From NCBI RefSeq assembly GCF_001189955.1, contig NZ_LFLT01000029.1, positions 1-64,000 on the forward strand: a DNA stretch of 64,000 bases, read 5' to 3'. The notes below the pieces were generated by a model. It did no database searches and was not told the origin of the DNA. It was given only the letters and a program-made list of their open reading frames with translations. The stretch is from Herbaspirillum chlorophenolicum. Lineage in GTDB: Bacteria; Pseudomonadota; Gammaproteobacteria; Burkholderiales; Burkholderiaceae_D. Made by a program: the position numbers and the translations under genes. Shown one piece after another: positions 1 to 64,000 of this stretch; the stretch's first letter is position 1, and every line of letters starts with the position of its first letter.

Positions 1-369
1 CGCGGCGGCTTGCGCAGCCTGCTGGGCGGCGATGCCGCGCGCCATGATGGCCAGGTTATTGAGGGAAGTCTGTAGTTGCTGGTTGGCTTGCTGCTGTTGC
101 AAGGCCGGATTGGTGAGCGACGAGGCCGGCATGCCGTTGGGCAGGTAGCCGGTGCTGGCCGCACTGCTCTGTGCCGCACCCTTGGCAGCGAACCACGCGC
201 TGCTGAAGGCTTGCTGGGCATGCGCGCTATGCCAGGCGCCGGTCGACAATATCAGTGCGATGGCGCCGGTGAGCGGGGCCATGCGGAAGGCCCCTCGGCG
301 AAATATTGCCTCCCCTTGCAAGCGCTGTCTTGGTGTTGTTGCTGCGCCTCTGTGTCCGCGTGTGCTCAT
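1..369 (-). CDS. Filamentous-haemagglutinin-like exoprotein, N-terminus (partial)
   Basis: This is the first 123 residues of a protein that runs off the left edge. The ATG at 369 gives a basic N-terminal extension of about 29 residues, then a hydrophobic stretch (about 30-47) ending in AHA before QQ at 51/52. An extended N-region plus signal peptide is typical of large two-partner-secreted or FHA-like adhesins. The mature start is Ala/Gln/Ser rich, with the phrase LPNGMPASSLTNPALQQQQA, which resembles the start of FHA-family exoproteins in Burkholderiales (recognised from memory). It is last in an operon with STN/TonB, ECF sigma and FecR genes and has its own candidate ECF promoter at 498-539. 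The size and domain content of the rest cannot be seen. Confidence 0.6.
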   Translation of the reverse strand, partial: MSTRGHRGAATTPRQRLQGEAIFRRGAFRMAPLTGAIALILSTGAWHSAHAQQAFSSAWFAAKGAAQSSAASTGYLPNGMPASSLTNPALQQQQANQQLQTSLNNLAIMARGIAAQQAAQAAA

Positions 370-497
370 GCAAAATTCCTGCCCAATAGTTGAGACCGTT
401 TCGATCCGGCTGCCTGCCCCCAGGTCGGCCAGCCACGTTCAGGGAATGTCAAATATCGTGGCAAGCGTTGCCGACGACATTCAAAATTTCCAAGCCG

Positions 498-539
498 CTA
501 AGACGAACGGCTTACCCCAAAACCCTCAACTATTTTTTT
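498..539 (-). promoter_or_regulatory. Candidate ECF-sigma promoter, copy 1 (42-bp repeat)
   Basis: This 42-bp segment matches 1636-1677 at 39 of 42 positions. Read on the minus strand it has an A-run, TTGAGGGTTTTGGGG, then CGTCTTA (505-499). The CGTC-type -10 element is what ECF/FecI-family sigmas commonly use. It lies between the fecR stop and the FHA-like start, leaving a leader of about 130 nt. The promoter function is inferred; the repeat itself is plain. Confidence 0.55.
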
Positions 540-551
540 AGACTTTGTATT

Positions 552-1574
552 TCAGCTCAGCACCAGCAAACCACCCGGCAACGATCTTGCATTCAGGTCG
601 AAAGTACTTTCCAGCTGCGACAATGCGACGTCCAGCGATGCGATCAGGAAGCGCCCCGTCACCCGGTTGTCGCGCACGGCATCGTTCATCAGGACCACGC
701 GGCCGGAACGATAGCGATCGATCTCTGCCAGCACATCGGACAGCCTCGCCTGATTGAACACCAGTTCGCCGCGGCGCCATGCAGATACGGCATCCGGATC
801 GACGCTGGCGATACCGCTGACGGACGAGGCGTCATAGACCGTCTGTTGATGCGCCTGCAAAGAGCGCGTTCCCGCTGGATGCTCTACACGCACGGTACCT
901 TCGATACATGTTACGCAGGCCCTGCCGTTCAGATAGCGCACTTCGAAACGTCCCGACTCGGCATGACTGCGGCCCGCGCCGGCAATAACGCTAAACGGAT
1001 TGCGTCCGGCCGACAAATCGATGGCAGCTTCGCCCGAGAGCAGCTTGATGCCGACAGCTTGCCCGCCCTCCATCTGGTGGCGGATACTCGTTTGCGTATT
1101 GAGCGTAACGTTGGCCAATCTGGATAGCGCAATCGTACGTTGCTCACCCACGGCGGTACGATCATCCGCGCCCCATTCGCCGGACAACGGCCAGCGGCCG
1201 CCCAAGGGATAAACCACGGTGACAGCGGCAACAGCAGCCACGCTGGCCGCACCACCCAGGAAAGCGCGGCGGCCGAAAGCGTTCCGCTCCCTGGAGGCCC
1301 GCTCCGGAACCATCGCTGCATCCGGGTGCATGCGCACATATTCGCCGGTCGCCGATTTCATTGCGTCCCAGCGCTGCCTGACCTCATTGAACGCCGTCTT
1401 ATGTTCGGCGCTGGTGTTAAGCCAGCGCTTGAACGCTTCGGCATCGATTGCCGTCACGTTGGCCGACACCATCAGACGCAACCAGACCCCCGCCTGCTTG
1501 CGCAGTTCATCGGGAGACAAGACATGGTCACTTGCACGTGGTTTCATCAGATCAAACAAACATAAAGGCCGCAT
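552..1574 (-). CDS. FecR-family anti-sigma factor
   Basis: A 340-residue inner-membrane sigma regulator. The cytoplasmic N-terminal sigma-binding region (about 19-75, SPDELRKQAGVWLRLM) is followed by a membrane segment at about 104-124 preceded by a GRRAF twin-arginine-like motif. A periplasmic FecR domain (about 140-235) and a C-terminal STN-interacting region (about 265-340) come next. FecR proteins hold an ECF sigma until a periplasmic signal arrives. Start choice is uncertain: an ATG at 1547 (MKPRASDHV) would begin closer to the conserved region, and neither start has a convincing ribosome site. The gene lies just downstream of its presumed partner sigma gene, with a candidate ECF promoter at 1636-1677 between them. 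Confidence 0.85.
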   Translation of the reverse strand: MRPLCLFDLMKPRASDHVLSPDELRKQAGVWLRLMVSANVTAIDAEAFKRWLNTSAEHKTAFNEVRQRWDAMKSATGEYVRMHPDAAMVPERASRERNAFGRRAFLGGAASVAAVAAVTVVYPLGGRWPLSGEWGADDRTAVGEQRTIALSRLANVTLNTQTSIRHQMEGGQAVGIKLLSGEAAIDLSAGRNPFSVIAGAGRSHAESGRFEVRYLNGRACVTCIEGTVRVEHPAGTRSLQAHQQTVYDASSVSGIASVDPDAVSAWRRGELVFNQARLSDVLAEIDRYRSGRVVLMNDAVRDNRVTGRFLIASLDVALSQLESTFDLNARSLPGGLLVLS

Positions 1575-1635
1575 CCCCCGGCGGTTATCGAGACGCCGCC
1601 GAAACCGGACCGGGAGAAATTCAATTTTCTACACA

Positions 1636-1677
1636 CTAAGACGAATGGCATTCCCCAAAACCCTCAACTATTTTTTT
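1636..1677 (-). promoter_or_regulatory. Candidate ECF-sigma promoter, copy 2 (42-bp repeat)
   Basis: Second copy of the repeat at 498-539, with three mismatches. It overlaps the last codons and the TGA stop (1664-1666) of the sigma gene. On the minus strand the CGTCTTA -10-like element lies at 1643-1637, about 60-90 nt before fecR. Duplication in front of both downstream genes suggests autoregulation by the sigma factor encoded here; this is an inference. Confidence 0.55.
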
Positions 1678-2179
1678 CATTATTGATTTGCGCATCCAGG
1701 AAGTCATGGGCACGTTTCAATTCATTTTCGACGATACGCAGGGAGATGCCCATCAACTCGGCCACTTCTTTCTGCGGCCGGCCCTCCCAGCGCACCAGGA
1801 GCAGGACTTTGCGACGCCGTTCCGGCATCCGGTCGATCAGTTTGAGCATCGCATCCATCTCGGAACGGCTCTCGGCCTGCTGCTCAGGGCCCGGCGCCGG
1901 ATCGGAAAACGCCATCAACGACTCGATTTCATCGAAAGACAACGAGCGGCTTTGCCGGCGTTGCACATCCAGCGCAATATTGACGGCCACCCGGACCAGA
2001 TAGCTGCCCGGGCTTTGGATCAGCTCGTCGTCGCCCTTGCTCTGCACGCGCAGCCAGGTGTCGTGCAAGGCGTCGCCGGCAAGGTCGCTATTGCCCAGCA
2101 GGCGCGTGACGCGCTGCTTGAGGTTGCTGTAGTGACGCGTCAGGTATTCCGACAGGATGGGACGTGCCTCTTCGGTCAT
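1664..2179 (-). CDS. ECF RNA polymerase sigma factor (FecI-like)
   Basis: A 171-residue group IV sigma factor. Region 2 is at about 10-75 (LTRHYSNLKQRVTRLLG, then ALHDTWLRVQ), followed by the short linker usual for ECF sigmas and region 4 at about 115-165 (MPERRRKVLLL, then QKEVAELMGISLRIVENELK as helix-turn-helix). The start overlaps the stop of the upstream STN/TonB gene by 4 nt (ATGA), and FecR follows, so the genes are an operon. The FecI class is assigned from size and from the FecR neighbour. The likely targets are the 42-bp repeats at 498-539 and 1636-1677. The last codons overlap the second repeat, so coding and promoter sequence are shared. Confidence 0.9.
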   Translation of the reverse strand: MTEEARPILSEYLTRHYSNLKQRVTRLLGNSDLAGDALHDTWLRVQSKGDDELIQSPGSYLVRVAVNIALDVQRRQSRSLSFDEIESLMAFSDPAPGPEQQAESRSEMDAMLKLIDRMPERRRKVLLLVRWEGRPQKEVAELMGISLRIVENELKRAHDFLDAQINNEKNS

Positions 2180-2940
2180 GAGCCGCCTCCCCCATCGTCA
2201 TTGCAGCGCGGCGCATTGCCCGGATGTTCCTGGTCGCGCGGCAGCAGAATCATGGTCAGCGGTTGCGCCATGTCCGCCGGTGGCGGGCGATCCATGCGCA
2301 CTTGCCGCAGGGTCTTCAACACGGCGGCATCGCGGCCGGTATTGCCGGTCGAGGTGAGCAGACGCGCCTGATGCACAGAGCCCGAGGCATCGATCTCAAA
2401 ACGCAATAATGCCCGGTAAGTTCCTGGCGCCGTTCGCGTATCGGCGCAGAGCGCTTCCCATATGCGCGCCTGAACCCAGCCGCCGTAATCTCTGTTCAAA
2501 CCTTCTGGAGGTAAATGCGCCGTACTTTGGGTACCGATATTTTTTAGAAAGAAGGCTTCAGATGAGCCGCTCTTTCCTTTTTGCGCAATCAATCCGGTCC
2601 CCTCAAGTAGAAGTTCCAATGCTGCTTCCGGCGTATAGCTGCCTTGCACGGCGCTCGAATTACGCCCGGCCACCATGGCGCTGCTGAACAAGGCCGGCCG
2701 GCTGGAAATAACGGCATAGCGCTGCAGGGCTGCGGCCAAGGGCTGTGCCGGAATATCAAAATCCAATGACTGTTCTTGCGTGCCCGGTACAGCTTCCACA
2801 GCGTCGGCAGGCGCGCCCAACGCAGAAGCCGCAAGCGTGCACAGCACCACGAATATGGCAGCGTAGCGACTCAGCCGGCTCGAATACGGATACACGCAAC
2901 TCGCTCCCCGCGCCTCGCATTGCCGCGAACGTCGCCACAT
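2176..2940 (-). CDS. STN-domain and TonB C-terminal-domain fusion protein
   Basis: A 254-residue exported protein. A hydrophobic segment at about 24-43 (YAAIFVVLCTLAASALGAPA) looks like a signal peptide or anchor. An STN domain follows at about 57-112 (DFDIPAQPLAAALQRYAVIS), the small fold at the periplasmic end of secretins and FecA-type receptors. The C-terminal part (about 150-238, with LLRFEIDASGSV and AAVLKTLRQVRM) resembles a TonB C-terminal domain. There is no beta-barrel receptor, so the signal could pass from this protein to FecR directly. It is first in the ECF operon. The start is uncertain: the N-region before the hydrophobic segment is unusually long. Confidence 0.75.
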   Translation of the reverse strand: MWRRSRQCEARGASCVYPYSSRLSRYAAIFVVLCTLAASALGAPADAVEAVPGTQEQSLDFDIPAQPLAAALQRYAVISSRPALFSSAMVAGRNSSAVQGSYTPEAALELLLEGTGLIAQKGKSGSSEAFFLKNIGTQSTAHLPPEGLNRDYGGWVQARIWEALCADTRTAPGTYRALLRFEIDASGSVHQARLLTSTGNTGRDAAVLKTLRQVRMDRPPPADMAQPLTMILLPRDQEHPGNAPRCNDDGGGGS

Positions 2941-3649
2941 CTGCGGATATCCTCCGCAAGATGCGGGAACAGAACGAATCGATCCGACAAGGTATGCACG
3001 TGATTTCGGGAAATGCGCATGCTGACATGAAAATATGACAGCGTTACTACATACGCCGTCACGCTCATTGCCATCTCAACAACGATAAATGGCAATGCCC
3101 CGGACTTTTTGCCTGGCTGAGCCCAGAGGCAGTCAAATCTCGCAAGCAAACAAGAGCCTTGAAACAAGGCCCCCCCGAATTTGAAAGAACCGGGATATCA
3201 AAGATCGTGCGACCGCGTGGCAGCCTTCGGTTCGGAGGCAGTAGAAAGCGAGTTGAATGGCGGGATATTTTGCTTAAGTGCGATTTACACAACCTTTACC
3301 CCCTACAAAGTGTAGGATCCGCTACAAGCAGTCATTGGCGAGCCATGCGGCAAGCAATTTTGTGCAAGGCCGTGCATCGCAATATTCCCAATGAGCAATT
3401 CTCAGCAGAATTACAAGCATTTACCTCACCACCGGGAAAATCCTGATTCTCGCGTACGCCCCCTCCCCTTACACTTTCGGCAACACGACAACATCAGAAA
3501 AAGCACATTGGCCATCCAACCTGTCGACGTGCCCGCTTGCACATCCTTGCTTATGTCAGTTTTTCCTTGAGTTTAATTAATTTTTTTGCAATATTCATCG
3601 TAGTGGTGATGTGTTGCCGGTTTCAGGCAATCCAACAAGGAGAAGAAAA
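2941..3649. other. 709-nt non-coding region between divergent genes
   Basis: No convincing gene is seen. It must hold the promoters of the minus-strand STN/ECF operon and of the plus-strand chemoreceptor. A short inverted repeat, CTACA-AAG-TGTAG, lies at 3303-3315 and could be a regulator site. An AT-rich tract (3560-3600) precedes the chemoreceptor. Confidence 0.5.
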
Positions 3650-5389
3650 ATGAAATGGTTCTATGATCTGAAGATTTCCAAAAAGCTGATCACTACTTTC
3701 CTCGTCGTCGTGACCATGGTGGCTGCCCTCGGCGCCTTCTCGATCCGTGAACTGGATAAAGTCAACAGCGCTTCGACCGAAATCGCCACCAACTGGCTGC
3801 CCAGCATCCGCTCCTTGTCCACCATCCAGCTGACCCTGTCGCGCATCCGCAGCTTCGAAATGCAGCACCTTCTTGCCAAGGATGCAAAGGAATACGGAGA
3901 AATCGAGCAAAGCGTCAATGCACAGATCGCTACCCTGAAGAAACAACAGGCGCTGTATCTCACGCAGATTTCCGAGCCGGAAGAAAAGGCCCTCTATCCT
4001 GAGGTCGAAAAGCAGATTGCCACCGTCCTGTCCGAGCATGACAAAATCATTGCAATCTCAAGACAGGGCAAGAGTGAAGAGGCTCGCAACCTGCAGCGCG
4101 GCGAAGCCACAGCCGCTTATCGCGACGCACTGCAAAATCTGAGCAAACTGATCGCCGTCAACGACAAGGGCTCGGACGCCTCCAATGTGTTGGCCGATAG
4201 CATCTATAACGAGGCGCGCCTGCTGATCCTTTGCACAGTCGTCGCCTGTATCGCGCTGGCCATGCTGCTGGCGATCTGGGTTTCGCGCCTGATCGCCCGC
4301 CCGCTGGAGCAAGCCGTTTCAGTAGCCCAGCGCGTTGCCGGCGGCGACCTGACTGCAGACATCCAGTCTTCCAGCAAGGATGAAGCCGGCCAGCTGCTGG
4401 ACGCATTGAAGAGCATGAACGACAGCCTGCTCGGTATCGTGACCGAAGTGCGCCAGGGCACGTCCACCATCACCGTCGCATCGACTGAAATCGCCAGCGG
4501 CAACCTTGACCTCTCTTCCCGCACCGAACAGCAGGCCAGCTCGCTGGAAGAAACCGCCTCGGCCATGGAAGAACTGACGTCCACGGTCAAGCAGAACGCC
4601 GACAATGCCCGCCAGGCCAACCAGTTGGCGGCATCTGCTTCGGAAGTGGCGGTCGCGGGCGGCGACGTGGTCGGCAAGGTGGTCAACACCATGGGGTCGA
4701 TCAACGAATCCTCGCGCAAGATTTCCGACATCATTGGCGTCATTGACGGTATCGCTTTCCAGACCAATATCCTTGCCTTGAACGCCGCAGTCGAGGCGGC
4801 GCGGGCCGGCGAACAAGGTCGCGGCTTTGCGGTAGTCGCTTCCGAAGTGCGCAGCCTGGCGCAGCGTTCGGCCGCTGCCGCCAAGGAAATCAAGGGACTC
4901 ATCGAAGGTTCTGTGGCGCAGGTCGACCTGGGCAGCAAACTGGTTGAGGAAGCCGGCCAGACCATGAACGAAGTGGTCAATAGCGTGCGCCGCGTGACCG
5001 ATATCGTGGCCGAAATCAGCTCGGCCAGCCAGGAACAGAGCGATGGCATCGAGCAGGTCAACATCGCTATTTCCCAAATGGATGAAGTGACGCAGCAAAA
5101 CGCCGCACTGGTGGAACAAGCCGCCGCCGCGGCCCAGTCATTGCAGGAGCAAGCCGAGAAGCTGACCGATACCGTGAGCATCTTCAAGCTCGACCATAAT
5201 GCCGTGTCACCCCCGTCCCGAGCGGCCAGGACAGCGTCATTCATGAAAACCGCTGCCGCACGGCCGGCCGCACCGGCGCGCAAGCACACTGTAGACGTCA
5301 CACCGAAGAAGACAGTATTGCCCGCCAAGCCAGTCGCCAGCCCAAAATTGACGGCCGCTAGCGATGGGGATTCGTGGGAACAGTTTTGA
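3650..5389 (+). CDS. Methyl-accepting chemotaxis protein
   Basis: A 579-residue transmembrane chemoreceptor that controls the CheA kinase. The ATG at 3650 follows a good AAGGAG site. Membrane segment 1 is at about 10-30, a four-helix-type periplasmic sensor domain follows, membrane segment 2 is at about 190-212, and a HAMP domain comes next. The signalling domain carries the highly conserved hairpin tip [20 protein letters not shown]. The protein ends in DSWEQF, which fits the xWxxF tether used to bind CheR/CheB. The ligand is unknown. No che genes are adjacent, so it is an orphan receptor. A terminator follows at 5445-5475. Confidence 0.95.
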
Positions 5390-5444
5390 TCAGGACGTGA
5401 TCTGATGCCCGGCATGCCCGGGATCAGCACATGCGCAGAGGAAG

Positions 5445-5475
5445 GCGGGCCGTTTTATACGGCCTGCTTTCTTTT
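5445..5475 (+). terminator. Rho-independent terminator after the chemoreceptor gene
   Basis: The arms GCGGGCCG and CGGCCTGC (8 bp with one G-T pair) enclose a 7-nt loop and are followed by a T-rich tract (CTTTCTTTT). It lies 55 nt after the chemoreceptor stop. Confidence 0.75.
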
Positions 5476-5484
5476 CCGGCAAGA

Positions 5485-5518
5485 AAGAAAAAAGGGCCCA
5501 TCTTGCGATGGACCCTTT
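5485..5518 (-). terminator. Terminator of tRNA-Arg
   Basis: On the minus strand, an 11-12 bp stem with one mismatch and a GCAA loop is followed by a run of T. It starts just after the 3' end of the tRNA-Arg gene. Confidence 0.75.
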
Positions 5519-5523
5519 ATATC

Positions 5524-5600
5524 TGGTGCGGCTGGCAGGAATCGAACCCACGACCCCTTGGTTCGTAGCCAAGTACTCTATCCAGCTGAGCTACAGCCGC
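5524..5600 (-). tRNA. tRNA-Arg (anticodon ACG)
   Basis: A 77-nt cloverleaf with encoded CCA. The acceptor GCGGCTG pairs with CAGCCGC, the D-arm is GCTC-AGCTGGATAGA-GTAC, the anticodon stem-loop reads TTGGCTACGAACCAA with ACG in the loop, and the T-arm is GTGGGTTCGATTCCTGC. The A at position 34 would be edited to inosine and read CGU, CGC and CGA. Confidence 0.97.
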
Positions 5601-5807
5601 GAAAAACAAAATTATAGCACCAGCCCTGCATTATTGGGAAGCCCCTCCCCTGAAATTTCTCTTTTGCATGCCTCTGATGCATGCCAACAAGGTTTTACCG
5701 CGCCGGGGGGCCGGTTTGCCTTGCATCAAAATTCTGCGCGCCTGCCTGATGACCGCGCCACGCATGCCGGATATGATTGGCGTTTTCCATTCCTTGCCAC
5801 GCCCGAT

Positions 5808-6482
5808 ATGCCCCAGGAAATCATTTCCGGCGACCGTTCCCAGGAAGCCCTGTCCCTCTCCGAAAAAATCCGCGAACAAGAGCGTGCGCGCATCGCCCGC
5901 GACCTGCATGATGAGCTTGGCGCCCACCTGACGGGTATCAAGATGGCTCTGGGGCAATTGCGCGAATCGCTGGCCCAGGCGGCCGGAATGGAACAACAGC
6001 ACGACCAGGCGCACTACGCCGAGAAGCTGATCGATGAGGCCGGTGACGCCATGCACGGCATCATCGATGACTTGTGCCCGCCCATCGTTGAATTCGGACT
6101 GGCCGAAGCGCTCGAATGGCAGAGCCGCATGTTCACCCGCCAGACCGGTATCATCTGCCGCCAGCGCTGCAGCGATGGCCTCGAAGGGCTTGAGGAATTC
6201 GAGGTGATCACACTGTTTCGCATTGTGCGGGAAGCCCTCAACAACGTCGCCAAGTATGCGCAGGCCGATAATGTCTTGGTCACCGTCGGGCGCGAAGGCA
6301 ATCTGCTGTCGCTGCGCATTGAAGACGACGGCTGCGGTTTCGATCCCGCTCCCGCCATGCGCAACGGCCACGGGTTGGGCAACATGCGGCGCCGCGCACA
6401 GGCGCTGGGCGGAACGCTGCAACTGGATACCTCGCCAAGCAAAGGCACTGCGATCCAGGTGGAGATCCCAGTCGCGCGCTAG
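5808..6482 (+). CDS. Soluble sensor histidine kinase, NarX/DegS class
   Basis: About 224 residues from the ATG at 5808. It has a HisKA_3 dimerisation and phosphoacceptor helix (RARIARDLHDELGAHLTGIK, the His of DLHDELG is phosphorylated) and a HATPase with N-box EALNNVAKYA, G1 box DDGCGF and GHGLGNMRRRA. No membrane segment or recognisable sensor domain is present, so it would be cytoplasmic. The reading frame stays open upstream through the tRNA-Arg gene, so an alternative start closer to 5610 is possible; the ATG chosen has no strong ribosome site. It is followed after 105 nt by a LuxR-type response regulator, its obvious partner. Confidence 0.85.
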   Translation: MPQEIISGDRSQEALSLSEKIREQERARIARDLHDELGAHLTGIKMALGQLRESLAQAAGMEQQHDQAHYAEKLIDEAGDAMHGIIDDLCPPIVEFGLAEALEWQSRMFTRQTGIICRQRCSDGLEGLEEFEVITLFRIVREALNNVAKYAQADNVLVTVGREGNLLSLRIEDDGCGFDPAPAMRNGHGLGNMRRRAQALGGTLQLDTSPSKGTAIQVEIPVAR

Positions 6483-6587
6483 CGCTTTTACCGGCGCCGC
6501 GCACCGCGCCTGTAAAAGTCCATGACACGCTCTACGAACGTATAGAATACCGGCTCGCCACACAAAGAGGACTGATGCGTCCCGCCC

Positions 6588-7241
6588 ATGAGCAAAAAAT
6601 CCACCGCCTCCATTAAAGTCCTGATCGTCGACGACCATGCCATCGTGCGGGAAGGCTTGCGCCAGATCTGCGCCGGCACCAAGGATATCGTCGTGGCCGG
6701 CAATGCCGCCAACGGACTGGAAGCGGTCAAGCTGGCGCGTGTGGGCAATGGCGACGTGATGCTGCTGGACATCGTCCTGCCAGACCGCAATGGCATCGAC
6801 ATCCTGAAGCAGATCCGCAAAGAGACCCCTCAGTTGCCGGTATTGGTACTGTCCATCCATCGCGAAGACCAGTATGCGATCCGTGCGTTAAGAGCCGGGG
6901 CGGCCGGTTTTCTCAACAAGCAGGTGGCGCCATCCGAACTGCTGGCCGCCATCCGCCAGGCCGCAGCCGGGCGCAAATACATCAGCCCCTCCCTGGCGCA
7001 GGAACTGGCCAACCAGATCGGCTTCGACCATGAAACGCCGCTGCACGAGACGCTGTCGGACCGCGAATACCAAACCATGGTCATGATCGCCTCCGGCAAA
7101 ACGGTCGGCGATATCGCCGCCGAACTCTCGCTTTCGGTAAAAACCATCAGCATGTACCGCTCCCGGGTACTGGCCAAGATGAAGATGCGCCACAACGCCG
7201 AACTCACCCACTACGCCCTGAAAAACGACCTGGTGGAATAA
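6588..7241 (+). CDS. NarL/FixJ-family response regulator
   Basis: A 217-residue DNA-binding response regulator. The receiver domain (about 8-125) has the acidic pair in LIVDDHA, the phosphoacceptor Asp in MLLDIVLPD, the switch Ser in VLSIH and the conserved Lys in FLNKQV. The LuxR helix-turn-helix (about 150-215) reads LSDREYQTMVMIASGKTVGD and SLSVKTISMYRSRVLAKM. It forms a pair with the kinase upstream. Targets cannot be read from the sequence. Confidence 0.95.
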   Translation: MSKKSTASIKVLIVDDHAIVREGLRQICAGTKDIVVAGNAANGLEAVKLARVGNGDVMLLDIVLPDRNGIDILKQIRKETPQLPVLVLSIHREDQYAIRALRAGAAGFLNKQVAPSELLAAIRQAAAGRKYISPSLAQELANQIGFDHETPLHETLSDREYQTMVMIASGKTVGDIAAELSLSVKTISMYRSRVLAKMKMRHNAELTHYALKNDLVE

Positions 7242-7539
7242 AAGAGACATTCCCGCCGCCTGGCTTCGCCCGGCCGTTTTCCCGTCATAAAAACCCCTCA
7301 CGGCCAAAACGCTTGACGTAAAATGGATCGACATTTTTCGAACCGTTCGTCAGCATCGCGACCCGCTGCGCCCCCCCTGGGAGACATGAGCGCAAATGCC
7401 GCCAAGCCGGGACTACCGCTCGCAGGCAATCCATATGTGCAAACAGGCCCTAAAGGAAAAGCTCGAATGAGCCGTTACCAGCGGACGAATTGTTCCTTGT
7501 CGCAGTGATATAAAGCAGCCAACAATATTGTCAGTCGAC

Positions 7540-9138
7540 ATGTCTAAAAAAACGTCCACATTAAGTCCCGTCGAAATCGCTCGCGAGGCCTTCCAGCGCC
7601 TCGGTACCCGCCGCATTGCCCCCACGCCTGAAGCCTATCGCATCGCCTATGAGGAAATCCTGGGCGACCAGCCGGAAGTGCGGGCAGAAACGGTGCTGAT
7701 CAATTTCGCCGCCAGCCTGTCCAAACAGCCGGGTGAAAACGGCCTTCTGGGAACTCGCCTGATGCGTGCCCAGGAAAGCAGCGACTGGACCGAATACGGA
7801 CGGCAACTCAGCGAATACGCCGAAGAGAACTGGCTCGGACGCCCCATCGTCCCGCATGGCGAACTGATGCCGGTGGATCTGGAGCGGCAGTTCATCCGCG
7901 ACAGCAAGAAGGAAAAGATGCTGCGCGAAGTATTGGCGCGGATATTGGTGTTCAACCTGTCCTCGCTGCTGGAAAGCGCGCCGGAACTGGCCAATGAATC
8001 GAAGTCCAGCGGCCAGGACTTGAAGACGGCGTTCTCCGAACAGGCGATGATCGAGATCATCTCGCGCATCAAGCAACTGAGCTTCCAGATCGAGCTCAAG
8101 ACCGACGACATGGCCCAGCAGCAGGAGTTGCTGATGCGCCTGTTCCAGCTGCTGCTGGAAAACATCAACGGGCTGCTGGAACAGGGCTCCTGGTTAAGCA
8201 GCCAGATCGAAACCGTGCAAGCCCTGATTGCCGGCCCGATCAGCAAGACCTCGCTGGCCGATGCGACCAAGAACCTCAAGGAAGTGATCTACAAGCAAGG
8301 CCTGCTGAAGAACACGCTGGCCGAGGAAAAAGTGGTGGTCAAGAACATGATGCTGACCTTCGTCGACCGGCTCTCGGCAATGGTTTCCACCACCAGCAAC
8401 TACCAGAAAACCATCAGCGGCTTCTCGCATCAAATCAGCCAGGCCGGCAACATCAGCGACCTCAATACAGTTCTTACCGAGATCATGCGCGAAACCCAGA
8501 ACGCGCAGGAAGAAACCACCCGTTCGCGCGATGCCATGGAAGACGCGCAGCAGGAAGTGGAAAAGGCCGAGGCCCGCATCCATGCGCTGGAGAACCAACT
8601 GGTGCAAATGGGCGAGCTGGTGCGCGAAGACCAATTGACCGGCAGCCTGAACCGGCGCGGCATGGATGAATCGCTGGACCGCGAAATCGCCAATGCCGAA
8701 CGACGCGACACGCCGCTGTGCATCGCCTTGCTGGACCTGGACGACTTCAAGCGCATCAACGACACCCACGGCCACGCCACCGGCGACGAAGTGCTGATCC
8801 ACATGGTCAAGGTCATCAAGGAAACGCTGCGCAAGCTGGACGTGATCGCGCGCTTCGGCGGCGAGGAATTCATCGTGTTGATGCCGGAAACCGAACCGCA
8901 AGATGCCGTCCAGATCATCACCCGCGTACAGCGCGAGCTGACCAAGCGCCTCTTCATGCATGAAAGCCAGCGCCTGCTGATTACCTTCAGCGCCGGCGTC
9001 GCGGAACACCACAAAGGCGAAAGCCAGGCGCAACTGATCAAGCGCGCCGATGTGGCCCTCTACAAAGCCAAGCATGCCGGCAAGAACCGTATCGTCTTTG
9101 CCGATCCGCCGGGGCCCGACGCCCTGCCGGCGGAATAA
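7540..9138 (+). CDS. Diguanylate cyclase with long coiled N-terminus
   Basis: A 532-residue soluble protein. The C-terminal GGDEF domain (about 360-525) has the active-site variant GGEEF in RFGGEEFIVLMPE, and an allosteric I-site RKLD five residues before it, so product inhibition by c-di-GMP is expected. The N-terminal 350 residues are helical with a predicted coiled segment (AQQEVEKAEARIHALENQL) leading into the cyclase. This architecture is shared by a family of large cytoplasmic diguanylate cyclases of unknown input. The ATG at 7540 is preferred to the in-frame TTG at 7528. A terminator spans 9157-9184. Confidence 0.93.
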   Translation: MSKKTSTLSPVEIAREAFQRLGTRRIAPTPEAYRIAYEEILGDQPEVRAETVLINFAASLSKQPGENGLLGTRLMRAQESSDWTEYGRQLSEYAEENWLGRPIVPHGELMPVDLERQFIRDSKKEKMLREVLARILVFNLSSLLESAPELANESKSSGQDLKTAFSEQAMIEIISRIKQLSFQIELKTDDMAQQQELLMRLFQLLLENINGLLEQGSWLSSQIETVQALIAGPISKTSLADATKNLKEVIYKQGLLKNTLAEEKVVVKNMMLTFVDRLSAMVSTTSNYQKTISGFSHQISQAGNISDLNTVLTEIMRETQNAQEETTRSRDAMEDAQQEVEKAEARIHALENQLVQMGELVREDQLTGSLNRRGMDESLDREIANAERRDTPLCIALLDLDDFKRINDTHGHATGDEVLIHMVKVIKETLRKLDVIARFGGEEFIVLMPETEPQDAVQIITRVQRELTKRLFMHESQRLLITFSAGVAEHHKGESQAQLIKRADVALYKAKHAGKNRIVFADPPGPDALPAE

Positions 9139-9153
9139 GAACCTGCATCCAGG

Positions 9154-9771
9154 TCAGGCCGGGACAGTGTCCCGGCCTTGTCTTTCAGCGTGCCGCCAAC
9201 TGCGCCAGCCCGCCGTCGCCATGATGACGAACAGGCCGTACAGTATTGCCGTCAGCGTCAGATGCTTGTAGAGGTAGAGGCCGACATACAGCACATCCAC
9301 CAGGATCCATACCAGCCAGTTTTCGATTTTCTTGCGCGACAGCAGGAGTTGCCCCACCAGGCTGCCGGCGGTAAGGAAAGCATCCATGTGCGGCACGTCG
9401 GTATCGGTGTAGCGGCGCAGGAACCAGGACAGGAGAGCAAAGCCCGCGCACCACGCCACCAGCATCCACATCCAGCCGGCACGATCCAGGCGCGACACCG
9501 GCAGCGGCTGGCGCTGTTGGCCGCCGCGCAGCCATTGATACCAGCCCCACACCGACACCGCGACAAAAACGAATTGCAAGCCGGAGTCGCCGTACAAGCG
9601 GGCATCGACGAACACTGCCGCATACAGCAGCGAAGACAGGATGGAAAACAGCCAGGCCCAATGATTTTGGCGGATGTTGAGCCAGACGGTGAGCACCGCC
9701 AGCAGAAATGACACCAGCTCCAGCGGCGTGGTGGACAGGCCGAACAACGACAGCGGCGTATCGATCGACAT
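9154..9771 (-). CDS. pnuC: PnuC-family nicotinamide riboside transporter
   Basis: A 205-residue inner-membrane protein with about seven hydrophobic segments and the Trp-rich signatures of PnuC: TVWLNIRQNHWAWLFSILSS near the N-terminus and VWGWYQWLRGG in the middle. PnuC moves nicotinamide riboside (in some relatives thiamine or riboflavin) by facilitated diffusion, with trapping by a cytoplasmic kinase. No riboswitch or nadR gene is visible beside it, so the vitamin specificity is inferred from the family. Its 3' end overlaps the hairpin shared with the convergent diguanylate cyclase gene. Confidence 0.85.
   Translation of the reverse strand: MSIDTPLSLFGLSTTPLELVSFLLAVLTVWLNIRQNHWAWLFSILSSLLYAAVFVDARLYGDSGLQFVFVAVSVWGWYQWLRGGQQRQPLPVSRLDRAGWMWMLVAWCAGFALLSWFLRRYTDTDVPHMDAFLTAGSLVGQLLLSRKKIENWLVWILVDVLYVGLYLYKHLTLTAILYGLFVIMATAGWRSWRHAERQGRDTVPA
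9157..9184 (+). terminator. Terminator after the diguanylate cyclase gene
   Basis: A perfect 9-bp stem, GGCCGGGAC with GTCCCGGCC, has a 3-nt loop and is followed by TTGTCTTT. It lies 18 nt past the cyclase stop and inside the 3' end of the convergent pnuC. Confidence 0.75.
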
Positions 9772-9861
9772 TCGCTTGGATCCGGGATGGTAGGGAAATG
9801 GTCAGGATGACTGGACAGGCAGGCGCCCGACTTATCCCGTCACAGCCTGCGCAGGCTGCGG

Positions 9862-10266
9862 CTAGCGCGTGGCCTTGGGCGCTCCGGCTGCCCCGCCCGA
9901 CGACGGTGCTGCGGCAGGCACTGAAACGCTGTTGGGCTGGCCTGAACCCGGCATATAGGGATTGGGATTGGCTGACGCAAATGGCTTGCCCGATGCGCCG
10001 TCCAGCACCTGGATGAAGACCTCGTTCTGTTTGATCATCCCCAGTTCGAAACGTGCGCGCTCTTCGACCGCGCCCTTGCTCTGCGTCAGGTCGTCGACTT
10101 CCGACGCCAGCTTGGCATTGCGCTCCTTGAGCTCATCGTTCTTCTTGCGCGCCTGCTGGACCTGCTTGTCGAGCTCCCAGACCTTGAACCAGCCGCCTTT
10201 GCCCAGCCAAAGCGGATACTGGATCAACACCAGCAGGACAGACAGGCAAAGAATAATCAGGCGCAT
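9862..10266 (-). CDS. ftsB: Cell division protein FtsB
   Basis: A 134-residue bitopic membrane protein of the divisome. The N-terminal membrane segment ([20 protein letters not shown]) is followed by a periplasmic leucine-zipper coiled coil (about 30-75) that pairs with FtsL and FtsQ, and a conserved FtsB tail ([20 protein letters not shown]). The C-terminal 40 residues are an extra Pro/Ser/Gly/Ala-rich extension beyond the roughly 100 residues usual for the family. It follows eno by about 60 nt on the same strand, the order usual in beta- and gammaproteobacteria. Confidence 0.93.
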
Positions 10267-10324
10267 AGCCGGGAGCTCTCAGCGCAGCGCATGCCTCAGG
10301 TTGCGAGGCACGCGCCGCTACGCT

Positions 10325-11620
<1,296 letters not shown>

Positions 11621-11736
11621 TCAAGGTTTTAAAAATTGTAGGCTGGGTGCAGGCTTTGCCGAGGGCGCTGCCGCTTATGGCTTGGCGCCAGCCGCACAAT
11701 GAAACGGCCGCCGGGCGGCAGCCGCTTTACGTACGA

Positions 11737-14287
<2,551 letters not shown>

Positions 14288-14403
14288 CCCCAAAGCGCTC
14301 GTATTTTTAATCCCCTTGCGCCGATATCTGTCTCACCGCGGCGAAACTTGCATGGAGAAAACACGGCCCGCGAGGCCTCCCGTCTTGACAGCCGCGAATC
14401 CGC

Positions 14404-15219
14404 TTAGTTCTTCGTTCCTCCCGCTTGCAGCAGCACCTGAATCATCTCGTGCGCGGCCTGGGCTGCGGGTACCGGCGACTCCATCGGAAACAGGTGGCCG
14501 CCGGGGATCTGGCAAAAATGGCCACCCACCAGGCGCCTGGTGGCATCCAGCCCGGCCAGGCGGCACTCGACGGAATCGGTGCCGCCGACAAACCCGATCG
14601 GCACCGGATAAGGCCGGCGCGTCAGGCATCCAAGGTGATGGGGAATGGTGCGATAGACCGCAGTCTCCGCCTCGCGTGTGAAGCGCAGGCCTACGCTGCC
14701 GTCGTCCTGCGGCGCGATGCCATGCTCCACGTAGTCGCGCAGCACGCGCTGCGGCCAAGCGGCGAACATGGCTTTGGCGGCGTAATGCTGGTAGGCGCTT
14801 TCCATGTCCGGCCAGACATTGCGGCGCTTGACCGAAGCCACCGCCGGCGAACGCTTGCTTTCCAGCTTGAGCAATTTGACAATGCGCAAGGCCTGCGCGC
14901 GCCAGCCCGCCACGACGGGGGAATCCAGCAACACCACGCAGCGCGCCAGGTCGGGACGCTTGCGCGCCGCCATCAGCGACAGGATGCCGCCCATCGAGTG
15001 TCCCACCAGGATCGCCGGTTCGCTGTAGTTGCTCTCCAACTCCGCCACCAGCTCGCGCGTGAGCTTGCGCCAGCCGTCGTCGACCGGATAACGCGGGTTG
15101 TGCGCATGCATGGCGAGCGCACGCACGTCGTAGTGCTGGCGCAGTTGTTCGAAGAACATGCCATAGGTACCGGCCGGGTAGCTGTTGGCATGCGCGAAAT
15201 GCAAGATCGGCAAGCTCAT
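14404..15219 (-). CDS. Alpha/beta-hydrolase
   Basis: A 271-residue alpha/beta-hydrolase, counting from the ATG at 15219 (MSLPILHFAHANSYPAG). Oxyanion region LHFAHAN, nucleophile elbow GHSMGG, a late acidic residue (in FVGGTDSVEC) and the catalytic His in PGGHLFPMESP complete the triad. Substrate unknown; the fold covers esterases, lactonases and thioesterases. An in-frame ATG at 15252 exists, but the extension (MLPPEPFYSVP) does not look like part of the fold. It stands between pyrG and comEC on the same strand with gaps on both sides, so it is probably a separate unit. Confidence 0.8.
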   Translation of the reverse strand: MSLPILHFAHANSYPAGTYGMFFEQLRQHYDVRALAMHAHNPRYPVDDGWRKLTRELVAELESNYSEPAILVGHSMGGILSLMAARKRPDLARCVVLLDSPVVAGWRAQALRIVKLLKLESKRSPAVASVKRRNVWPDMESAYQHYAAKAMFAAWPQRVLRDYVEHGIAPQDDGSVGLRFTREAETAVYRTIPHHLGCLTRRPYPVPIGFVGGTDSVECRLAGLDATRRLVGGHFCQIPGGHLFPMESPVPAAQAAHEMIQVLLQAGGTKN

Positions 15220-15330
15220 GGGAACGGAATAGAAAGGTTCTGGCGGCAGCATAGCAAAACCGCAATCACCCTGAGCGTGCTATTTTCCCGGATCGCGAAA
15301 TGCTGACAAACCAGGGCCTGTTAACAGGCC

Positions 15331-17817
15331 CTAGTGCCCATACCAGTAGCGCGGATGCGCCTTACGGTACTCCTCCACACTCAACTGATCGCCAAAGGCG
15401 ATGGTCACCGCCCCCGACTCGTCGGTGCGCACGCGCCGTATGCCCAACTGCCGGTAACGCTCGAAGATTTCCGGCTTGGGATGGTTGAAGCGGTTACGGT
15501 AGCCGACCTGGAATATCGCCACCTCCGGCCGCACGGCGCGCAGGAACGGCTCGGTCGAAGACGTGCCGCTGCCGTGGTGCGGTGCCAGCAGCACGGTCGA
15601 TGGCAACTGCTCCGCCATGGCGCCGTTGAGCAATTGGTCTTCTTGCACCGCCTCGATATCGCCGGCCAGCAGAATGGATTGGCGTCCAATCTGCACCTTC
15701 AGCACGCAACTGAACGCATTGGGCTTCCATTTGGTGCTGTCATAGATGGCAGGTGCCGGATGCAGCATGGTGAAGCCGATACCGTCCCAGTTCCACGATT
15801 GCCCCGCCATGCAGCGCCGATGCGACGGCGCGGCCTTGACGATGGGATTATCGTCAGGCAACGACGAATAGACGCTGTCGACCTGCATGCCCTTGAGCAG
15901 GGACAAGGCCCCGCCGGAATGGTCGATATCGCTATGCGAGATGACCATGCGGTCGATCCGGTCGATGCCGCGCGCGCGCAGGTAAGGCAGCAGCACGCGG
16001 GTAGCGCCATCGGATTGCGGCGTGTAGTACGGGCCGGTGTCGTACAGCAGGCGGTGGCCCGGCGTCTCCACCAGCAGCGCCATGCCCTGCCCGATATCGA
16101 AGGCCGTCACGCGCATGCTGCCGTCGGACGGCGCGGTGGGTGCGTTCAACACCAGCGGCAGCCAGCCGAATACGCCCAGCCAGCGAGCCGGCCAGCCGCG
16201 CGGCGCCAGGATCAGCAGCGTACCGCCCAGCGCCAGCAGGAACATCCACCAGCTCGGCAGCGGCGTTTCCCATACCACGAACGGCATGGCGTCCAGCCAG
16301 CGCAGGAATTCAGCCAGCAGCACCAGCAACTGGTGCGGAACCTGCAGCACCCATTCGGCGGCAAATGCCGGCAACAGGCTGCCCAGCAACGACAGCGGCG
16401 TGATCACCAGCCCCACCAGCGGGATAGCGACCGCGTTGGCGATCGGGCTGACCAGCGAATATTGGCCAAACAGCAATACCGTCAGCGGCACCAGGCCGAG
16501 CGTGACGATGTACTGAGCCTGGGCGCCGGATTTGATCGCCAGCCAAAGCTTCTGCCACCACTGGGTACGCGCCGCCGCCTCCATCGCATGGCGCGGCTGC
16601 ATGCGCCCGACCGTGCCGTACAGCAGTAAGGCCACGGCGCCAAAGGACAGCCAGAAGCCCGGCCACATCAGGGACCAGGGGTCGAGCAACAGCACCAGCC
16701 CCAGTGCCAGGCACAACACCACCGACACGCGCATGATGCGGCCGCTCCAGAAAGCCATGCCAACCACGACCAGCATGTACAGCGTGCGTTGCGCCGGCAC
16801 ACCGAAGCCGGCCAGCAAGACATACAGCACCGCCGTCAGCATGCCGGCGATGACCGCCACCTTCTGCGCCGGCAGCAGCAACGGCAATTGCGCGCCGGTA
16901 AAGAATGAACGCCGCCACAGCCAGCTCGCCAGCCCGCCGCACAATGCCGCCAGCATGGTGATGTGCAGGCCGGAAATCGCCATCAGGTGGCCGATGCCGG
17001 TGCGGTTGAAGATGCTCCAGTCGGATTGGCTGATGCCGCGCTGGTCACCCATGACCAGGGCCGCGATCACCGGCGCGTAAGGCTCGCCCGGCAGCGCCGC
17101 CAGGATGCGGTCGCGCAGCCAGCCACGCGCGTATTCGATGACATAGAACGGCGTCCAGACAAATGCGTCGACGCGCCGGTTGGTCGCGCTCGCCGGCGCC
17201 CCGGATGCAGCCGGCGTCCCGACTACGTAGCCGGTGGCGCGCACGTCGTCCTGCAACAGCCACACCTCATAATCGAAACCGCCCGGATTGGCGTTGCCGT
17301 GCGGACGCTTCAGGCGCACCGTCAGCCGCCAGCGCTCGCCGGGCCGGATATTAGCCACCGGCTGGGGCCCCGGCGGCGCCGCTTCACCATCCTCCACCGG
17401 CGCCTGATAGCGCCGGTTGCCGTACCACGCCAATGCCAGCCTGGGCGGCACCGGCGGCGTCACTGCCCCCTGCTGCACCACCTGTTCGACATCGAAACGA
17501 AAGCGCACGCCCTGTTCATTGCGGTCCGGCAGGTCGGCTACGGTGCCGATCACGGTCACCTCCCTGCCCTCCCACGCCGGCGGCAGCTCCTGCTCCAGGT
17601 AATAGTGCGCAAAGGCCCCGGCCCACAAAAAACCCACCCAGGCGCCACAGGTCAGCAGCAATGGGATACGCAGAAAGGGTTGCCAGAATTTCCATGCAGT
17701 GAGCGCCAGCAGCCCGGCCAGCACCAGGCCGGCCACATACCACTCCATGCCGGGCAGCCGCGCCTGCATCTGCAGCAATCCGATGCCGAAGGCAAAGCCG
17801 ATGATCACACTGCGCAT
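15331..17817 (-). CDS. comEC: ComEC/Rec2 DNA-uptake channel
   Basis: An 828-residue polytopic inner-membrane protein of natural transformation, thought to carry single-stranded DNA into the cytoplasm. Order: N-terminal hydrophobic helices and an OB-like DUF4131 region (about 1-220), the competence membrane domain (about 240-540, starting GISQSDWSIFNRTGIGHLMA), then a C-terminal metallo-beta-lactamase-like domain (about 565-800) with the metal motif SHSDIDHSGG and LLAPHHGSGTSS. Length fits the family. Its ATG overlaps the tatD stop by one base (TGATG), so both genes are probably co-transcribed. Confidence 0.93.
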   Translation of the reverse strand: MRSVIIGFAFGIGLLQMQARLPGMEWYVAGLVLAGLLALTAWKFWQPFLRIPLLLTCGAWVGFLWAGAFAHYYLEQELPPAWEGREVTVIGTVADLPDRNEQGVRFRFDVEQVVQQGAVTPPVPPRLALAWYGNRRYQAPVEDGEAAPPGPQPVANIRPGERWRLTVRLKRPHGNANPGGFDYEVWLLQDDVRATGYVVGTPAASGAPASATNRRVDAFVWTPFYVIEYARGWLRDRILAALPGEPYAPVIAALVMGDQRGISQSDWSIFNRTGIGHLMAISGLHITMLAALCGGLASWLWRRSFFTGAQLPLLLPAQKVAVIAGMLTAVLYVLLAGFGVPAQRTLYMLVVVGMAFWSGRIMRVSVVLCLALGLVLLLDPWSLMWPGFWLSFGAVALLLYGTVGRMQPRHAMEAAARTQWWQKLWLAIKSGAQAQYIVTLGLVPLTVLLFGQYSLVSPIANAVAIPLVGLVITPLSLLGSLLPAFAAEWVLQVPHQLLVLLAEFLRWLDAMPFVVWETPLPSWWMFLLALGGTLLILAPRGWPARWLGVFGWLPLVLNAPTAPSDGSMRVTAFDIGQGMALLVETPGHRLLYDTGPYYTPQSDGATRVLLPYLRARGIDRIDRMVISHSDIDHSGGALSLLKGMQVDSVYSSLPDDNPIVKAAPSHRRCMAGQSWNWDGIGFTMLHPAPAIYDSTKWKPNAFSCVLKVQIGRQSILLAGDIEAVQEDQLLNGAMAEQLPSTVLLAPHHGSGTSSTEPFLRAVRPEVAIFQVGYRNRFNHPKPEIFERYRQLGIRRVRTDESGAVTIAFGDQLSVEEYRKAHPRYWYGH

Positions 17818-18623
17818 CAGAGACTCAATCCGGAGGAGGCAAGCCGTGGCAAGGCGGCCCGTGCATTGGCGGAAGTGGCGGCGGCGACCTCTTGCAGCGG
17901 CAGGCCGCGCAGCTCGGCCAGCACTTCGCCGATGCGTGGAATCTGGTCCGGGGTATTGATGCCGGGATGCCGCCAGGCGGGGGAAATATCAGGCGCATCG
18001 GTCTCCAGCACGATGGCCGGCAACGGCAGCTCGGCGGCCAGCCGGCGGATCTGCAGCGAACGCGGAAACGTCATGGCACCGCCGAAGCCCAGGTGCAATC
18101 CCAGGTCGATAAACGCCTGCGCCTGCTGGAAGCTGCCATTGAAGGCATGGGCAATGCCGCCCGGCACGCGGATGCGGCGCAGATGCTTCAAGATGATGTC
18201 CTGCGAACGGCGCACATGCAGCAGCACCGGCAGCTCGAAATCCCGGGCCAGCTTCAATTGCTCGGAAAAGAAGAATTCCTGCTTCTCGCGCAGCGGCGTT
18301 TCCTTCAGTTCAGGCACGAAGAAATCCAGCCCGATCTCGCCGATGCCGATAAACAGCGGGTCGGCCAAGGCGCCTTCGATGGCGGTGCGCAATGCCTGCA
18401 GGTCGGATTCCTGGGCGGTCGGCACGTAAAGCGGGTGGATGCCCAGCGCGTAGACGCCATTGCCCACCTCGCGCGCCAACTGCGCCACAGTGCCGAAATT
18501 CACCCGCGCGATGGCCGGGATCACGATCGCACGCACACCGGCCTGCGCCGCATCGTCAGCGACGGAAGCGCTATGGCCGTCGAATTCCCCGGCGTCGAGA
18601 TGGCAATGCGTGTCGACCCACAT
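17817..18623 (-). CDS. tatD: TatD-family metal-dependent DNase
   Basis: A 268-residue TIM-barrel hydrolase. Metal ligands are visible in MWVDTHCHLD (two His), IGEIGLDFF (Glu), LHVRRSQD (His), GIAHAFNGS (His) and LETDAPDISP (Asp). TatD and YcfH-like enzymes are Mg-dependent 3'-5' nucleases. It is directly upstream of and overlapping comEC, a neighbour that would fit DNA handling, although the pairing may be accidental. The ATG start is the first in frame with the barrel. Confidence 0.92.
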   Translation of the reverse strand: MWVDTHCHLDAGEFDGHSASVADDAAQAGVRAIVIPAIARVNFGTVAQLAREVGNGVYALGIHPLYVPTAQESDLQALRTAIEGALADPLFIGIGEIGLDFFVPELKETPLREKQEFFFSEQLKLARDFELPVLLHVRRSQDIILKHLRRIRVPGGIAHAFNGSFQQAQAFIDLGLHLGFGGAMTFPRSLQIRRLAAELPLPAIVLETDAPDISPAWRHPGINTPDQIPRIGEVLAELRGLPLQEVAAATSANARAALPRLASSGLSL

Positions 18624-18943
18624 GAGCGTACTGGTATGGCGTGAAGACTCGATGAAAGTACATTAAGCCGCCGGCCGGCGGCGCACGCAAAGAGGGCTGG
18701 ACTGCCGTTATCGTCCTGGCATGCTTCCCCCGAAGCGTATTTTTTTAGTGCAGCATACCCGGATTCACACCAGGCCCAGAAGCGGGAGTTTACCGTTTAA
18801 CCGCCGCTTGCAACTCTTAACATGAGTAAAGAAACAGACAAACAGAATTTAACCCGGTTAAACCTCGATCCGCGTCATCTCTGAAGAACAAACAAAAAGG
18901 ACGCAATCTCTTGCGTCCTTTTTTCCGGAGCCCTGCAATCCCG
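18624..18943. other. 320-nt region without a gene
   Basis: It contains a perfect 16-nt GC palindrome (GCCGCCGGCCGGCGGC, 18665-18680) and the argE terminator at 18893-18924. No open frame with coding character is seen. Confidence 0.5.
18893..18924 (-). terminator. Terminator of argE
   Basis: A perfect 10-bp stem (AAGGACGCAA with TTGCGTCCTT, loop TCTC) is flanked by A and T runs, so it can act in both directions. It lies about 20 nt beyond the argE stop on the minus strand. Confidence 0.85.
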
Positions 18944-20116
18944 TCAGGCCGTTTCCAACGACTTGCCCAGCTTGCGCAGGAACTGCTCGCAACGGTCCAA
19001 CTGCGCCAGCGTCACGAACTCGTTGGGCTTGTGCGCATTGTCAATGCTGCCGGGGCCGCAGACGATGGTCGGGATGCCGATCTGCTGGAACAGGCCCGCT
19101 TCAGTGCCATAGGCCACCTTGCGCGTCTCGCGGTCGCCCGTCAGCGCGCGTACCAGCTCGGTGATTGCCGCCTGCTCGACTGCTTCCAGTGCCGGGCTGC
19201 CGGCGAAATTGTCGATCTCGATGCGGGCATCGGCGAACTCCGTCTTCATCTTCGGCAGCAGCACGTCGCGCACGTAGACATCGATCTGCGCCTGGATGTC
19301 GGCCACCGTCATGCCCGGCAGGTTGCGGAACTCATAGGTGAACTCGCACAGCTCGGGAATGGTGTTGACCGCGATACCGCCGCGGATCTGGTTGGTAGTC
19401 ATCGTCGTAAAGGGCACGTCGAAGAACTGGTCGTACGGGCCATTGGCCTTGTAGGCATCGGCGAAGTCGCGGATGGCGCAGATCATGCGCGCGGCGTATT
19501 CGATGGCGTTGCAGCCCTGCGGCGTCAGCGACGAGTGGGCCGACTTGCCGTGCACCTTGCAGGCGAACACGTTGATGCCCTTGTGCGCCACCACCACGTT
19601 CATGCTGGTGGGCTCGCCCACCACGCAGCCGTCGACCTTGATGCCGCGCTTGACGATTTCTTCCAGCATCGCGGGCGCGCCGATGCAACCGATTTCCTCA
19701 TCATATGAGAATGCCAGGTGCAGCGGCTTGGTGCGCGGCATGGCCAGGAACTCTGGCGTAAGCGCCATCGCCGTGGCGATGAACCCCTTCATGTCGCAAC
19801 TGCCGCGTGCGTACAGGGCGCCGTCCTTCTCGACCAGCTTGAACGGATCGGTGTCCCATTTCTGGCCGTCCACCGGCACCACGTCGGTATGGCCGGACAA
19901 GACGATGCCGCCCTGGGTCGCGCCCGCATTGGCGCCGGCGGTGGCCGGCAGCGTGGCAAACAGGTTGGCCTTGGTTTTTTCCTTGTTGTGGGCGAACCAG
20001 GGCTTGATGCCCTGCTGCTCAAGGTTATCGCGCAATGCGGCGATCAGTTCAAGATTGGAATTGCGGCTGGTGGTATCAAAGCCGACCAGTGTTTCCAGCC
20101 ATTGGCGCTTATTCAT
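18944..20116 (-). CDS. argE: Acetylornithine deacetylase
   Basis: A 390-residue M20-family zinc aminoacylase hydrolysing N-acetylornithine to ornithine in arginine synthesis. The metal and catalytic regions are visible: LSGHTDVVPVDGQKW (His, Asp), GSCDMKGFIA (Asp), SYDEEIGCIGA (catalytic Glu then metal Glu) and CGPGSIDNAHKPNEFV (late His). A dimerisation lid separates them. The length is right for ArgE rather than DapE. It stands alone with its own terminator; the other arginine gene in the window, argC, is 22 kb away. Confidence 0.92.
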   Translation of the reverse strand: MNKRQWLETLVGFDTTSRNSNLELIAALRDNLEQQGIKPWFAHNKEKTKANLFATLPATAGANAGATQGGIVLSGHTDVVPVDGQKWDTDPFKLVEKDGALYARGSCDMKGFIATAMALTPEFLAMPRTKPLHLAFSYDEEIGCIGAPAMLEEIVKRGIKVDGCVVGEPTSMNVVVAHKGINVFACKVHGKSAHSSLTPQGCNAIEYAARMICAIRDFADAYKANGPYDQFFDVPFTTMTTNQIRGGIAVNTIPELCEFTYEFRNLPGMTVADIQAQIDVYVRDVLLPKMKTEFADARIEIDNFAGSPALEAVEQAAITELVRALTGDRETRKVAYGTEAGLFQQIGIPTIVCGPGSIDNAHKPNEFVTLAQLDRCEQFLRKLGKSLETA

Positions 20117-20277
20117 TTGGTAGTACTCCCTTTCAAAACAGATCCGCTACAGGCACCGGATCGGCGCCTGCCCGCACATTCATCATCCGGCTTGGATAAG
20201 CCGCGTTCCCTGGCGGTAGACCTTTACGTCTGTGCTATTCATCGGCTGCCGCAACCGGTACGGCAATGCCTGCAAGC

Positions 20278-20991
20278 TTACTCTGGAATCGGCCCGGCCT
20301 GCTGCAGGCCATTTTCCGACAATCTCAGGACCCGGCCGCAACGTGCTGCCAGGTCGCTGTCGTGGGTCACGATTACAAAGGCCGTGCCCAGCGTCTGCGA
20401 CAACTCGATCATCAGCTCAAACGTCTTGTCGGCGGTGCCGCGGTCGAGGTTGCCGGTGGGCTCATCGGCCAGCACGCAGGCCGGATGCGTTACCAAGGCG
20501 CGCGCCAACGCCACGCGCTGGCGCTCACCCCCCGAGAGTTCGCCCGGCACGTGCGACACGCGCTGCTCCAGGCCGACCCTGGCCAGGATCTCGCGCGCCT
20601 GCTGCTGCGCCTGGTCGCGCTTGACGCGGCGGATCATCAGCGGCATGGCGACGTTGTCCAGCGCCGAGAATTCCGGCAGCAAATGGTGGAACTGGTAGAC
20701 GAAGCCCAGCGACTTGTTGCGCAGCTCGCCGCGCGCCGATTCGCCCAGGCTGGCAAAATCCCGACCCTGCAACATGACTGAACCAGTGGACGGCGTATCC
20801 AGGCCACCCAGCAGATGCAGCAGGGTCGACTTGCCGGAACCCGAGGCGCCGACGATGGCCACCTGCTCGCCGTGGTGCACGTCGATATCGATGCCCTGCA
20901 GCACCTTCACCGAATAACGCCCTTGCGTAAATGTCTTGCCCAGGCCGCGCGCGGCCAATACCACTTCGTTGTTGTCCATGACCTTATTCAT
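20278..20991 (-). CDS. lolD: Lipoprotein-releasing ABC transporter ATPase LolD
   Basis: A 237-residue ABC ATPase driving release of outer-membrane lipoproteins from the inner membrane to LolA. Walker [11 protein letters not shown]-loop [10 protein letters not shown], signature [15 protein letters not shown] and Walker [12 protein letters not shown] are all present; the Leu-rich Q-loop region is typical of LolD. The ATG at 20991 overlaps the lolC stop by 8 nt, so the two genes are coupled. Confidence 0.95.
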
Positions 20992-22249
20992 AGCGCAGGG
21001 CCTCCGCCGGTTTGACACGGGCCGCGGCCCAGCTCGGATACAGCGTCGCCAGGAAGGCCAGCACCACCGCCACGCCGCCGATGGTGTAGACATCGGACCA
21101 GATCAGGTCCGAAGGCAGCTCGGAGATCACATAAACGCTCTTGGGCAGGAACTGCACGTGGAGCGCGCGTTCAATGGCCGGCACCACCACATCGATGTTG
21201 AGTGCCACCGCCACGCCAAGGCCGATGCCGATGGCCGTGCCGATCAGCCCCACCAGCGCCCCCTGGATCACGAAAATCTTCATGATGGAGCCGGGCGAAG
21301 CGCCCAGCGTGCGCAGGATGGCGATGTCGGCCTGCTTGTCGGTTACCGTCATCACCAGCGTGGACACCAGGTTGAAGGCCGCCACCGCGATGATCAGCGT
21401 CAGGATGATGAACATCATGCGCTTCTCGGTCTTGACTGCGGCGAACCAGTTGCTGTTCTGCTGCGACCAGTCGCGCAGGTAGAGGTCGCCGGTCAGCGTC
21501 GAGGCCAGTTGCTGGGTTACCTGCGGCGCCTGCAGCATGTCGCGGATGCGCAGCCGCACGCCGGTCGGGGCGTCGAGACGGAACAGGGTTTCCGCATCCT
21601 GGATGTGGATGAAGGCCAGCGAAGAGTCGAACTCATAGTGCCCGGCCTCGAAGATGCCGCCCACCGTGAACTGCTTCAAGCGCGGCAATACACCCGCCGG
21701 CGTGACCTGCCCTTGCGGCGCAATCAGCGTCACCTTGTCGCCAATGCCCACACGCAGGCCGCGCGCCAGCTCGATGCCCAGCACAATATTGAATTCACCG
21801 GGCTTGAGCGATGCAAAACTGCCCTGCTTGACCTGCCTGGCGACGTCGGAGACCTTGGGCTCTTCTTCCGGCAGCACGCCACGGATCGCGACGCCGCGCA
21901 CATTGTCATCGCGCGTCATCATCGCCTGCGCCGCCACGTAGGGCGCGGCGCCCAGCACTTCCTTGTTCTGGAAAGTCTGCTTGGCCACCGCTTGCCAGTC
22001 GCGCATGGCGCCGGAAGCGTCGAATACCTCGATATGCGCCAGCACCGACAGCATGCGGTCGCGCACTTCCTTCTGGAAACCGTTCATGACCGACAGCACC
22101 ACGATCAGCGCGGCCACGCCAAGCGCGATACCGGCCATCGAGATCAGGGAAATGAAGGAGATGAAACTGTTACGGCCGCTGCGCTTGCCAGCGCGCGTAT
22201 AGCGGATGCCGACCAACCATTCGAACGGCAGGTTTTTTATTAGACTCAA
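20984..22249 (-). CDS. lolC: Lipoprotein-releasing permease LolC/LolE family (TTG start)
   Basis: A 421-residue inner-membrane permease with FtsX-type topology: one membrane segment near residues 20-50 ([20 protein letters not shown]), a large periplasmic domain, and three C-terminal segments ending in PAEALRYE, typical of LolC/E. The TTG at 22249 is chosen because it is preceded at 7 nt by CGGAG and gives [20 protein letters not shown], the usual family start. The upstream in-frame ATG at 22420 would add a non-conserved 57-residue extension. Only one permease gene is present beside lolD, as is common in betaproteobacteria. Confidence 0.92.
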
Positions 22250-22521
22250 AATTGCTCCGAGAGAAGGCTGAATGAAAAGCGCGGCCAATGATGTCCCCAT
22301 CACAACGAAGACCGGCGCATTTCGACAGGCGAAGCGCGAAGTTTGCCACAGAATGGGCCGGGCGGCCCACTCCGGCTGCACGTTCGCTGCCGTGCTGGGA
22401 TAGAACCCAGTTTTCCCCATAGGTTCTCGGCAATACGAAGTTTAAGAACCTGACGCGGCCTTGAACAGGCGCTTGGCTCCGGCAGCCTCAACAGCCATCG
22501 AGGCACGGACGTCACTTGCCA

Positions 22522-23022
22522 TCAAGCTTTCTGCGCCCGCCACCGGCTCCACTGGGCAACGATATCCGCTGCGATTTGCACTGTCGGTTTGGTCGAATCG
22601 ACAATCATGTCGTAGCGGCAGAACCCATGCGTACGCAGATGAAACTGCGCTTCGCCCACATATCGGTTGCCTCGCGCCAGCTCACGGCGCTCGAGTTCCT
22701 CGAGCGGCGCATGCACGCCGATCCAGAATACGGTATGACCGGCAAGCAACTGTTGAAGCGTATCGGCCCAGGCCTGAGCCTCGACAATGTGTTCAACAAG
22801 GAGCTGATTGCCCGCATCGGCGAAGGCCGCGATGGAGCGGTGGAAGCCATCGAAGAAGCGCTCGCGTTCCTCGGAATTGCGCGCAAGGGGACGAAAGCCG
22901 GCCTCGGCCAGCTGGTCGGACGCGTAGTAACAGAAGGTTTCAGGCAGCACGGCACGCAGCGCGTGCGCGATGGTGCTCTTACCGGCACTCGATGTGCCAT
23001 TGAGAAAGATGATCTCGCTCAT
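22522..23022 (-). CDS. Chloramphenicol-phosphotransferase-like P-loop kinase
   Basis: A 166-residue small P-loop kinase. Walker A GTSSAGKST at 9-17, a lid-like region with FWIGVHAPLEELERRELARG (an HAPLEEL match to the CPLEELERRE motif of CPT proteins) and a C-terminal YDMIVDSTK. The CPT family phosphorylates chloramphenicol in Streptomyces, but most members in proteobacteria have unknown substrates, so no resistance role is claimed. It is transcribed away from the helicase gene with a 176-nt shared promoter region. Confidence 0.75.
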   Translation of the reverse strand: MSEIIFLNGTSSAGKSTIAHALRAVLPETFCYYASDQLAEAGFRPLARNSEERERFFDGFHRSIAAFADAGNQLLVEHIVEAQAWADTLQQLLAGHTVFWIGVHAPLEELERRELARGNRYVGEAQFHLRTHGFCRYDMIVDSTKPTVQIAADIVAQWSRWRAQKA

Positions 23023-23198
23023 TGCCCGCTCAATGTCAAAGCCCCAATGGTCATTCCATGTTCAACGCGCCACATCATCGGCAACACCGCTAAAATATGT
23101 ACGTCCATCCAGTATTCTGAAGTTATTGTCGCCGAGAGAATACCTCTTTTATATATACCGCACAAAGCTCTCCGCAGCCCCCAGCACCGAATACGCCC

Positions 23199-25325
23199 AT
23201 GCAGCCAGATCCAGCCGCCCCTGAAGCCCCCGCGCTTGCCGTCACCGACGATACAGGCAAGGATCCCTTTGCCAAGCTCAATGAGGAACAGCGTGCCGCG
23301 GTAGAACATGGCGGCGAACTGCCACCCGCCCAGCAAGATCCCTTGCTGATCGTGGCCGGCGCCGGTTCCGGCAAAACCAGCACGCTGGCGCACCGGGTCG
23401 CCAAATTGATCCTGGACGGCGCCGATCCGCAACGCATCCTGCTGCTGACCTTTTCGCGCCGTGCCGCCGCCGACATGGGGCGGCGCGTCGGCCAGGTGAT
23501 CAGGAAAGTGATGCAACTGCCGCCCTCGGCGTCGCCGCCGGAACTGCCGTGGTCGGGCACATTCCATGCGATCGGGGCACGCCTGCTGCGGGACTACGCG
23601 GTGCAAATCGGATTGGAAAAAGATTTCACCATCCAGGACCGGGGCGATTCGGAAGACCTGATGGGCCTGCTGCGCCATGAGATGGGGCTGACGGCCACCG
23701 ACAAGCGCTTTCCGCTGAAGGCCACCTGCCTGGCCATCTATTCGCGCGCGGTCAACACCCGCGAAGATCTCCACACGGTGCTGCACACGCAATTCCCCTG
23801 GTGCCTCGAATGGGAAGCCCAGTTGGCTGAACTGTTCTCAGGCTACGCCGACGCCAAGGAAGAACAGCACGTGCTGGACTACGACGACTTGCTGCTGTTC
23901 TGGGCCGACATGCTGTCCGACGTCGAGCTGGCACGCCACGTGGGCGAACGCTTCGACCATGTGCTGGTGGACGAATACCAGGACACCAACCGCCTGCAGG
24001 CCGAGATCCTGCAGCGCATGAAGCCCGACGGCGCCGGCGTCACGGCCGTGGGCGACGACGCGCAATCGATCTACTCCTTCCGCGGCGCCACGGTACGCAA
24101 CATCCTCGAGTTTCCCTCGCTGTTCTCGCGTCCGGCACGCATCGTCACGCTGGAACGCAATTACCGCTCGACCCAGCCGATACTGGCGGCGTCCAACGCC
24201 GTCATCGCCGAGGCTCCCGAACGCCACCACAAGAACCTGTGGAGCGACCGGCCATCCTCGCAAAAGCCGCAACTGGTGCTGATACCGGACGAAGTGGAAC
24301 AGGCGCGCTGGATTGCCAACCGGGTGCTGGCGCACCGCGAACAAGGCCTGACGCTGAAATCGCAGGCGGTGCTGTTTCGCACTGCCACGCACAGCGCAGC
24401 ACTGGAGCTGGAACTGGCCCGCCGCAACATCCCCTTCCTGAAATTCGGCGGATTGAAGTTCCTGGAAAGCACCCACATCAAGGACCTGCTCTCGCTGCTG
24501 CGCCTGGCGCACAACCCCAACGGCCGCATGGCGGGCTTCCGTGCGCTGCAACTGATCCCGGGCATCGGCCCAGCTACCGCCAGGAAGGTACTAGACATGA
24601 TGGCCGCCGCCACCGATCCGGCCGACGCCCTGCTCAATTTCACCCCGCCGGCCAATGCGGCGCTGGAGTGGCAGGCCTTCGCCGACACCTATGCGCTGAT
24701 GCGCCGCGCATCGGCACAATGGCCGAGCGACATCAATGCCGCGCGCGACTGGTACCTGCCGCAACTGGAGCGCAAGTACGATGATGCCAGCGCCCGCAGC
24801 ACCGATATCGAACAACTGGCCGCGCTGGCCGGCGGCTACGCCTCACGCGAGAAGTTCCTGACCGAACTGACGCTGGACCCGCCCGAATCCAGCAGCGACT
24901 ACTCAACCCCGCCCTATCGCGACGAGGACTACCTGACGCTATCCACCATCCACTCCGCCAAAGGCCAGGAATGGCGCTCGGTGCATGTGCTGAACGTGGT
25001 GGACGGTTGCATCCCGTCCGATCTCGCCACCGGCAGCGAAGCCGATATCGCCGAGGAACGCCGCCTGCTGTATGTCGCCATGACGCGCGCCAAGGAATAC
25101 CTGCACCTGGTGGTGCCGCAACGCTTCTACGTCACCCAGCAGACGCCGCAAGGGGACCGCCACGTCAACGCCATCCGCAGCCGCTTCATCACGCCGCGCA
25201 TGCTGCCGCATTTCGAGGACAGCCTGTGGTTGTCCGCGGAAACCAACGGCGCACGCACGCCCATGCCCGAGAGCGTCAGGATGCTGGTGCGGCAGCGGGC
25301 CAAGAGCGCCTGGCAGAAGAGCTAG
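23199..25325 (+). CDS. UvrD/Rep-family DNA helicase
   Basis: A 708-residue superfamily 1A helicase. Q-motif LNEEQRAAV (28-36), Walker A VAGAGSGKTST (52-62), motif Ia TFSRRAA, motif II VDEYQDTN, motif III GDDAQSIYSFRGA, motif IV LERNYRST, motif V LSTIHSAKGQEW and motif VI RRLLYVAMTRAK are all seen. Between the Q-motif and Walker A there is a short Pro/Gln-rich insertion absent from UvrD itself. It is shorter than UvrD or PcrA in the C-terminal region, so a function in repair or replication restart is likely but not assigned to a named gene. Confidence 0.9.
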   Translation: MQPDPAAPEAPALAVTDDTGKDPFAKLNEEQRAAVEHGGELPPAQQDPLLIVAGAGSGKTSTLAHRVAKLILDGADPQRILLLTFSRRAAADMGRRVGQVIRKVMQLPPSASPPELPWSGTFHAIGARLLRDYAVQIGLEKDFTIQDRGDSEDLMGLLRHEMGLTATDKRFPLKATCLAIYSRAVNTREDLHTVLHTQFPWCLEWEAQLAELFSGYADAKEEQHVLDYDDLLLFWADMLSDVELARHVGERFDHVLVDEYQDTNRLQAEILQRMKPDGAGVTAVGDDAQSIYSFRGATVRNILEFPSLFSRPARIVTLERNYRSTQPILAASNAVIAEAPERHHKNLWSDRPSSQKPQLVLIPDEVEQARWIANRVLAHREQGLTLKSQAVLFRTATHSAALELELARRNIPFLKFGGLKFLESTHIKDLLSLLRLAHNPNGRMAGFRALQLIPGIGPATARKVLDMMAAATDPADALLNFTPPANAALEWQAFADTYALMRRASAQWPSDINAARDWYLPQLERKYDDASARSTDIEQLAALAGGYASREKFLTELTLDPPESSSDYSTPPYRDEDYLTLSTIHSAKGQEWRSVHVLNVVDGCIPSDLATGSEADIAEERRLLYVAMTRAKEYLHLVVPQRFYVTQQTPQGDRHVNAIRSRFITPRMLPHFEDSLWLSAETNGARTPMPESVRMLVRQRAKSAWQKS

Positions 25326-25384
25326 ACTGGCCTCCACATCGCCATCGTCCCGGCGCAGGCCGCCAACCGCTAAAATAGCGTCCC

Positions 25385-26422
25385 ATGAATCAACTCGACA
25401 TCCTCATCCCCTTCGCCCTGCCCCCGGCTGAAATGGCGCGCGACCTGCTGCGCCAATGCCAGGCGCCGGCGCTGGCGATGCTGCTGGCCCGCGGCAAACA
25501 TGCCGCACCGACGCAATCCCACGACCCTTTTTCGCGCGCCTTGCCGCATGAGCACTGGCTGGCGCAGCGCTTCGGCCTGCCACAGCCGGCGCAGGACTGC
25601 AGCCCGGCCGCCGCCGCGGCGCTGATGCGCGGCCTCGGCCACCCGCCGGCCGCCGGCCAGTGGTTCGTGCTGCATCCGGCCCACATCCACGTCGCACGCG
25701 ACCACCTGGTGCTGACCGATGTGGCCCAGTTACAGCTGGATGAAGCGCAATCGCAGAAGCTGTTTGCGTCCGCTGCCCCGCTGTTCACCGAAATCGGCCA
25801 TGAAGTGGTGTATGGCGACGCCCACACCTGGTTCATCCGCGCCGACGCCTGGGCCGGCCTGCGCACCTCGACCCCGTCCGCCGCCAGCGGCCGCAATGTC
25901 GATATCTGGATGCCCGAAGGCCCGGGAGAACTGGCCTGGCGCAAGCTGCAAAACGAAGTGCAGATGCAGTGGTTCTCCGAAAGCCTGAATGAAGAGCGCG
26001 AGATGCGCGGGCTGAAGGCGGTTAATTCAATGTGGATCTGGGGCGGCGCCGATGCCGCGGTTTCCGCCACGCCGGCCTACGCTGCCAGCTATGGCCTGAA
26101 CGGCTGGACGCTGGCATTCGGCGCCGCAGCTGTCACGCCGCCCACCGCCGCCGGGATCGCCTCCGGCAGCGGCCACCGCTTGCTGCTGCTGGACCAGTTG
26201 GTGGAGCTCGCCCTGGCCGAAGAATGGGGCCTCTGGCTGCAGCGCATGGAAACCTTGGACCGCGAATGGCTGGCGCCGCTGCTGGCATCGCTGCGCAGCG
26301 GCGCCTTCGACGCCATCAACCTGATCCTGACCGGCGCCGACAAGTCGGTACAGATTTCCACCACACGCGGCACACTGCGCAAGTTCTGGCGCAAACCCTC
26401 ATTACAAAGACTAGCCGCATGA
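25385..26422 (+). CDS. RpfE-like protein (alkaline-phosphatase superfamily relative)
   Basis: A 345-residue cytoplasmic protein of the group annotated as regulatory protein RpfE or cofactor-independent phosphoglycerate-mutase-like. Conserved features are the N-terminal MNQLDILIPFALPP, the HPAHIHVARDHLVL motif and MWIWGGAD with AASYGLNGWTLAF. No enzyme activity is established for the group, and the complete metal set of true phosphoglycerate mutases is not evident. Its stop overlaps the recJ start in an ATGA, so it is coupled to recJ. In Xanthomonas, as I recall, rpfE also neighbours recJ. Function remains unknown. Confidence 0.75.
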   Translation: MNQLDILIPFALPPAEMARDLLRQCQAPALAMLLARGKHAAPTQSHDPFSRALPHEHWLAQRFGLPQPAQDCSPAAAAALMRGLGHPPAAGQWFVLHPAHIHVARDHLVLTDVAQLQLDEAQSQKLFASAAPLFTEIGHEVVYGDAHTWFIRADAWAGLRTSTPSAASGRNVDIWMPEGPGELAWRKLQNEVQMQWFSESLNEEREMRGLKAVNSMWIWGGADAAVSATPAYAASYGLNGWTLAFGAAAVTPPTAAGIASGSGHRLLLLDQLVELALAEEWGLWLQRMETLDREWLAPLLASLRSGAFDAINLILTGADKSVQISTTRGTLRKFWRKPSLQRLAA

Positions 26423-28113
26423 TCCGCATCGCCACCCGCCCCTACTCCATCCAGCAATCCGAGCAACTGATTGCCGAAGGTGTGCACCCGGTGCTGGCGC
26501 GCGTGTACGCAGCGCGCGGCCTGGCCAGCGCACGCGAGCTGGCGAGCGAGCTCAATGCCCTGATCGCGCCGTCCGGGCTGTTGCATATCGACGCCGCCGC
26601 GAGTTACCTGGCCGACGCCATTGCCGCACGCAAGAAGCTGGTGATCGTGGCCGACTACGATTGCGACGGCGCCACCGCCTGTGCCGTAGGCCTGCGCGGC
26701 TTGCGACTGCTGGGTGCGCAGGTCGACTACATCGTCCCTAACCGTTTCGAATACGGCTATGGCCTCACGCCGGAGATTGTCGAGCTGACCGTGCGCGAAA
26801 AATCTCCCGACGTGATCGTCACGGTCGACAACGGCATCGCCAGCATCGACGGCGTGGCCGAGGCCAAGCGGCGCGGCATCGACGTGGTCGTCACCGACCA
26901 CCACTTGCCAGGCGACGCGCTGCCGGACGCACAGGTGATCGTCAACCCGAACCAGCCCGAATGCGGCTTCCCCAGCAAGAACCTGGCCGGGGTGGGCGTG
27001 ATGTTCTATGTGCTGCTGGCACTGCGCGCCGAGATGCGCAAACGCGGCATCTTCGACGCGCAAACCCAGCCAAGGCTGGATACGCTGCTGGACCTGGTGG
27101 CGCTGGGTACGGTGGCCGACGTCGTCAAGCTGGATGCCAACAACCGCATCCTGGTGGCGCAGGGCTTGAAGCGCATGCGCAGCGGCAAGATGCATCCCGG
27201 CATCGCCGCGCTGTTCCGTGCCGCCGGACGCGAGGCGCGGCGCGCCACGCCTTTCGACCTGGGTTTTGCGGTCGGCCCGCGCCTGAATGCGGCCGGACGC
27301 CTGGCCGACATGTCGCTGGGCATCGAATGCCTGACCACCGACGATGAAGGCCGGGCCTGGGCCATTGCGCAGGAGCTCGACACCATCAACCGTGAACGGC
27401 GCGATATCGAGGCCGGCATGCAAGACACCGCGCTGAACCTGCTGGACGATTTCAACCCGGCCGACCGCCGCACCATCGCCGTGTTCGACGCGTCCTGGCA
27501 CCAGGGCGTGATCGGTATCGTGGCTTCGCGCCTGAAGGACAAGTTCTACCGCCCGACGATCACCTTCGCGCCCGGCGACGAAGGCTTCATCAAGGGTTCG
27601 GGCCGCTCGATCGCCGGTTTCCACTTGCGCGACGCACTCGACCTGGTCTCCAAGCACGCGCCGTCGGTGATCACCAAATTCGGCGGCCATGCGATGGCGG
27701 CCGGGCTGACCATCCATGCAGAGGCTTTCGATGCCTTCGCCCAGGCGTTCGAAGCGGTAGGCCAGGACTGGCTGACGCAAAACCAGTTGGAGCGGGTGAT
27801 CGAAACCGATGGTGTGCTGGAGGATGCCTATTATTCGGTGCAGTTCATCGGTGTGATGGATGAGCAGGTATGGGGCCAGGGCTTCGCGCCGCCGGTGTTC
27901 TGCGATACCTTCCGTGTGCTCAACCAGCGCATCCTGAAAGAAAAGCACCTGAAGCTGCTGCTGGAAAAGAATGGCCAGAAATACGACGCCATCTGGTTCG
28001 GCCACGCCGATGCCCTGCCCGACTACGCCACCGTCGCTTTCCGTCTGGACGCCAATGAATACAACGGCAAGACCACCGTGCAGTTGATGGTGGAGCACGC
28101 CGAACCGGCCTGA
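26419..28113 (+). CDS. recJ: Single-stranded-DNA-specific exonuclease RecJ
   Basis: A 564-residue 5'-3' exonuclease for recombination (RecFOR pathway) and mismatch repair. DHH-family motifs: VADYDCDG at 77-84, VTVDNGIAS, VTDHHLPG and NPNQPECGFP for metal binding, then a DHHA1 domain with GFAVGPRLNAAGR, and near the C-terminus KFGGHAMAAGL. Length matches RecJ. The ATG is within the ATGA shared with the rpfE-like gene. Confidence 0.96.
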   Translation: MIRIATRPYSIQQSEQLIAEGVHPVLARVYAARGLASARELASELNALIAPSGLLHIDAAASYLADAIAARKKLVIVADYDCDGATACAVGLRGLRLLGAQVDYIVPNRFEYGYGLTPEIVELTVREKSPDVIVTVDNGIASIDGVAEAKRRGIDVVVTDHHLPGDALPDAQVIVNPNQPECGFPSKNLAGVGVMFYVLLALRAEMRKRGIFDAQTQPRLDTLLDLVALGTVADVVKLDANNRILVAQGLKRMRSGKMHPGIAALFRAAGREARRATPFDLGFAVGPRLNAAGRLADMSLGIECLTTDDEGRAWAIAQELDTINRERRDIEAGMQDTALNLLDDFNPADRRTIAVFDASWHQGVIGIVASRLKDKFYRPTITFAPGDEGFIKGSGRSIAGFHLRDALDLVSKHAPSVITKFGGHAMAAGLTIHAEAFDAFAQAFEAVGQDWLTQNQLERVIETDGVLEDAYYSVQFIGVMDEQVWGQGFAPPVFCDTFRVLNQRILKEKHLKLLLEKNGQKYDAIWFGHADALPDYATVAFRLDANEYNGKTTVQLMVEHAEPA

Positions 28114-28349
28114 CAAATTCCTGACGCAACCTCCTGACGCCATCAATATTGTGGCAAAGTGCAAACAAGACTCCAACAAGACCGCTGCCTGATGGCACAA
28201 TGGGCTCGTGCGTATGTCGGCAGTACGTTGGCGGAACGGCCCTGATGAAAAACGGGTGCTTCCGCCAATCAGCAACCTCTTTCATCTCGGAACTGGTCCT
28301 TTGAGCGTGTTGACGATCTTAGGCAGAACAACAACACCAAACTTCGCCG

Positions 28350-30035
28350 ATGAAGATCAAACGCTTCACTAACAGTCTTCTCACCCGCCTGGTGCTGGTC
28401 GGGATCGCGATCATCGTTTCCACTGCGATCGCACGTTACTATTTCCTGGTCAATTTCCTGGAAACCGACCAGAACATCGTCGCCGCCGAACGGCAAGGCA
28501 CCATCGCCGGCTACCTTGCACAGGACATTGGCTACCATATCGAAGAACGGCGCAGCTTCCTGGAGCGCCTGGCTGCGCAAATGCCGCCAGCGCTGCTGCT
28601 CGATCCGGCCGCCGCACGCGAATGGCTGCGCGAACGTTACGAATTGCAGCCATTGCTGGCGCAGCACCTCTTCGTCGCCGACAACACCGGTTCGATCGTG
28701 GTCGACTACCCCGCCGTGAAGAACCGCAGCGCCTTGTCGCTAGCCTCCGATCCCGATTACAAACACGCGCTGGCCGGAACTGCCGTGATCGGCGAACCGC
28801 TCCTGAGCCCGGCATCGGGAACGCCGGCGCTGACAATCCTGGTTCCGGTCAAGGACGCAGGCGGCAAGGTGACGGGCGTACTGGGCGGCATCAATGAACT
28901 CAATGCACCTGGATTCCTCACCCAATTGCAGCGGGGACGCCTGGGACCGTCCGGCGGCTACCAACTGATATCTCCGTCGCGGCGGCTGGTCATTACCGCA
29001 AACGATCCATTGCTGGTTCTCACCCCGCTGCCGGCAATGGGCGCCGATCCCATGCTGGACCGCGCGCTGACAGGTTTTCGCGGCAACGGTGTCGGCCCCA
29101 ACGCCAGCGGCGTCGACGAGATCAAGGGATTCGCCTCGGTGCCCGGCACCGACTGGTTCGTCACCGCCAGCCTGCCGCTGGCCTCCGCACTGCCGGCCGT
29201 GAGCCGCATGCGCCACATGGTCACGCGCGGCGGCCTGATCCAGGGAGCAGTGATCTTTTTGATCATCGCGCTGGCGTATCTCTGGTTCTTCCGCCCGCTG
29301 CGCCGCGCAGCCGACCTGGCCGATAAGATGACGCGCGGGGAAATCCCGTTATCGCCCTTGCCGGTGGTACGACGCGACGAGGTCGGCTACCTCACCATGG
29401 CGTTCAACGGCTTGCTGGCGCGGCTCAAATTGCACCAATCCGAACTGCAGCATCAGGCCCACCATGACGTCCTGACCGGCCTGCCCAACCGCATGATGCT
29501 GGCCGAACGCATGCAGCAAGCACTGGCCCGGGCCCTGTTCGAGCAAAACGGGATCGCGCTGCTGTTTCTCGACCTGGACGGGTTCAAGCCGATCAACGAC
29601 TCCCTCGGGCATAAGGCGGGCGACCTCGTGCTGCAGGAAGTCGCCCGGCGCCTGCGCCAGGTGGCGCGCCACAGCGATACCCTGGCGCGCGTGGGCGGGG
29701 ATGAATTCGTCCTGCTGGCAACCGACCTGGGCGCTCCCTTGGAAAACGGCGCCCGCGCATTGGCCGAGAAATGCATCGCGACGGTCTCCGAGCCGCTAGT
29801 GCTGGGGCAGAAGGAATACCAGTTGGGCGTCTCGATCGGGATTGCCGTCTGCGACGGCCGCTGCGATGCCGACAGCCTGCTGCAAGCCGCCGACCAGGCC
29901 ATGTACAGCGCCAAAGCCAGCGGCCGCGGCTGCTATGTGATCGCGCCGGCCGGAATGGGCTGTAGCCACGCCATCGTCAACGCACCGGCAGGAACTGGAA
30001 AAACGAACCGCCCAGCAGGTTCTGCACATAGCTGA
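28350..30035 (+). CDS. Membrane diguanylate cyclase with CACHE-type sensor and HAMP
   Basis: A 561-residue sensor cyclase. Membrane segment 1 at about 11-34, a periplasmic double-CACHE-like sensor, membrane segment 2 at about 290-310, a HAMP linker, then GGDEF (about 370-530) with intact ARVGGDEFVLLATDL and an I-site RHSD five residues before it. It therefore should make c-di-GMP and be subject to product inhibition. The ligand is unknown. The last 59 nt overlap the 3' end of a convergent lipoprotein gene, so the C-terminal tail is encoded opposite another gene. Confidence 0.93.
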   Translation: MKIKRFTNSLLTRLVLVGIAIIVSTAIARYYFLVNFLETDQNIVAAERQGTIAGYLAQDIGYHIEERRSFLERLAAQMPPALLLDPAAAREWLRERYELQPLLAQHLFVADNTGSIVVDYPAVKNRSALSLASDPDYKHALAGTAVIGEPLLSPASGTPALTILVPVKDAGGKVTGVLGGINELNAPGFLTQLQRGRLGPSGGYQLISPSRRLVITANDPLLVLTPLPAMGADPMLDRALTGFRGNGVGPNASGVDEIKGFASVPGTDWFVTASLPLASALPAVSRMRHMVTRGGLIQGAVIFLIIALAYLWFFRPLRRAADLADKMTRGEIPLSPLPVVRRDEVGYLTMAFNGLLARLKLHQSELQHQAHHDVLTGLPNRMMLAERMQQALARALFEQNGIALLFLDLDGFKPINDSLGHKAGDLVLQEVARRLRQVARHSDTLARVGGDEFVLLATDLGAPLENGARALAEKCIATVSEPLVLGQKEYQLGVSIGIAVCDGRCDADSLLQAADQAMYSAKASGRGCYVIAPAGMGCSHAIVNAPAGTGKTNRPAGSAHS

Positions 30036-30708
30036 TCCCTGCGCGGCGATATTTCTCGGTGATGAAGGTAGCGAGCAGGTCGAGGCGCCCGACGATCTTG
30101 CCGAACTCCCGTTCGAAACTGAGGTTGCGCATGTCGGCACTGATCTCGTCGGACAGCAGCAGCGGACCGCCTGCCGAATTGCGGCGGCTGGCCAGTATCC
30201 AGGCGCCGATTTCGACATTGCGCGCGGCGTTGTACAGGTGCTGGGCGTCCAGCCCGTCGATGAGGAAGAATTCGATCTTGTTGCCGTGCGCGACGATGAT
30301 CATGTCGGCGGTGGCATAGATGAAGGCGGCCACACGGTCGCCCTTGAAGTCCGGACCCAGCGCCAGCGCCATGGCGGCAATATCGCGCTTGCTCTGCAAT
30401 TCGGGCCACGGCTGGCGCTTCTCCACCGCCTCCCGCACCTTGCCGAGCGCCTCTTCCCGGCTGGCCGCGGTCTTTTTCCACTCCCCCGGATTACGCCGAT
30501 AGAGCTTGTCCATCAGCAGGTAGAGTCCATCGAGGTTGGCGCGCATGGCCAGCGTGGCAATCCGGTTGGTATCGGACTGTCCCATCTCGCGCGAACTGGC
30601 GTCCGCGCCCTTGACCTGCCCATGCGGCGCCGGGGAGCTGGCGCATCCGGCCAGCAAGGCGGTGCATAGCAGCGTAATCGGAAGGAGGTCTGTTCTGGTT
30701 ATCGTCAT
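29977..30708 (-). CDS. Lipoprotein of unknown function
   Basis: A 243-residue predicted lipoprotein. Signal peptide ends in lipobox LLAGC with Cys22 as the acylated residue. The mature part is helical and mixed, with no domain I recognise: YLLMDKLYRRNPGEWKK near the start, a middle hydrophobic helix (IIVAHGNKIEFFLIDGLDAQ), then DEISADMRNLSFEREFGKIV. Ser at +2 and Ser at +3 after Cys would not prevent outer-membrane sorting. The 3' end overlaps the convergent cyclase gene by 59 nt. Confidence 0.75.
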   Translation of the reverse strand: MTITRTDLLPITLLCTALLAGCASSPAPHGQVKGADASSREMGQSDTNRIATLAMRANLDGLYLLMDKLYRRNPGEWKKTAASREEALGKVREAVEKRQPWPELQSKRDIAAMALALGPDFKGDRVAAFIYATADMIIVAHGNKIEFFLIDGLDAQHLYNAARNVEIGAWILASRRNSAGGPLLLSDEISADMRNLSFEREFGKIVGRLDLLATFITEKYRRAGISYVQNLLGGSFFQFLPVR

Positions 30709-30797
30709 CGGCAGGCAAGTGAACGCAAGCTGATAGGACTTGATCCTAGCAGATTGCGTTCACTGCCCGAATAGCGATTTCAGGCCGATGCCCTCTC

Positions 30798-30959
30798 AGA
30801 ACCTGTTCAATGTCTCGGCGGGAGTTGGGCAAGTGTCATTTCAGGATGGGATGCAAGGCGCAAAACGCAGCCGGGCCGGTGGCCCGGTGAGGCTTTGCAA
30901 CGCCGCAGACCGCCTGAAAGGACATTTGGACAACCCCGCCGAGACATTGAACAGGTTCT
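30798..30959. repeat. Palindromic element with 25-bp perfect inverted repeats
   Basis: The arms at 30798-30822 and 30935-30959 are perfect reverse complements (25 bp, from AGAACCTGTTC inward). Weaker complementarity continues inside, and the centre has a GC hairpin, CGGGCC-GGT-GGCCCG, near 30872-30887. No transposase or long frame fits inside, so it is a non-coding palindromic repeat about 162 bp long. It could be a miniature transposable or REP-like element. It lies between the convergent-side ends of the lipoprotein start and phoX stop. Confidence 0.8.
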
Positions 30960-30981
30960 CAAGCGTGACCCGATCTAGACA

Positions 30982-32928
30982 TCAGCCCAAGGGAACTCCG
31001 GTCAGATAACCCACCGTGGCGCCGAAACGATCCCTGTAGTTGGCGCGCACCAGCGGATCGAGCGTGTCCTTGACCTTGTCGTGCAAGCCCTTCTCCCAGT
31101 CGCCGGCGTGCTGGAAATTGCTCATCACGTAGGTCCAGCCATTGATCTCGTCGACCGCATGCAGGCCGGTCGACTCGGCGCCGGCCGGACAGGACAGCAC
31201 GCGCGTCAGGGCCTTGGTATCGACGTTGTAGGCCCACAGGAAGTTGTTGACGTGCATGCCGCTGTCTTCGCCGATGAATAGCGTGCGCAGCTTTTCCGAA
31301 AACTTGATGTTGTCCGGGTTGGCGATACTGTCTTGCGCCGCCAGGTTGCCCAATGCATCCGGCGTCTTCAGGTCCACGCCCACCAGTTCGGCGGGTGGCG
31401 CCATATCGATCGCTACCCATTCGCTGGCGATGGCATTGCCCGTCGCGTCGCTCTGGCCGCCGCGCAGATTCAAGGCATATACGGCGCCGGCCTTGGGGCC
31501 CTGCACCTTGATGTGGCCGGAACCGTCCAGCATCGAGGTCTGCACATAGGACATGGCCGAATAGGCGATCTTGTCGCGCGCGTTGACGGTGGTGCCTTCC
31601 ATCTTGGTGAAGCCCAGGCTGCCGCCGGCCAGCGCGGCGTAGCGGTGGGTTTCCAGAAAGGCGGCGGCCTTCTGCATGCCCGGCTTGACGCGCACCCAGT
31701 TGGACTTGCCGTTGAACGGAATCTTGGAAAACGAGCCGTCGGAGGGATCGCTGGTGCGGATATCCATGATGTCGGACGCCTTGTAGCGGTTGGCCATGGC
31801 CTTGATTTCATCGCTGGTGGCACTGCCCAGCTTGACCCACGACAGCTTGCCGGCCCCTGGGCCCACGCCCGAGACCTGCTCCCAGCGCGCCACGTACAAG
31901 GTGCCCGCCGACAGGTCGGCCGCACGGTCGGCGATGAACATGAACAGGCCGCCATTGGTGGCGTCGTCGCCCATCAGCACGGTGCGCTGGTCGGGCATGA
32001 CCTGCACCAGTTCGTGCGAGATGCGGCCCAGGCAGTAATGCTTGCGGATCGAACCGGTGCCATCCGCATGCACCGTGACTTCCGGCAAGTGGCCGTAATG
32101 ATAGGGATTGGCGCGCGCTTCGTCGCCGTACAGGTTCTTGCTGAAAGCCTTGAATTGCGGATTGGAAGCGATGGCGGCCGCGTCCGGCTCGTACTCTTCG
32201 CTGGAAAGGTGGGTGTTCCACGGCGACAGGCTGGCGCCGCAGGTGATCCACAGGCCGTTGACCTGCGAAGTGTCGACGTTGTGGTACTTGACCAGCGACA
32301 GCTTGCCCGAGGACGGCTCCTGGTCCAGCGTCAGCACCGCGATCGGCGAAGGCAACTGGCCGTACATCGCAGCCTGCTTCTGGTCGCGCGTGGTGTATTC
32401 GAACTGCACCACGGCAAACACCGTGCGCCCCTTCACGCCGGACACGCTGGCGCCCTTCACGGTCAGCAGCGACGAGCCATCCGGGCAGTCCGAGAAGAAC
32501 TGGCGCTCCTTGCCCGGCACCGAGCGGTCGATGATCGGCTGGTTGTTGATATCGACATAACCACCGGCCAGGATGGTACCGCCACGGCCGTCCGGCACCA
32601 TGTCGCCGGTCATGAAAAAGGGCTGGTAGGCCAGCTTGTAGCTTTGCTTGCTGCCGTCGGCAAAGGCCACTTCCAGCGCCGAGCCTACGGTGGTGCTGGC
32701 CATCGCCGCCGGATTGGCCAATGTCGGCGCAGGCATGCCGGTGAAACGGGCCGAGACGAAGGGCTTGCCCGAGCCTGGTGTGGCACAGGCCGACAGCGCG
32801 GCGGCAACGCCGCCGGTCAACGGCAGCAGCGGCGCGGCGGACAGCGCCTTGAGGAGGCTGCGGCGGCCGGCCTGTGGGATACAGTCTTGGGCGTCGGATT
32901 GGATGGCGTATTGCTCGGGCTGTCTCAT
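30982..32928 (-). CDS. phoX: PhoX-family alkaline phosphatase, Tat-exported
   Basis: A 648-residue PF05787-type phosphatase releasing phosphate from organic esters outside the cytoplasm. The N-terminus has a twin-arginine signal (GRRSLLKALS at 21-30) followed by a hydrophobic region and SAC (Cys48), so it may also be lipidated. The mature protein has the repeated short motifs of PhoX, including GGYVDINNQPI, LIKYHN-like segments and HVNNFLWAYNVDTKALTRVL. PhoX uses calcium and iron cofactors. A Pho box 38 nt upstream fits PhoB control under phosphate limitation. Confidence 0.88.
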   Translation of the reverse strand: MRQPEQYAIQSDAQDCIPQAGRRSLLKALSAAPLLPLTGGVAAALSACATPGSGKPFVSARFTGMPAPTLANPAAMASTTVGSALEVAFADGSKQSYKLAYQPFFMTGDMVPDGRGGTILAGGYVDINNQPIIDRSVPGKERQFFSDCPDGSSLLTVKGASVSGVKGRTVFAVVQFEYTTRDQKQAAMYGQLPSPIAVLTLDQEPSSGKLSLVKYHNVDTSQVNGLWITCGASLSPWNTHLSSEEYEPDAAAIASNPQFKAFSKNLYGDEARANPYHYGHLPEVTVHADGTGSIRKHYCLGRISHELVQVMPDQRTVLMGDDATNGGLFMFIADRAADLSAGTLYVARWEQVSGVGPGAGKLSWVKLGSATSDEIKAMANRYKASDIMDIRTSDPSDGSFSKIPFNGKSNWVRVKPGMQKAAAFLETHRYAALAGGSLGFTKMEGTTVNARDKIAYSAMSYVQTSMLDGSGHIKVQGPKAGAVYALNLRGGQSDATGNAIASEWVAIDMAPPAELVGVDLKTPDALGNLAAQDSIANPDNIKFSEKLRTLFIGEDSGMHVNNFLWAYNVDTKALTRVLSCPAGAESTGLHAVDEINGWTYVMSNFQHAGDWEKGLHDKVKDTLDPLVRANYRDRFGATVGYLTGVPLG

Positions 32929-32965
32929 CGATGTTTCTCCGGATTAACTTGAGGGAACTGATGCA

Positions 32966-32983
32966 TTGTCAGTCTTTTGTCAG
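32966..32983 (-). promoter_or_regulatory. Pho box upstream of phoX
   Basis: The minus strand reads CTGACAA-AAGA-CTGACAA: two 7-bp direct repeats separated by 4 bp, the spacing of PhoB sites (consensus CTGTCAT twice). It ends 38 nt before the phoX start. Confidence 0.75.
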
Positions 32984-33150
32984 CAATGCAAGTGCTGCGA
33001 TGGTATCGGCCGAAAATGACAACTCCATGACCGCACCCGCTCATGGGATAAATGTGTCCGCATCTCAAATCGCTTCGAAGATGCCTGGATTATCCCGGGC
33101 GACCTCTCTCCTCTTGTATAATGTGAGGTTTGATCGCAAAAGAAACCGTC

Positions 33151-34255
33151 ATGGAAGCAGAACGCCTCAATTCCCTCCAATCCTTGCTCGACGACCTGGC
33201 CACCCGCGCCACCGAGCTACGGAGGTATCTTTGACTTCGATGTGAAGTCGGAGAAACTCGAACAAGTCAACGCCGAACTGGAAGACCCGAACGTCTGGAA
33301 CGACCAGAAGCGGGCGCAGGACCTCGGCAAGGAAAAGAAATCGCTGGAAGCGATTGTCCATACCCTGATCAAGATCGACGCCGACCTTGGCGACGCCAAG
33401 GATCTCTTCGAGATGGCGCGCGAGGAAAAGGATGAAGACACCATCGCCTCCATCGAAAGCGATGCCGAAGGCCTGAAGAAGCTGGTGGAAGAAATGGAAT
33501 TCCGCCGCATGTTCAGCGGCCAGATGGATGCCAACAACTGCTTCATCGACATCCAGGCCGGCGCCGGCGGCACCGAGGCGCAAGACTGGGCTTCGATGCT
33601 GCTGCGCCAGTACCTGCGCTATTGCGAGCGCAAGGGCTTCAAGGCCGAAATCCTGGAACAGTCCGACGGCGAAGTGGCCGGCATCAAGACCGCCACCATC
33701 AAGGTCGAAGGCGATTACGCCTACGGCTTCCTGCGCACCGAGACCGGCGTGCACCGCCTGGTGCGCAAGTCGCCGTTCGATTCGAGCAACGGCCGCCATA
33801 CCTCGTTTTCGAGCCTGTTCGTCTACCCGGAAGTGGACGAATCCTTCGACATCGAGATCAACCCGGCCGACGTGCGCGTGGATACCTACCGCGCCTCCGG
33901 CGCCGGCGGCCAGCACATCAACAAGACCGACTCCGCTGTGCGCCTGACGCACGCGCCCAGCGGCATCGTCGTGCAATGCCAGAACGACCGCAGCCAGCAC
34001 CGCAACCGTGCCGAAGCGTGGGAAATGCTCAAGTCCAAGCTGTTCGAGCTGGAACTGCGAAAACGCATGAGCGAACAGCAAAAGCTGGAAGACTCCAAGA
34101 CCGACGTTGGCTGGGGCCACCAGATCCGTTCCTATGTGCTGGACCAGTCCCGCATCAAGGACCTGCGCACCAACCATGAAACCGGCAATACCAAAGCGGT
34201 GCTCGACGGCGATCTCGACGACTTCATCGCCGCTTCGCTGAAACAGGGCGTCTGA
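33151..34255 (+). CDS. prfB: Peptide chain release factor 2, programmed +1 frameshift
   Basis: RF2 of 367 residues read in two frames. Frame 1 starts at 33151 and reaches TGA at 33232 after 27 codons; the ribosome slips +1 at CTT TGA C (33229-33235) and continues at GAC (33233) to the stop at 34253. The slip site is preceded by CGGAGG, the Shine-Dalgarno-like stimulator known for RF2 autoregulation. Downstream features are SPF (stop codon recognition, in [10 protein letters not shown]) and the catalytic GGQ ([16 protein letters not shown]). Because the in-frame stop is UGA, RF2 senses its own level. The gene is followed after 75 nt by lysS, a common arrangement. Confidence 0.97.
33229..33235 (+). 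promoter_or_regulatory. RF2 programmed frameshift site (CTTTGAC)
   Basis: The CTT codon is followed by TGA C, and CGGAGG lies six nt upstream. A +1 slip turns Leu-stop into Leu-Asp. It matches the E. coli RF2 site. Confidence 0.97.
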
Positions 34256-34330
34256 CGACGCGTGCCGCGGGGCCCTGCTCCGCGGTGCCGCAACCTCCGA
34301 CCGACCGTTCAACATTCAAGAATTCCAACC

Positions 34331-35872
34331 ATGACCACGCAAAACAACAACGCCGCCCAGCCGGCAGCCGACGAGAACAGCATCATCGCCGAGCGCCGCG
34401 CCAAGCTGGCCGCCATCCGCGAACAAGGCATTGCCTTCCCCAACGATTTCCGTCCGTCCGAGAAGGCATCCGAGCTGCATGCCAAATACGACGGGCTTGA
34501 GAACGAAGCGCTGGAAGCCAATCCGGTGAACGTCTCGGTGGCCGGTCGCATGATGTTGAAGCGGGTCATGGGCAAGGCAGCCTTCGCTACCCTGCAAGAT
34601 GCTTCGGGCGAGCGCGCCGATGGCCGCATCCAGCTCTACGTGACCAAGGACGTGACCGGCGATGAAGCCATGGCCGCCTTCAAGCACTACGACCTGGGCG
34701 ATATCCTGGGCGCCGAAGGCACGCTGTTCAAGACCAAGACCGGCGAATTGTCGATCAAGGTGACCCGCCTCAAGCTGATCACCAAGTCGCTGCGCCCGCT
34801 GCCGGACAAGTTCCACGGCCTGGCCGACCAGGAAATGAAGTACCGCCAGCGCTACGTCGACCTGATCATGAGCGAGGAAACCCGCCGCACCTTCAAGGCG
34901 CGCACCGCCGCCATGTCGTCGATCCGCCGCTTCATGGAAACCAACGGTTTCATGGAAGTGGAAACGCCGATGCTGCACCCGATCCCGGGCGGCGCCGCGG
35001 CCAAGCCGTTCATCACCCACCATAACGCGCTGGACATGCAGATGTTCATGCGCATCGCCCCCGAGCTGTACCTGAAGCGCCTGGTGGTGGGCGGCTTCGA
35101 ACGCGTGTTCGAAATCAACCGCAACTTCCGCAATGAAGGCGTCTCGCCGCGCCACAACCCGGAATTCACGATGATGGAGTTCTACGCCGCCTACGTGGAT
35201 TACCAGTGGCTCATGGGCTTCACCGAACAGGTGATCCGCCAGGCCGCGATCGATGCCCACGGCACCGCTACCCTGACCTACCAGGGCCGCGAACTGGACC
35301 TGTCCAAGCCGTTCGACCGCCTGACCATCACCGGCGCGATCGTGAAGTACGCGCCGCAGTACACCGAGGCGCAACTGGCCGATATCGAGTTCCTGCGCAC
35401 CGAGCTGAAGAAGTTCGGCGTCAAGACTGATCAGGCCCCGCTGGCCGGCGCCGGTATCGGCGCACTGCAGCTGGCGCTGTTCGAAGAAACCGCCGAATCG
35501 CAGTTGTGGAACCCGACCTACATTATCGACTACCCGGTTGAAGTGTCGCCGCTGGCGCGCGCCTCCGACACCGTGCCGGGCATTACCGAGCGCTTCGAGC
35601 TGTTCATCACCGGCCGCGAAATCGCCAACGGTTTCTCCGAGCTGAACGATGCCGAAGACCAGGCCGCGCGCTTCCAGGCGCAAGTGGCCGCCAAGGATGC
35701 CGGCGACGAGGAAGCGATGTACTACGACGCCGACTACATCCGCGCACTGGAATACGGCATGCCGCCTGCCGGCGGCTGCGGCATCGGCATCGACCGCCTG
35801 ATGATGCTGATCACCGACTCGCCCAACATCCGCGACGTGATCCTGTTCCCGCACCTGCGCCGCGAAGACTAA
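34331..35872 (+). CDS. lysS: Lysyl-tRNA synthetase, class II
   Basis: A 513-residue class II LysRS. N-terminal anticodon-binding OB domain (about 75-165, [21 protein letters not shown]), then the catalytic core with motif 2 [20 protein letters not shown] and motif 3 [13 protein letters not shown], and the C-terminal [13 protein letters not shown]. The ATG at 34331 begins [20 protein letters not shown]. It follows prfB on the same strand and is probably co-transcribed. Confidence 0.97.
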
Positions 35873-36188
35873 GTGGCTGCTGGAGCCTGTTGCCGCAGGT
35901 TCCAGGCAACATCCGGCTCTCCTGTGCACTTTTCCGCATCCCGGCTCCGGGATGCGGACCTCCTTCTTCTGTCCCGCCAGCGCAACATTGCCGTTGCAAC
36001 AACACGCACCGGCGAACCGCTGCCAATCCCGCCGCATGCGCCTTCCCTCCTGATCAGCTTGAACGTGGCTAACATCCGCCTTTCCAGTCATTACAAGTTT
36101 TTACAACTGACACACTATCTGGATTTTTTTTAGTGCCGTACCTCGCCATAATCAGCTCCACATCAACAGAACAAATGGAGAGGCCATC
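35873..36188. other. 316-nt region without a gene; hairpin after lysS
   Basis: A perfect 11-bp inverted repeat (CCGCATCCCGG-CT-CCGGGATGCGG, 35934-35957) lies 62 nt after the lysS stop and is followed by a T/C-rich tract, so it may end the prfB-lysS transcript. The AT-rich stretch near 36090-36135 is the likely promoter of the next gene. No coding frame is supported. Confidence 0.5.
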
Positions 36189-36806
36189 ATGGACACTACC
36201 GTTACCAAACAATCATCTTCGAATCGTCTGCACCCGCTGGTCGCCGGTGCAGCGGTTGCCGTCATCCTGGCCAGCCTGGTCGGCGTCGCCGCCATCACCG
36301 GCTTGCTGCCCAGCTCGAACAGCACCAACTCGCCGCAGCAAGTGGCAGCAATGGAACAGCAGTCAAACCAGCCGCAGTCCAATATCCAGCAACAATTGCC
36401 GCCCCAGCCGGCACCAGTCAGGCAAGCCGTAGCAGCCAATGCCCCCGCCCAGGCAGCCCCGGCTCCGGCCATTTGCAATAGCTGCGGTGAAGTGGTCGCT
36501 GTGCGCGCAATACAGCACACACCCAGCACCAGCGGCGTAGGCATTGCCGGCGGCGCCATCGTCGGTGGCCTGCTGGGCAACCAGATCGGCGGCGGTACCG
36601 GCCGTACGCTGGCCACGGTCGCCGGCGCAGTCGGCGGCGGTTACGCCGGCAACGAAGTGGAAAAACGTACCCGTACCACCACCAGCTATGTGGTCGACGT
36701 ACGGATGCAAAACGGCAAGACCCGCAGCTTCCCGCAAACGGCCGACAACTGGCGCGCCGGCGATCAGGTCCGCGTAGTCAACGGCCACCTGGAAGGCCGC
36801 GGCTAA
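36189..36806 (+). CDS. Glycine-zipper 2TM-domain membrane protein
   Basis: A 205-residue protein. A membrane segment at about 17-42 (LVAGAAVAVILASLVGVAAI) anchors it. Gln/Pro-rich linker residues follow, then CNSCG and the glycine zipper GVGIAGGAIVGGLLGNQIGG with VAGAVGGGYAGNEVEK, the SlyB/17-kDa-antigen type. The C-terminal part (YVVDVRMQNGKTRSF, QVRVVNGHLEGRG) is the usual small beta domain. Likely an envelope protein of unknown role. A strong terminator follows at 36836-36866. Confidence 0.85.
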   Translation: MDTTVTKQSSSNRLHPLVAGAAVAVILASLVGVAAITGLLPSSNSTNSPQQVAAMEQQSNQPQSNIQQQLPPQPAPVRQAVAANAPAQAAPAPAICNSCGEVVAVRAIQHTPSTSGVGIAGGAIVGGLLGNQIGGGTGRTLATVAGAVGGGYAGNEVEKRTRTTTSYVVDVRMQNGKTRSFPQTADNWRAGDQVRVVNGHLEGRG

Positions 36807-37221
36807 ACCTGCCACGACAAGACAAACCGCTGTGCAGCCCTTCGATGCAAATCGAAGGGCTTTTTTCATTGGGCCGGGATTTCCGTGTACCAGATGTCAA
36901 CTTCATGACAACACGACTTCCTCCCTGTAAACCTGGAATGGCCTTGTTGCGTTACAAGAAAATAATGCCGCCCGATTCCCGTCGATTGAAACTCCCCCAC
37001 TCAGGAATACTCCTAATAGACGCATCGGAACGATTAACGCTGGCAACATTCAGCCCGGACGGTTAGACTTTTGCAAAAAAGCACGCCCGCGCCACGGGTG
37101 ACCATGGAAATGCATCCAGGAAACATAGAGCGCACGCCAAGCAGCCGCGCCATCCTGCATGCTCGGGGGCGAATGGTTCGCCAGAAAGATTGCCGGCTTG
37201 AATGCCGGCTAATAACGATTT
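36807..37221. other. 415-nt region without a gene
   Basis: It holds the glycine-zipper gene terminator (36836-36866) and near the right end a short inverted repeat, GCCGGC-TTGAAT-GCCGGC (about 37190-37207), just upstream of the hydrolase start, where it could hide a ribosome site. Nothing else is recognised. Confidence 0.45.
36836..36866 (+). terminator. Terminator of the glycine-zipper gene
   Basis: An 11-bp stem (AGCCCTTCGAT with ATCGAAGGGCT) has loop GCAA and a run of six T. Confidence 0.9.
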
Positions 37222-38133
37222 ATGGACTCACCGTCATCCACTGACATCACAGCAGCCATTACCGGCTCACTGGCTGAAGAACGCCACGGCGGCCCGCACA
37301 AAGAGCATGCCGTCATCCTGCTGCACGGCCTGTGCGGTTCCCAGCTCGAACTGGGCTCGATCCCCAAGCAGTTGAAGAAAGTCGGTTGCGCCGTCATTCC
37401 GATGACCATCGACAACTATTCCGCTTCGCTCACCAATCCGCGCGTCTCGCCCAATTGGGAAGACTGGTGTGCCGCCGTCGAAAGCAAGGTGGCGCGCCTG
37501 CGGGAAGAGTTCAAGACAGTTTCCATCTGCGGCCTCAGCATGGGCGCGACACTGGCGCTGGCAGTCGCCTCCCGCAGCAACGAACTGCTGAGCGTGGTCC
37601 TCCTGTCGCCAGTGCTGCAATACGACGGCTGGTCGGTGCCGTGGTACCAGAATCTGCTGAAGGTGGTCTACGACGCCGGCATCCGCAACTGGTCGTACAA
37701 GGAAAGCGAACCCTACGGCATCAAGAATTTCGACATGCGCCGGCGCGTGGCCAACGCCCTGGAAAAGGATGGCGTAGCGGCAGTCGGCGCGGCGTCGATA
37801 CCGGCGCGCCACCTGCGCGCGGCACAGCGGATGATGGCTTATGTGCGCGAGTCGCTGCCGATGGTGCGCGCCAACACGCTCATCATCCACTCCATCGACG
37901 ACGAAACCGCCTCCCCGAAGAATGCGGAAATCATCCTGCAGGCCATTTCCTCGGAGGTACGCAAGGTGATCTGGCTGGGGGACTGCTACCACATCATCAC
38001 CGTCGACAACGAGCGCGAGATCGTGACCAACGAAACAGTGATGTTCATCAAGCGCGGCATCGACCTGCACGGCAACGAGCTGTCGCGCAAGTACCTGGCG
38101 CATTCCTCGCCGCTGAAGGACCGCCGCCAGTAA
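37222..38133 (+). CDS. Alpha/beta-hydrolase, carboxylesterase-like
   Basis: A 303-residue soluble hydrolase of the carboxylesterase/serine aminopeptidase type. Oxyanion-region motif HAVILLHGLCGSQLELGS, nucleophile elbow GLSMGA (Ser), acid in IHSIDDETASP and His in LGDCYHIITVDNE complete the triad. The substrate is not known; short-chain or monoglyceride-type esters are typical for relatives. It starts at an ATG whose upstream region contains a small inverted repeat. The next gene begins about 75 nt downstream. Confidence 0.8.
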   Translation: MDSPSSTDITAAITGSLAEERHGGPHKEHAVILLHGLCGSQLELGSIPKQLKKVGCAVIPMTIDNYSASLTNPRVSPNWEDWCAAVESKVARLREEFKTVSICGLSMGATLALAVASRSNELLSVVLLSPVLQYDGWSVPWYQNLLKVVYDAGIRNWSYKESEPYGIKNFDMRRRVANALEKDGVAAVGAASIPARHLRAAQRMMAYVRESLPMVRANTLIIHSIDDETASPKNAEIILQAISSEVRKVIWLGDCYHIITVDNEREIVTNETVMFIKRGIDLHGNELSRKYLAHSSPLKDRRQ

Positions 38134-38209
38134 GCCGGCGCCCCTGAATGCGGCATCTGCAACAAAAAAGAGCCTGCCCGTAAGTTCTTTGACAGATAAG
38201 TTCCTTAAC

Positions 38210-38761
38210 ATGAGGTCATTGCGCTGCAACGCAATGCAAGAGAAGATGGACCCAATCCGTACTCATTCCAGAGCCGTCATGAGCCTGATCAAACTCAAGA
38301 ATGCAAGGAGCTGGCGCCCGCAAGGCCTCCGTCCGCTCTACATCAGTGTCGCCGGGTTCGTTGTGGCCTTCGGCCTGCGCTATGCCCTCGCCCCCTTTGT
38401 CGACGAAGCGCTGTCGATGCTGTTTTTCGCGGTCAACTGCATCGTCGTCAGCTACCTGGCCGGCTACCTCTATTCGCTGGGGTTGCTGGTCGTCAGCATT
38501 CCCACCGCGATGTTCTTCTTCCGCAAGCCGTTCTACATGATCGACGGCATCAATGACAAAGACATCTTCATGATCATCGTCTACACCGTGATTGTCATGA
38601 CCGCCTCCATCATCATCGAATGGCTGCAGCGCGAGCGCTATGCCGCCGTACTGCAGCAGCGCGTCTCCGAAACCCGCTACCAGTTGCTGATCGAATCGGA
38701 CCAGGCGCGCCGCGCCGAATATGGGAAACAGTTCGAAAGCAGCGCCGCGGCAGAAGGCTGA
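38210..38761 (+). CDS. Small four-helix membrane protein, DUF4118-like
   Basis: About 183 residues with four hydrophobic helices (PLYISVAGFVVAFGLRYALA, then MLFFAVNCIVVSYLAGYL, LGLLVVSIPTAMFFF and FMIIVYTVIVMTASIIIEWL), then a short cytoplasmic coiled tail. The layout resembles the DUF4118 membrane module found before histidine kinases such as KdpD, but no kinase is attached here, so it may be a truncated sensor. The start is uncertain: ATGs at 38210, 38234, 38246 and 38279 are all in frame and none has a strong ribosome site; 38279 (MSLIKLKNARSW) is equally plausible. Confidence 0.6.
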   Translation: MRSLRCNAMQEKMDPIRTHSRAVMSLIKLKNARSWRPQGLRPLYISVAGFVVAFGLRYALAPFVDEALSMLFFAVNCIVVSYLAGYLYSLGLLVVSIPTAMFFFRKPFYMIDGINDKDIFMIIVYTVIVMTASIIIEWLQRERYAAVLQQRVSETRYQLLIESDQARRAEYGKQFESSAAAEG

Positions 38762-38839
38762 CAAGGCCAAGCCAATTCCTCCAACCTGCCGTCCCCTGGC
38801 AAGCGCCGCAATGGCAACTATCGCGCGGCGCACCTTCAA

Positions 38840-40318
38840 TCAACGCGCGGCCTTGCGCAATATCCCTCCCAGCCGCTGGATCAACGGCAAGAACTGGTCT
38901 TCCGACGTATTGCCGTAACCGATCACCAAGCCATTGCTGGACGCCTGCGCGCCTGATGCGGAAAACGACGACAAGGCCCCGATATTCATCCCCACCGCGC
39001 GCGCCGCGGCGCTGATGGCGATATCCCCATACGCTTCCGGCAGCCGCACCGTGAGATGCAGTCCACTGTCGCCGCCCAGCACCTCATGCTCCATCTCCAG
39101 ATGCGCATCCAGCGCCTCCCGCAGCGCCTTCTGGCGCTCCCGGTACAAACGCCGCATGCGCCCCAGGTGCCGCGAGAACTGCCCGCTGGCGATGAATTCC
39201 GCCAATGCCAGTTGCTCCAGGCGATGTCCGCCGCGCAGCAACTCGGCCAACGCCGGATAGGCGCCCTCGCCCGCCGATTCAGGCAGCACCAGGAAGCCGA
39301 TGCGCAAGGCCGGGAACATGGTCTTGCTGAACGTACCCACATACAGCACCGGCGCCTCCGGCAACAGCCCCTGCATGGCAGGTACCGGATGGCCGCGATG
39401 GCGGAATTCGCTGTCGTAATCGTCCTCGATGATCCAGCTTCCGGCCCGATGCGCCTGTTCAATCAGCGACAACCTGCGCGCCAGCGACAGCACGGCGCCG
39501 GTTGGATACTGGTGCGACGGCGTCACATGCACCAGGCGCGCCGGCCGGGTGCGCCACAAGCGCTCGGGGATCACGATGCCCTCACCATCCACCGCCATGC
39601 CCACCGTTTTCAGGTCACCGGCATGGAAGGCCGTACGCACCCCGCCATAGCCGGGATCTTCCATCCAGGCCGTATCGCCGGGATTGGAAAACAGGCGCAC
39701 GCACAGCGACAAGGCGCCCTGCGCGCCCTCGGTCACCACCACCTGCGAGGCCTCGCAACGCACGCCACGCGCCACCCGCAGATATTGCGCGATGGCGGAA
39801 CGTAACGCCGGTTCGCCCAAGGGTTCGCCATAGCCCAACACCAGCGGCGGCGCCCGCCGCAATGCGCGCTCCTGCGCACGCAACCAGGCATTCAAGGGAA
39901 ACCGGCTCAGGGCTGGCATGCCCGGCGTCAACGGCAGGGAGCGGTCGCCCGCATCGCGCGTGAGTGCCATGGTCTGCATACGCCGCGACTGCCCCGGCGT
40001 TGCCCGCATCGCCGACGTTTTGGGCAGCGTCCGCGCAAGCTTGTCCGAACCGCGCGGCAGCAGTGACAACGGTGCCACCCGCGTCCCTTGACGGTCGGCC
40101 AGGGCATACCCTTCGGCAACCAGTTGTTCGTACACCGCCAGCACGGTATTGCGGGAAACCTGCAGCTCCTCGCACAAGGCGCGCGACGAAGGTAGCCGCC
40201 CCCCGGCGGCCAGGCGCCCATCCAGGATGGCTTGCTTGAAGCGCTCCAGCAACTGCTGCTGAAGCGAAGGCGCGCCGGGGCCATCGGCCAGCGAGGAAAA
40301 AAGAAGGGAATCCGTCAT
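38840..40318 (-). CDS. MocR/PdxR-family GntR regulator with aminotransferase domain
   Basis: A 492-residue chimeric regulator. The N-terminal GntR winged helix (about 17-85) has LPSSRALCEELQVSRNTVLA; the rest (about 130-490) is a fold type I aminotransferase with the PLP-binding Lys in GTFSKTMFPALRIGFL. Such proteins bind PLP and often regulate pyridoxal or amino-acid pathways. It is divergent from a GNAT gene with about 125 nt between them. Starts at 40330 (MVCS) and 40318 (MTDS) are possible; the latter is preferred. Confidence 0.88.
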   Translation of the reverse strand: MTDSLLFSSLADGPGAPSLQQQLLERFKQAILDGRLAAGGRLPSSRALCEELQVSRNTVLAVYEQLVAEGYALADRQGTRVAPLSLLPRGSDKLARTLPKTSAMRATPGQSRRMQTMALTRDAGDRSLPLTPGMPALSRFPLNAWLRAQERALRRAPPLVLGYGEPLGEPALRSAIAQYLRVARGVRCEASQVVVTEGAQGALSLCVRLFSNPGDTAWMEDPGYGGVRTAFHAGDLKTVGMAVDGEGIVIPERLWRTRPARLVHVTPSHQYPTGAVLSLARRLSLIEQAHRAGSWIIEDDYDSEFRHRGHPVPAMQGLLPEAPVLYVGTFSKTMFPALRIGFLVLPESAGEGAYPALAELLRGGHRLEQLALAEFIASGQFSRHLGRMRRLYRERQKALREALDAHLEMEHEVLGGDSGLHLTVRLPEAYGDIAISAAARAVGMNIGALSSFSASGAQASSNGLVIGYGNTSEDQFLPLIQRLGGILRKAAR

Positions 40319-40443
40319 TGAGCAAACCACAAGAATCGTGGCTCCATAATATTAGCTAACAGTGGTACTTTTTATGATGCCACGAAACCGCTATCGTTTG
40401 AATCATCCCAACCGCAAGCGTCCATCTCGACGCCAACCATGCC

Positions 40444-41169
40444 ATGAGCAACGACAGCAGCAAAAGCGCCACCACCAACGCCTGGAACCAGCCTATCGGC
40501 TTTCCCATGTCCGACTGGCAGGCACGTCCGCGCCCGCAGCGCATCGTGCATGAAGGCAGCTACTGCCGGCTGGAACCGGTCAGCGCCGAACGCCACGCCG
40601 CCGACCTGTACGAAGCCTATGCCCAAGCGCCAGACGGCAGCGACTGGACCTACATGACGGGCGGCCATTTCCCCGATCCGACCTCCTACCTCCGCCATGC
40701 GCAGCTGCTGGAAAAGAGCGAAGACCCGCTGCATTACGCCGTCATCGACAACGCCAGCGGACGCGTCGTCGGCACCATGTCGCTCATGCGCATTGAACCC
40801 GCGCATGGCGTGATAGAAGTCGGGCATATCGCACTGTCGCGCCAGCTCAAACGCACACGCGTGGCAACCGAGGCGCAATTCCTGCTGATGCGCTACGTAT
40901 TCGACCACCTCGGTTACCGCCGCTATGAATGGAAATGCGATAGCCTCAACGCACCTTCCCGCAATGCAGCTCAGCGGCTGGGATTCAGCTTTGAAGGGAT
41001 TTTCCGGCAGGCCATCGTCTATCGCGGCCGCAACCGCGATACGGCCTGGTTCTCCATCATCGACGGCGAATGGCCAGCGCTGCGCACTGCCTTCGAACGC
41101 TGGCTGTCTCCGGCCAATTTCGACGACCAGGGCAAACAGCGGCAGCCGCTGTCAGCGTTGCGCGCGTGA
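40444..41169 (+). CDS. GNAT-family N-acetyltransferase
   Basis: A 241-residue GNAT acetyltransferase of the RimJ/RimL-like type. Motif A is IALSRQLKRTRVATEAQFLLM, with a preceding strand GVIEVGHI; the C-terminal region has AAQRLGFSFEGIFRQAIVYRG, a typical RimL-like phrase. Substrate unknown. It is divergent from the MocR-type regulator, which may control it, and ends 14 nt before the convergent LysR gene. Confidence 0.87.
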   Translation: MSNDSSKSATTNAWNQPIGFPMSDWQARPRPQRIVHEGSYCRLEPVSAERHAADLYEAYAQAPDGSDWTYMTGGHFPDPTSYLRHAQLLEKSEDPLHYAVIDNASGRVVGTMSLMRIEPAHGVIEVGHIALSRQLKRTRVATEAQFLLMRYVFDHLGYRRYEWKCDSLNAPSRNAAQRLGFSFEGIFRQAIVYRGRNRDTAWFSIIDGEWPALRTAFERWLSPANFDDQGKQRQPLSALRA

Positions 41170-41183
41170 TGCGGCCTCTTCGT

Positions 41184-42083
41184 TCACGCCTGCTTGAGCG
41201 CCCATAACGCATCCAGCATGTACTGCGTGGCCGGTTCAGGCTCGCCGGCCCGATATGCAATCCCCAAAGGGCGCCACAATTTCGGCTTGAGCGGCCGCAT
41301 GGCGATACGTGGATCGGTGGGCGGCACGCCCATTTCCCGCTGGCCCACTTCATGCGGCAGCAATGTGGCGCCATAACCTGCCGCCACCAGGCTTTTCACC
41401 GCATCATTGAAATTGAGCTGGATGCGCGCCGCCGGATGTTCGCCGGCGGCCGCGAACCACTCTGCCGTCAGGCGCGACAGCCGCGTATTGGGCGCATTCA
41501 GGATCAGCGGCTGCGCCGCCAGCCATTGCGGCGTGACCGTACGCGGCGCATCCCATCCGGCCGGGACGAACGCCATGACCGGATCGCGCCGCCACGGCTT
41601 GACCGACAAGCCGTCGACCGCCGCCTGCGGCAGCGCCACCAGGCCGATATCGAGGGTGCCGCCGGACAGCCGCGCCAGGGTCTCTTCCGATGTCAGCACC
41701 ATGACCTGCACATCGATGCCGGGATGGCTCTGCCCCACCATTTCCAGCGCCTGCGGCAACAGGTAGGCAATGGCCCCGGTCGATGCCCCCAGGCGTACCC
41801 GCCCCTCCAGCCCCTGTACCTGGCGCTTGACCTCTTCCAATGCCTGCTCGGCATCGGCCAGCAATTGCCGCGCCCGGGCGACCAGCGTCTCGCCCACGCC
41901 CGAGGGCCGGACCCGGCCGCGCTGGCGCAGCAGCAAGGTCGCGCCGATACGGCTTTCCAGCTCGCTGATGTGCAGGCTCACCGTGGGCGGCGCCAAATGC
42001 AACGCCCGGGCGGCGGCGGCGAAAGAGCCAAGGTCGACAATGGCGACCAGAGTACGCAGGCGATCGAGATTAAGTTCACGCAT
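41184..42083 (-). CDS. LysR-family transcriptional regulator
   Basis: A 299-residue regulator. The N-terminal winged helix-turn-helix (about 1-60, LRTLVAIVDLGSFAAAARAL then APPTVSLHISELESRIGATL) is followed by a periplasmic-binding-protein-like ligand domain (about 90-290). The ligand is unknown. It is divergent from argC (157 nt), so control of argC or autoregulation is possible, but this cannot be decided here. Confidence 0.92.
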   Translation of the reverse strand: MRELNLDRLRTLVAIVDLGSFAAAARALHLAPPTVSLHISELESRIGATLLLRQRGRVRPSGVGETLVARARQLLADAEQALEEVKRQVQGLEGRVRLGASTGAIAYLLPQALEMVGQSHPGIDVQVMVLTSEETLARLSGGTLDIGLVALPQAAVDGLSVKPWRRDPVMAFVPAGWDAPRTVTPQWLAAQPLILNAPNTRLSRLTAEWFAAAGEHPAARIQLNFNDAVKSLVAAGYGATLLPHEVGQREMGVPPTDPRIAMRPLKPKLWRPLGIAYRAGEPEPATQYMLDALWALKQA

Positions 42084-42240
42084 GGTGACTGACGGAAATG
42101 GATTGGATTTAACCGATCATTCAGAAAACCTGAATCATCCCTTTTAAATATTCAACTTTTCCAATTATAGGGTTTATCGCAAGATGACTGCCTGAACCCA
42201 TCTCAACGCGCCGTACCGGCGCACCGACAGGAGAACCACC

Positions 42241-43173
42241 GTGAGCAAGCTTCCGCTGATTTTCATCGACGGCGACCAGGGCACCACCGGCCTGCAAATC
42301 AATGAGCGCCTGCGCGGCCGCACCGACCTGCGCCTGCTGACCTTGCCGTCCGCTGAACGCAAGGATGCACTGCGCCGCGCCGAAGCCATCAACTCGGCCG
42401 ACATCGCCCTGCTGTGCCTGCCGGACGCCGCCGCGCGCGAAGCCGTGTCGCTGATCGACAACCCCAAGGTACGCATCATCGACGCCAGCTCGGCGCATCG
42501 CACCGATCCCCAATGGACCTATGGTTTTCCGGAAATGTCGCCCGACCAATCGGAATACATTGCCAGCGCGCTGCGCGTAACCAACCCCGGCTGCTACCCG
42601 ACCGGCGCCATTGCCCTGCTGCGCCCGCTGGTGCAGGCGGGATTGGTGCCGGCGGATTATCCGCTGGCGATCCATGCGGTATCGGGCTACTCCGGCGGCG
42701 GCCGGGCACAGGTCGAACAATACGAAGGCGCAGACGCCGCCAACGCGGCGCCCTTCGTCACGTACGGCCTGGCGTTGAAGCACAAGCACCCGCCGGAAAT
42801 GCAGTTGCACGCGGGCCTGACGCAGCGCCCGATCTTCGTGCCGTCCTACGGCGCCTTCCGCCAAGGCATCGTCCTGACCATTGCCCTGCATGCGCGCCTG
42901 CTGCCTTCCCATGCCAGCAAGGAAAAACTGCGTGCGGCGCTGGAACGCCACTATGAAGGCGCACGCCACATCAAGGTGTTGACGGCCGAGCAAGGCACCG
43001 CCGCCGAACGCCTCGATCCCACCTTGCACAACAACAGCAACGACATGACGCTGGGCGTATTCGGCAACGATGGCGAAGGCCACATCCTGCTGTGCGCGGT
43101 ATTCGACAACCTGGGCAAGGGTGCATCGGGCGCGGCAGTGCAGAACCTGGACCTGATGCTGCGCGGCATGTGA
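42241..43173 (+). CDS. argC: N-acetyl-gamma-glutamyl-phosphate reductase, type 2
   Basis: A 310-residue NADPH-dependent reductase of arginine synthesis, of the short (type 2) class; the longer type 1 is about 345 residues. The N-terminal Rossmann phrase is [13 protein letters not shown], the active-site Cys118 lies in [10 protein letters not shown], and [10 protein letters not shown] gives the conserved dimer region. It is not next to other arginine genes. A GC hairpin without T-run (43199-43222) separates it from the convergent SnoaL-like gene. Confidence 0.92.
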
Positions 43174-43252
43174 GCCGGCACCATCGGAAAGCATGAAAGC
43201 CGGCGGCATGGCTGCCGCCGGCAACGCACAGGAGTGTCGCTACAAAGACCGT

Positions 43253-43633
43253 TCAGGCATGCTCGGGAATCTGGTCGAGAAAGCCGGTAACATCCTTGAT
43301 GCGGCCATCTTCCAGCACCACGAAATCGGTGCCCTTGACCGGGCCATCCGCGCCATCGGGGCCGAGCGACCACGAAAAGCGCAGGTGGGAACCGTGCAAG
43401 TCCGGCGTGCCGAGCAAGCTGAACTTCCAGCCCGGAAAGCGGCTCTGCACGGCCCCGATCAGCCCGTCGATCTGCTCGCGGCCGGTGCCGCTCATCATCG
43501 GATCGACGTAGCTGGGCGCTTCGCTCCATGCCGATTCCAGCAGCAGCTTGCGTTGCTGCGGGTTGCTGGCGTTCCAGGTGTCCAGATAGCTGTGGGCCAG
43601 GATGGCGGCGGTGGTTTGGCTGGCGTTGCTCAT
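43253..43633 (-). CDS. SnoaL-like / NTF2-fold protein
   Basis: A 126-residue small alpha+beta barrel. Recognised by SYLDTWNASNPQQRKLLLES near the N-terminus and YVDPMMSGTGREQIDGLIGA, the SnoaL/NTF2-like pattern. No catalytic assignment is possible; the fold includes isomerases and dehydratases. Start ATG at 43633 follows GGAGAGAA. It is divergent from the XRE regulator, and an inverted repeat between the two genes could be its operator. Confidence 0.7.
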   Translation of the reverse strand: MSNASQTTAAILAHSYLDTWNASNPQQRKLLLESAWSEAPSYVDPMMSGTGREQIDGLIGAVQSRFPGWKFSLLGTPDLHGSHLRFSWSLGPDGADGPVKGTDFVVLEDGRIKDVTGFLDQIPEHA

Positions 43634-43700
43634 GCTTCTCTCCTTCAATGTGATGGGAAATAAATGGATTGCTGCGGCACTGCTTCGAACTTCTGCCGTT

Positions 43701-43717
43701 GTTCACGGTGAGTGAAC
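43701..43717. promoter_or_regulatory. Inverted repeat between SnoaL-like gene and XRE regulator
   Basis: GTTCAC-GGTGA-GTGAAC is a 6-5-6 inverted repeat in the 166-nt divergent region. It is a plausible operator for the XRE-family protein encoded next to it; binding is inferred. Confidence 0.45.
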
Positions 43718-43799
43718 TATCGCCGTCTTCGCACGGCCAGTCGATTACCTTGGAGGTAATGGACTGCATGCACGCCGTTGCGCTATCCTGCGCAGCATC

Positions 43800-44639
43800 A
43801 TGAGCGCCCCCTCCTCTCCCTCTTCCCTTGGCGACCACCTGCGGCACTGGCGCCAGCAACGGCGGCTAAGCCAGCTTGATCTGGCTTGCGATGCCGGCAT
43901 CTCGGCCCGCCACCTGAGCTTCATCGAAACGGGGCGCTCGCAACCCAGCGCGGAACTGCTGCTGCGCCTGGCCCAACAACTCGACATTCCGCTGCGCAAC
44001 CGCAACAGCATGCTGCTGGCGGCCGGCTATGCGCCGCGTTACCGGGAGCGTCCCCTGGACGATCAAGCCATGCAGCAGACGCGCACCGCCATCGAAGCCA
44101 TCCTGCATGCGCATGAACCCTATCCGGCACTGGCAGTGGACGGCCACTGGCACATGCTGATGGTCAACCGCGCGCTAGCGCCGCTGCTGCAAGGGGTAGA
44201 CGGCGAGCTGCTGCAGGGGCAAGTCAACGTGCTGCGCCTGTCCCTGCATCCACGCGGCGTCGCGCCTGCCATCATCAACCTCAAGCAATGGCGCGCGCAC
44301 CTGCTGCATCGGCTCTCGCACCAGGCTGCGCAGACTGCGGATCCCTTCCTTTCGGCGTTACTGGAAGAACTGAGCGCCTATCCCGATGAAAACAGTTTCA
44401 GCGCCACGCAACCCACTTCGGCACACGACGGCAGCGATGCCATCGCCGTGCCGCTGCGCCTGCATGCGCCCGGCGCGCCGGGAAACCAGCTCTCCCTCAT
44501 CAGCACCACCATGGTCTTCGGCACGCCGCAAGACATCACGCTCTCGGAACTCGCCGTGGAAACCTTCCTGCCGGCCGATGGCGGCACAGCCCAGGCGCTG
44601 CGCGACATGCTGGCCGGCAGCGCCGGGCTGTCGTCCTGA
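43800..44639 (+). CDS. XRE-family regulator with MmyB-like ligand domain
   Basis: A 279-residue transcription factor. N-terminal HTH (about 10-70): LRHWRQQRRLSQLDLACDAG and ISARHLSFIETGRSQPS. The C-terminal region (about 95-270) resembles the MmyB ligand-binding domain, with HWHMLMVNRALAPLLQG and LSLHPRGVAPAIINL. Relatives often repress a divergent small-enzyme gene and bind fatty-acid-like ligands; here the divergent gene is SnoaL-like. Confidence 0.85.
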   Translation: MSAPSSPSSLGDHLRHWRQQRRLSQLDLACDAGISARHLSFIETGRSQPSAELLLRLAQQLDIPLRNRNSMLLAAGYAPRYRERPLDDQAMQQTRTAIEAILHAHEPYPALAVDGHWHMLMVNRALAPLLQGVDGELLQGQVNVLRLSLHPRGVAPAIINLKQWRAHLLHRLSHQAAQTADPFLSALLEELSAYPDENSFSATQPTSAHDGSDAIAVPLRLHAPGAPGNQLSLISTTMVFGTPQDITLSELAVETFLPADGGTAQALRDMLAGSAGLSS

Positions 44640-44721
44640 CGATCGGCCGTATCGGCTAGAATTCCTGCATCCACCGCACGTGATTTCCATCCGATCGACA
44701 AAGAACAAGGACAAGCGAGAC

Positions 44722-46434
44722 ATGAAGAAACTGATCAACGATGTCGCCCATATCGTCCCCGACATGCTGGCCGGCCTGGCCGCACTGCACCCTCACCTGT
44801 CGCTCTTGCAGGGCAAGAACATCGTACTGCGCGCCGATGCCCGCGAGGCTGCCGCACGCGGCGAAGTCGCGCTGATCTCGGGCGGCGGCGCAGGCCATGA
44901 GCCGGCGCACGGCGGTTACGTTGGAGCCGGCATGCTCAGCGCGGCCGTGGCCGGCGAAGTATTCACATCTCCTTCCACCGACGCCGTGCTGGACGCTATC
45001 CGTGCCGTCGCCGGCCCGGCAGGCGTACTGTTGATCGTGAAAAATTACACCGGCGACCGCCTCAACTTCGGCCTCGCGGCCGAGATCGCGCGCGCCCAGG
45101 GGATTGCCGTCGAGATGGTGGTGGTCGCCGACGATGTCGCCCTGTCCGCCCATGGCGACCATGCCGGACGGCGCGGCTTGGCCGGTACCGTACTGGTGCA
45201 TAAAATCGCGGGTGCCGCTGCCGCCAGGGGCGCATCCCTGGCCGACGTAGCGCAGGCCGCGCGCGAAGCTGCCGCCGCGATGGGAACCATGGGCGTAGCG
45301 CTCACGCCCTGCACCGTTCCTGCAGCGGGAAAACCCGGCTTCACGCTGGGCGAAAGCGAGATCGAATGGGGCCTGGGCATCCACGGCGAAGCCGGCATCG
45401 AGCGCGGCGTACTGGTATCGGCAACCGAGGCCGTGGCGCGCCTGCTGCTGCAGATCGCCGGCGATCTCAGACTGGAGAGCGGCGATCGCGTCGCCCTGCT
45501 GGTCAACAACCTGGGCGGCACACCGGCCAGCGAACTGGACATTGTCGCCGGCGCGGCACTGAAGCTGCTGGCGCAGCGTGGCATCCGGGTCGAACGCGCC
45601 TGGGCCGGCACGTTCCTGTCGGCACTGGAGATGTCGGGTATTTCACTGACCCTGCTGCGCATAGACGACCAACGCCTGGCGCTGCTGGATGCGGCGACGC
45701 AGGCGCCAGCCTGGCCGTCCACCGGTGGACGCATCGCAGCCACGGCCGGTGCTGCGGTACAAGCGGCGCCGGTTCCCCCGCCGTCCACCCACGCCGAACG
45801 CCTGTCGCGCGACGCCCAACTGCGCCGTGTCATCGATGCCGTATGCGCCTGCCTGGAACAAGCCGAACCCGTGCTGACCGACATGGACCAGCAGGTCGGC
45901 GATGGCGACCTCGGCATCAGCATGGCGCGCGCCGCGCAAGGCATACGCGAAGAGATCGGCAACTGGCCGTCGGAAAAAGACCCGGCAGCGGTGCTGCGCG
46001 CCATGTCATCCACCGTGCGCCGCGTGGTCGGCGGCACCTCGGGGCCGCTGTACGCGATCATGCTGATGCGCGCCGCCGCCAGCCTGGAACAGCAGGGCCG
46101 CGCCGATGCCGCGGGCTGGGCCGCCGCTTTCAGTGAAGCGGTCGCGGGCGTGATGGAACTGGGCGGCGCCAAGGCGGGAGACCGCACCATGGTCGACGCA
46201 CTGCTGCCGGCCGCCGCAGCGATGCAGGCTTCGCTGTCATCCTCGGCCGATGCCAATGCCGCGGTTGCAGCCGCGGCAACAGCAGCGGCCGAAGGAGCAA
46301 GCGCCACCGCTGCAATGGTGCCGCGCCGCGGCCGCTCCAGCTATATCGGCCAGCGCGCCCTGGGACATCCGGACCCGGGGGCGCATGCCGCCGCATTGTG
46401 GCTCGCCTCGGTGCGGGATACCCTGAAGGCCTGA
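44722..46434 (+). CDS. Single-chain ATP-dependent dihydroxyacetone kinase
   Basis: A 570-residue kinase fusing DhaK (about 1-330) and DhaL (about 360-568). In the DhaK part, GGGAGHEPAHGGYVG near residue 59 and GLGIHGEAGIERG, with His221 as the covalent dihydroxyacetone ligand, are seen. The DhaL part has the ADP-Mg site DQQVGDGDLGIS and GGTSGPLYAIML. The fused arrangement is that of ATP-dependent (not PTS) kinases. Ala-rich linker at about 340-355 joins the domains. Glyceraldehyde or related triose substrates are also possible. No glycerol dehydrogenase is adjacent. Confidence 0.92.
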   Translation: MKKLINDVAHIVPDMLAGLAALHPHLSLLQGKNIVLRADAREAAARGEVALISGGGAGHEPAHGGYVGAGMLSAAVAGEVFTSPSTDAVLDAIRAVAGPAGVLLIVKNYTGDRLNFGLAAEIARAQGIAVEMVVVADDVALSAHGDHAGRRGLAGTVLVHKIAGAAAARGASLADVAQAAREAAAAMGTMGVALTPCTVPAAGKPGFTLGESEIEWGLGIHGEAGIERGVLVSATEAVARLLLQIAGDLRLESGDRVALLVNNLGGTPASELDIVAGAALKLLAQRGIRVERAWAGTFLSALEMSGISLTLLRIDDQRLALLDAATQAPAWPSTGGRIAATAGAAVQAAPVPPPSTHAERLSRDAQLRRVIDAVCACLEQAEPVLTDMDQQVGDGDLGISMARAAQGIREEIGNWPSEKDPAAVLRAMSSTVRRVVGGTSGPLYAIMLMRAAASLEQQGRADAAGWAAAFSEAVAGVMELGGAKAGDRTMVDALLPAAAAMQASLSSSADANAAVAAAATAAAEGASATAAMVPRRGRSSYIGQRALGHPDPGAHAAALWLASVRDTLKA

Positions 46435-46462
46435 GAACCGCAACCGGCCCTGAGCACGCCGC

Positions 46463-46491
46463 AAAAAAATCGGCCCGCATCGCTGCGGGCC
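46463..46491 (-). terminator. Terminator of the itaconate operon
   Basis: An 8-bp GC stem (GGCCCGCA with TGCGGGCC, loop TCGC) is followed on the minus strand by a run of T. It lies 26 nt after the stop of the TRAP binding-protein gene. Confidence 0.88.
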
Positions 46492-46516
46492 GTGGCTTGA
46501 ACCGATACGGCAGGCG

Positions 46517-47578
46517 TCAGTTCATCTTCACGCCGGCCGCTTCGCTTTCCTTGTAGATCGCATCGATCAGGTCCTTGCCGACGCGCGGCGCCATGCTCTT
46601 GTGCACGGTCATCAACGCCTTGCGCCATTCAGCCTTTTCTTCGTCGGTCAGGTAATAGACCTTGGTCTTGCCGGTCGCCTTGATGGCGGCAAGCGCATCG
46701 TCATTTTCCTTCTGCGCAATGGTGTTGGCATAGGTAGTGGCTTCCTTCATCGCCCCTTCCAGCTCCGTGCGGACATCCGCCGGCAGCGAATCCCAGAACT
46801 TCTTGTTCACGATCACGGCATAACCGATGTAACCGTGGTCGGACACCGTCAGGTTGGTCTGCACCTCATGCATCTTTTGCGTGAAGACGTTGGAAGGCGT
46901 GTTCTCGCTGCCGTCCACCACGCCGGTCTGCATGGCCTGGTATACCTCGGAGAAAGCCAGCACCTGCGGGTTGGCCTTCAGGGCGCGGAACTGTTCGTCC
47001 AGCACCTTGGAGGACTGGATGCGCATCTTCAGTCCACGGAAGTCCGACACCTTGTGCAAGGGCCTGTTGGCCGTCATCACCTTCATGCCGTTGTCCCAGT
47101 AGGCCAGCCCCTTGAGGCCCTTGCTTTCCAGTTTCTGGAACAGCCCCTGGCCGATCGGCCCTTCGGTCACGCGCTGCAGCACCGTACGGTTGGGGAAGAT
47201 GTAAGGCAAATCGAAGACCTCGAACTCCTTCACGCCCAGCGGGCCGAACTTGGCCAGCGACGGCGCCAGCATCTGCACCGCGCCCAGTTGCAGCGCTTCC
47301 AGCTCTTCCTTGTCCTTGTACAGCGTGCTGTTCGGATAAATCTCCACCTTCACGCGGCCCTTGGTGGCCTTCTCGGCCAATTCCTTGAAACGCTCGGCGC
47401 CCTTGCCCTTGGGCGTGTCGTTGGCGACCACGTGGCTGAACTTGATGACGATCTGCTGCTGGGCGAATGCCAGCGGCGAATGCAAGGCCAGCGCAGCCAG
47501 TCCTGAAATGGCAATGGCCGCCTGGATGGCTCTTCGGGTACGGCCGAATCTTGTTTGGCTGAATCTTGTTGTATTCAT
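46517..47578 (-). CDS. TRAP transporter solute-binding protein, DctP family
   Basis: A 353-residue periplasmic binding protein. Signal peptide at about 18-39 ending in FAQQQ. The mature part has IKFSHVVANDTPKGKGAERF, IYPNSTLYKDKEEL and the helix YQAMQTGVVDGSENTPSNV, all DctP hallmarks; the conserved Arg in KMRIQSS would contact a carboxylate. It is the last gene of the itaconate operon and so probably binds itaconate or a related C4-C5 dicarboxylate. No membrane subunits (DctQ, DctM) are adjacent here, unlike in the Pseudomonas cluster I recall. Confidence 0.9.
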   Translation of the reverse strand: MNTTRFSQTRFGRTRRAIQAAIAISGLAALALHSPLAFAQQQIVIKFSHVVANDTPKGKGAERFKELAEKATKGRVKVEIYPNSTLYKDKEELEALQLGAVQMLAPSLAKFGPLGVKEFEVFDLPYIFPNRTVLQRVTEGPIGQGLFQKLESKGLKGLAYWDNGMKVMTANRPLHKVSDFRGLKMRIQSSKVLDEQFRALKANPQVLAFSEVYQAMQTGVVDGSENTPSNVFTQKMHEVQTNLTVSDHGYIGYAVIVNKKFWDSLPADVRTELEGAMKEATTYANTIAQKENDDALAAIKATGKTKVYYLTDEEKAEWRKALMTVHKSMAPRVGKDLIDAIYKESEAAGVKMN

Positions 47579-47604
47579 GGTATGTGTCTCCTCCTGGTAA
47601 AACG

Positions 47605-48729
47605 TTAAAAGACAATCAGGTCCCGCAGTCCCTCCCCTGACGCCAAACGGTCGAAACCGCGATTGATATCCGACAGCGCCATGCGCTGCCCCATCAACTT
47701 GTCCACCGGCAGCTTGCCGGCCTGGTACAGGCCGATGTAGCGCGGAATATCGCGCACCGGCACGCAGGACCCGATATAGCTGCCCTTGACCGTGCGTTCT
47801 TCGGCCACCAGGCTGACCTGCTGCAGATTCCATTTCTGGTCCGGCGCCGGCAAGCCGGCGGTGATGGTCATGCCGCCGCGCCGCGTCATGCGGTACGCCG
47901 CATCCATCGCCTGCACCGACCCCGCCATCTCAAAGGCATAGTCGACACCGCCACGGGTCAGCGCCTTGACCTTCTCGATCGCATCCGGGTCGCGCGCATT
48001 CACCGTCGCGGTCGCACCCAGGGCCTTGGCAAGCTCCAGCTTGCTGTCATGCAGGTCAACCGCGATGACTTCGCGCGCGCCGGAGGCCAGCGCCCCCAGC
48101 ATCGCGCACAGGCCGACGCCGCCCAATCCCAGCACCGCAGCAGTGGTGCCGGCTTTGACCTCGGCCGTATTGACCGCGGCGCCGACACCGGTCAGCACGG
48201 CGCAGCCGAACAGCGCCGCTTCAACCGGATCGATATCGGCCTCGACCTTGACGCAGGAACGGCGCGACACCACCGCATGGTCGGCAAAGGCCGAGACGCC
48301 CAGATGATGATGAACCGTGCCGCCCAGCGTATGCAGGCGGCGCCCGCCTGCCAGCAGCTCGCCCACGGTATTGGCCTGCGCGCCGGGCTCGCACAAAGCC
48401 GGGCGGCCTTCCATGCAAGGCATGCAATGGCCGCAGCTGGGCACGAACACCAGTACCACCAAATCGCCGGGACGCAAATCGGCAACGCCGCTGCCCACCT
48501 GCACCACTTCGGCCGATGCCTCATGCCCCAGCGCCATCGGCACCGGACGCGGGCGTACACCGGTGATGACCGACAAGTCGGAGTGGCACAAACCTGCCGC
48601 ATGCATCTTCACCAGCACCTCGCCCGGACCGGGCGCATCCAGCTCAAGCTCCTCCACCTGCAGCGGCCGGCTGTCGGCGAAGGGTTGCACGTCGGTCATT
48701 TCACGCAGTACGGCGGCCTTGATTTTCAT
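47605..48729 (-). CDS. Zinc-dependent alcohol dehydrogenase
   Basis: A 374-residue class III-like MDR enzyme. Catalytic zinc ligands Cys48 (AGLCHSD) and His69 (LGHEASAEV); the structural zinc lobe has Cys99, Cys102, Cys105 and Cys113. The NAD-binding turn is LGLGGVGLCAML. It stands between ccl and the TRAP gene in the itaconate operon. Its role there is unclear: no step of the known pathway needs an alcohol dehydrogenase, so it may be an accessory or aldehyde-detoxifying enzyme. Confidence 0.9.
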   Translation of the reverse strand: MKIKAAVLREMTDVQPFADSRPLQVEELELDAPGPGEVLVKMHAAGLCHSDLSVITGVRPRPVPMALGHEASAEVVQVGSGVADLRPGDLVVLVFVPSCGHCMPCMEGRPALCEPGAQANTVGELLAGGRRLHTLGGTVHHHLGVSAFADHAVVSRRSCVKVEADIDPVEAALFGCAVLTGVGAAVNTAEVKAGTTAAVLGLGGVGLCAMLGALASGAREVIAVDLHDSKLELAKALGATATVNARDPDAIEKVKALTRGGVDYAFEMAGSVQAMDAAYRMTRRGGMTITAGLPAPDQKWNLQQVSLVAEERTVKGSYIGSCVPVRDIPRYIGLYQAGKLPVDKLMGQRMALSDINRGFDRLASGEGLRDLIVF

Positions 48730-48765
48730 GTCTCGCTCCTCAGGTCTTGGAAAGAAACATTCAGG

Positions 48766-49605
48766 TTACACGACGCCGCCGCGCTGCAGGAAACGCTGCG
48801 CCTGCAGGATCACCGGCTTGTCGATCATCTTGCCGTCCAGCGAAATGGCGCCGCCGTCGCTCTTGTCCACGGCCGCCATCACTGCACGGGCCCAGGCCAG
48901 TTCTTCTGTCGTCGGACGAAAGCCTTCGTTGACCGCCGCGACTTGCCTGGGATGGATGCACAGCTTGGCGCCGAAACCCAGACGCAGCGATCGCTGCACG
49001 GCTGCAGCCAGGAACGGCACGTCGTCGAACGTGGTTGTCACACCATCGATCGGCGGCGCGATCCCGGCCAGGCGCGAGGCCAGCACCATCTCCACCCGCA
49101 AGTGCGACAGTTCGCTCTCGATGGCATCGCATTGCATGCCCAGGTCCACCTGCAAATCGATGGAGCCGAAGGCCAGCCGCGCCACACAGGGAGTGCGCGC
49201 GATATCGCGCATGGCCGCGATACCGGCAGCAGTTTCGATCAGGGCGATCACGCCCTGCGTGCTTCCGTTCAAGCGTCCGGCGATGGCGGCAACGGCCGCC
49301 GGATCTTCTGCCTTGGGCAGCACGATGCCGGCGATTTCCATGCCGGCGAAAGCGGCCATATCCGCTTCATGCCAGGATGTGTCCGCAGCATTGACGCGCA
49401 CCCACAACCTGGGTTGCGCTCCGTTCTGCCGCAGCCACCCGGCCAGCGCGGCGCGCGCCTCATCCTTCAATTGCGGGCCGACTGCATCTTCCAGGTCGAC
49501 GATCACCGCATCGGCGCCACTGTCCAGCGCCTTGGCATAACGATCGGTACGGTTGGCCGGCACGAACAAATAACTGGCGGCGGGGATCGCCCGCAGCGCT
49601 GCCAT
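48766..49605 (-). CDS. ccl: (S)-citramalyl-CoA lyase, CitE family
   Basis: A 279-residue HpcH/HpaI-CitE-type lyase. The barrel starts SYLFVPANRTDRYAKALDSG, the Mg/acidic phrase is VIVDLEDAVGP, and KLCIHPRQVAAVNEGF is the conserved C-terminal element. In itaconate degradation this enzyme cleaves citramalyl-CoA to acetyl-CoA and pyruvate. The ATG overlaps the ict stop by one base (TGATG). The assignment to citramalyl-CoA rather than malyl-CoA rests on the operon. Confidence 0.85.
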   Translation of the reverse strand: MAALRAIPAASYLFVPANRTDRYAKALDSGADAVIVDLEDAVGPQLKDEARAALAGWLRQNGAQPRLWVRVNAADTSWHEADMAAFAGMEIAGIVLPKAEDPAAVAAIAGRLNGSTQGVIALIETAAGIAAMRDIARTPCVARLAFGSIDLQVDLGMQCDAIESELSHLRVEMVLASRLAGIAPPIDGVTTTFDDVPFLAAAVQRSLRLGFGAKLCIHPRQVAAVNEGFRPTTEELAWARAVMAAVDKSDGGAISLDGKMIDKPVILQAQRFLQRGGVV

Positions 49606-50795
49606 CAGACCGCTCCGCGCTCGCGCATGGCGGCGATCTGCGCTGCGTCGTAACCCAGCCCGGCGAGAATCTTCCCGGTATGCTGGCCCAGGCCCGGCAC
49701 CGCATCCATGCGGTAGTCGTAGCTGTCGTTGGCCCCCGGCGGCAGCAGCGCGGGCAGCATGCCGGCCGGCGAGCCGACCTCGGTCCAGCGCTGACGCGCC
49801 GCCAGTTGCGGGTGCTGCCACAGGTCTTGCATGGTGCTCACGCCGGCGTTGGCGATCTGCGCCTCGTCCAGGCGCGCCACGACCTGCTCTGCGGTCATGT
49901 CGGCGAACATCTTGAGGATCAGTGCGCGCAATGCATCGCGGTGCTCATGGCGGCGCGAGTTGTTGGAAAAACGCTCGTCGGACGCCAGCGCCGGATCCCT
50001 CAACACCACCTCGCAAAACACCTTCCACTCGCGCTCGTTCTGCAGGCCCAGCATCACGGTCTTGCCGTCGCCGGCGGCAAAGGGACCGTAGGGATAAATG
50101 GTCGCGTGCTCGGCGCCCGAGCGCACCGGCGCCGATGCGCCCTGGTAGGCGTAGTACATGGGAAAGCTCATCCATTCGGTCAGCGCTTCCAGCATGGAGA
50201 GGTCGATATGGCTGCCTTTGCCGTCGCGCCCGCGCTTGATCAGCGCGGCCAGGATATTGGAATAGGCATACATGCCGGCGGCAATGTCGGCGATCGAGCA
50301 GCCAGCCTTGGCCATGTCGTCGCGCGTGCCGGTCACGGACAGGAAACCGGCCTCGCTCTGGATCAGCAGGTCATAGGCTTTCTTGTCGCGGTAAGGGCCA
50401 TCCTCGCCATAGCCGGAAATGTCGCACACGATCAGGCGCGGATGCTTCTGGTGCAGCACGTCGGCCGACAGGCCCAGGCCGGCGGCCGCACCGGGCGCCA
50501 GGTTTTGCACCAGCACATCGGCCTCTTCCAGCAGCTTGCCGATGATCTTCTTGCCCTCTTCATCCTTCAGGTTCAGCGTCAGGCTTTCCTTGGAACGGTT
50601 GGTCCAGACGAAGTGCGACGACAGGCCATTGACGCGGGTATCGTAGCCGCGCGCGAAATCGCCCACTCCGGGGCGTTCGATCTTGATCACGCGGGCGCCG
50701 AGATCGGCCAGCTGGCGCGTGCAGAACGGCGCCGCGATCGCGTGTTCGAGGCTGATGACAGTGATGCCCTCAAGGGGTCGATTGGACTGCAGCAT
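49605..50795 (-). CDS. ict: Itaconate CoA-transferase, CaiB/BaiF family
   Basis: A 396-residue family III CoA-transferase. N-terminal LEGITVISLEHAIAAPFCTR, the nucleotide-like fold phrase LIVCDISGYGEDGPYRDKKA and the active-site Asp (about residue 142, AYDLLIQSEAG). Family III enzymes move CoA from succinyl-CoA to another acid through an aspartyl-CoA anhydride. In this operon it would make itaconyl-CoA. The ATG at 50795 has a GGAAA site and is preferred to the one at 50816. One base overlaps ccl. Confidence 0.87.
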   Translation of the reverse strand: MLQSNRPLEGITVISLEHAIAAPFCTRQLADLGARVIKIERPGVGDFARGYDTRVNGLSSHFVWTNRSKESLTLNLKDEEGKKIIGKLLEEADVLVQNLAPGAAAGLGLSADVLHQKHPRLIVCDISGYGEDGPYRDKKAYDLLIQSEAGFLSVTGTRDDMAKAGCSIADIAAGMYAYSNILAALIKRGRDGKGSHIDLSMLEALTEWMSFPMYYAYQGASAPVRSGAEHATIYPYGPFAAGDGKTVMLGLQNEREWKVFCEVVLRDPALASDERFSNNSRRHEHRDALRALILKMFADMTAEQVVARLDEAQIANAGVSTMQDLWQHPQLAARQRWTEVGSPAGMLPALLPPGANDSYDYRMDAVPGLGQHTGKILAGLGYDAAQIAAMRERGAV

Positions 50796-50840
50796 GATGT
50801 TTCCTTTTTCCTTCACCTGAGACGGTCGGGCCGGCCCCGC

Positions 50841-52205
50841 TCAGAACAGTTCGGAGAGTTGTTTTTCTTCGTGCAAGCGCCAGGCGCGTGCGATGATGTT
50901 GCCGATCTCGGCGTCGCTGGCGGCCTTGGAGAAAGCGATCAGCTTGGCAGCCTTGTGCTCCAGCTCAGGGCGCGACAGCGTATTGTCCGGATCGCCCTTG
51001 GGGACATCGACCGCCGCCGAGAAGCTGCGGCCGTCGGTGGTTTCCACCTCCACCCGGCCCAGCCAGCGCGCGGGATAGGCGCTGTCCACTTCCCGGTCCA
51101 GCGTCATCTTCACCTTGCCGCGGAAGTCGGCCACGCGGGGATCTTGCAGCGCCTGCTGCTCGAACTCGGTCAGGCCCGCCTGCTGGTGCACGGCGATCAG
51201 CCCCAGTACGGTGCCCATCGAGAACTTGGCCTGGTGCACCGTCTGCGGGTTGACCACCGGCCCCAACACGTCGATGGCGCCCTGGTGCACGCGCGTATTG
51301 ACGGCGGCAATCTGGTCATGACGCAAGCCTTCGCGCTGCATCAGCACTTGCAGTGCATCGGCCGCCGGATGCGTATGGCGGCAGGAAGCATGGAACTTGA
51401 ACGATGTTTCGGCCGTGGCCCAGCGCGTGCCCAGGCCATCGGTCAGCCTGGCCGGATCGGCATCCGACGACATGCCGGCGGCCATGCCCTGCGCACCTTC
51501 CAGGATGCGCTGCGCGCCGGTGAAGCCGTCGCGCGTGAGGTAGGCGGCCAGCAGGCCATCGGCGGCGGCCTTGCCGGTATGCAGTTGCTTGGAATCGGCG
51601 GCGTCGCGCAAGAATTCCCACAGGCCGGCGGCCTGGGTACCGGCCGAGCCCATCGCATGCAGGAACTGGTTCGTATCGAAGCCCATCAGTTTGCCCACCG
51701 CAATCGCGGCGGCCAGCGTGCCGACGGTGCCGGTCGTGTGGAACACGCGGTAGTGCGAACGGCCGAGGAATTCACCGATGCGGATACCCGCTTCATAGCC
51801 GGCCACCGCCGCCACCAGCAGGTCGGCGCCCGACTTGCCGAGGTCCTGCGCCGCCGCCAGCGCGGCCGGGAACACCACGGCCGCGGGGTGGAACACCGAA
51901 CCGTTATGCACGTCGTCCTGCTCGACCAGGTGCGAAGAAGCGCCGTTGACCAGCGCCGCGAAGTAAGGCGAGCTGGACTTGCGGCTGGTGAGGATGGTGC
52001 TCGGGCCATCCTTGGGGCCCATCGTGGCGGCATAGCGCTCGATGATCTCGATCTGGCGCGCGCCCTTGCCGGCCAGCGCGGAAGCAAACCAGTCGAGGAA
52101 CAGGTCTTCGGTGCGGGCGATCACTGCCGGCGGGATGTCCTGGTAGCGCAGGCCGGCCAGGAAGGCGGCCAAGGTACGGGATGGGCTGTCGGTGGTCTGG
52201 CTCAT
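50841..52205 (-). CDS. MmgE/PrpD-family protein in the itaconate operon
   Basis: A 454-residue member of the 2-methylcitrate dehydratase / cis-aconitate decarboxylase superfamily. Conserved segments include GASSHLVEQDDVHNGSVFHP and GTVGTLAAAIAVGKLMGFD, typical of MmgE/PrpD proteins. An MmgE/PrpD gene sits in the Pseudomonas itaconate cluster as well. Its reaction there is, to my knowledge, not established; the family includes enzymes that make itaconate from cis-aconitate. The ATG at 52205 follows AGGAG. Confidence 0.85.
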   Translation of the reverse strand: MSQTTDSPSRTLAAFLAGLRYQDIPPAVIARTEDLFLDWFASALAGKGARQIEIIERYAATMGPKDGPSTILTSRKSSSPYFAALVNGASSHLVEQDDVHNGSVFHPAAVVFPAALAAAQDLGKSGADLLVAAVAGYEAGIRIGEFLGRSHYRVFHTTGTVGTLAAAIAVGKLMGFDTNQFLHAMGSAGTQAAGLWEFLRDAADSKQLHTGKAAADGLLAAYLTRDGFTGAQRILEGAQGMAAGMSSDADPARLTDGLGTRWATAETSFKFHASCRHTHPAADALQVLMQREGLRHDQIAAVNTRVHQGAIDVLGPVVNPQTVHQAKFSMGTVLGLIAVHQQAGLTEFEQQALQDPRVADFRGKVKMTLDREVDSAYPARWLGRVEVETTDGRSFSAAVDVPKGDPDNTLSRPELEHKAAKLIAFSKAASDAEIGNIIARAWRLHEEKQLSELF

Positions 52206-52232
52206 GGACGTCTCCTTTTTTTCATGCACGCG

Positions 52233-53399
52233 TCAGAACGAGCGCGGCAGGCCGAGGATGTGTTCGGCGACATAGGAATAGATCAGGTTGGTCGAGATCG
52301 GCGCCACCTGGTACAGGCGGGTCTCGCGGAACTTGCGCTCGACGTCGTATTCGCAGGCGAAGCCGAAGCCGCCGTGCGTCTGCAGGCAGACGTTGGCCGC
52401 TTCCCACGAGGCCTTGGCCGCCAGGAACTTGGCCATGTTGGCCTGGGCGCCGCAGGGCTGGTGCGCGTCGAACAGCTCGCAGGCCTTGTAGCGCATCAGG
52501 TTGGCCGCTTCCAGTTCGATGAAACTGTCGGCGATGGGGAACTGCACGCCCTGGTTCATGCCGATCGGACGGTCGAATACCACGCGCTCCTTGGCGTACT
52601 GCGCGGCCTTGTCGATGAACCAGTAGCCGTCACCGATGCACTCGGCGGCGATCAGCGTGCGTTCGGCGTTGAGCCCGTCGAGGATGTATTTGAAACCCTT
52701 GCCCTCTTCACCGATCAGGTTCTCGGCGGGGATTTCAAGGTTATCGAAGAACAGTTCATTAGTTTCATGGTTGACCATGTTGAGAATGGGGCGTACTTCC
52801 ATTCCTTTGCCGATGGCGTCCTTGAGGTCGACGATAAAGATCGACATGCCTTCCGACTTCTTCTTCACCTGGTCCAGCGGCGTAGTGCGTGCCAGCAGGA
52901 TCATCAGGTCGGAATGCTGGATGCGCGAGATCCACACCTTCTGGCCGTTGACCACGTAACGGTCGCCCTTCTTGACCGCCACGGTCTTGATCTTGGTGGT
53001 GTCGGTGCCGGTGGTGGGTTCGGTCACGCCCATCGACTGCAGGCGCAACTCGCCGCTGGCGATCTTGGGCAGGTACAACTGCTTCTGCTGTTCCGAACCG
53101 TGGCGCAGCAGCGTACCCATGTTGTACATCTGGCCGTGGCAGGCGCCGGAGTTGCCGCCGGTGCGGTTGATCTCTTCCATGATCACCGACGCCTCGGTCA
53201 GGCCCAGGCCGGAACCGCCGTAGTCTTGCGGAATCAATGCGGCCAGCCAGCCGGCCTTGGTCAGCGCGTCGACGAACTCCTCGGGATAGCCGCGCGCTTC
53301 GTCCACCTTGCGCCAATATTCAGGGGGGAAGGTATTGCACAGATCGCGCACTGCATCGCGCAAATCGCCATAAGCGTCGTTGGGCGCCTGATACGACAT
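52233..53399 (-). CDS. Acyl-CoA dehydrogenase family protein
   Basis: A 388-residue flavoprotein with the usual acyl-CoA dehydrogenase layout: N-terminal helical domain, middle beta domain with LQSMGVTEPTTGTDTTKIKT, and C-terminal helical domain with GFGFACEYDVERKFRETRLY. The canonical catalytic Glu (in YEGT) is replaced: the equivalent phrase is Y363-Q364-V-A. The enzyme may use a base elsewhere, as isovaleryl-CoA dehydrogenases do. It is second in the itaconate operon, matching the Pseudomonas gene order. Its substrate there is unknown. Confidence 0.88.
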   Translation of the reverse strand: MSYQAPNDAYGDLRDAVRDLCNTFPPEYWRKVDEARGYPEEFVDALTKAGWLAALIPQDYGGSGLGLTEASVIMEEINRTGGNSGACHGQMYNMGTLLRHGSEQQKQLYLPKIASGELRLQSMGVTEPTTGTDTTKIKTVAVKKGDRYVVNGQKVWISRIQHSDLMILLARTTPLDQVKKKSEGMSIFIVDLKDAIGKGMEVRPILNMVNHETNELFFDNLEIPAENLIGEEGKGFKYILDGLNAERTLIAAECIGDGYWFIDKAAQYAKERVVFDRPIGMNQGVQFPIADSFIELEAANLMRYKACELFDAHQPCGAQANMAKFLAAKASWEAANVCLQTHGGFGFACEYDVERKFRETRLYQVAPISTNLIYSYVAEHILGLPRSF

Positions 53400-53441
53400 G
53401 GTAAGTCTCCAGAAATAAGTTTGATGATGCTGAGAACAGGA

Positions 53442-54302
53442 TCAACCGAAGATGGCCTCGGCTTGCATGGCCAGCTCGCCGCGCAGGTTCTGCGCCCACA
53501 GCTCGGCCGACTTGCCGTCGGCAGTCAGCTTGCCGCACAGATCGAAGCCCTCGATGTCGAACAGGCTGCCCACCGCGCGGAAATTGAATTCGCGCAGCAC
53601 CGCCCCCGGCATCTCGCGCGCCAGCAGGTCGGCCAGCAAGGTGGCGATCAGCGGGCCGTGCACGATCAGGCCGGGATAGCCTTCGACGCCGGTGACGTAA
53701 CTGCGGTCGTAGTGGATGCGATGACCGTTGAAGGTCAGCGCCGAATAGCGGAACAGCAGCACCGGATCAGGATCGACGCGGCGCTTCCACTGCGCGTCCG
53801 CCGGCGCGGCCTTGGGCGTTACCGGTGCCGCGCCGGGCTGCGGCATGTCGCGGTAGACGATGTCGTGCTCTTCATGGATGCAAACCTGGCCGCCGTGGCC
53901 GATCTCGTGTTTCACGGTGACGAAGGCCAGTGCGCCGCTGCGGCCCTGCTTGACATCGACGCTGGCGATGCGCGATGTCTTTTGTGCAGCCGCGCCGATC
54001 GGCAGCGGCGCGTCGAAGCGCAGGCGGCCGCCGGCCCACATGCGGCGCGGCAAGGGAATCGGCGGCAGGAAACCGCCGCGCTGGGGATGACCGTCGGCGC
54101 CGACCTCGGATTGCTTGCATACGGTCCAGAAATAGATCCAGTGCCATAGCGGCGGCAAGGCATCGCCCGCCTGCGGCTGGCGCGGACCGTCGATGGTGGC
54201 TGCCAGCGCCGAAGCGAAAGCCGGGTTGATGTGGTCTTCGCGGCTTTCGGTCTTGCCTATCCATTGCCGCAGCATCGTCAGATCTAGATCCGGATTCGAC
54301 AT
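53442..54302 (-). CDS. ich: Itaconyl-CoA hydratase, MaoC/HTD2 type
   Basis: A 286-residue double-hotdog hydratase of the mesaconyl/methylfumaryl-CoA hydratase group. The N-terminal part (FAS1-like dehydratase region) has WHWIYFWTVCKQSEVG. The C-terminal hotdog has FNGHRIHYDRSYVTGVEGYP, the HTD2-type active-site phrase with Asn/His, and IVHGPL. In itaconate degradation this enzyme hydrates itaconyl-CoA to citramalyl-CoA. It is the first gene of the operon, divergent from the LysR regulator, as in Pseudomonas. The ATG at 54302 is preferred. Confidence 0.87.
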   Translation of the reverse strand: MSNPDLDLTMLRQWIGKTESREDHINPAFASALAATIDGPRQPQAGDALPPLWHWIYFWTVCKQSEVGADGHPQRGGFLPPIPLPRRMWAGGRLRFDAPLPIGAAAQKTSRIASVDVKQGRSGALAFVTVKHEIGHGGQVCIHEEHDIVYRDMPQPGAAPVTPKAAPADAQWKRRVDPDPVLLFRYSALTFNGHRIHYDRSYVTGVEGYPGLIVHGPLIATLLADLLAREMPGAVLREFNFRAVGSLFDIEGFDLCGKLTADGKSAELWAQNLRGELAMQAEAIFG

Positions 54303-54414
54303 GTGCTCCTCTGCATTCTTGTTGATTCGTTCGAATGCGGGCAAGTCTGTTCCGGCGTTGGCGTCAGGACAATCTGTATTTTTGGAAGGGGGGCTTTGGC
54401 AAGAGTGAAGCCAT

Positions 54415-54448
54415 GCACATTCGTTCCGCGCCTCGGAACAACATGTGC
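54415..54448. promoter_or_regulatory. Two-part inverted repeat in the ich-LysR divergent region
   Basis: The arms GCACAT and ATGTGC flank inner arms GTTCCG and CGGAAC, which enclose CGCCT. It is a nearly symmetrical 34-bp structure in the middle of the 293-nt divergent promoter region. It is a candidate operator for the LysR regulator or a transcript hairpin. Confidence 0.5.
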
Positions 54449-54595
54449 GTGCGGCGACGCAACAAGAAGAGCGGACATGCACATCGGCAAATCGGCGTAA
54501 CATGGCAAACCATCAAGGCGACGCCCAACCGCAAGATTTCTGTGCAGTGCGAACGTGCCCTTTGCATCCTTAGTGACCATCAGCCGGATAACATC

Positions 54596-55570
54596 ATGCT
54601 CTTCGACCTGACCGACCTGCGCCTTTTCATCCTGATCGCCGAACTCAATAGCTTGACGCGCAGCGCCGAGCGCATGAACCTTTCGCTGGCGGCCACCAGC
54701 AACCGCATCAAGGAACTGGAGACGCGCTTCGGCACCCGCCTGCTCTACCGCGAAAGCAAGGGCGTGCAACTGACCCCGGCCGGACAGACGCTGCTGCACC
54801 ATGCGCAGCTCTTCATGCAGCAAGTCGAGCACCTCAAGAGCGACATGCAGCAGTACAACAACGGCATCAAGGGGTATATCCGCATCTTCGCCAACACCAC
54901 GGCGGTGACCGAGTTCATGCCGGAAATCCTGGGCAAGTTCCTGGCGCTGTATCCGCAGGTCAACGTGGCGCTGGAAGAGCGGCTGAACCACGACATCATG
55001 CGCGGCATCCAGGAAGGCACGGCAGACATCGGCATCGTGGCCGGCCCGGTACAGGGCGATGGCCTGGAGATCCTCAATTTTTCGACCGACCGCCTGGTGC
55101 TCGCCACCGCTCTGGAACATCCGCTGGCGGGCGCCGGCGCCATCCCGTTCGTGGAAACGCTGGAGTACGAGCACGTAGGTTTGCATGAAGGCAGCACACT
55201 GCACCACTTCCTCAACAAGATCGTCTCGGAGAACGGCCAGCGGCTGAAACTGCGCATCCAGGTCCGCAGCTTCGAAGCCATGTGCCGCATGATCGAGACC
55301 AACGTCGGTATCGGCATCGTGCCGCTGTCGGCTGCGCAACGCCACCAGCAGACCATGCAGCTGGCCATTGTCGAACTCTCCGACCCGTGGAGCGTGCGCG
55401 AGCGCAGCATGGTGTTCCAGGATATCGATACGTTGTCGCCGCACGCGCGCAACTTGGTCGATTTCATTAGCGAACAGATGGCGCAACCGCTGGTCGCCGA
55501 CGACGGCAAGGTCAGCACCATCGCCGAGGCGGTGAAGAAGAAAAACACGCGGGAAAAGAAAAGCGCGTGA
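54596..55570 (+). CDS. LysR-family regulator of the itaconate operon
   Basis: A 324-residue LysR regulator. HTH region: LRLFILIAELNSLTRSAERM and MNLSLAATSNRIKELETRFG. The effector domain (about 90-300) includes GTADIGIVAGPVQG, which lies in the ligand cleft. Divergence from ich matches the RipR/ItcR arrangement, in which itaconate is the inducer; the ligand is therefore inferred from position. It has an extended Lys-rich tail (KKKNTREKKSA) at its C-terminus. The start is uncertain by one or two codons. Confidence 0.88.
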   Translation: MLFDLTDLRLFILIAELNSLTRSAERMNLSLAATSNRIKELETRFGTRLLYRESKGVQLTPAGQTLLHHAQLFMQQVEHLKSDMQQYNNGIKGYIRIFANTTAVTEFMPEILGKFLALYPQVNVALEERLNHDIMRGIQEGTADIGIVAGPVQGDGLEILNFSTDRLVLATALEHPLAGAGAIPFVETLEYEHVGLHEGSTLHHFLNKIVSENGQRLKLRIQVRSFEAMCRMIETNVGIGIVPLSAAQRHQQTMQLAIVELSDPWSVRERSMVFQDIDTLSPHARNLVDFISEQMAQPLVADDGKVSTIAEAVKKKNTREKKSA

Positions 55571-55707
55571 ACCACGCGCGAAAACGCAAGAAAGTACGAA
55601 AAGACTCGCCTGCACAAACTCCGCCAAATATGCTGTCGTCCCAGCGAAAACTGTGAACCAGTGTCGTTCAGCACATCACGGCAATCGCCAAGGCGACAAG
55701 ATACCGA

Positions 55708-56472
55708 TCATCCTTCCAGCATCATCCAGACCGACAGCAACAGCAACGCGCCGCAGAACAGGATACGCAAGCGGCGCTCCGGCAGATGGTGCGCCAATGC
55801 CACGCCCCATGAAATGCTGAGCACGCCGCCCAATGCCATCGGGATCCCCACCGCCCAATCGACATGCCCGGCATGGGCATAAGTCCATAACGCCACCAGC
55901 GTACCCGGCGTGACCATCGCCAGTCCCAGCCCCTGCGCCGCCGTCTGCGTAGCGCCGAAGAAAGCGGTCAGCATGGGCACGGCGACGATCGCGCCGCCCA
56001 CACTGAAAAAGCCTGCCGATGCCCCGGCCGACATGCCCACCGCGAAGATGTACTTGCGCGGCAGAACGATGGGCGACTGCACGGTGCGCTGCCTGCGCAG
56101 CAGCGTCCACAGGTAATACAGCGCCAGCAACCCCATGAAGGCGGCAAAGCAAAAATGCAGGCTGCGCGCATCGATACTGGTGGCCACGCGCGCCGAGAAA
56201 TAGGTCGTCACCACCGCCGGCACGCACATCATCAGCGCCGAACTCCATTCGATCTTGTTGCGCTGCTTGTAGCGCCAGAACGCGATCACCACGTTGGGCA
56301 CGATCATCACCAGCGAGGTACCCTGCGCCAGTTGCTGGTCCATGCCGTACAAATAACCCAGCACCGGAATGGCGATCAGCCCGCCGCCGATCCCGAACAG
56401 CCCGCCCATCGCCCCCAGAACGCCCCCCAACAGAAAATTGAGTACGCTCGACAAAAACAAAGAATCCATCAT
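55708..56472 (-). CDS. TauE/SafE-family sulfite/organic-acid exporter
   Basis: A 254-residue inner-membrane protein with about eight hydrophobic segments, with the two repeated family halves: FLLGGVLGAMGGLFGIGGGLIAIP (split over the first half) and GMSAGASAGFFSVGGAIVAVP in the second. TauE/SafE proteins export sulfite or small organic anions. No sulfur genes are close, so the cargo is unknown. It is convergent with the LysR gene. Confidence 0.87.
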   Translation of the reverse strand: MMDSLFLSSVLNFLLGGVLGAMGGLFGIGGGLIAIPVLGYLYGMDQQLAQGTSLVMIVPNVVIAFWRYKQRNKIEWSSALMMCVPAVVTTYFSARVATSIDARSLHFCFAAFMGLLALYYLWTLLRRQRTVQSPIVLPRKYIFAVGMSAGASAGFFSVGGAIVAVPMLTAFFGATQTAAQGLGLAMVTPGTLVALWTYAHAGHVDWAVGIPMALGGVLSISWGVALAHHLPERRLRILFCGALLLLSVWMMLEG

Positions 56473-56563
56473 CGGTGTAAAGTTACGAGTCTGCCGCGCA
56501 TGCCTGGATTGGCATCACTGCCTGCCATGCCGTGCGGCGTTCAAATCAAACAAGGAGACTGTC

Positions 56564-56647
56564 ATGAGCGGCGCCATCGTATTCGCGTTGGAAATGGGCG
56601 TAGTCGCCATCATCGCGCTGGCCGTCTACATGGTGGTCAAGAAGTAG
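56564..56647 (+). CDS. 27-residue single-pass membrane peptide
   Basis: A short ORF, starting at the ATG at 56564 after a very good CAAGGAGA site, encodes MSGAIVFALEM then GVVAIIALAVYMVVKK. The peptide is one hydrophobic helix with a Lys-Lys tail. The gene begins 91 nt after the divergent TauE gene start. No family is recognised. The ribosome site and the hydrophobic, clean reading argue for a real small protein, but expression is unknown. Confidence 0.55.
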   Translation: MSGAIVFALEMGVVAIIALAVYMVVKK

Positions 56648-56846
56648 GCCCTGCAGCGCCCCGCTGCATCCGCCTGCAAAGCCCGCCAGTGTAGCGCAGC
56701 ACGCCCCGGCTGTCATAAGCCGGGACAATGCCTGCGCGCCGCCCGACAAGATCTCCTGGAATGCAATGGCATGCATGATGTACAACAATCGGCACAACCA
56801 ACGGCATCACTAGCCGTCCCCCACCTCATGCAAAGGAAGCAAACAA

Positions 56847-57626
56847 ATGGATTTAGGACTTAAAGGTAAAACCGCGCTGGTATGTGCGTCGAGCAAGGGC
56901 CTGGGCCGCGCCTGCGCGCTCTCGCTGGCGCGCGAAGGCGTGGCCGTCACCATGCTGGCACGCGGCAAGGAGGCGCTGGAAGCGGCAGCCGCCGAGATCC
57001 GCGCCGAGACTGGCGCCACCATCACCACGGTCGCCTGCGACATCACTACGCCCGAAGGCCGCGCCCTGGCACTGGCCGCCTGCCCCAGCCCGGACATCCT
57101 CGTGACCAATGCCGGCGGCCCAAAGCCGGGCGACTTCCGCGACTGGTCGCGCGACGACTGGATCGCTGCAGTCGACGCCAACATGCTGACCCCGATCGAA
57201 CTCATCAAGGCCACCGTTGACGGCATGATCGCGCGCGGCTTCGGGCGCATCGTCAACATCACCTCCAGCGCAGTGCGTGCACCGATCGACATCCTGGGCC
57301 TGTCCAACGGCGCCCGCTCGGGCCTGACCGGCTTCGTCGCCGGCCTGTCGCGCAAGACCGTGGCGCACAACGTCACCATCAACAACCTGCTGCCGGGCCC
57401 GTTCGAAACCGACCGCCTGCGCGCCACCGCGCAAGGCGCCGCCAAGGACAGCGGCAAGAGCGTGGACGACGTGCTGGCCGAACGCCGCAAGCAAAACCCG
57501 TCCGGCCGCTTCGGCGACCCGGCCGAGTTCGGCGATGCTTGCGCCTACCTGTGCAGCGCCCAGGCCGGCTTCATTACCGGCCAGAACCTGCTGCTGGACG
57601 GCGGCGCCTATCCGGGTACGTTCTGA
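56847..57626 (+). CDS. Short-chain dehydrogenase/reductase with replaced catalytic pair
   Basis: A 259-residue Rossmann-fold protein. The NAD(P) phrase VCASSKGLGRA replaces the usual GxxxGIG, NAGG is kept and Ser140 (NITSS) is at the catalytic Ser site. Aligned with FabG without gaps over this stretch, Tyr and Lys of YxxxK are Ser153 and Arg157 (LSNGARSGL). A subfamily with this signature exists. The reaction is uncertain. The C-terminal phrase FITGQNLLLDGGAYPG is typical of SDRs. Confidence 0.88.
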   Translation: MDLGLKGKTALVCASSKGLGRACALSLAREGVAVTMLARGKEALEAAAAEIRAETGATITTVACDITTPEGRALALAACPSPDILVTNAGGPKPGDFRDWSRDDWIAAVDANMLTPIELIKATVDGMIARGFGRIVNITSSAVRAPIDILGLSNGARSGLTGFVAGLSRKTVAHNVTINNLLPGPFETDRLRATAQGAAKDSGKSVDDVLAERRKQNPSGRFGDPAEFGDACAYLCSAQAGFITGQNLLLDGGAYPGTF

Positions 57627-57660
57627 CGCCCTGAAAGGTGTTGGCGCAGCGCAAGTGATG

Positions 57661-57666
57661 TATAAT
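57661..57666 (+). promoter_or_regulatory. TATAAT -10 element before tRNA-Ser
   Basis: A perfect TATAAT 45 nt upstream of the tRNA-Ser gene. No well-spaced -35 is seen (a TTGGCG lies only 14 nt upstream). An 11-bp hairpin (GCGATGCCTGC with GCAGGCATCGC) lies in the leader between this and the tRNA. Confidence 0.5.
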
Positions 57667-57710
57667 GCGCCCCTCGCGATGCCTGCCTCATAGCAGGCAT
57701 CGCCAGCCAA

Positions 57711-57800
57711 GGAGGTTTGGGTGAGTGGTTTAAACCAGCAGTCTTGAAAACTGCCGACGGGGTGACCCGTCCGTGAGTTCGAATCTCACAGCCTCCGCCA
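57711..57800 (+). tRNA. tRNA-Ser (anticodon TGA)
   Basis: A 90-nt class II tRNA with a long variable arm. Acceptor GGAGGTT pairs with AGCCTCC, anticodon loop CTTGAAA contains TGA, the variable arm is CGACGGGGTGACCCGTCCG-like, and the T-arm is GTGAGTTCGAATCTCAC. CCA is encoded. tRNA-Ser 3' ends are common attachment sites; here the AT-rich DNA begins right after. Confidence 0.97.
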
Positions 57801-57813
57801 GAACATCATATAG

Positions 57814-57834
57814 AACGGGCCTTTCAGGCCCGTT
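57814..57834 (+). terminator. Terminator of tRNA-Ser
   Basis: An 8-bp stem (AACGGGCC with GGCCCGTT, loop TTTCA) is followed by ATTCATTTCT. It lies 13 nt after the tRNA. Confidence 0.7.
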
Positions 57835-57844
57835 ATTCATTTCT

Positions 57845-57865
57845 ACCCACAAATTCACCCACAAA
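57845..57865. repeat. Two ACCCACAAA direct repeats after tRNA-Ser
   Basis: ACCCACAAA occurs at 57845-57853 and 57857-57865, a spacing of 12 bp. Repeats of this kind next to a tRNA gene resemble integrase arm sites. This is an inference; no integrase gene is visible in the window. Confidence 0.4.
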
Positions 57866-57935
57866 AGCGATTGCAATGAAGCCTTAACATCAGGCAGGTA
57901 TTCTTGCGCCCAAGCAAATATCAGTTGAGGGGCCG

Positions 57936-58604
57936 ATGTACCGGCAATTTAAGAAATTCTTGCAGGACAAAATCGCTGACTTTCGCAGAATAGTGCGCCA
58001 GGCAAAGGGTGAAGTTGAGCTGGAAGATCTGCAAAATAGCGCATGGATCATTGCCGCAGAAATTAGTGAGAAACAGCAAAAGCAGATCAATTTCGAAGAT
58101 GCGGATGATCAAGATCGACTACTGACCACACTATACGGACGATCCGTTAAAGGCAGGGATAGAGCTACTCGCTATGCTGTTCGCCTGGATCAAACAAAGG
58201 AAGGAGCGGACGAAGATCTTCCTCCGCTCATTGAGATGCTCCCTGGTCCAGCGAATGCCGACCCTTTTCAAAGCCTTCTTGAGCAAGAGGAATTGAAAAT
58301 GGACCTAATCGCGTTAGACGAAGCCTTGGCTGCAACCTTTTCACAAGCGGTTGCTTACGCAATCAGTTTAGAGAAATTTCAAGACATCGAATCGCTTGGA
58401 TCATTTTTAGCGCTAACCAAAGCCACACTCACCCAACGCATATCTCGCGCGACATACAGCGTTCGCATACAGAGCTCTCTATTTGACGGCATTGAGCGCA
58501 TCTCAAGGTCTTTCATGCCTAAAGCCGGCCGTCCGATGATAATCATCGTATTTACGGAAACAGTGTCTGGCCAGCTTTTGCTACCCCTGCCAGATCCGCC
58601 ATGA
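57936..58604 (+). CDS. Hypothetical protein in island
   Basis: A 222-residue protein I do not recognise. The N-terminal half is charged and helical (RQFKKFLQDKIADFRRIVRQ, VELEDLQNSAWIIAAEI), vaguely like a sigma-factor helix pair; the second half has LGSFLALTKATLTQRI, reminiscent of a small helix-turn-helix. Codon use is AT-richer than the core genes to the left. Its TGA overlaps an ATG, starting the 28-codon ORF at 58601. It begins 136 nt after tRNA-Ser. Confidence 0.65.
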   Translation: MYRQFKKFLQDKIADFRRIVRQAKGEVELEDLQNSAWIIAAEISEKQQKQINFEDADDQDRLLTTLYGRSVKGRDRATRYAVRLDQTKEGADEDLPPLIEMLPGPANADPFQSLLEQEELKMDLIALDEALAATFSQAVAYAISLEKFQDIESLGSFLALTKATLTQRISRATYSVRIQSSLFDGIERISRSFMPKAGRPMIIIVFTETVSGQLLLPLPDPP

Positions 58605-58687
58605 AGATCAAACCCGTGAAAATCTGTTACCTCGAACGAGCGGGTAACAAGCAAGGTAACAAACAGGGTAACAGCGTTAGCTTCTAA
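58601..58687 (+). CDS. 28-codon ORF with GNKQ repeats
   Basis: The ATG overlaps the stop of the preceding gene (ATGA). The product MKIKPVKICYLERA-GNKQGNKQGNSVSF has a short tandem repeat coming from the DNA motif GGTAACA at 58643, 58655 and 58667. It could be a real coupled peptide or just a by-product of DNA-level repeats. No relative is known to me. Confidence 0.35.
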   Translation: MKIKPVKICYLERAGNKQGNKQGNSVSF

Positions 58688-58838
58688 ATTTCAGGCAAAA
58701 AAGCACCTCACCATTCCACTCAAAGCCTTTACTGAAAAGGGTTACAGGAATTTTCATAGTGTTATGAAAAAGCATTTGAGCCGCTACCGATTTATTACCT
58801 TGTTACCCAAATTTCAAAATTTCATAGCTACGGTAACA
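58625..58838. repeat. Cluster of GGTAACA motifs
   Basis: GGTAACA occurs at 58643, 58655 and 58667 with exact 12-bp spacing, and again at 58832. The reverse form TGTTACC is at 58625 and 58801. The last two (TTGTTACC at 58800, GGTAACAA at 58832) form an inverted pair across an AT-rich stretch. Iteron-like or operator-like; not a CRISPR. Confidence 0.55.
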
Positions 58839-58853
58839 ACGCGGTGCGCAATG

Positions 58854-58897
58854 CCCGCTCTGCAACGAGGTCCGGGAAGGACCCGCTGCAGAGCGGG
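58854..58897. other. GC-rich hairpin in island
   Basis: An 11-bp perfect inverted repeat (CCCGCTCTGCA with TGCAGAGCGGG) encloses an inner GGTCC/GGACC stem. It lies in an intergenic patch beside a frameshifted gene. No T-run follows, so it is not a clear terminator; it could be a structured RNA or a DNA site. Confidence 0.4.
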
Positions 58898-58911
58898 AAT
58901 ATTTCCAATGA

Positions 58912-59201
58912 TTAACGCGCCGTAGCGACGGCTCGCGCCATCGCCTCGGCGAAGGCTGGGCTGGGCTCAGCCTGGCGTCGACGATGCGCTTCGCTGTAGC
59001 GCCGAAGCGGAGTTGCTTACGCACCGGCAGCGCGTCGCCGAAGCGGATAAGCAGCTTCAGCCGACCAGTCTTGTTCGCACCTCTCAGCACCCTACCGCCT
59101 GGCCCCTTGACCTTGGCGCTGGGCGCAACTGAGCGCTGCCAGACGACCGAGGCCGATGGAGATTCAATTTGTATGCAAATTTGATTACAAATGCCTTGCA
59201 C
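58912..59201 (-). pseudogene. Frameshifted gene remnant of unknown family
   Basis: On the minus strand a GC-rich frame reads KGPGGRVLRGANKTGRLKLL and IRFGDALPVRKQLRFGATAK, then KRIVDARLSPA and breaks into unrelated residues. Shifting frame at the tandem 5-bp repeat CTGGGCTGGG (58956-58965, plus strand) restores FAEAMARAVATAR and a TAA stop at 58912. Removing one CTGGG copy gives one continuous frame of about 95 codons. The first codon is unclear (GTG at 59201 is only a candidate). The family is not recognised. GC content is much higher than in its neighbours. Confidence 0.6.
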
Positions 59202-59203
59202 AA

Positions 59204-59221
59204 GTAATCAATTTTGATTAC
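59204..59221. promoter_or_regulatory. Palindromic operator before hicA
   Basis: GTAATCAA-TT-TTGATTAC is a perfect 8-bp inverted repeat, 34 nt upstream of the hicA start. A partial copy TTGATTACA lies at 59181-59189. HicB-type antitoxins bind such palindromes to repress the pair, so this is the likely autoregulatory site. Confidence 0.6.
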
Positions 59222-59255
59222 ATTTCATTTGCTGAATCAAACGAAAGGAGGTGCG

Positions 59256-59432
59256 GTGAAGCAGAGCGAGTTCGTCAGGTGGCTCAAGCAGCAAGGCGCG
59301 ACATTCGAGGATGGCACCAACCACACGAAAGTCAAACTGAACGGCAAGACGAGCTTCCTGCCGAGGCACCCAAGCAAGGAACTGAAGACGGGCCTTGTCG
59401 AGGGTGTGAAGCAGCAACTTAACCTGAAATGA
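59256..59432 (+). CDS. hicA: HicA-family mRNA interferase toxin
   Basis: A 58-residue double-stranded-RNA-binding-fold toxin. The catalytic His23 lies in DGTNHTKVKL, and LPRHPSKELKTGLVEGVKQQ is the usual end. It starts at GTG 59256 behind the excellent AAAGGAGG site; the upstream in-frame codon at 59214 is not needed. It precedes hicB by 89 nt, the normal hicAB order. HicA cleaves mRNA when HicB is lost. Confidence 0.9.
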   Translation: MKQSEFVRWLKQQGATFEDGTNHTKVKLNGKTSFLPRHPSKELKTGLVEGVKQQLNLK

Positions 59433-59521
59433 GGATGGCTCCGAAAGGGGCTATCCGCACACACTCGCAGCTTCGCCGCACTTTTTTCAATGTAGTTTGT
59501 ATCGTTGTAAGGACACAGAAC

Positions 59522-59941
59522 ATGAAATTTCCTGCCCACTTTGAGGCGGACACCGAGGCCGGCGGCTTCGTTGTCACCTTCCGCGATATCCCCGAGGCAA
59601 TCACCCAAGGCGATACCGAAGCCGAAGCACTGGCCATGGCCGCAGATGTCCTACTGGGTGCAATCGAGGTCTATTTCGACGAGAAGCGTACAGTCCCGGC
59701 ACCGTCAAGCGCTAAGCGCGGCGAGCACTTGGTAGCCCTTCCTGCCAGCGTGGCCAGCAAGGTCTTGCTGCTGAATGAGATGCTGGCGCAGCAGATCGCA
59801 CCAAGTGAACTTGCCCGGCGCATGGATACCACCCGTCAGGAGGTTAACCGTCTGGTCAACCTGAAGCACGCGACCAAGATCGACCGTATCGAAGAAGCGC
59901 TGGCAGCGCTCGGTAAGAGCCTGGAACTGGCAGCAGCTTAA
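59522..59941 (+). CDS. hicB: HicB-family antitoxin
   Basis: A 139-residue antitoxin. The N-terminal partial RNase H fold (about 1-65, AHFEADTEAGGFVVTFRDIP then GDTEAEALAMAADVLLGAIE) neutralises HicA, and the C-terminal HTH (about 92-135, APSELARRMDTTRQEVNRLV) binds DNA. The ATG is at 59522. It is 14 nt from the next gene, which may be co-transcribed. Confidence 0.92.
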   Translation: MKFPAHFEADTEAGGFVVTFRDIPEAITQGDTEAEALAMAADVLLGAIEVYFDEKRTVPAPSSAKRGEHLVALPASVASKVLLLNEMLAQQIAPSELARRMDTTRQEVNRLVNLKHATKIDRIEEALAALGKSLELAAA

Positions 59942-59955
59942 ATTCAAGGAATTTG

Positions 59956-60876
59956 ATGCAAATAGCAAACACTTGTTATGCCTGTGATGAGCCGGCTGTA
60001 GCACCCGAACATTTCCCGCCACAGTCATTTTTCCCTAAAGGGGGGCGCTCGTCGCTCATCGAAGTGCCATCTTGCATTAAACACAATCAAGCAAAGTCAA
60101 TCGATGACGAATATGTCCGCATGGTGCTCTTGAACGACATTCGTGCGCACGAAGCCGAACATCTGGCCCCACTAAAAGACGTAGCTAATAGGGCAGTGGC
60201 ACGAGCAGCCGCCCGCTCAATCGAGCGAATACAGCCCAATGATCAAAACATTAACCTGTTTCGAGAAATACTTGATCGATTTAAAGACGTTCCTAACCCA
60301 GCGTCATTTGCCGATGAATTTGCCGCTACGCAAATGCTGGATAAACTTGTCAAAATTGGAGCTGTCCCGTCGTCCTTACACGCATTATCAATTCAAACCC
60401 CGTTGAAAGTAGAAGGTACACTTCCATCTGGCCAAAAAGTGGAAACAATCTCAACCGAAGTCGACATTGACCGAATATCCAAATACTTGGGAATGGGTGC
60501 CCGCGCGATCTACTACGAATTCTTCAAAAAACGAAGCAAAGGGCGGTTGGTTTTAATGCCGCACTTTTTAATGCCGAAATATCATCCAGACGAAGCAGAG
60601 CAATTGACCTATTTCGAGTCACTGATTGATCCGGAATATTCTATAGGTGCTCACAAGAAGTATTTTTACTACCGGGTGATAGACGAAACCTTTACAGTGA
60701 AGGAAAAATTCTTTAAGTCAACGGTAGTAAATTTCTGCCTGTTCAATATATTCAAGACTACGGCAATATTCATCTCCGAAGAACTTGATTACTCGATTCA
60801 ATCTTCTGAATGGTTAAAACTGAGCAATCGCAACATTATGTATTTCACCAAGCCAAAAACAAAAAACCCCGCGTAA
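59956..60876 (+). CDS. Protein with HNH-like zinc motif, downstream of hicAB
   Basis: A 306-residue protein. The N-terminal 50 residues contain CYAC (Cys7, Cys10), PEHFPP (Glu18, His19) and a CIKHNQAKS motif (Cys40, His43, Asn44), like an HNH/zinc-nuclease head of about 50 residues. The rest is unrecognised, with many charged and aromatic residues. The gene begins 14 nt after hicB and has a strong terminator at its end, so it is probably part of the hicAB unit. A nuclease activity is only suggested. The sequence is AT-rich. Confidence 0.6.
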   Translation: MQIANTCYACDEPAVAPEHFPPQSFFPKGGRSSLIEVPSCIKHNQAKSIDDEYVRMVLLNDIRAHEAEHLAPLKDVANRAVARAAARSIERIQPNDQNINLFREILDRFKDVPNPASFADEFAATQMLDKLVKIGAVPSSLHALSIQTPLKVEGTLPSGQKVETISTEVDIDRISKYLGMGARAIYYEFFKKRSKGRLVLMPHFLMPKYHPDEAEQLTYFESLIDPEYSIGAHKKYFYYRVIDETFTVKEKFFKSTVVNFCLFNIFKTTAIFISEELDYSIQSSEWLKLSNRNIMYFTKPKTKNPA

Positions 60877-60885
60877 GCGGGGTTT
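60864..60885. terminator. Bidirectional terminator at the end of the HNH-like gene
   Basis: A 9-bp stem (AAACCCCGC with GCGGGGTTT) has loop GTAA, and the A-run on its left gives a T-run on the minus strand. The gene stop TAA falls in the loop (60874-60876). It can end both the plus-strand gene and minus-strand transcripts from the phage side. Confidence 0.85.
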
Positions 60886-61098
60886 CAACAACTGATACCT
60901 GAGAAGATTCGCGGCATCCAAACCCATCTGGAGAGTGAAGCCGCCGCGAGTGAATCTACTCAAATATCGGAAATTTTAGGGCGAGCGCTTCCATCAACTT
61001 CTCGGCTTTCCGTAAGCCGCTGCCGTGCTCTCGCCCAAATTATGCATGCTGGATCCCTCGTAGGATCACTCACATACTGCACCCACTCACAGTGCAAC

Positions 61099-61416
61099 TT
61101 AAACTCTTCGGAAAACTGGTGCGCCGCCGTGGTTCGAGCAAAAGATTTCCATTTGAAATTTCATTCGTTCAATCTGTTGGACAAGAAACTCCGCAAATAC
61201 CGCATTACCAGTCTTCCCCTCTGGATAGGTCGGGAATTGAGTTTTTTCCCCGTCAGCTTGTCGCGCATTCATCGCATCTTCAAGCTCGTAGTACAGCCGC
61301 ACTAACTCTTCTCGCTCTTCTTGCCCTCGTTGTTTGTTGTGAATCTGAAAATACTTCGACTGAATCGACTCGAAAAGCAAACTAAACTGCTCGTAATTCA
61401 CTTGAAGCTCCCGCAT
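61099..61416 (-). CDS. Hypothetical island protein, 105 residues
   Basis: A small helical, charged protein (NYEQFSLLFESIQSKYFQIH, ELVRLYYELEDAMNARQADG) with no family I know. The ATG at 61416 has no good ribosome site; a GTG at 61401 follows GGGAG and may be the true start. It is third downstream of the tail genes on the same strand. The gap on its left (60890-61098) contains only broken frames and a structured patch near 60978-61037. Confidence 0.5.
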   Translation of the reverse strand: MRELQVNYEQFSLLFESIQSKYFQIHNKQRGQEEREELVRLYYELEDAMNARQADGEKTQFPTYPEGKTGNAVFAEFLVQQIERMKFQMEIFCSNHGGAPVFRRV

Positions 61417-61618
61417 CAAAAATTAATGTAAGCCCCCCTTGGCGGCCCCCTCTCCCCGACTGAATCGCCGTTTCCTCAAGTGACACTACCCTATCGTCCA
61501 AGCTCTCTTGGAGAGCTCTCGATGTCAAAGAACTCGGCCAAGATTCATGATTAATACACCCATCTAGGGAAAACGCCCGGGAGTTCCTGCGCTTTTGATT
61601 TGCTCTCACTCCCGCCAC
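61382..61618 (-). CDS. Possible small protein in island (low confidence)
   Basis: A 78-codon frame with a start at GTG 61618 and the phrase SSLTSRALQESLDDRVVSLE. It overlaps the 105-residue frame by 35 nt and begins inside a hairpin (CACTCCCG with CGGGAGTG, about 61609-61631), with no clear ribosome site. It may not be a gene. Listed because the coding strand and order agree with its neighbours. Confidence 0.3.
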   Translation of the reverse strand: MAGVRANQKRRNSRAFSLDGCINHESWPSSLTSRALQESLDDRVVSLEETAIQSGRGGRQGGLTLIFDAGASSELRAV

Positions 61619-61643
61619 TGACGGGAGTGAAATTGCTTTTGGC

Positions 61644-61922
61644 TCAGTCCAATGCCCCTAGCCGAACTAGCTTCGACCAAGAGTCAGGGTGACTAACCCG
61701 AAGTTCAACACTGACTTTTGATAAACGATGGTCAGATCCTCGGATCGCAACCTTCACTCCTTGCTCGGTCATACCACCAAAAGCATGATGAACTCTTGCT
61801 TGCAAGGTGGAACCGAGGGCGCTAGCTTTTATCTGTTTGCAATCTCCTGCCGCAGTCCCCGTCTTGGCAGACTCTATTTCTCTACGCGGCTCGATGATCA
61901 CGGTTTGAATTTTCTCAATCAT
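61644..61922 (-). CDS. Hypothetical island protein, 92 residues
   Basis: A 92-residue protein (MIEKIQTVIIEPRREIESAK; HHAFGGMTEQGVKVAIRGSD) with an AGAGGAAC ribosome site before the ATG at 61922. It lies 21 nt behind the spike gene on the same strand. No relationship recognised. Its position where Mu-like phages carry later baseplate genes is notable, but the sequence does not look like gp46. Confidence 0.6.
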   Translation of the reverse strand: MIEKIQTVIIEPRREIESAKTGTAAGDCKQIKASALGSTLQARVHHAFGGMTEQGVKVAIRGSDHRLSKVSVELRVSHPDSWSKLVRLGALD

Positions 61923-61943
61923 AGTTCCTCTAGATATTTAACA

Positions 61944-62567
61944 TTAGGCTTGCTGACCCGGGTGATCAGAGACTACATTCGCGGCGCCAGACTGAACACC
62001 GCTTACCTGGTGATTATGTCCGTTGTAGAGTTGTCTCATACTTGCCATCGATTTCCCATTCGCTCCTATCTGATCGGTGATATTCCCATTTGCCTGGATA
62101 TCGCCACTCACTGTTAACGTGGGGGTATTCATTTGAATGTGATCGCTAGCGTTCACGATCAAATTCGGAGTACCAGTTATTGTTACAGGCAAACCGGCTC
62201 CATCAATTATCAAACCCTCTTTACCCAGCAAAATTCGGATCCCGACCTGGTTGAAGATTGCGGTCTCCCCCTCATTCAGATTCTTCGGCCTAGATGCGCT
62301 GTGGTGACTCGCAATCACAGCGGCATTGCTTCGATCTCCTGCTACGAATACCGCAAGGACCTCACTATCTAGTGGGGCAACAGAAGTGAAACCAAACTCA
62401 GAAAAGCGTGGCAGCTTGTCTATGAGTTCGTCTCCACCAAAGCGGGCCTGAAGCATCTGGGCATCTCCAGAGTCATTTGAGTACGTCAAGCGTCCCTTTC
62501 CAAACACATTGATGAGGCGACGATATAAGCGATTCAAAGTGCTATCTTCCTTGTACAAGCTCATCAT
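61944..62567 (-). CDS. Mu gp45-like baseplate spike protein
   Basis: A 207-residue phage spike protein. N-terminal part (TLNRLYRRLINVFGKGRLTY, QMLQARFGGDELIDKLPRF) matches the OB-like start of Mu gp45; the middle has regular beta repeats (NLIVNASDHIQMNTPTLTVS) of the trimeric needle, and the C-terminal GHNH near the end (LYNGHNHQVSGV) would be the metal-binding apex. The ATG at 62567 overlaps the hub gene stop by 4 nt. Confidence 0.8.
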   Translation of the reverse strand: MMSLYKEDSTLNRLYRRLINVFGKGRLTYSNDSGDAQMLQARFGGDELIDKLPRFSEFGFTSVAPLDSEVLAVFVAGDRSNAAVIASHHSASRPKNLNEGETAIFNQVGIRILLGKEGLIIDGAGLPVTITGTPNLIVNASDHIQMNTPTLTVSGDIQANGNITDQIGANGKSMASMRQLYNGHNHQVSGVQSGAANVVSDHPGQQA

Positions 62568-63712
62568 CGCTCCCAAGATGGTGAATAATCCGGACTAAAC
62601 ATTGTGCTGGTGTCGACCAAATTGGATATCTCCAAACCCATCGGTTCAGGCTTAAAGGTGTCTGGGTGCACAATCTGCAAGTCAGCCGTTGTACCTTGAT
62701 CGTCTTTCTTGAAATGCACCTCCCTGATAAGCCAATTTACCGGTTCCTTCATCCGTAGCGACGGAAGCCAAACGGAAACGCGCATGTTCGGCTCCCACAA
62801 ACGACCGGTACTATCCCGCCAATTGTCGGTAGTCAGGTGAATGACTTCAGATTCACCGTTCCGAGCATTCCGCTCCCAGACTGCTCTCTGTATGCAAAGC
62901 TCAGCGAAACCAGCCGTGGCCTCAGCTACAAGAAACTTCTTGCGATTTCTCTTAACTCCAAAGTCGAAGCTCCCTCCCAAGACATTGCCCGCATCACTCC
63001 CGTCGAGGCCATTCATGATGGACGAGATATGACATCGATACTCGCTGTATCGCTCTCGTGCTCTATAGGAAATATGAGCTGATACGACATTGACGCCTTC
63101 CACAAACCCACTCGACATCGAAGATGTTCCTGCTCGCGACAAGACCAAGTTACCGTCCGAGTTCTCGTAGAAGCGCAACGCACTATAGCGACAGACGCGT
63201 GACAAGATGTCAAAAGGCGTCTCGCCAATCAACACATTCAATTGCTGGATGATTCGCAGTTCGTCCGGATCAACAGCGCAAATAACTTGTATCGGATGAA
63301 GCTTTCGTCCTTTCCCGGTTCGACTGGCCACACGCCCATACGGATCGACCAACTTCTGGGCAATTTCATACGCGTTGACATAGGAAAGTTGACCATTAAC
63401 CCATTCAGCGCTGCAATCCACAATATCCTGACATTTCCCGCGAATCGCCACTGCTGCCGAATGATTCCCTGGATCCATCGATACGCGGTATTCATCAACA
63501 TATCCCTTGATCAACGAATCCCCACCTGAATGGATTTCGACGTAGTCTCCGGGAGCAACCGACATCAACTCCATTTCAACCTCGTACAACTCAGCGAGAT
63601 TGAGAACTGCCCCGTTCGGCAGATTTTCCATTCCCTGAAATATCTCGACACTCGTCCAGGCGGATATTTCACGTCCGCCCACTACAAGCCTGACTTCATC
63701 TTTATCTTGCAT
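62564..63712 (-). CDS. Mu gp44-like tail hub protein
   Basis: A 382-residue phage tail baseplate hub protein. Start MQDKDEVRLVVGGREISAWT at 63712; an in-frame codon at 63730 exists. Phrases LSRVCRYSALRFYENSDGNL and LVVGGREISAWTSVEIFQG are typical of the gpD/gp44-like hub family (recognised by character, not database). It precedes the spike gene with a 4-nt overlap, which matches the Mu gp44-gp45 order. Confidence 0.75.
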   Translation of the reverse strand: MQDKDEVRLVVGGREISAWTSVEIFQGMENLPNGAVLNLAELYEVEMELMSVAPGDYVEIHSGGDSLIKGYVDEYRVSMDPGNHSAAVAIRGKCQDIVDCSAEWVNGQLSYVNAYEIAQKLVDPYGRVASRTGKGRKLHPIQVICAVDPDELRIIQQLNVLIGETPFDILSRVCRYSALRFYENSDGNLVLSRAGTSSMSSGFVEGVNVVSAHISYRARERYSEYRCHISSIMNGLDGSDAGNVLGGSFDFGVKRNRKKFLVAEATAGFAELCIQRAVWERNARNGESEVIHLTTDNWRDSTGRLWEPNMRVSVWLPSLRMKEPVNWLIREVHFKKDDQGTTADLQIVHPDTFKPEPMGLEISNLVDTSTMFSPDYSPSWER

Positions 63713-63792
63713 TGAAACTCCTATCTTCAACGCCTAGAACCTCCTCTATCAAGGAGGTTCGGCCAACACATTTAGCCCTAAGTGCCGCTAGA

Positions 63793-64000
63793 TCACTTAT
63801 CAATGCCAGTCATCGAATACCCCCGAATGACGTACGGCTGTGGACGCTGGATCGGGTGGACAAAGTTGCTGTGAGCATCCCCCTTGGCCCGAGCCTGGTT
63901 GAGCGGCGCAAATGCGTCGGCAACAGCATTGGACGCAGCATCATTACGCCATTCACTAGCAAGAGAAACGTAACCGTTCCCAACCTTCAGCCGGTCTCCG
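63793..64000 (-). CDS. Phage tail protein, C-terminal end (partial, runs off right edge)
   Basis: The last 68 residues of a minus-strand gene ending in GYSMTGIDK. Its position before the hub gene fits the Mu gp43/DNA-circularisation N-protein slot; the visible part (FAPLNQARAKGDAHSNFVHP) is too short to identify. The stop is at 63793-63795, 81 nt before the hub start. Confidence 0.55.
   Translation of the reverse strand, partial: GDRLKVGNGYVSLASEWRNDAASNAVADAFAPLNQARAKGDAHSNFVHPIQRPQPYVIRGYSMTGIDK

Follow-up and report, generated by a model that had tools for sequence, protein, structure and literature searches.

Why does one 42-nucleotide sequence lie both before the gene for an anti-sigma factor and before the gene for an adhesin-like protein in Herbaspirillum chlorophenolicum? 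The two copies are at 498-539 and 1636-1677 of the window (by which we mean the whole 64,000-nucleotide stretch of DNA that was analysed), and both read in the same orientation on the minus strand. The original prediction was that the adjacent sigma factor drives both its anti-sigma and the adhesin. Motifs in the two gaps of related clusters, the matching of sites within clusters, and the way that the -35 and -10 blocks follow sigma regions 4 and 2 all support this claim. Judging from sequence, we are fairly confident that both copies are promoters read by the ECF sigma factor encoded at 2179-1664, a twin pair within a feedback circuit that includes the sigma, the anti-sigma, and the adhesin.

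The repeat and its gene cluster

On the minus strand, the genes run in the order STN-TonB protein, ECF sigma, FecR-like anti-sigma, and the start of an FHA-like protein. The first is a VreA-like gene (2176..2940, minus strand; 254 amino acids) with matches to the Pfam families STN (2e-08) and TonB_2 (1.1e-05) and without a barrel domain. The sigma gene (1664..2179, minus strand; 171 amino acids) is of the VreI/FecI type, with Sigma70_r2 and Sigma70_r4_2 domains. It overlaps vreA by 4 nt, fecR begins 89 nt past it, and all of these genes point in one direction. The FecR/VreR-like anti-sigma (552..1574, minus strand; 340 amino acids) matches FecR (1e-11) and DUF4880 (4e-08), while its FecR_C match, at 24.3 bits, is slightly below the cut-off of 24.4. 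Our guess is that its translation may begin at the second methionine, at 1547.

The last gene (1..369, minus strand) encodes the N-terminal part of a TpsA/FHA-like adhesin. It is truncated by the contig end, as base 1 of the window is also base 1 of contig C115; a break of this kind might arise when a long gene that has paralogues is assembled. A Pfam search with the 123-amino-acid piece itself gave no match, and its N terminus is homologous to proteins encoded after fecR in three paralogous clusters. The opposite-strand neighbour of the operon is a chemotaxis-receptor gene. Farther along, a 409-codon open frame on the minus strand (5631-6860) has no Pfam match and overlaps frames on the other strand, so it may not be a gene.

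The genome contains four vreA-sigma-fecR clusters: the one in the window (own1), one on contig C158 (own2), and two on contig C57 (own3 and own4). The other three have the same gene order as own1, and an adhesin-like N terminus follows fecR in each. The adhesin of own3 has a TPS secretion domain (PF05860) in its first 2271 codons, and a TpsB-type transporter and an ExbB-domain protein are encoded between own3 and own4. Three of the genome's sigmas are at least 85% identical to sigmas from Herbaspirillum sp. RV1423 (L067, L072, and L114). The VreA-like protein of own4 (L035 3508-4296) has a Pfam match for STN and none for the TonB C-terminal domain. There is also a fifth, weaker VreI-like sigma match in the genome (C140:7327-7812, 3.3e-28).

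A recount gave 39 identities out of 42, as originally observed, and in a repeat search the similarity stretched to 55 nt at 85% identity (485-539 versus 1623-1677). A degenerate 36-mer made from both copies, with up to 3 mismatches allowed, occurs at 2 places in the window, whereas none of 100 dinucleotide shuffles contains it. Because the strict core of the repeat is found at just 2 places in the 5.3-Mb genome, both of them the window's copies, we ruled out a mobile or dispersed repeat. A looser core with up to 2 mismatches has 5 places in the genome, versus 3 for a reversed control pattern. These five are the two copies in the window, a site with 0 mismatches before a paralogous adhesin (C57:13031), and two sites with 2 mismatches. 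If the looser pattern is given a 15-nt gap, then it has 14 places with two mismatches, versus 7 for the control, and it misses the window's sites, whose gap is 14.

The fecR-side copy does overlap the end of the sigma gene, as had been proposed: the stop codon (TGA, 1666-1664) lies within TTGAGGG. The adhesin-side copy starts 12 nt past the stop of fecR. Each copy holds a predicted promoter on the minus strand. On the fecR side, the -35 block (1658..1669, AGTTGAGGGTTT) includes the sigma stop codon and is followed by the -10 block ATTCGTCTT at 1638..1646; on the adhesin side, the -35 block (520..531) is also AGTTGAGGGTTT, and the -10 block at 500..508 is GTTCGTCTT. With the leave-out model described below, the fecR-side site scores 27.1 bits and the adhesin-side site scores 27.4 bits, with 0 of 100 shuffles equal in either case. 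The full adhesin-side model gives 29.9 bits on the fecR side and 30.1 bits on the adhesin side, the latter site being included in that model. Besides these two copies, the full promoter model finds no site of at least 13 bits in the 64-kb window.

Transcription had been predicted to start at 498-505 and 1637-1643, and here the prediction needs correction, as those positions are the -10 boxes. In the mapped pdtA promoter of Pseudomonas aeruginosa, the -10 box is at -11 to -5 (excerpts of PMC4971064). By analogy, +1 should be near 494 for the adhesin and near 1632 on the fecR side. The term "operon" was also loose, since a promoter at the adhesin-side copy would put the adhesin in a separate transcription unit.

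Several other candidate features were considered and rejected. The T run on the plus strand might suggest a terminator, and positions 1-3700 have 4 terminator-like matches (3.9 expected), none of which are at 485-539 or 1623-1677. The 93 nt before fecR fold no better than their shuffles (z = 0.85), which does not indicate a structured leader. For a sigma-70 promoter before vreA, the sole sigma-70-like match in 1-3700 is elsewhere, at 1707-1679 (1.8 expected).

The motif in related clusters

Related loci were found by scanning genome contigs with a six-sequence sigma alignment, and we used the best 80 of 164 loci. Adding the four clusters of this genome and five from relatives gave 89 clusters, of which 87 were used (L113, in which no pair was found, and L115, which is the same locus as L036, were removed). 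These 87 clusters form 54 groups at 85% sigma identity. The distance from the sigma stop to the start of the match to the FecR model is at least 60 nt in 78 of the 87 clusters, which we describe as having a gap, and shorter in the other 9.

The two gaps were searched separately for motifs. Between sigma and fecR, the de novo search returned a two-block motif, nnnTGcGGnTtt and AtnCGTCtt, separated by 10-11 nt. Between fecR and the adhesin (62 clusters, with the fecR coding sequence trimmed off beforehand), it returned nnTttGcGGnTT and nTtCGTCtT, separated by 11-12 nt, and the three best solutions were shifted forms of this one motif. One two-part motif thus came out of both gaps: TGcGGnTt and CGTCtt, with about 14 nt between them.

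We scored regions with a leave-out model of the adhesin-side sites (61 of the 62 sites were above 8 bits), with sigmas that are at least 70% identical excluded and with 100 shuffles per region. In the fecR-side gap, the site was above all 100 shuffles in 54 of 78 clusters and had p ≤ 0.05 in 67 of 78; in the remaining 11 gap clusters, no site was found at that threshold. Counted by sigma group, 35 of 47 have a fecR-side site at p ≤ 0.02. On the adhesin side, 57 of 75 clusters were above all shuffles and 70 of 75 had p ≤ 0.05. The control regions inside fecR (1/76 above all shuffles, 4/76 at p ≤ 0.05) and upstream of vreA (1/70 and 5/70) gave few sites, and among the clusters in which sigma and fecR nearly touch, a fecR-side site was found in 0 of 9.

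Within this genome, the fecR-side sites of own1 to own4 score 27.1, 18.4, 11.3, and 9.2 bits (p = 0.01, 0.01, 0.02, and 0.03), so the window's cluster has the clearest site and own4 has the weakest. We also ran the full model, which includes the genome's own adhesin sites, across stretches of this genome (135,467 bases; five stretches besides the window; about 129 kb once the overlap between L163 and L035 is removed). Seven of the 8 expected sites reached at least 13 bits, and the fecR-side site of own4 fell below this. The extra matches were shifted readings of expected sites, two weak sites (13.7 and 13.0 bits), and a site of 18.0 bits some 75 nt upstream of the listed start of tpsB at 6601 (L163 6526, on C57), so the TpsB-type transporter may be co-controlled with the adhesins. 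Also, three loci (L063, L069, and L076) whose sigma has the helix VEYEL have CGTT and not CGTC in the -10 block of both promoters, yet L070, which has the VEYEL helix too, has CGTC.

The motif was at about chance frequency in the Pseudomonad loci that we examined (50 of many matches, with the family assigned from a strong OprF match), with sites at p ≤ 0.02 before fecR in 2/50 and after fecR in 1/50, as compared to sequences redrawn from dinucleotide frequencies rather than exact shuffles (the control for pho boxes, below, was made the same way). A vreA-like gene is present in 34 of the 50. In 13 of the 50 (L220 and, with the exception of L213, L205-L217), fewer than 20 nt separate sigma from fecR, so the promoter would not fit. 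We built a quick maximum-likelihood tree of 66 sigmas, in which the 39 representatives scored as having a fecR-side site all fall in one clade of 46 (SH-aLRT 95). The sigmas outside this clade are alphaproteobacterial, Pseudomonad (12), or from the family Oxalobacteraceae (three). The Pseudomonad sigma from L222 is outside the clade, yet its locus has a fecR-side site at p = 0.02.

Matching between paired sites and the sigma of their cluster

The two sites of a cluster were compared in the 61 of the 87 clusters (38 groups) in which both had p ≤ 0.05, with the sites picked by the model alone. Choosing the pairs with the greatest similarity would select for similarity, so pairing of that kind was kept out of the statistics. 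The -35 blocks are identical at 8.51 of 12 positions within clusters versus 6.60 between clusters, which was matched in 0 of 2000 permutations across the 38 groups (these controls reduce the effect of phylogeny and do not fully remove it). The -10 blocks are identical at 6.91 of 9 positions within clusters versus 6.01 between (0/2000).

The spacers are slightly more alike within clusters too (identity of 0.39 versus 0.33; 2/2000), so some of the likeness comes from shared descent or composition. Could the adhesin-side copy be a recent duplication or gene conversion, with a likeness that reflects descent only? The window's own pair might give this impression, as 9 of 11 bases in the spacers are alike and the A-tract upstream is alike as well, as against a mean within-cluster spacer identity of just 0.39. 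However, the pair is found in many genera with dissimilar spacers and matched -35 and -10 blocks, and we give this explanation almost no weight. Recent conversion may add to the high identity of the window's pair without explaining the pair.

We prefer the twin-promoter explanation. In the 11 genomes with at least two clusters (27 clusters), the -35 identities of cognate pairs sum to 239, versus a mean of 204.5 under permutation (0/20000). For fecR-side sites, the cognate partner on the adhesin side is the best match in 18 of 27 cases, is tied in 9, and is beaten in none. For adhesin-side sites, the cognate partner is best in 21 of 27 and tied in 3, and in the other 3 (own3, L078, and L099) a non-cognate fecR-side site of the same genome fits better. 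For own1 to own4, the cognate -35 blocks share 12, 9, 7, and 7 of 12 positions.

These counts bear on whether the sites are also read by one or more paralogous sigmas, so that the four adhesin circuits of this genome would be one cross-talking regulon. A few comparisons point that way. The fecR-side site of own1 matches the adhesin site of own3 at 10/12 positions, while own3's own fecR-side site matches it at 7/12; the site at C57:13031 fits the loose own1 pattern with 0 mismatches; and own3 and own4 have fecR-side sites that match the adhesin site of own2 as well as they match their own (7 and 7). Against this, cognate partners are seldom or never beaten in the 27 comparisons from either side, the fecR-side site of own1 has just 5/12 positions in common with the adhesin site of own2 or of own4, and the -35 block tracks the helix-turn-helix of the cognate sigma (see below). 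We think that a single regulon is unlikely. Instead, the paralogous clusters have their own promoter pairs, which means that the four adhesins probably answer to partly separate sigmas, with some cross-talk possible. Taken across genomes, these patterns suggest that paralogous circuits are insulated from each other.

To relate the promoters to the sigmas, we compared distance matrices for the 38 groups. The distance between -35 blocks (using both sites) correlates with the distance between helix-turn-helix sequences (r = 0.467), FecR proteins (0.418), and sigma region 2 (0.332), each with 0/2000 permutations as high. Given FecR, the correlation of the -35 block with the helix-turn-helix is 0.295 (0/2000) and with region 2 it is 0.146 (27/2000). 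The -10 distance correlates with region 2 (r = 0.225, 5/2000) and not with the helix-turn-helix (r = -0.097). The adhesin side is the source of this -10 correlation (0.300); for the fecR side by itself, the value is 0.058 (373/2000). A -35 block that follows the helix-turn-helix and a -10 block that follows region 2 are what recognition by sigma regions 4 and 2 should give.

These correlations also argue against an operator for another regulator with no sigma-factor promoter. A shared operator would likewise appear as an element repeated before two genes, and the chance-level sigma-70-like match at 1707-1679 is directly upstream of the fecR-side copy. However, the conserved part of the element is two short blocks at a near-constant distance with a variable spacer, and the two blocks track two different sigma regions. 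Furthermore, the layout is that of the mutated pdtA promoter, which has the -10 at -11 to -5 and a -35 that includes -34 to -30 (excerpts of PMC4971064). An operator is thus very improbable, and we continue with promoters for the cognate sigma.

The proposed circuit and its relatives

We propose the following circuit. The vreA-sigma-fecR operon would be transcribed from an upstream promoter that lacks the motif and is perhaps controlled by PhoB. The FecR protein would keep the sigma inactive until the periplasmic STN-TonB protein relays a signal that releases it, as we infer from VreA and VreR. The released sigma would start transcription of the adhesin near 494 and would also start transcription near 1632, at a second promoter within its own operon, between sigma and fecR. 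The cognate sigma would very probably activate its anti-sigma and its adhesin and not itself. This would raise the anti-sigma and not the sigma, giving a negative feedback loop; the output of adhesin would be bounded and would shut off quickly once the signal ends. VreR of P. aeruginosa is described as acting purely as an anti-sigma, and the vreA promoter there as independent of VreI (excerpts of PMC4971064). If VreR's relative here also acts purely as an anti-sigma, then activation of fecR would be negative feedback. As for the original suggestion that adhesion is gated by a TonB/STN signal, the architecture is consistent with it: an STN domain is joined to a TonB C-terminal domain, as in VreA.

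The phosphate input of the known system has a possible counterpart here. At the pdtA promoter of P. aeruginosa, PhoB binds upstream of the -35 and is required (excerpts of PMC4971064). Upstream of the window's vreA there is a weak pho-box-like site, ATGTAGTAACGCTGTCAT (3035..3052, minus strand), which starts 112 nt before the ATG and has a sense-strand p of about 0.02. It overlaps a terminator-like match, and such matches are at chance level in 1-3700. With the pho-box consensus, pho-box-like sites are called upstream of vreA in 33 of 78 clusters (2.7 expected), and 33 of 33 are in the sense orientation; the window's site is not among the 33. When the clusters are counted by group, the sense strand has the higher score in 40 of 47, the lower in 5, and an equal one in 2 (p = 8e-8). 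At the promoters themselves, pho-box-like sites occur in 7/87 on the fecR side and 15/84 on the adhesin side (about 3 expected each), and in 1/85 inside fecR. These sequences suggest that phosphate control of vreA-type operons may be widespread outside of Pseudomonas. Neither promoter of the window's cluster has a called pho-box-like site, unlike those of pdtA and phdA, where a pho box lies directly upstream of the sigma-dependent -35.

The closest known system is PUMA3 (VreA-VreI-VreR) of P. aeruginosa. Both have the gene order vreA-sigma-antisigma, a VreA with an STN domain and a TonB/TolA-like C terminus and no barrel, and an exoprotein of two-partner secretion (pdtA, a TpsA, there; a TpsA-like start here). 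Also, the independence of the vreA promoter from VreI is mirrored here by the absence of the motif upstream of vreA. Clusters of the PUMA3 type are reported to occur fourfold in Janthinobacterium and in R. palustris, with tpsA after three of the four and tpsB with exbBD after the fourth (excerpts of PMC2729926, Llamas et al.). The gene content of the four clusters and their surroundings in this genome is near to that of PUMA3. On the other hand, the window's cluster has a second sigma-type promoter before the anti-sigma gene, and it lacks a called counterpart of the PhoB site at the pdtA promoter. The motif's chance-level frequency in the 50 Pseudomonad loci is another difference, although these may not include VreI itself. 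In the quick tree, the window's sigma is in the clade of 46, which holds none of the Pseudomonad sigmas used, among which VreI was not recognised. We describe the system as PUMA3-like and not as PUMA3, because a pho box was not found before the sigma-dependent -35.

The feedback itself has a precedent in the Has system of Serratia marcescens. HasI activates hasS, which encodes the anti-sigma, and not hasI, and both hasS and hasR have TTTACGGGTTT in their -35 region; activation of hasS was explained as building a store of anti-sigma for rapid shut-off (excerpts of PMC9249621). That sequence is near the TTTGCGGnTTT-like blocks that we found. The wiring is also alike by sequence, as the predicted sigma-type promoter is present before the anti-sigma gene (54/78) and not before the sigma operon (1/70). 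The inputs and outputs differ: Has senses haem via a full TonB-dependent receptor and hasI is controlled by Fur (excerpts of PMC9249621), whereas the window's cluster has an STN-TonB protein and a giant adhesin. The same excerpts state that other iron-uptake sigmas activate neither their own gene nor the anti-sigma gene. FecI/FecR, the ferric citrate system of E. coli, shares the ECF-type sigma regions and the FecR-type anti-sigma, but transcription of fecIR is described in those excerpts as not autoregulated, and the window's operon adjoins an adhesin gene and, on the other strand, a chemotaxis-receptor gene.

The kind of system is therefore already known: it is PUMA3-like signalling with Has-like feedback. 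In the openly licensed literature, judged by the beginnings of abstracts, we found no earlier report of a sigma-dependent promoter before a vreR-type gene. What seems to be new is the feedback promoter as a conserved trait of a sigma clade that is tied to giant adhesins, with promoter pairs that co-vary.

More tentatively, and with less than even confidence, we suggest that this clade of FecI/VreI-type sigmas, from Burkholderiales and their neighbours, consists of insulated cassettes of one sigma, one anti-sigma, and one giant adhesin, which would have matched promoter pairs, a code linking the helix-turn-helix to the -35, feedback via the anti-sigma, and a common gate of phosphate starvation. 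Possible examples of the code, at the same level of confidence, are ENEL with TTGAGGG, ESDL mostly with TCTGCGG, and DREL with GTAnAGCTT (on the adhesin side).

If the cassette interpretation is true, then a single genome could run several adhesins largely separately. A sigma that feeds its own inhibitor, and not itself, should limit the output of a very large and costly surface protein. The clade also offers dozens of natural pairs of sigma and promoter, from which -35 recognition might be readable from sequence, and these pairs are useful for asking how separate paralogous sigmas stay. A single repeat thereby becomes a testable circuit, and with Has-type feedback extended across a whole clade, the design does not seem to be rare.
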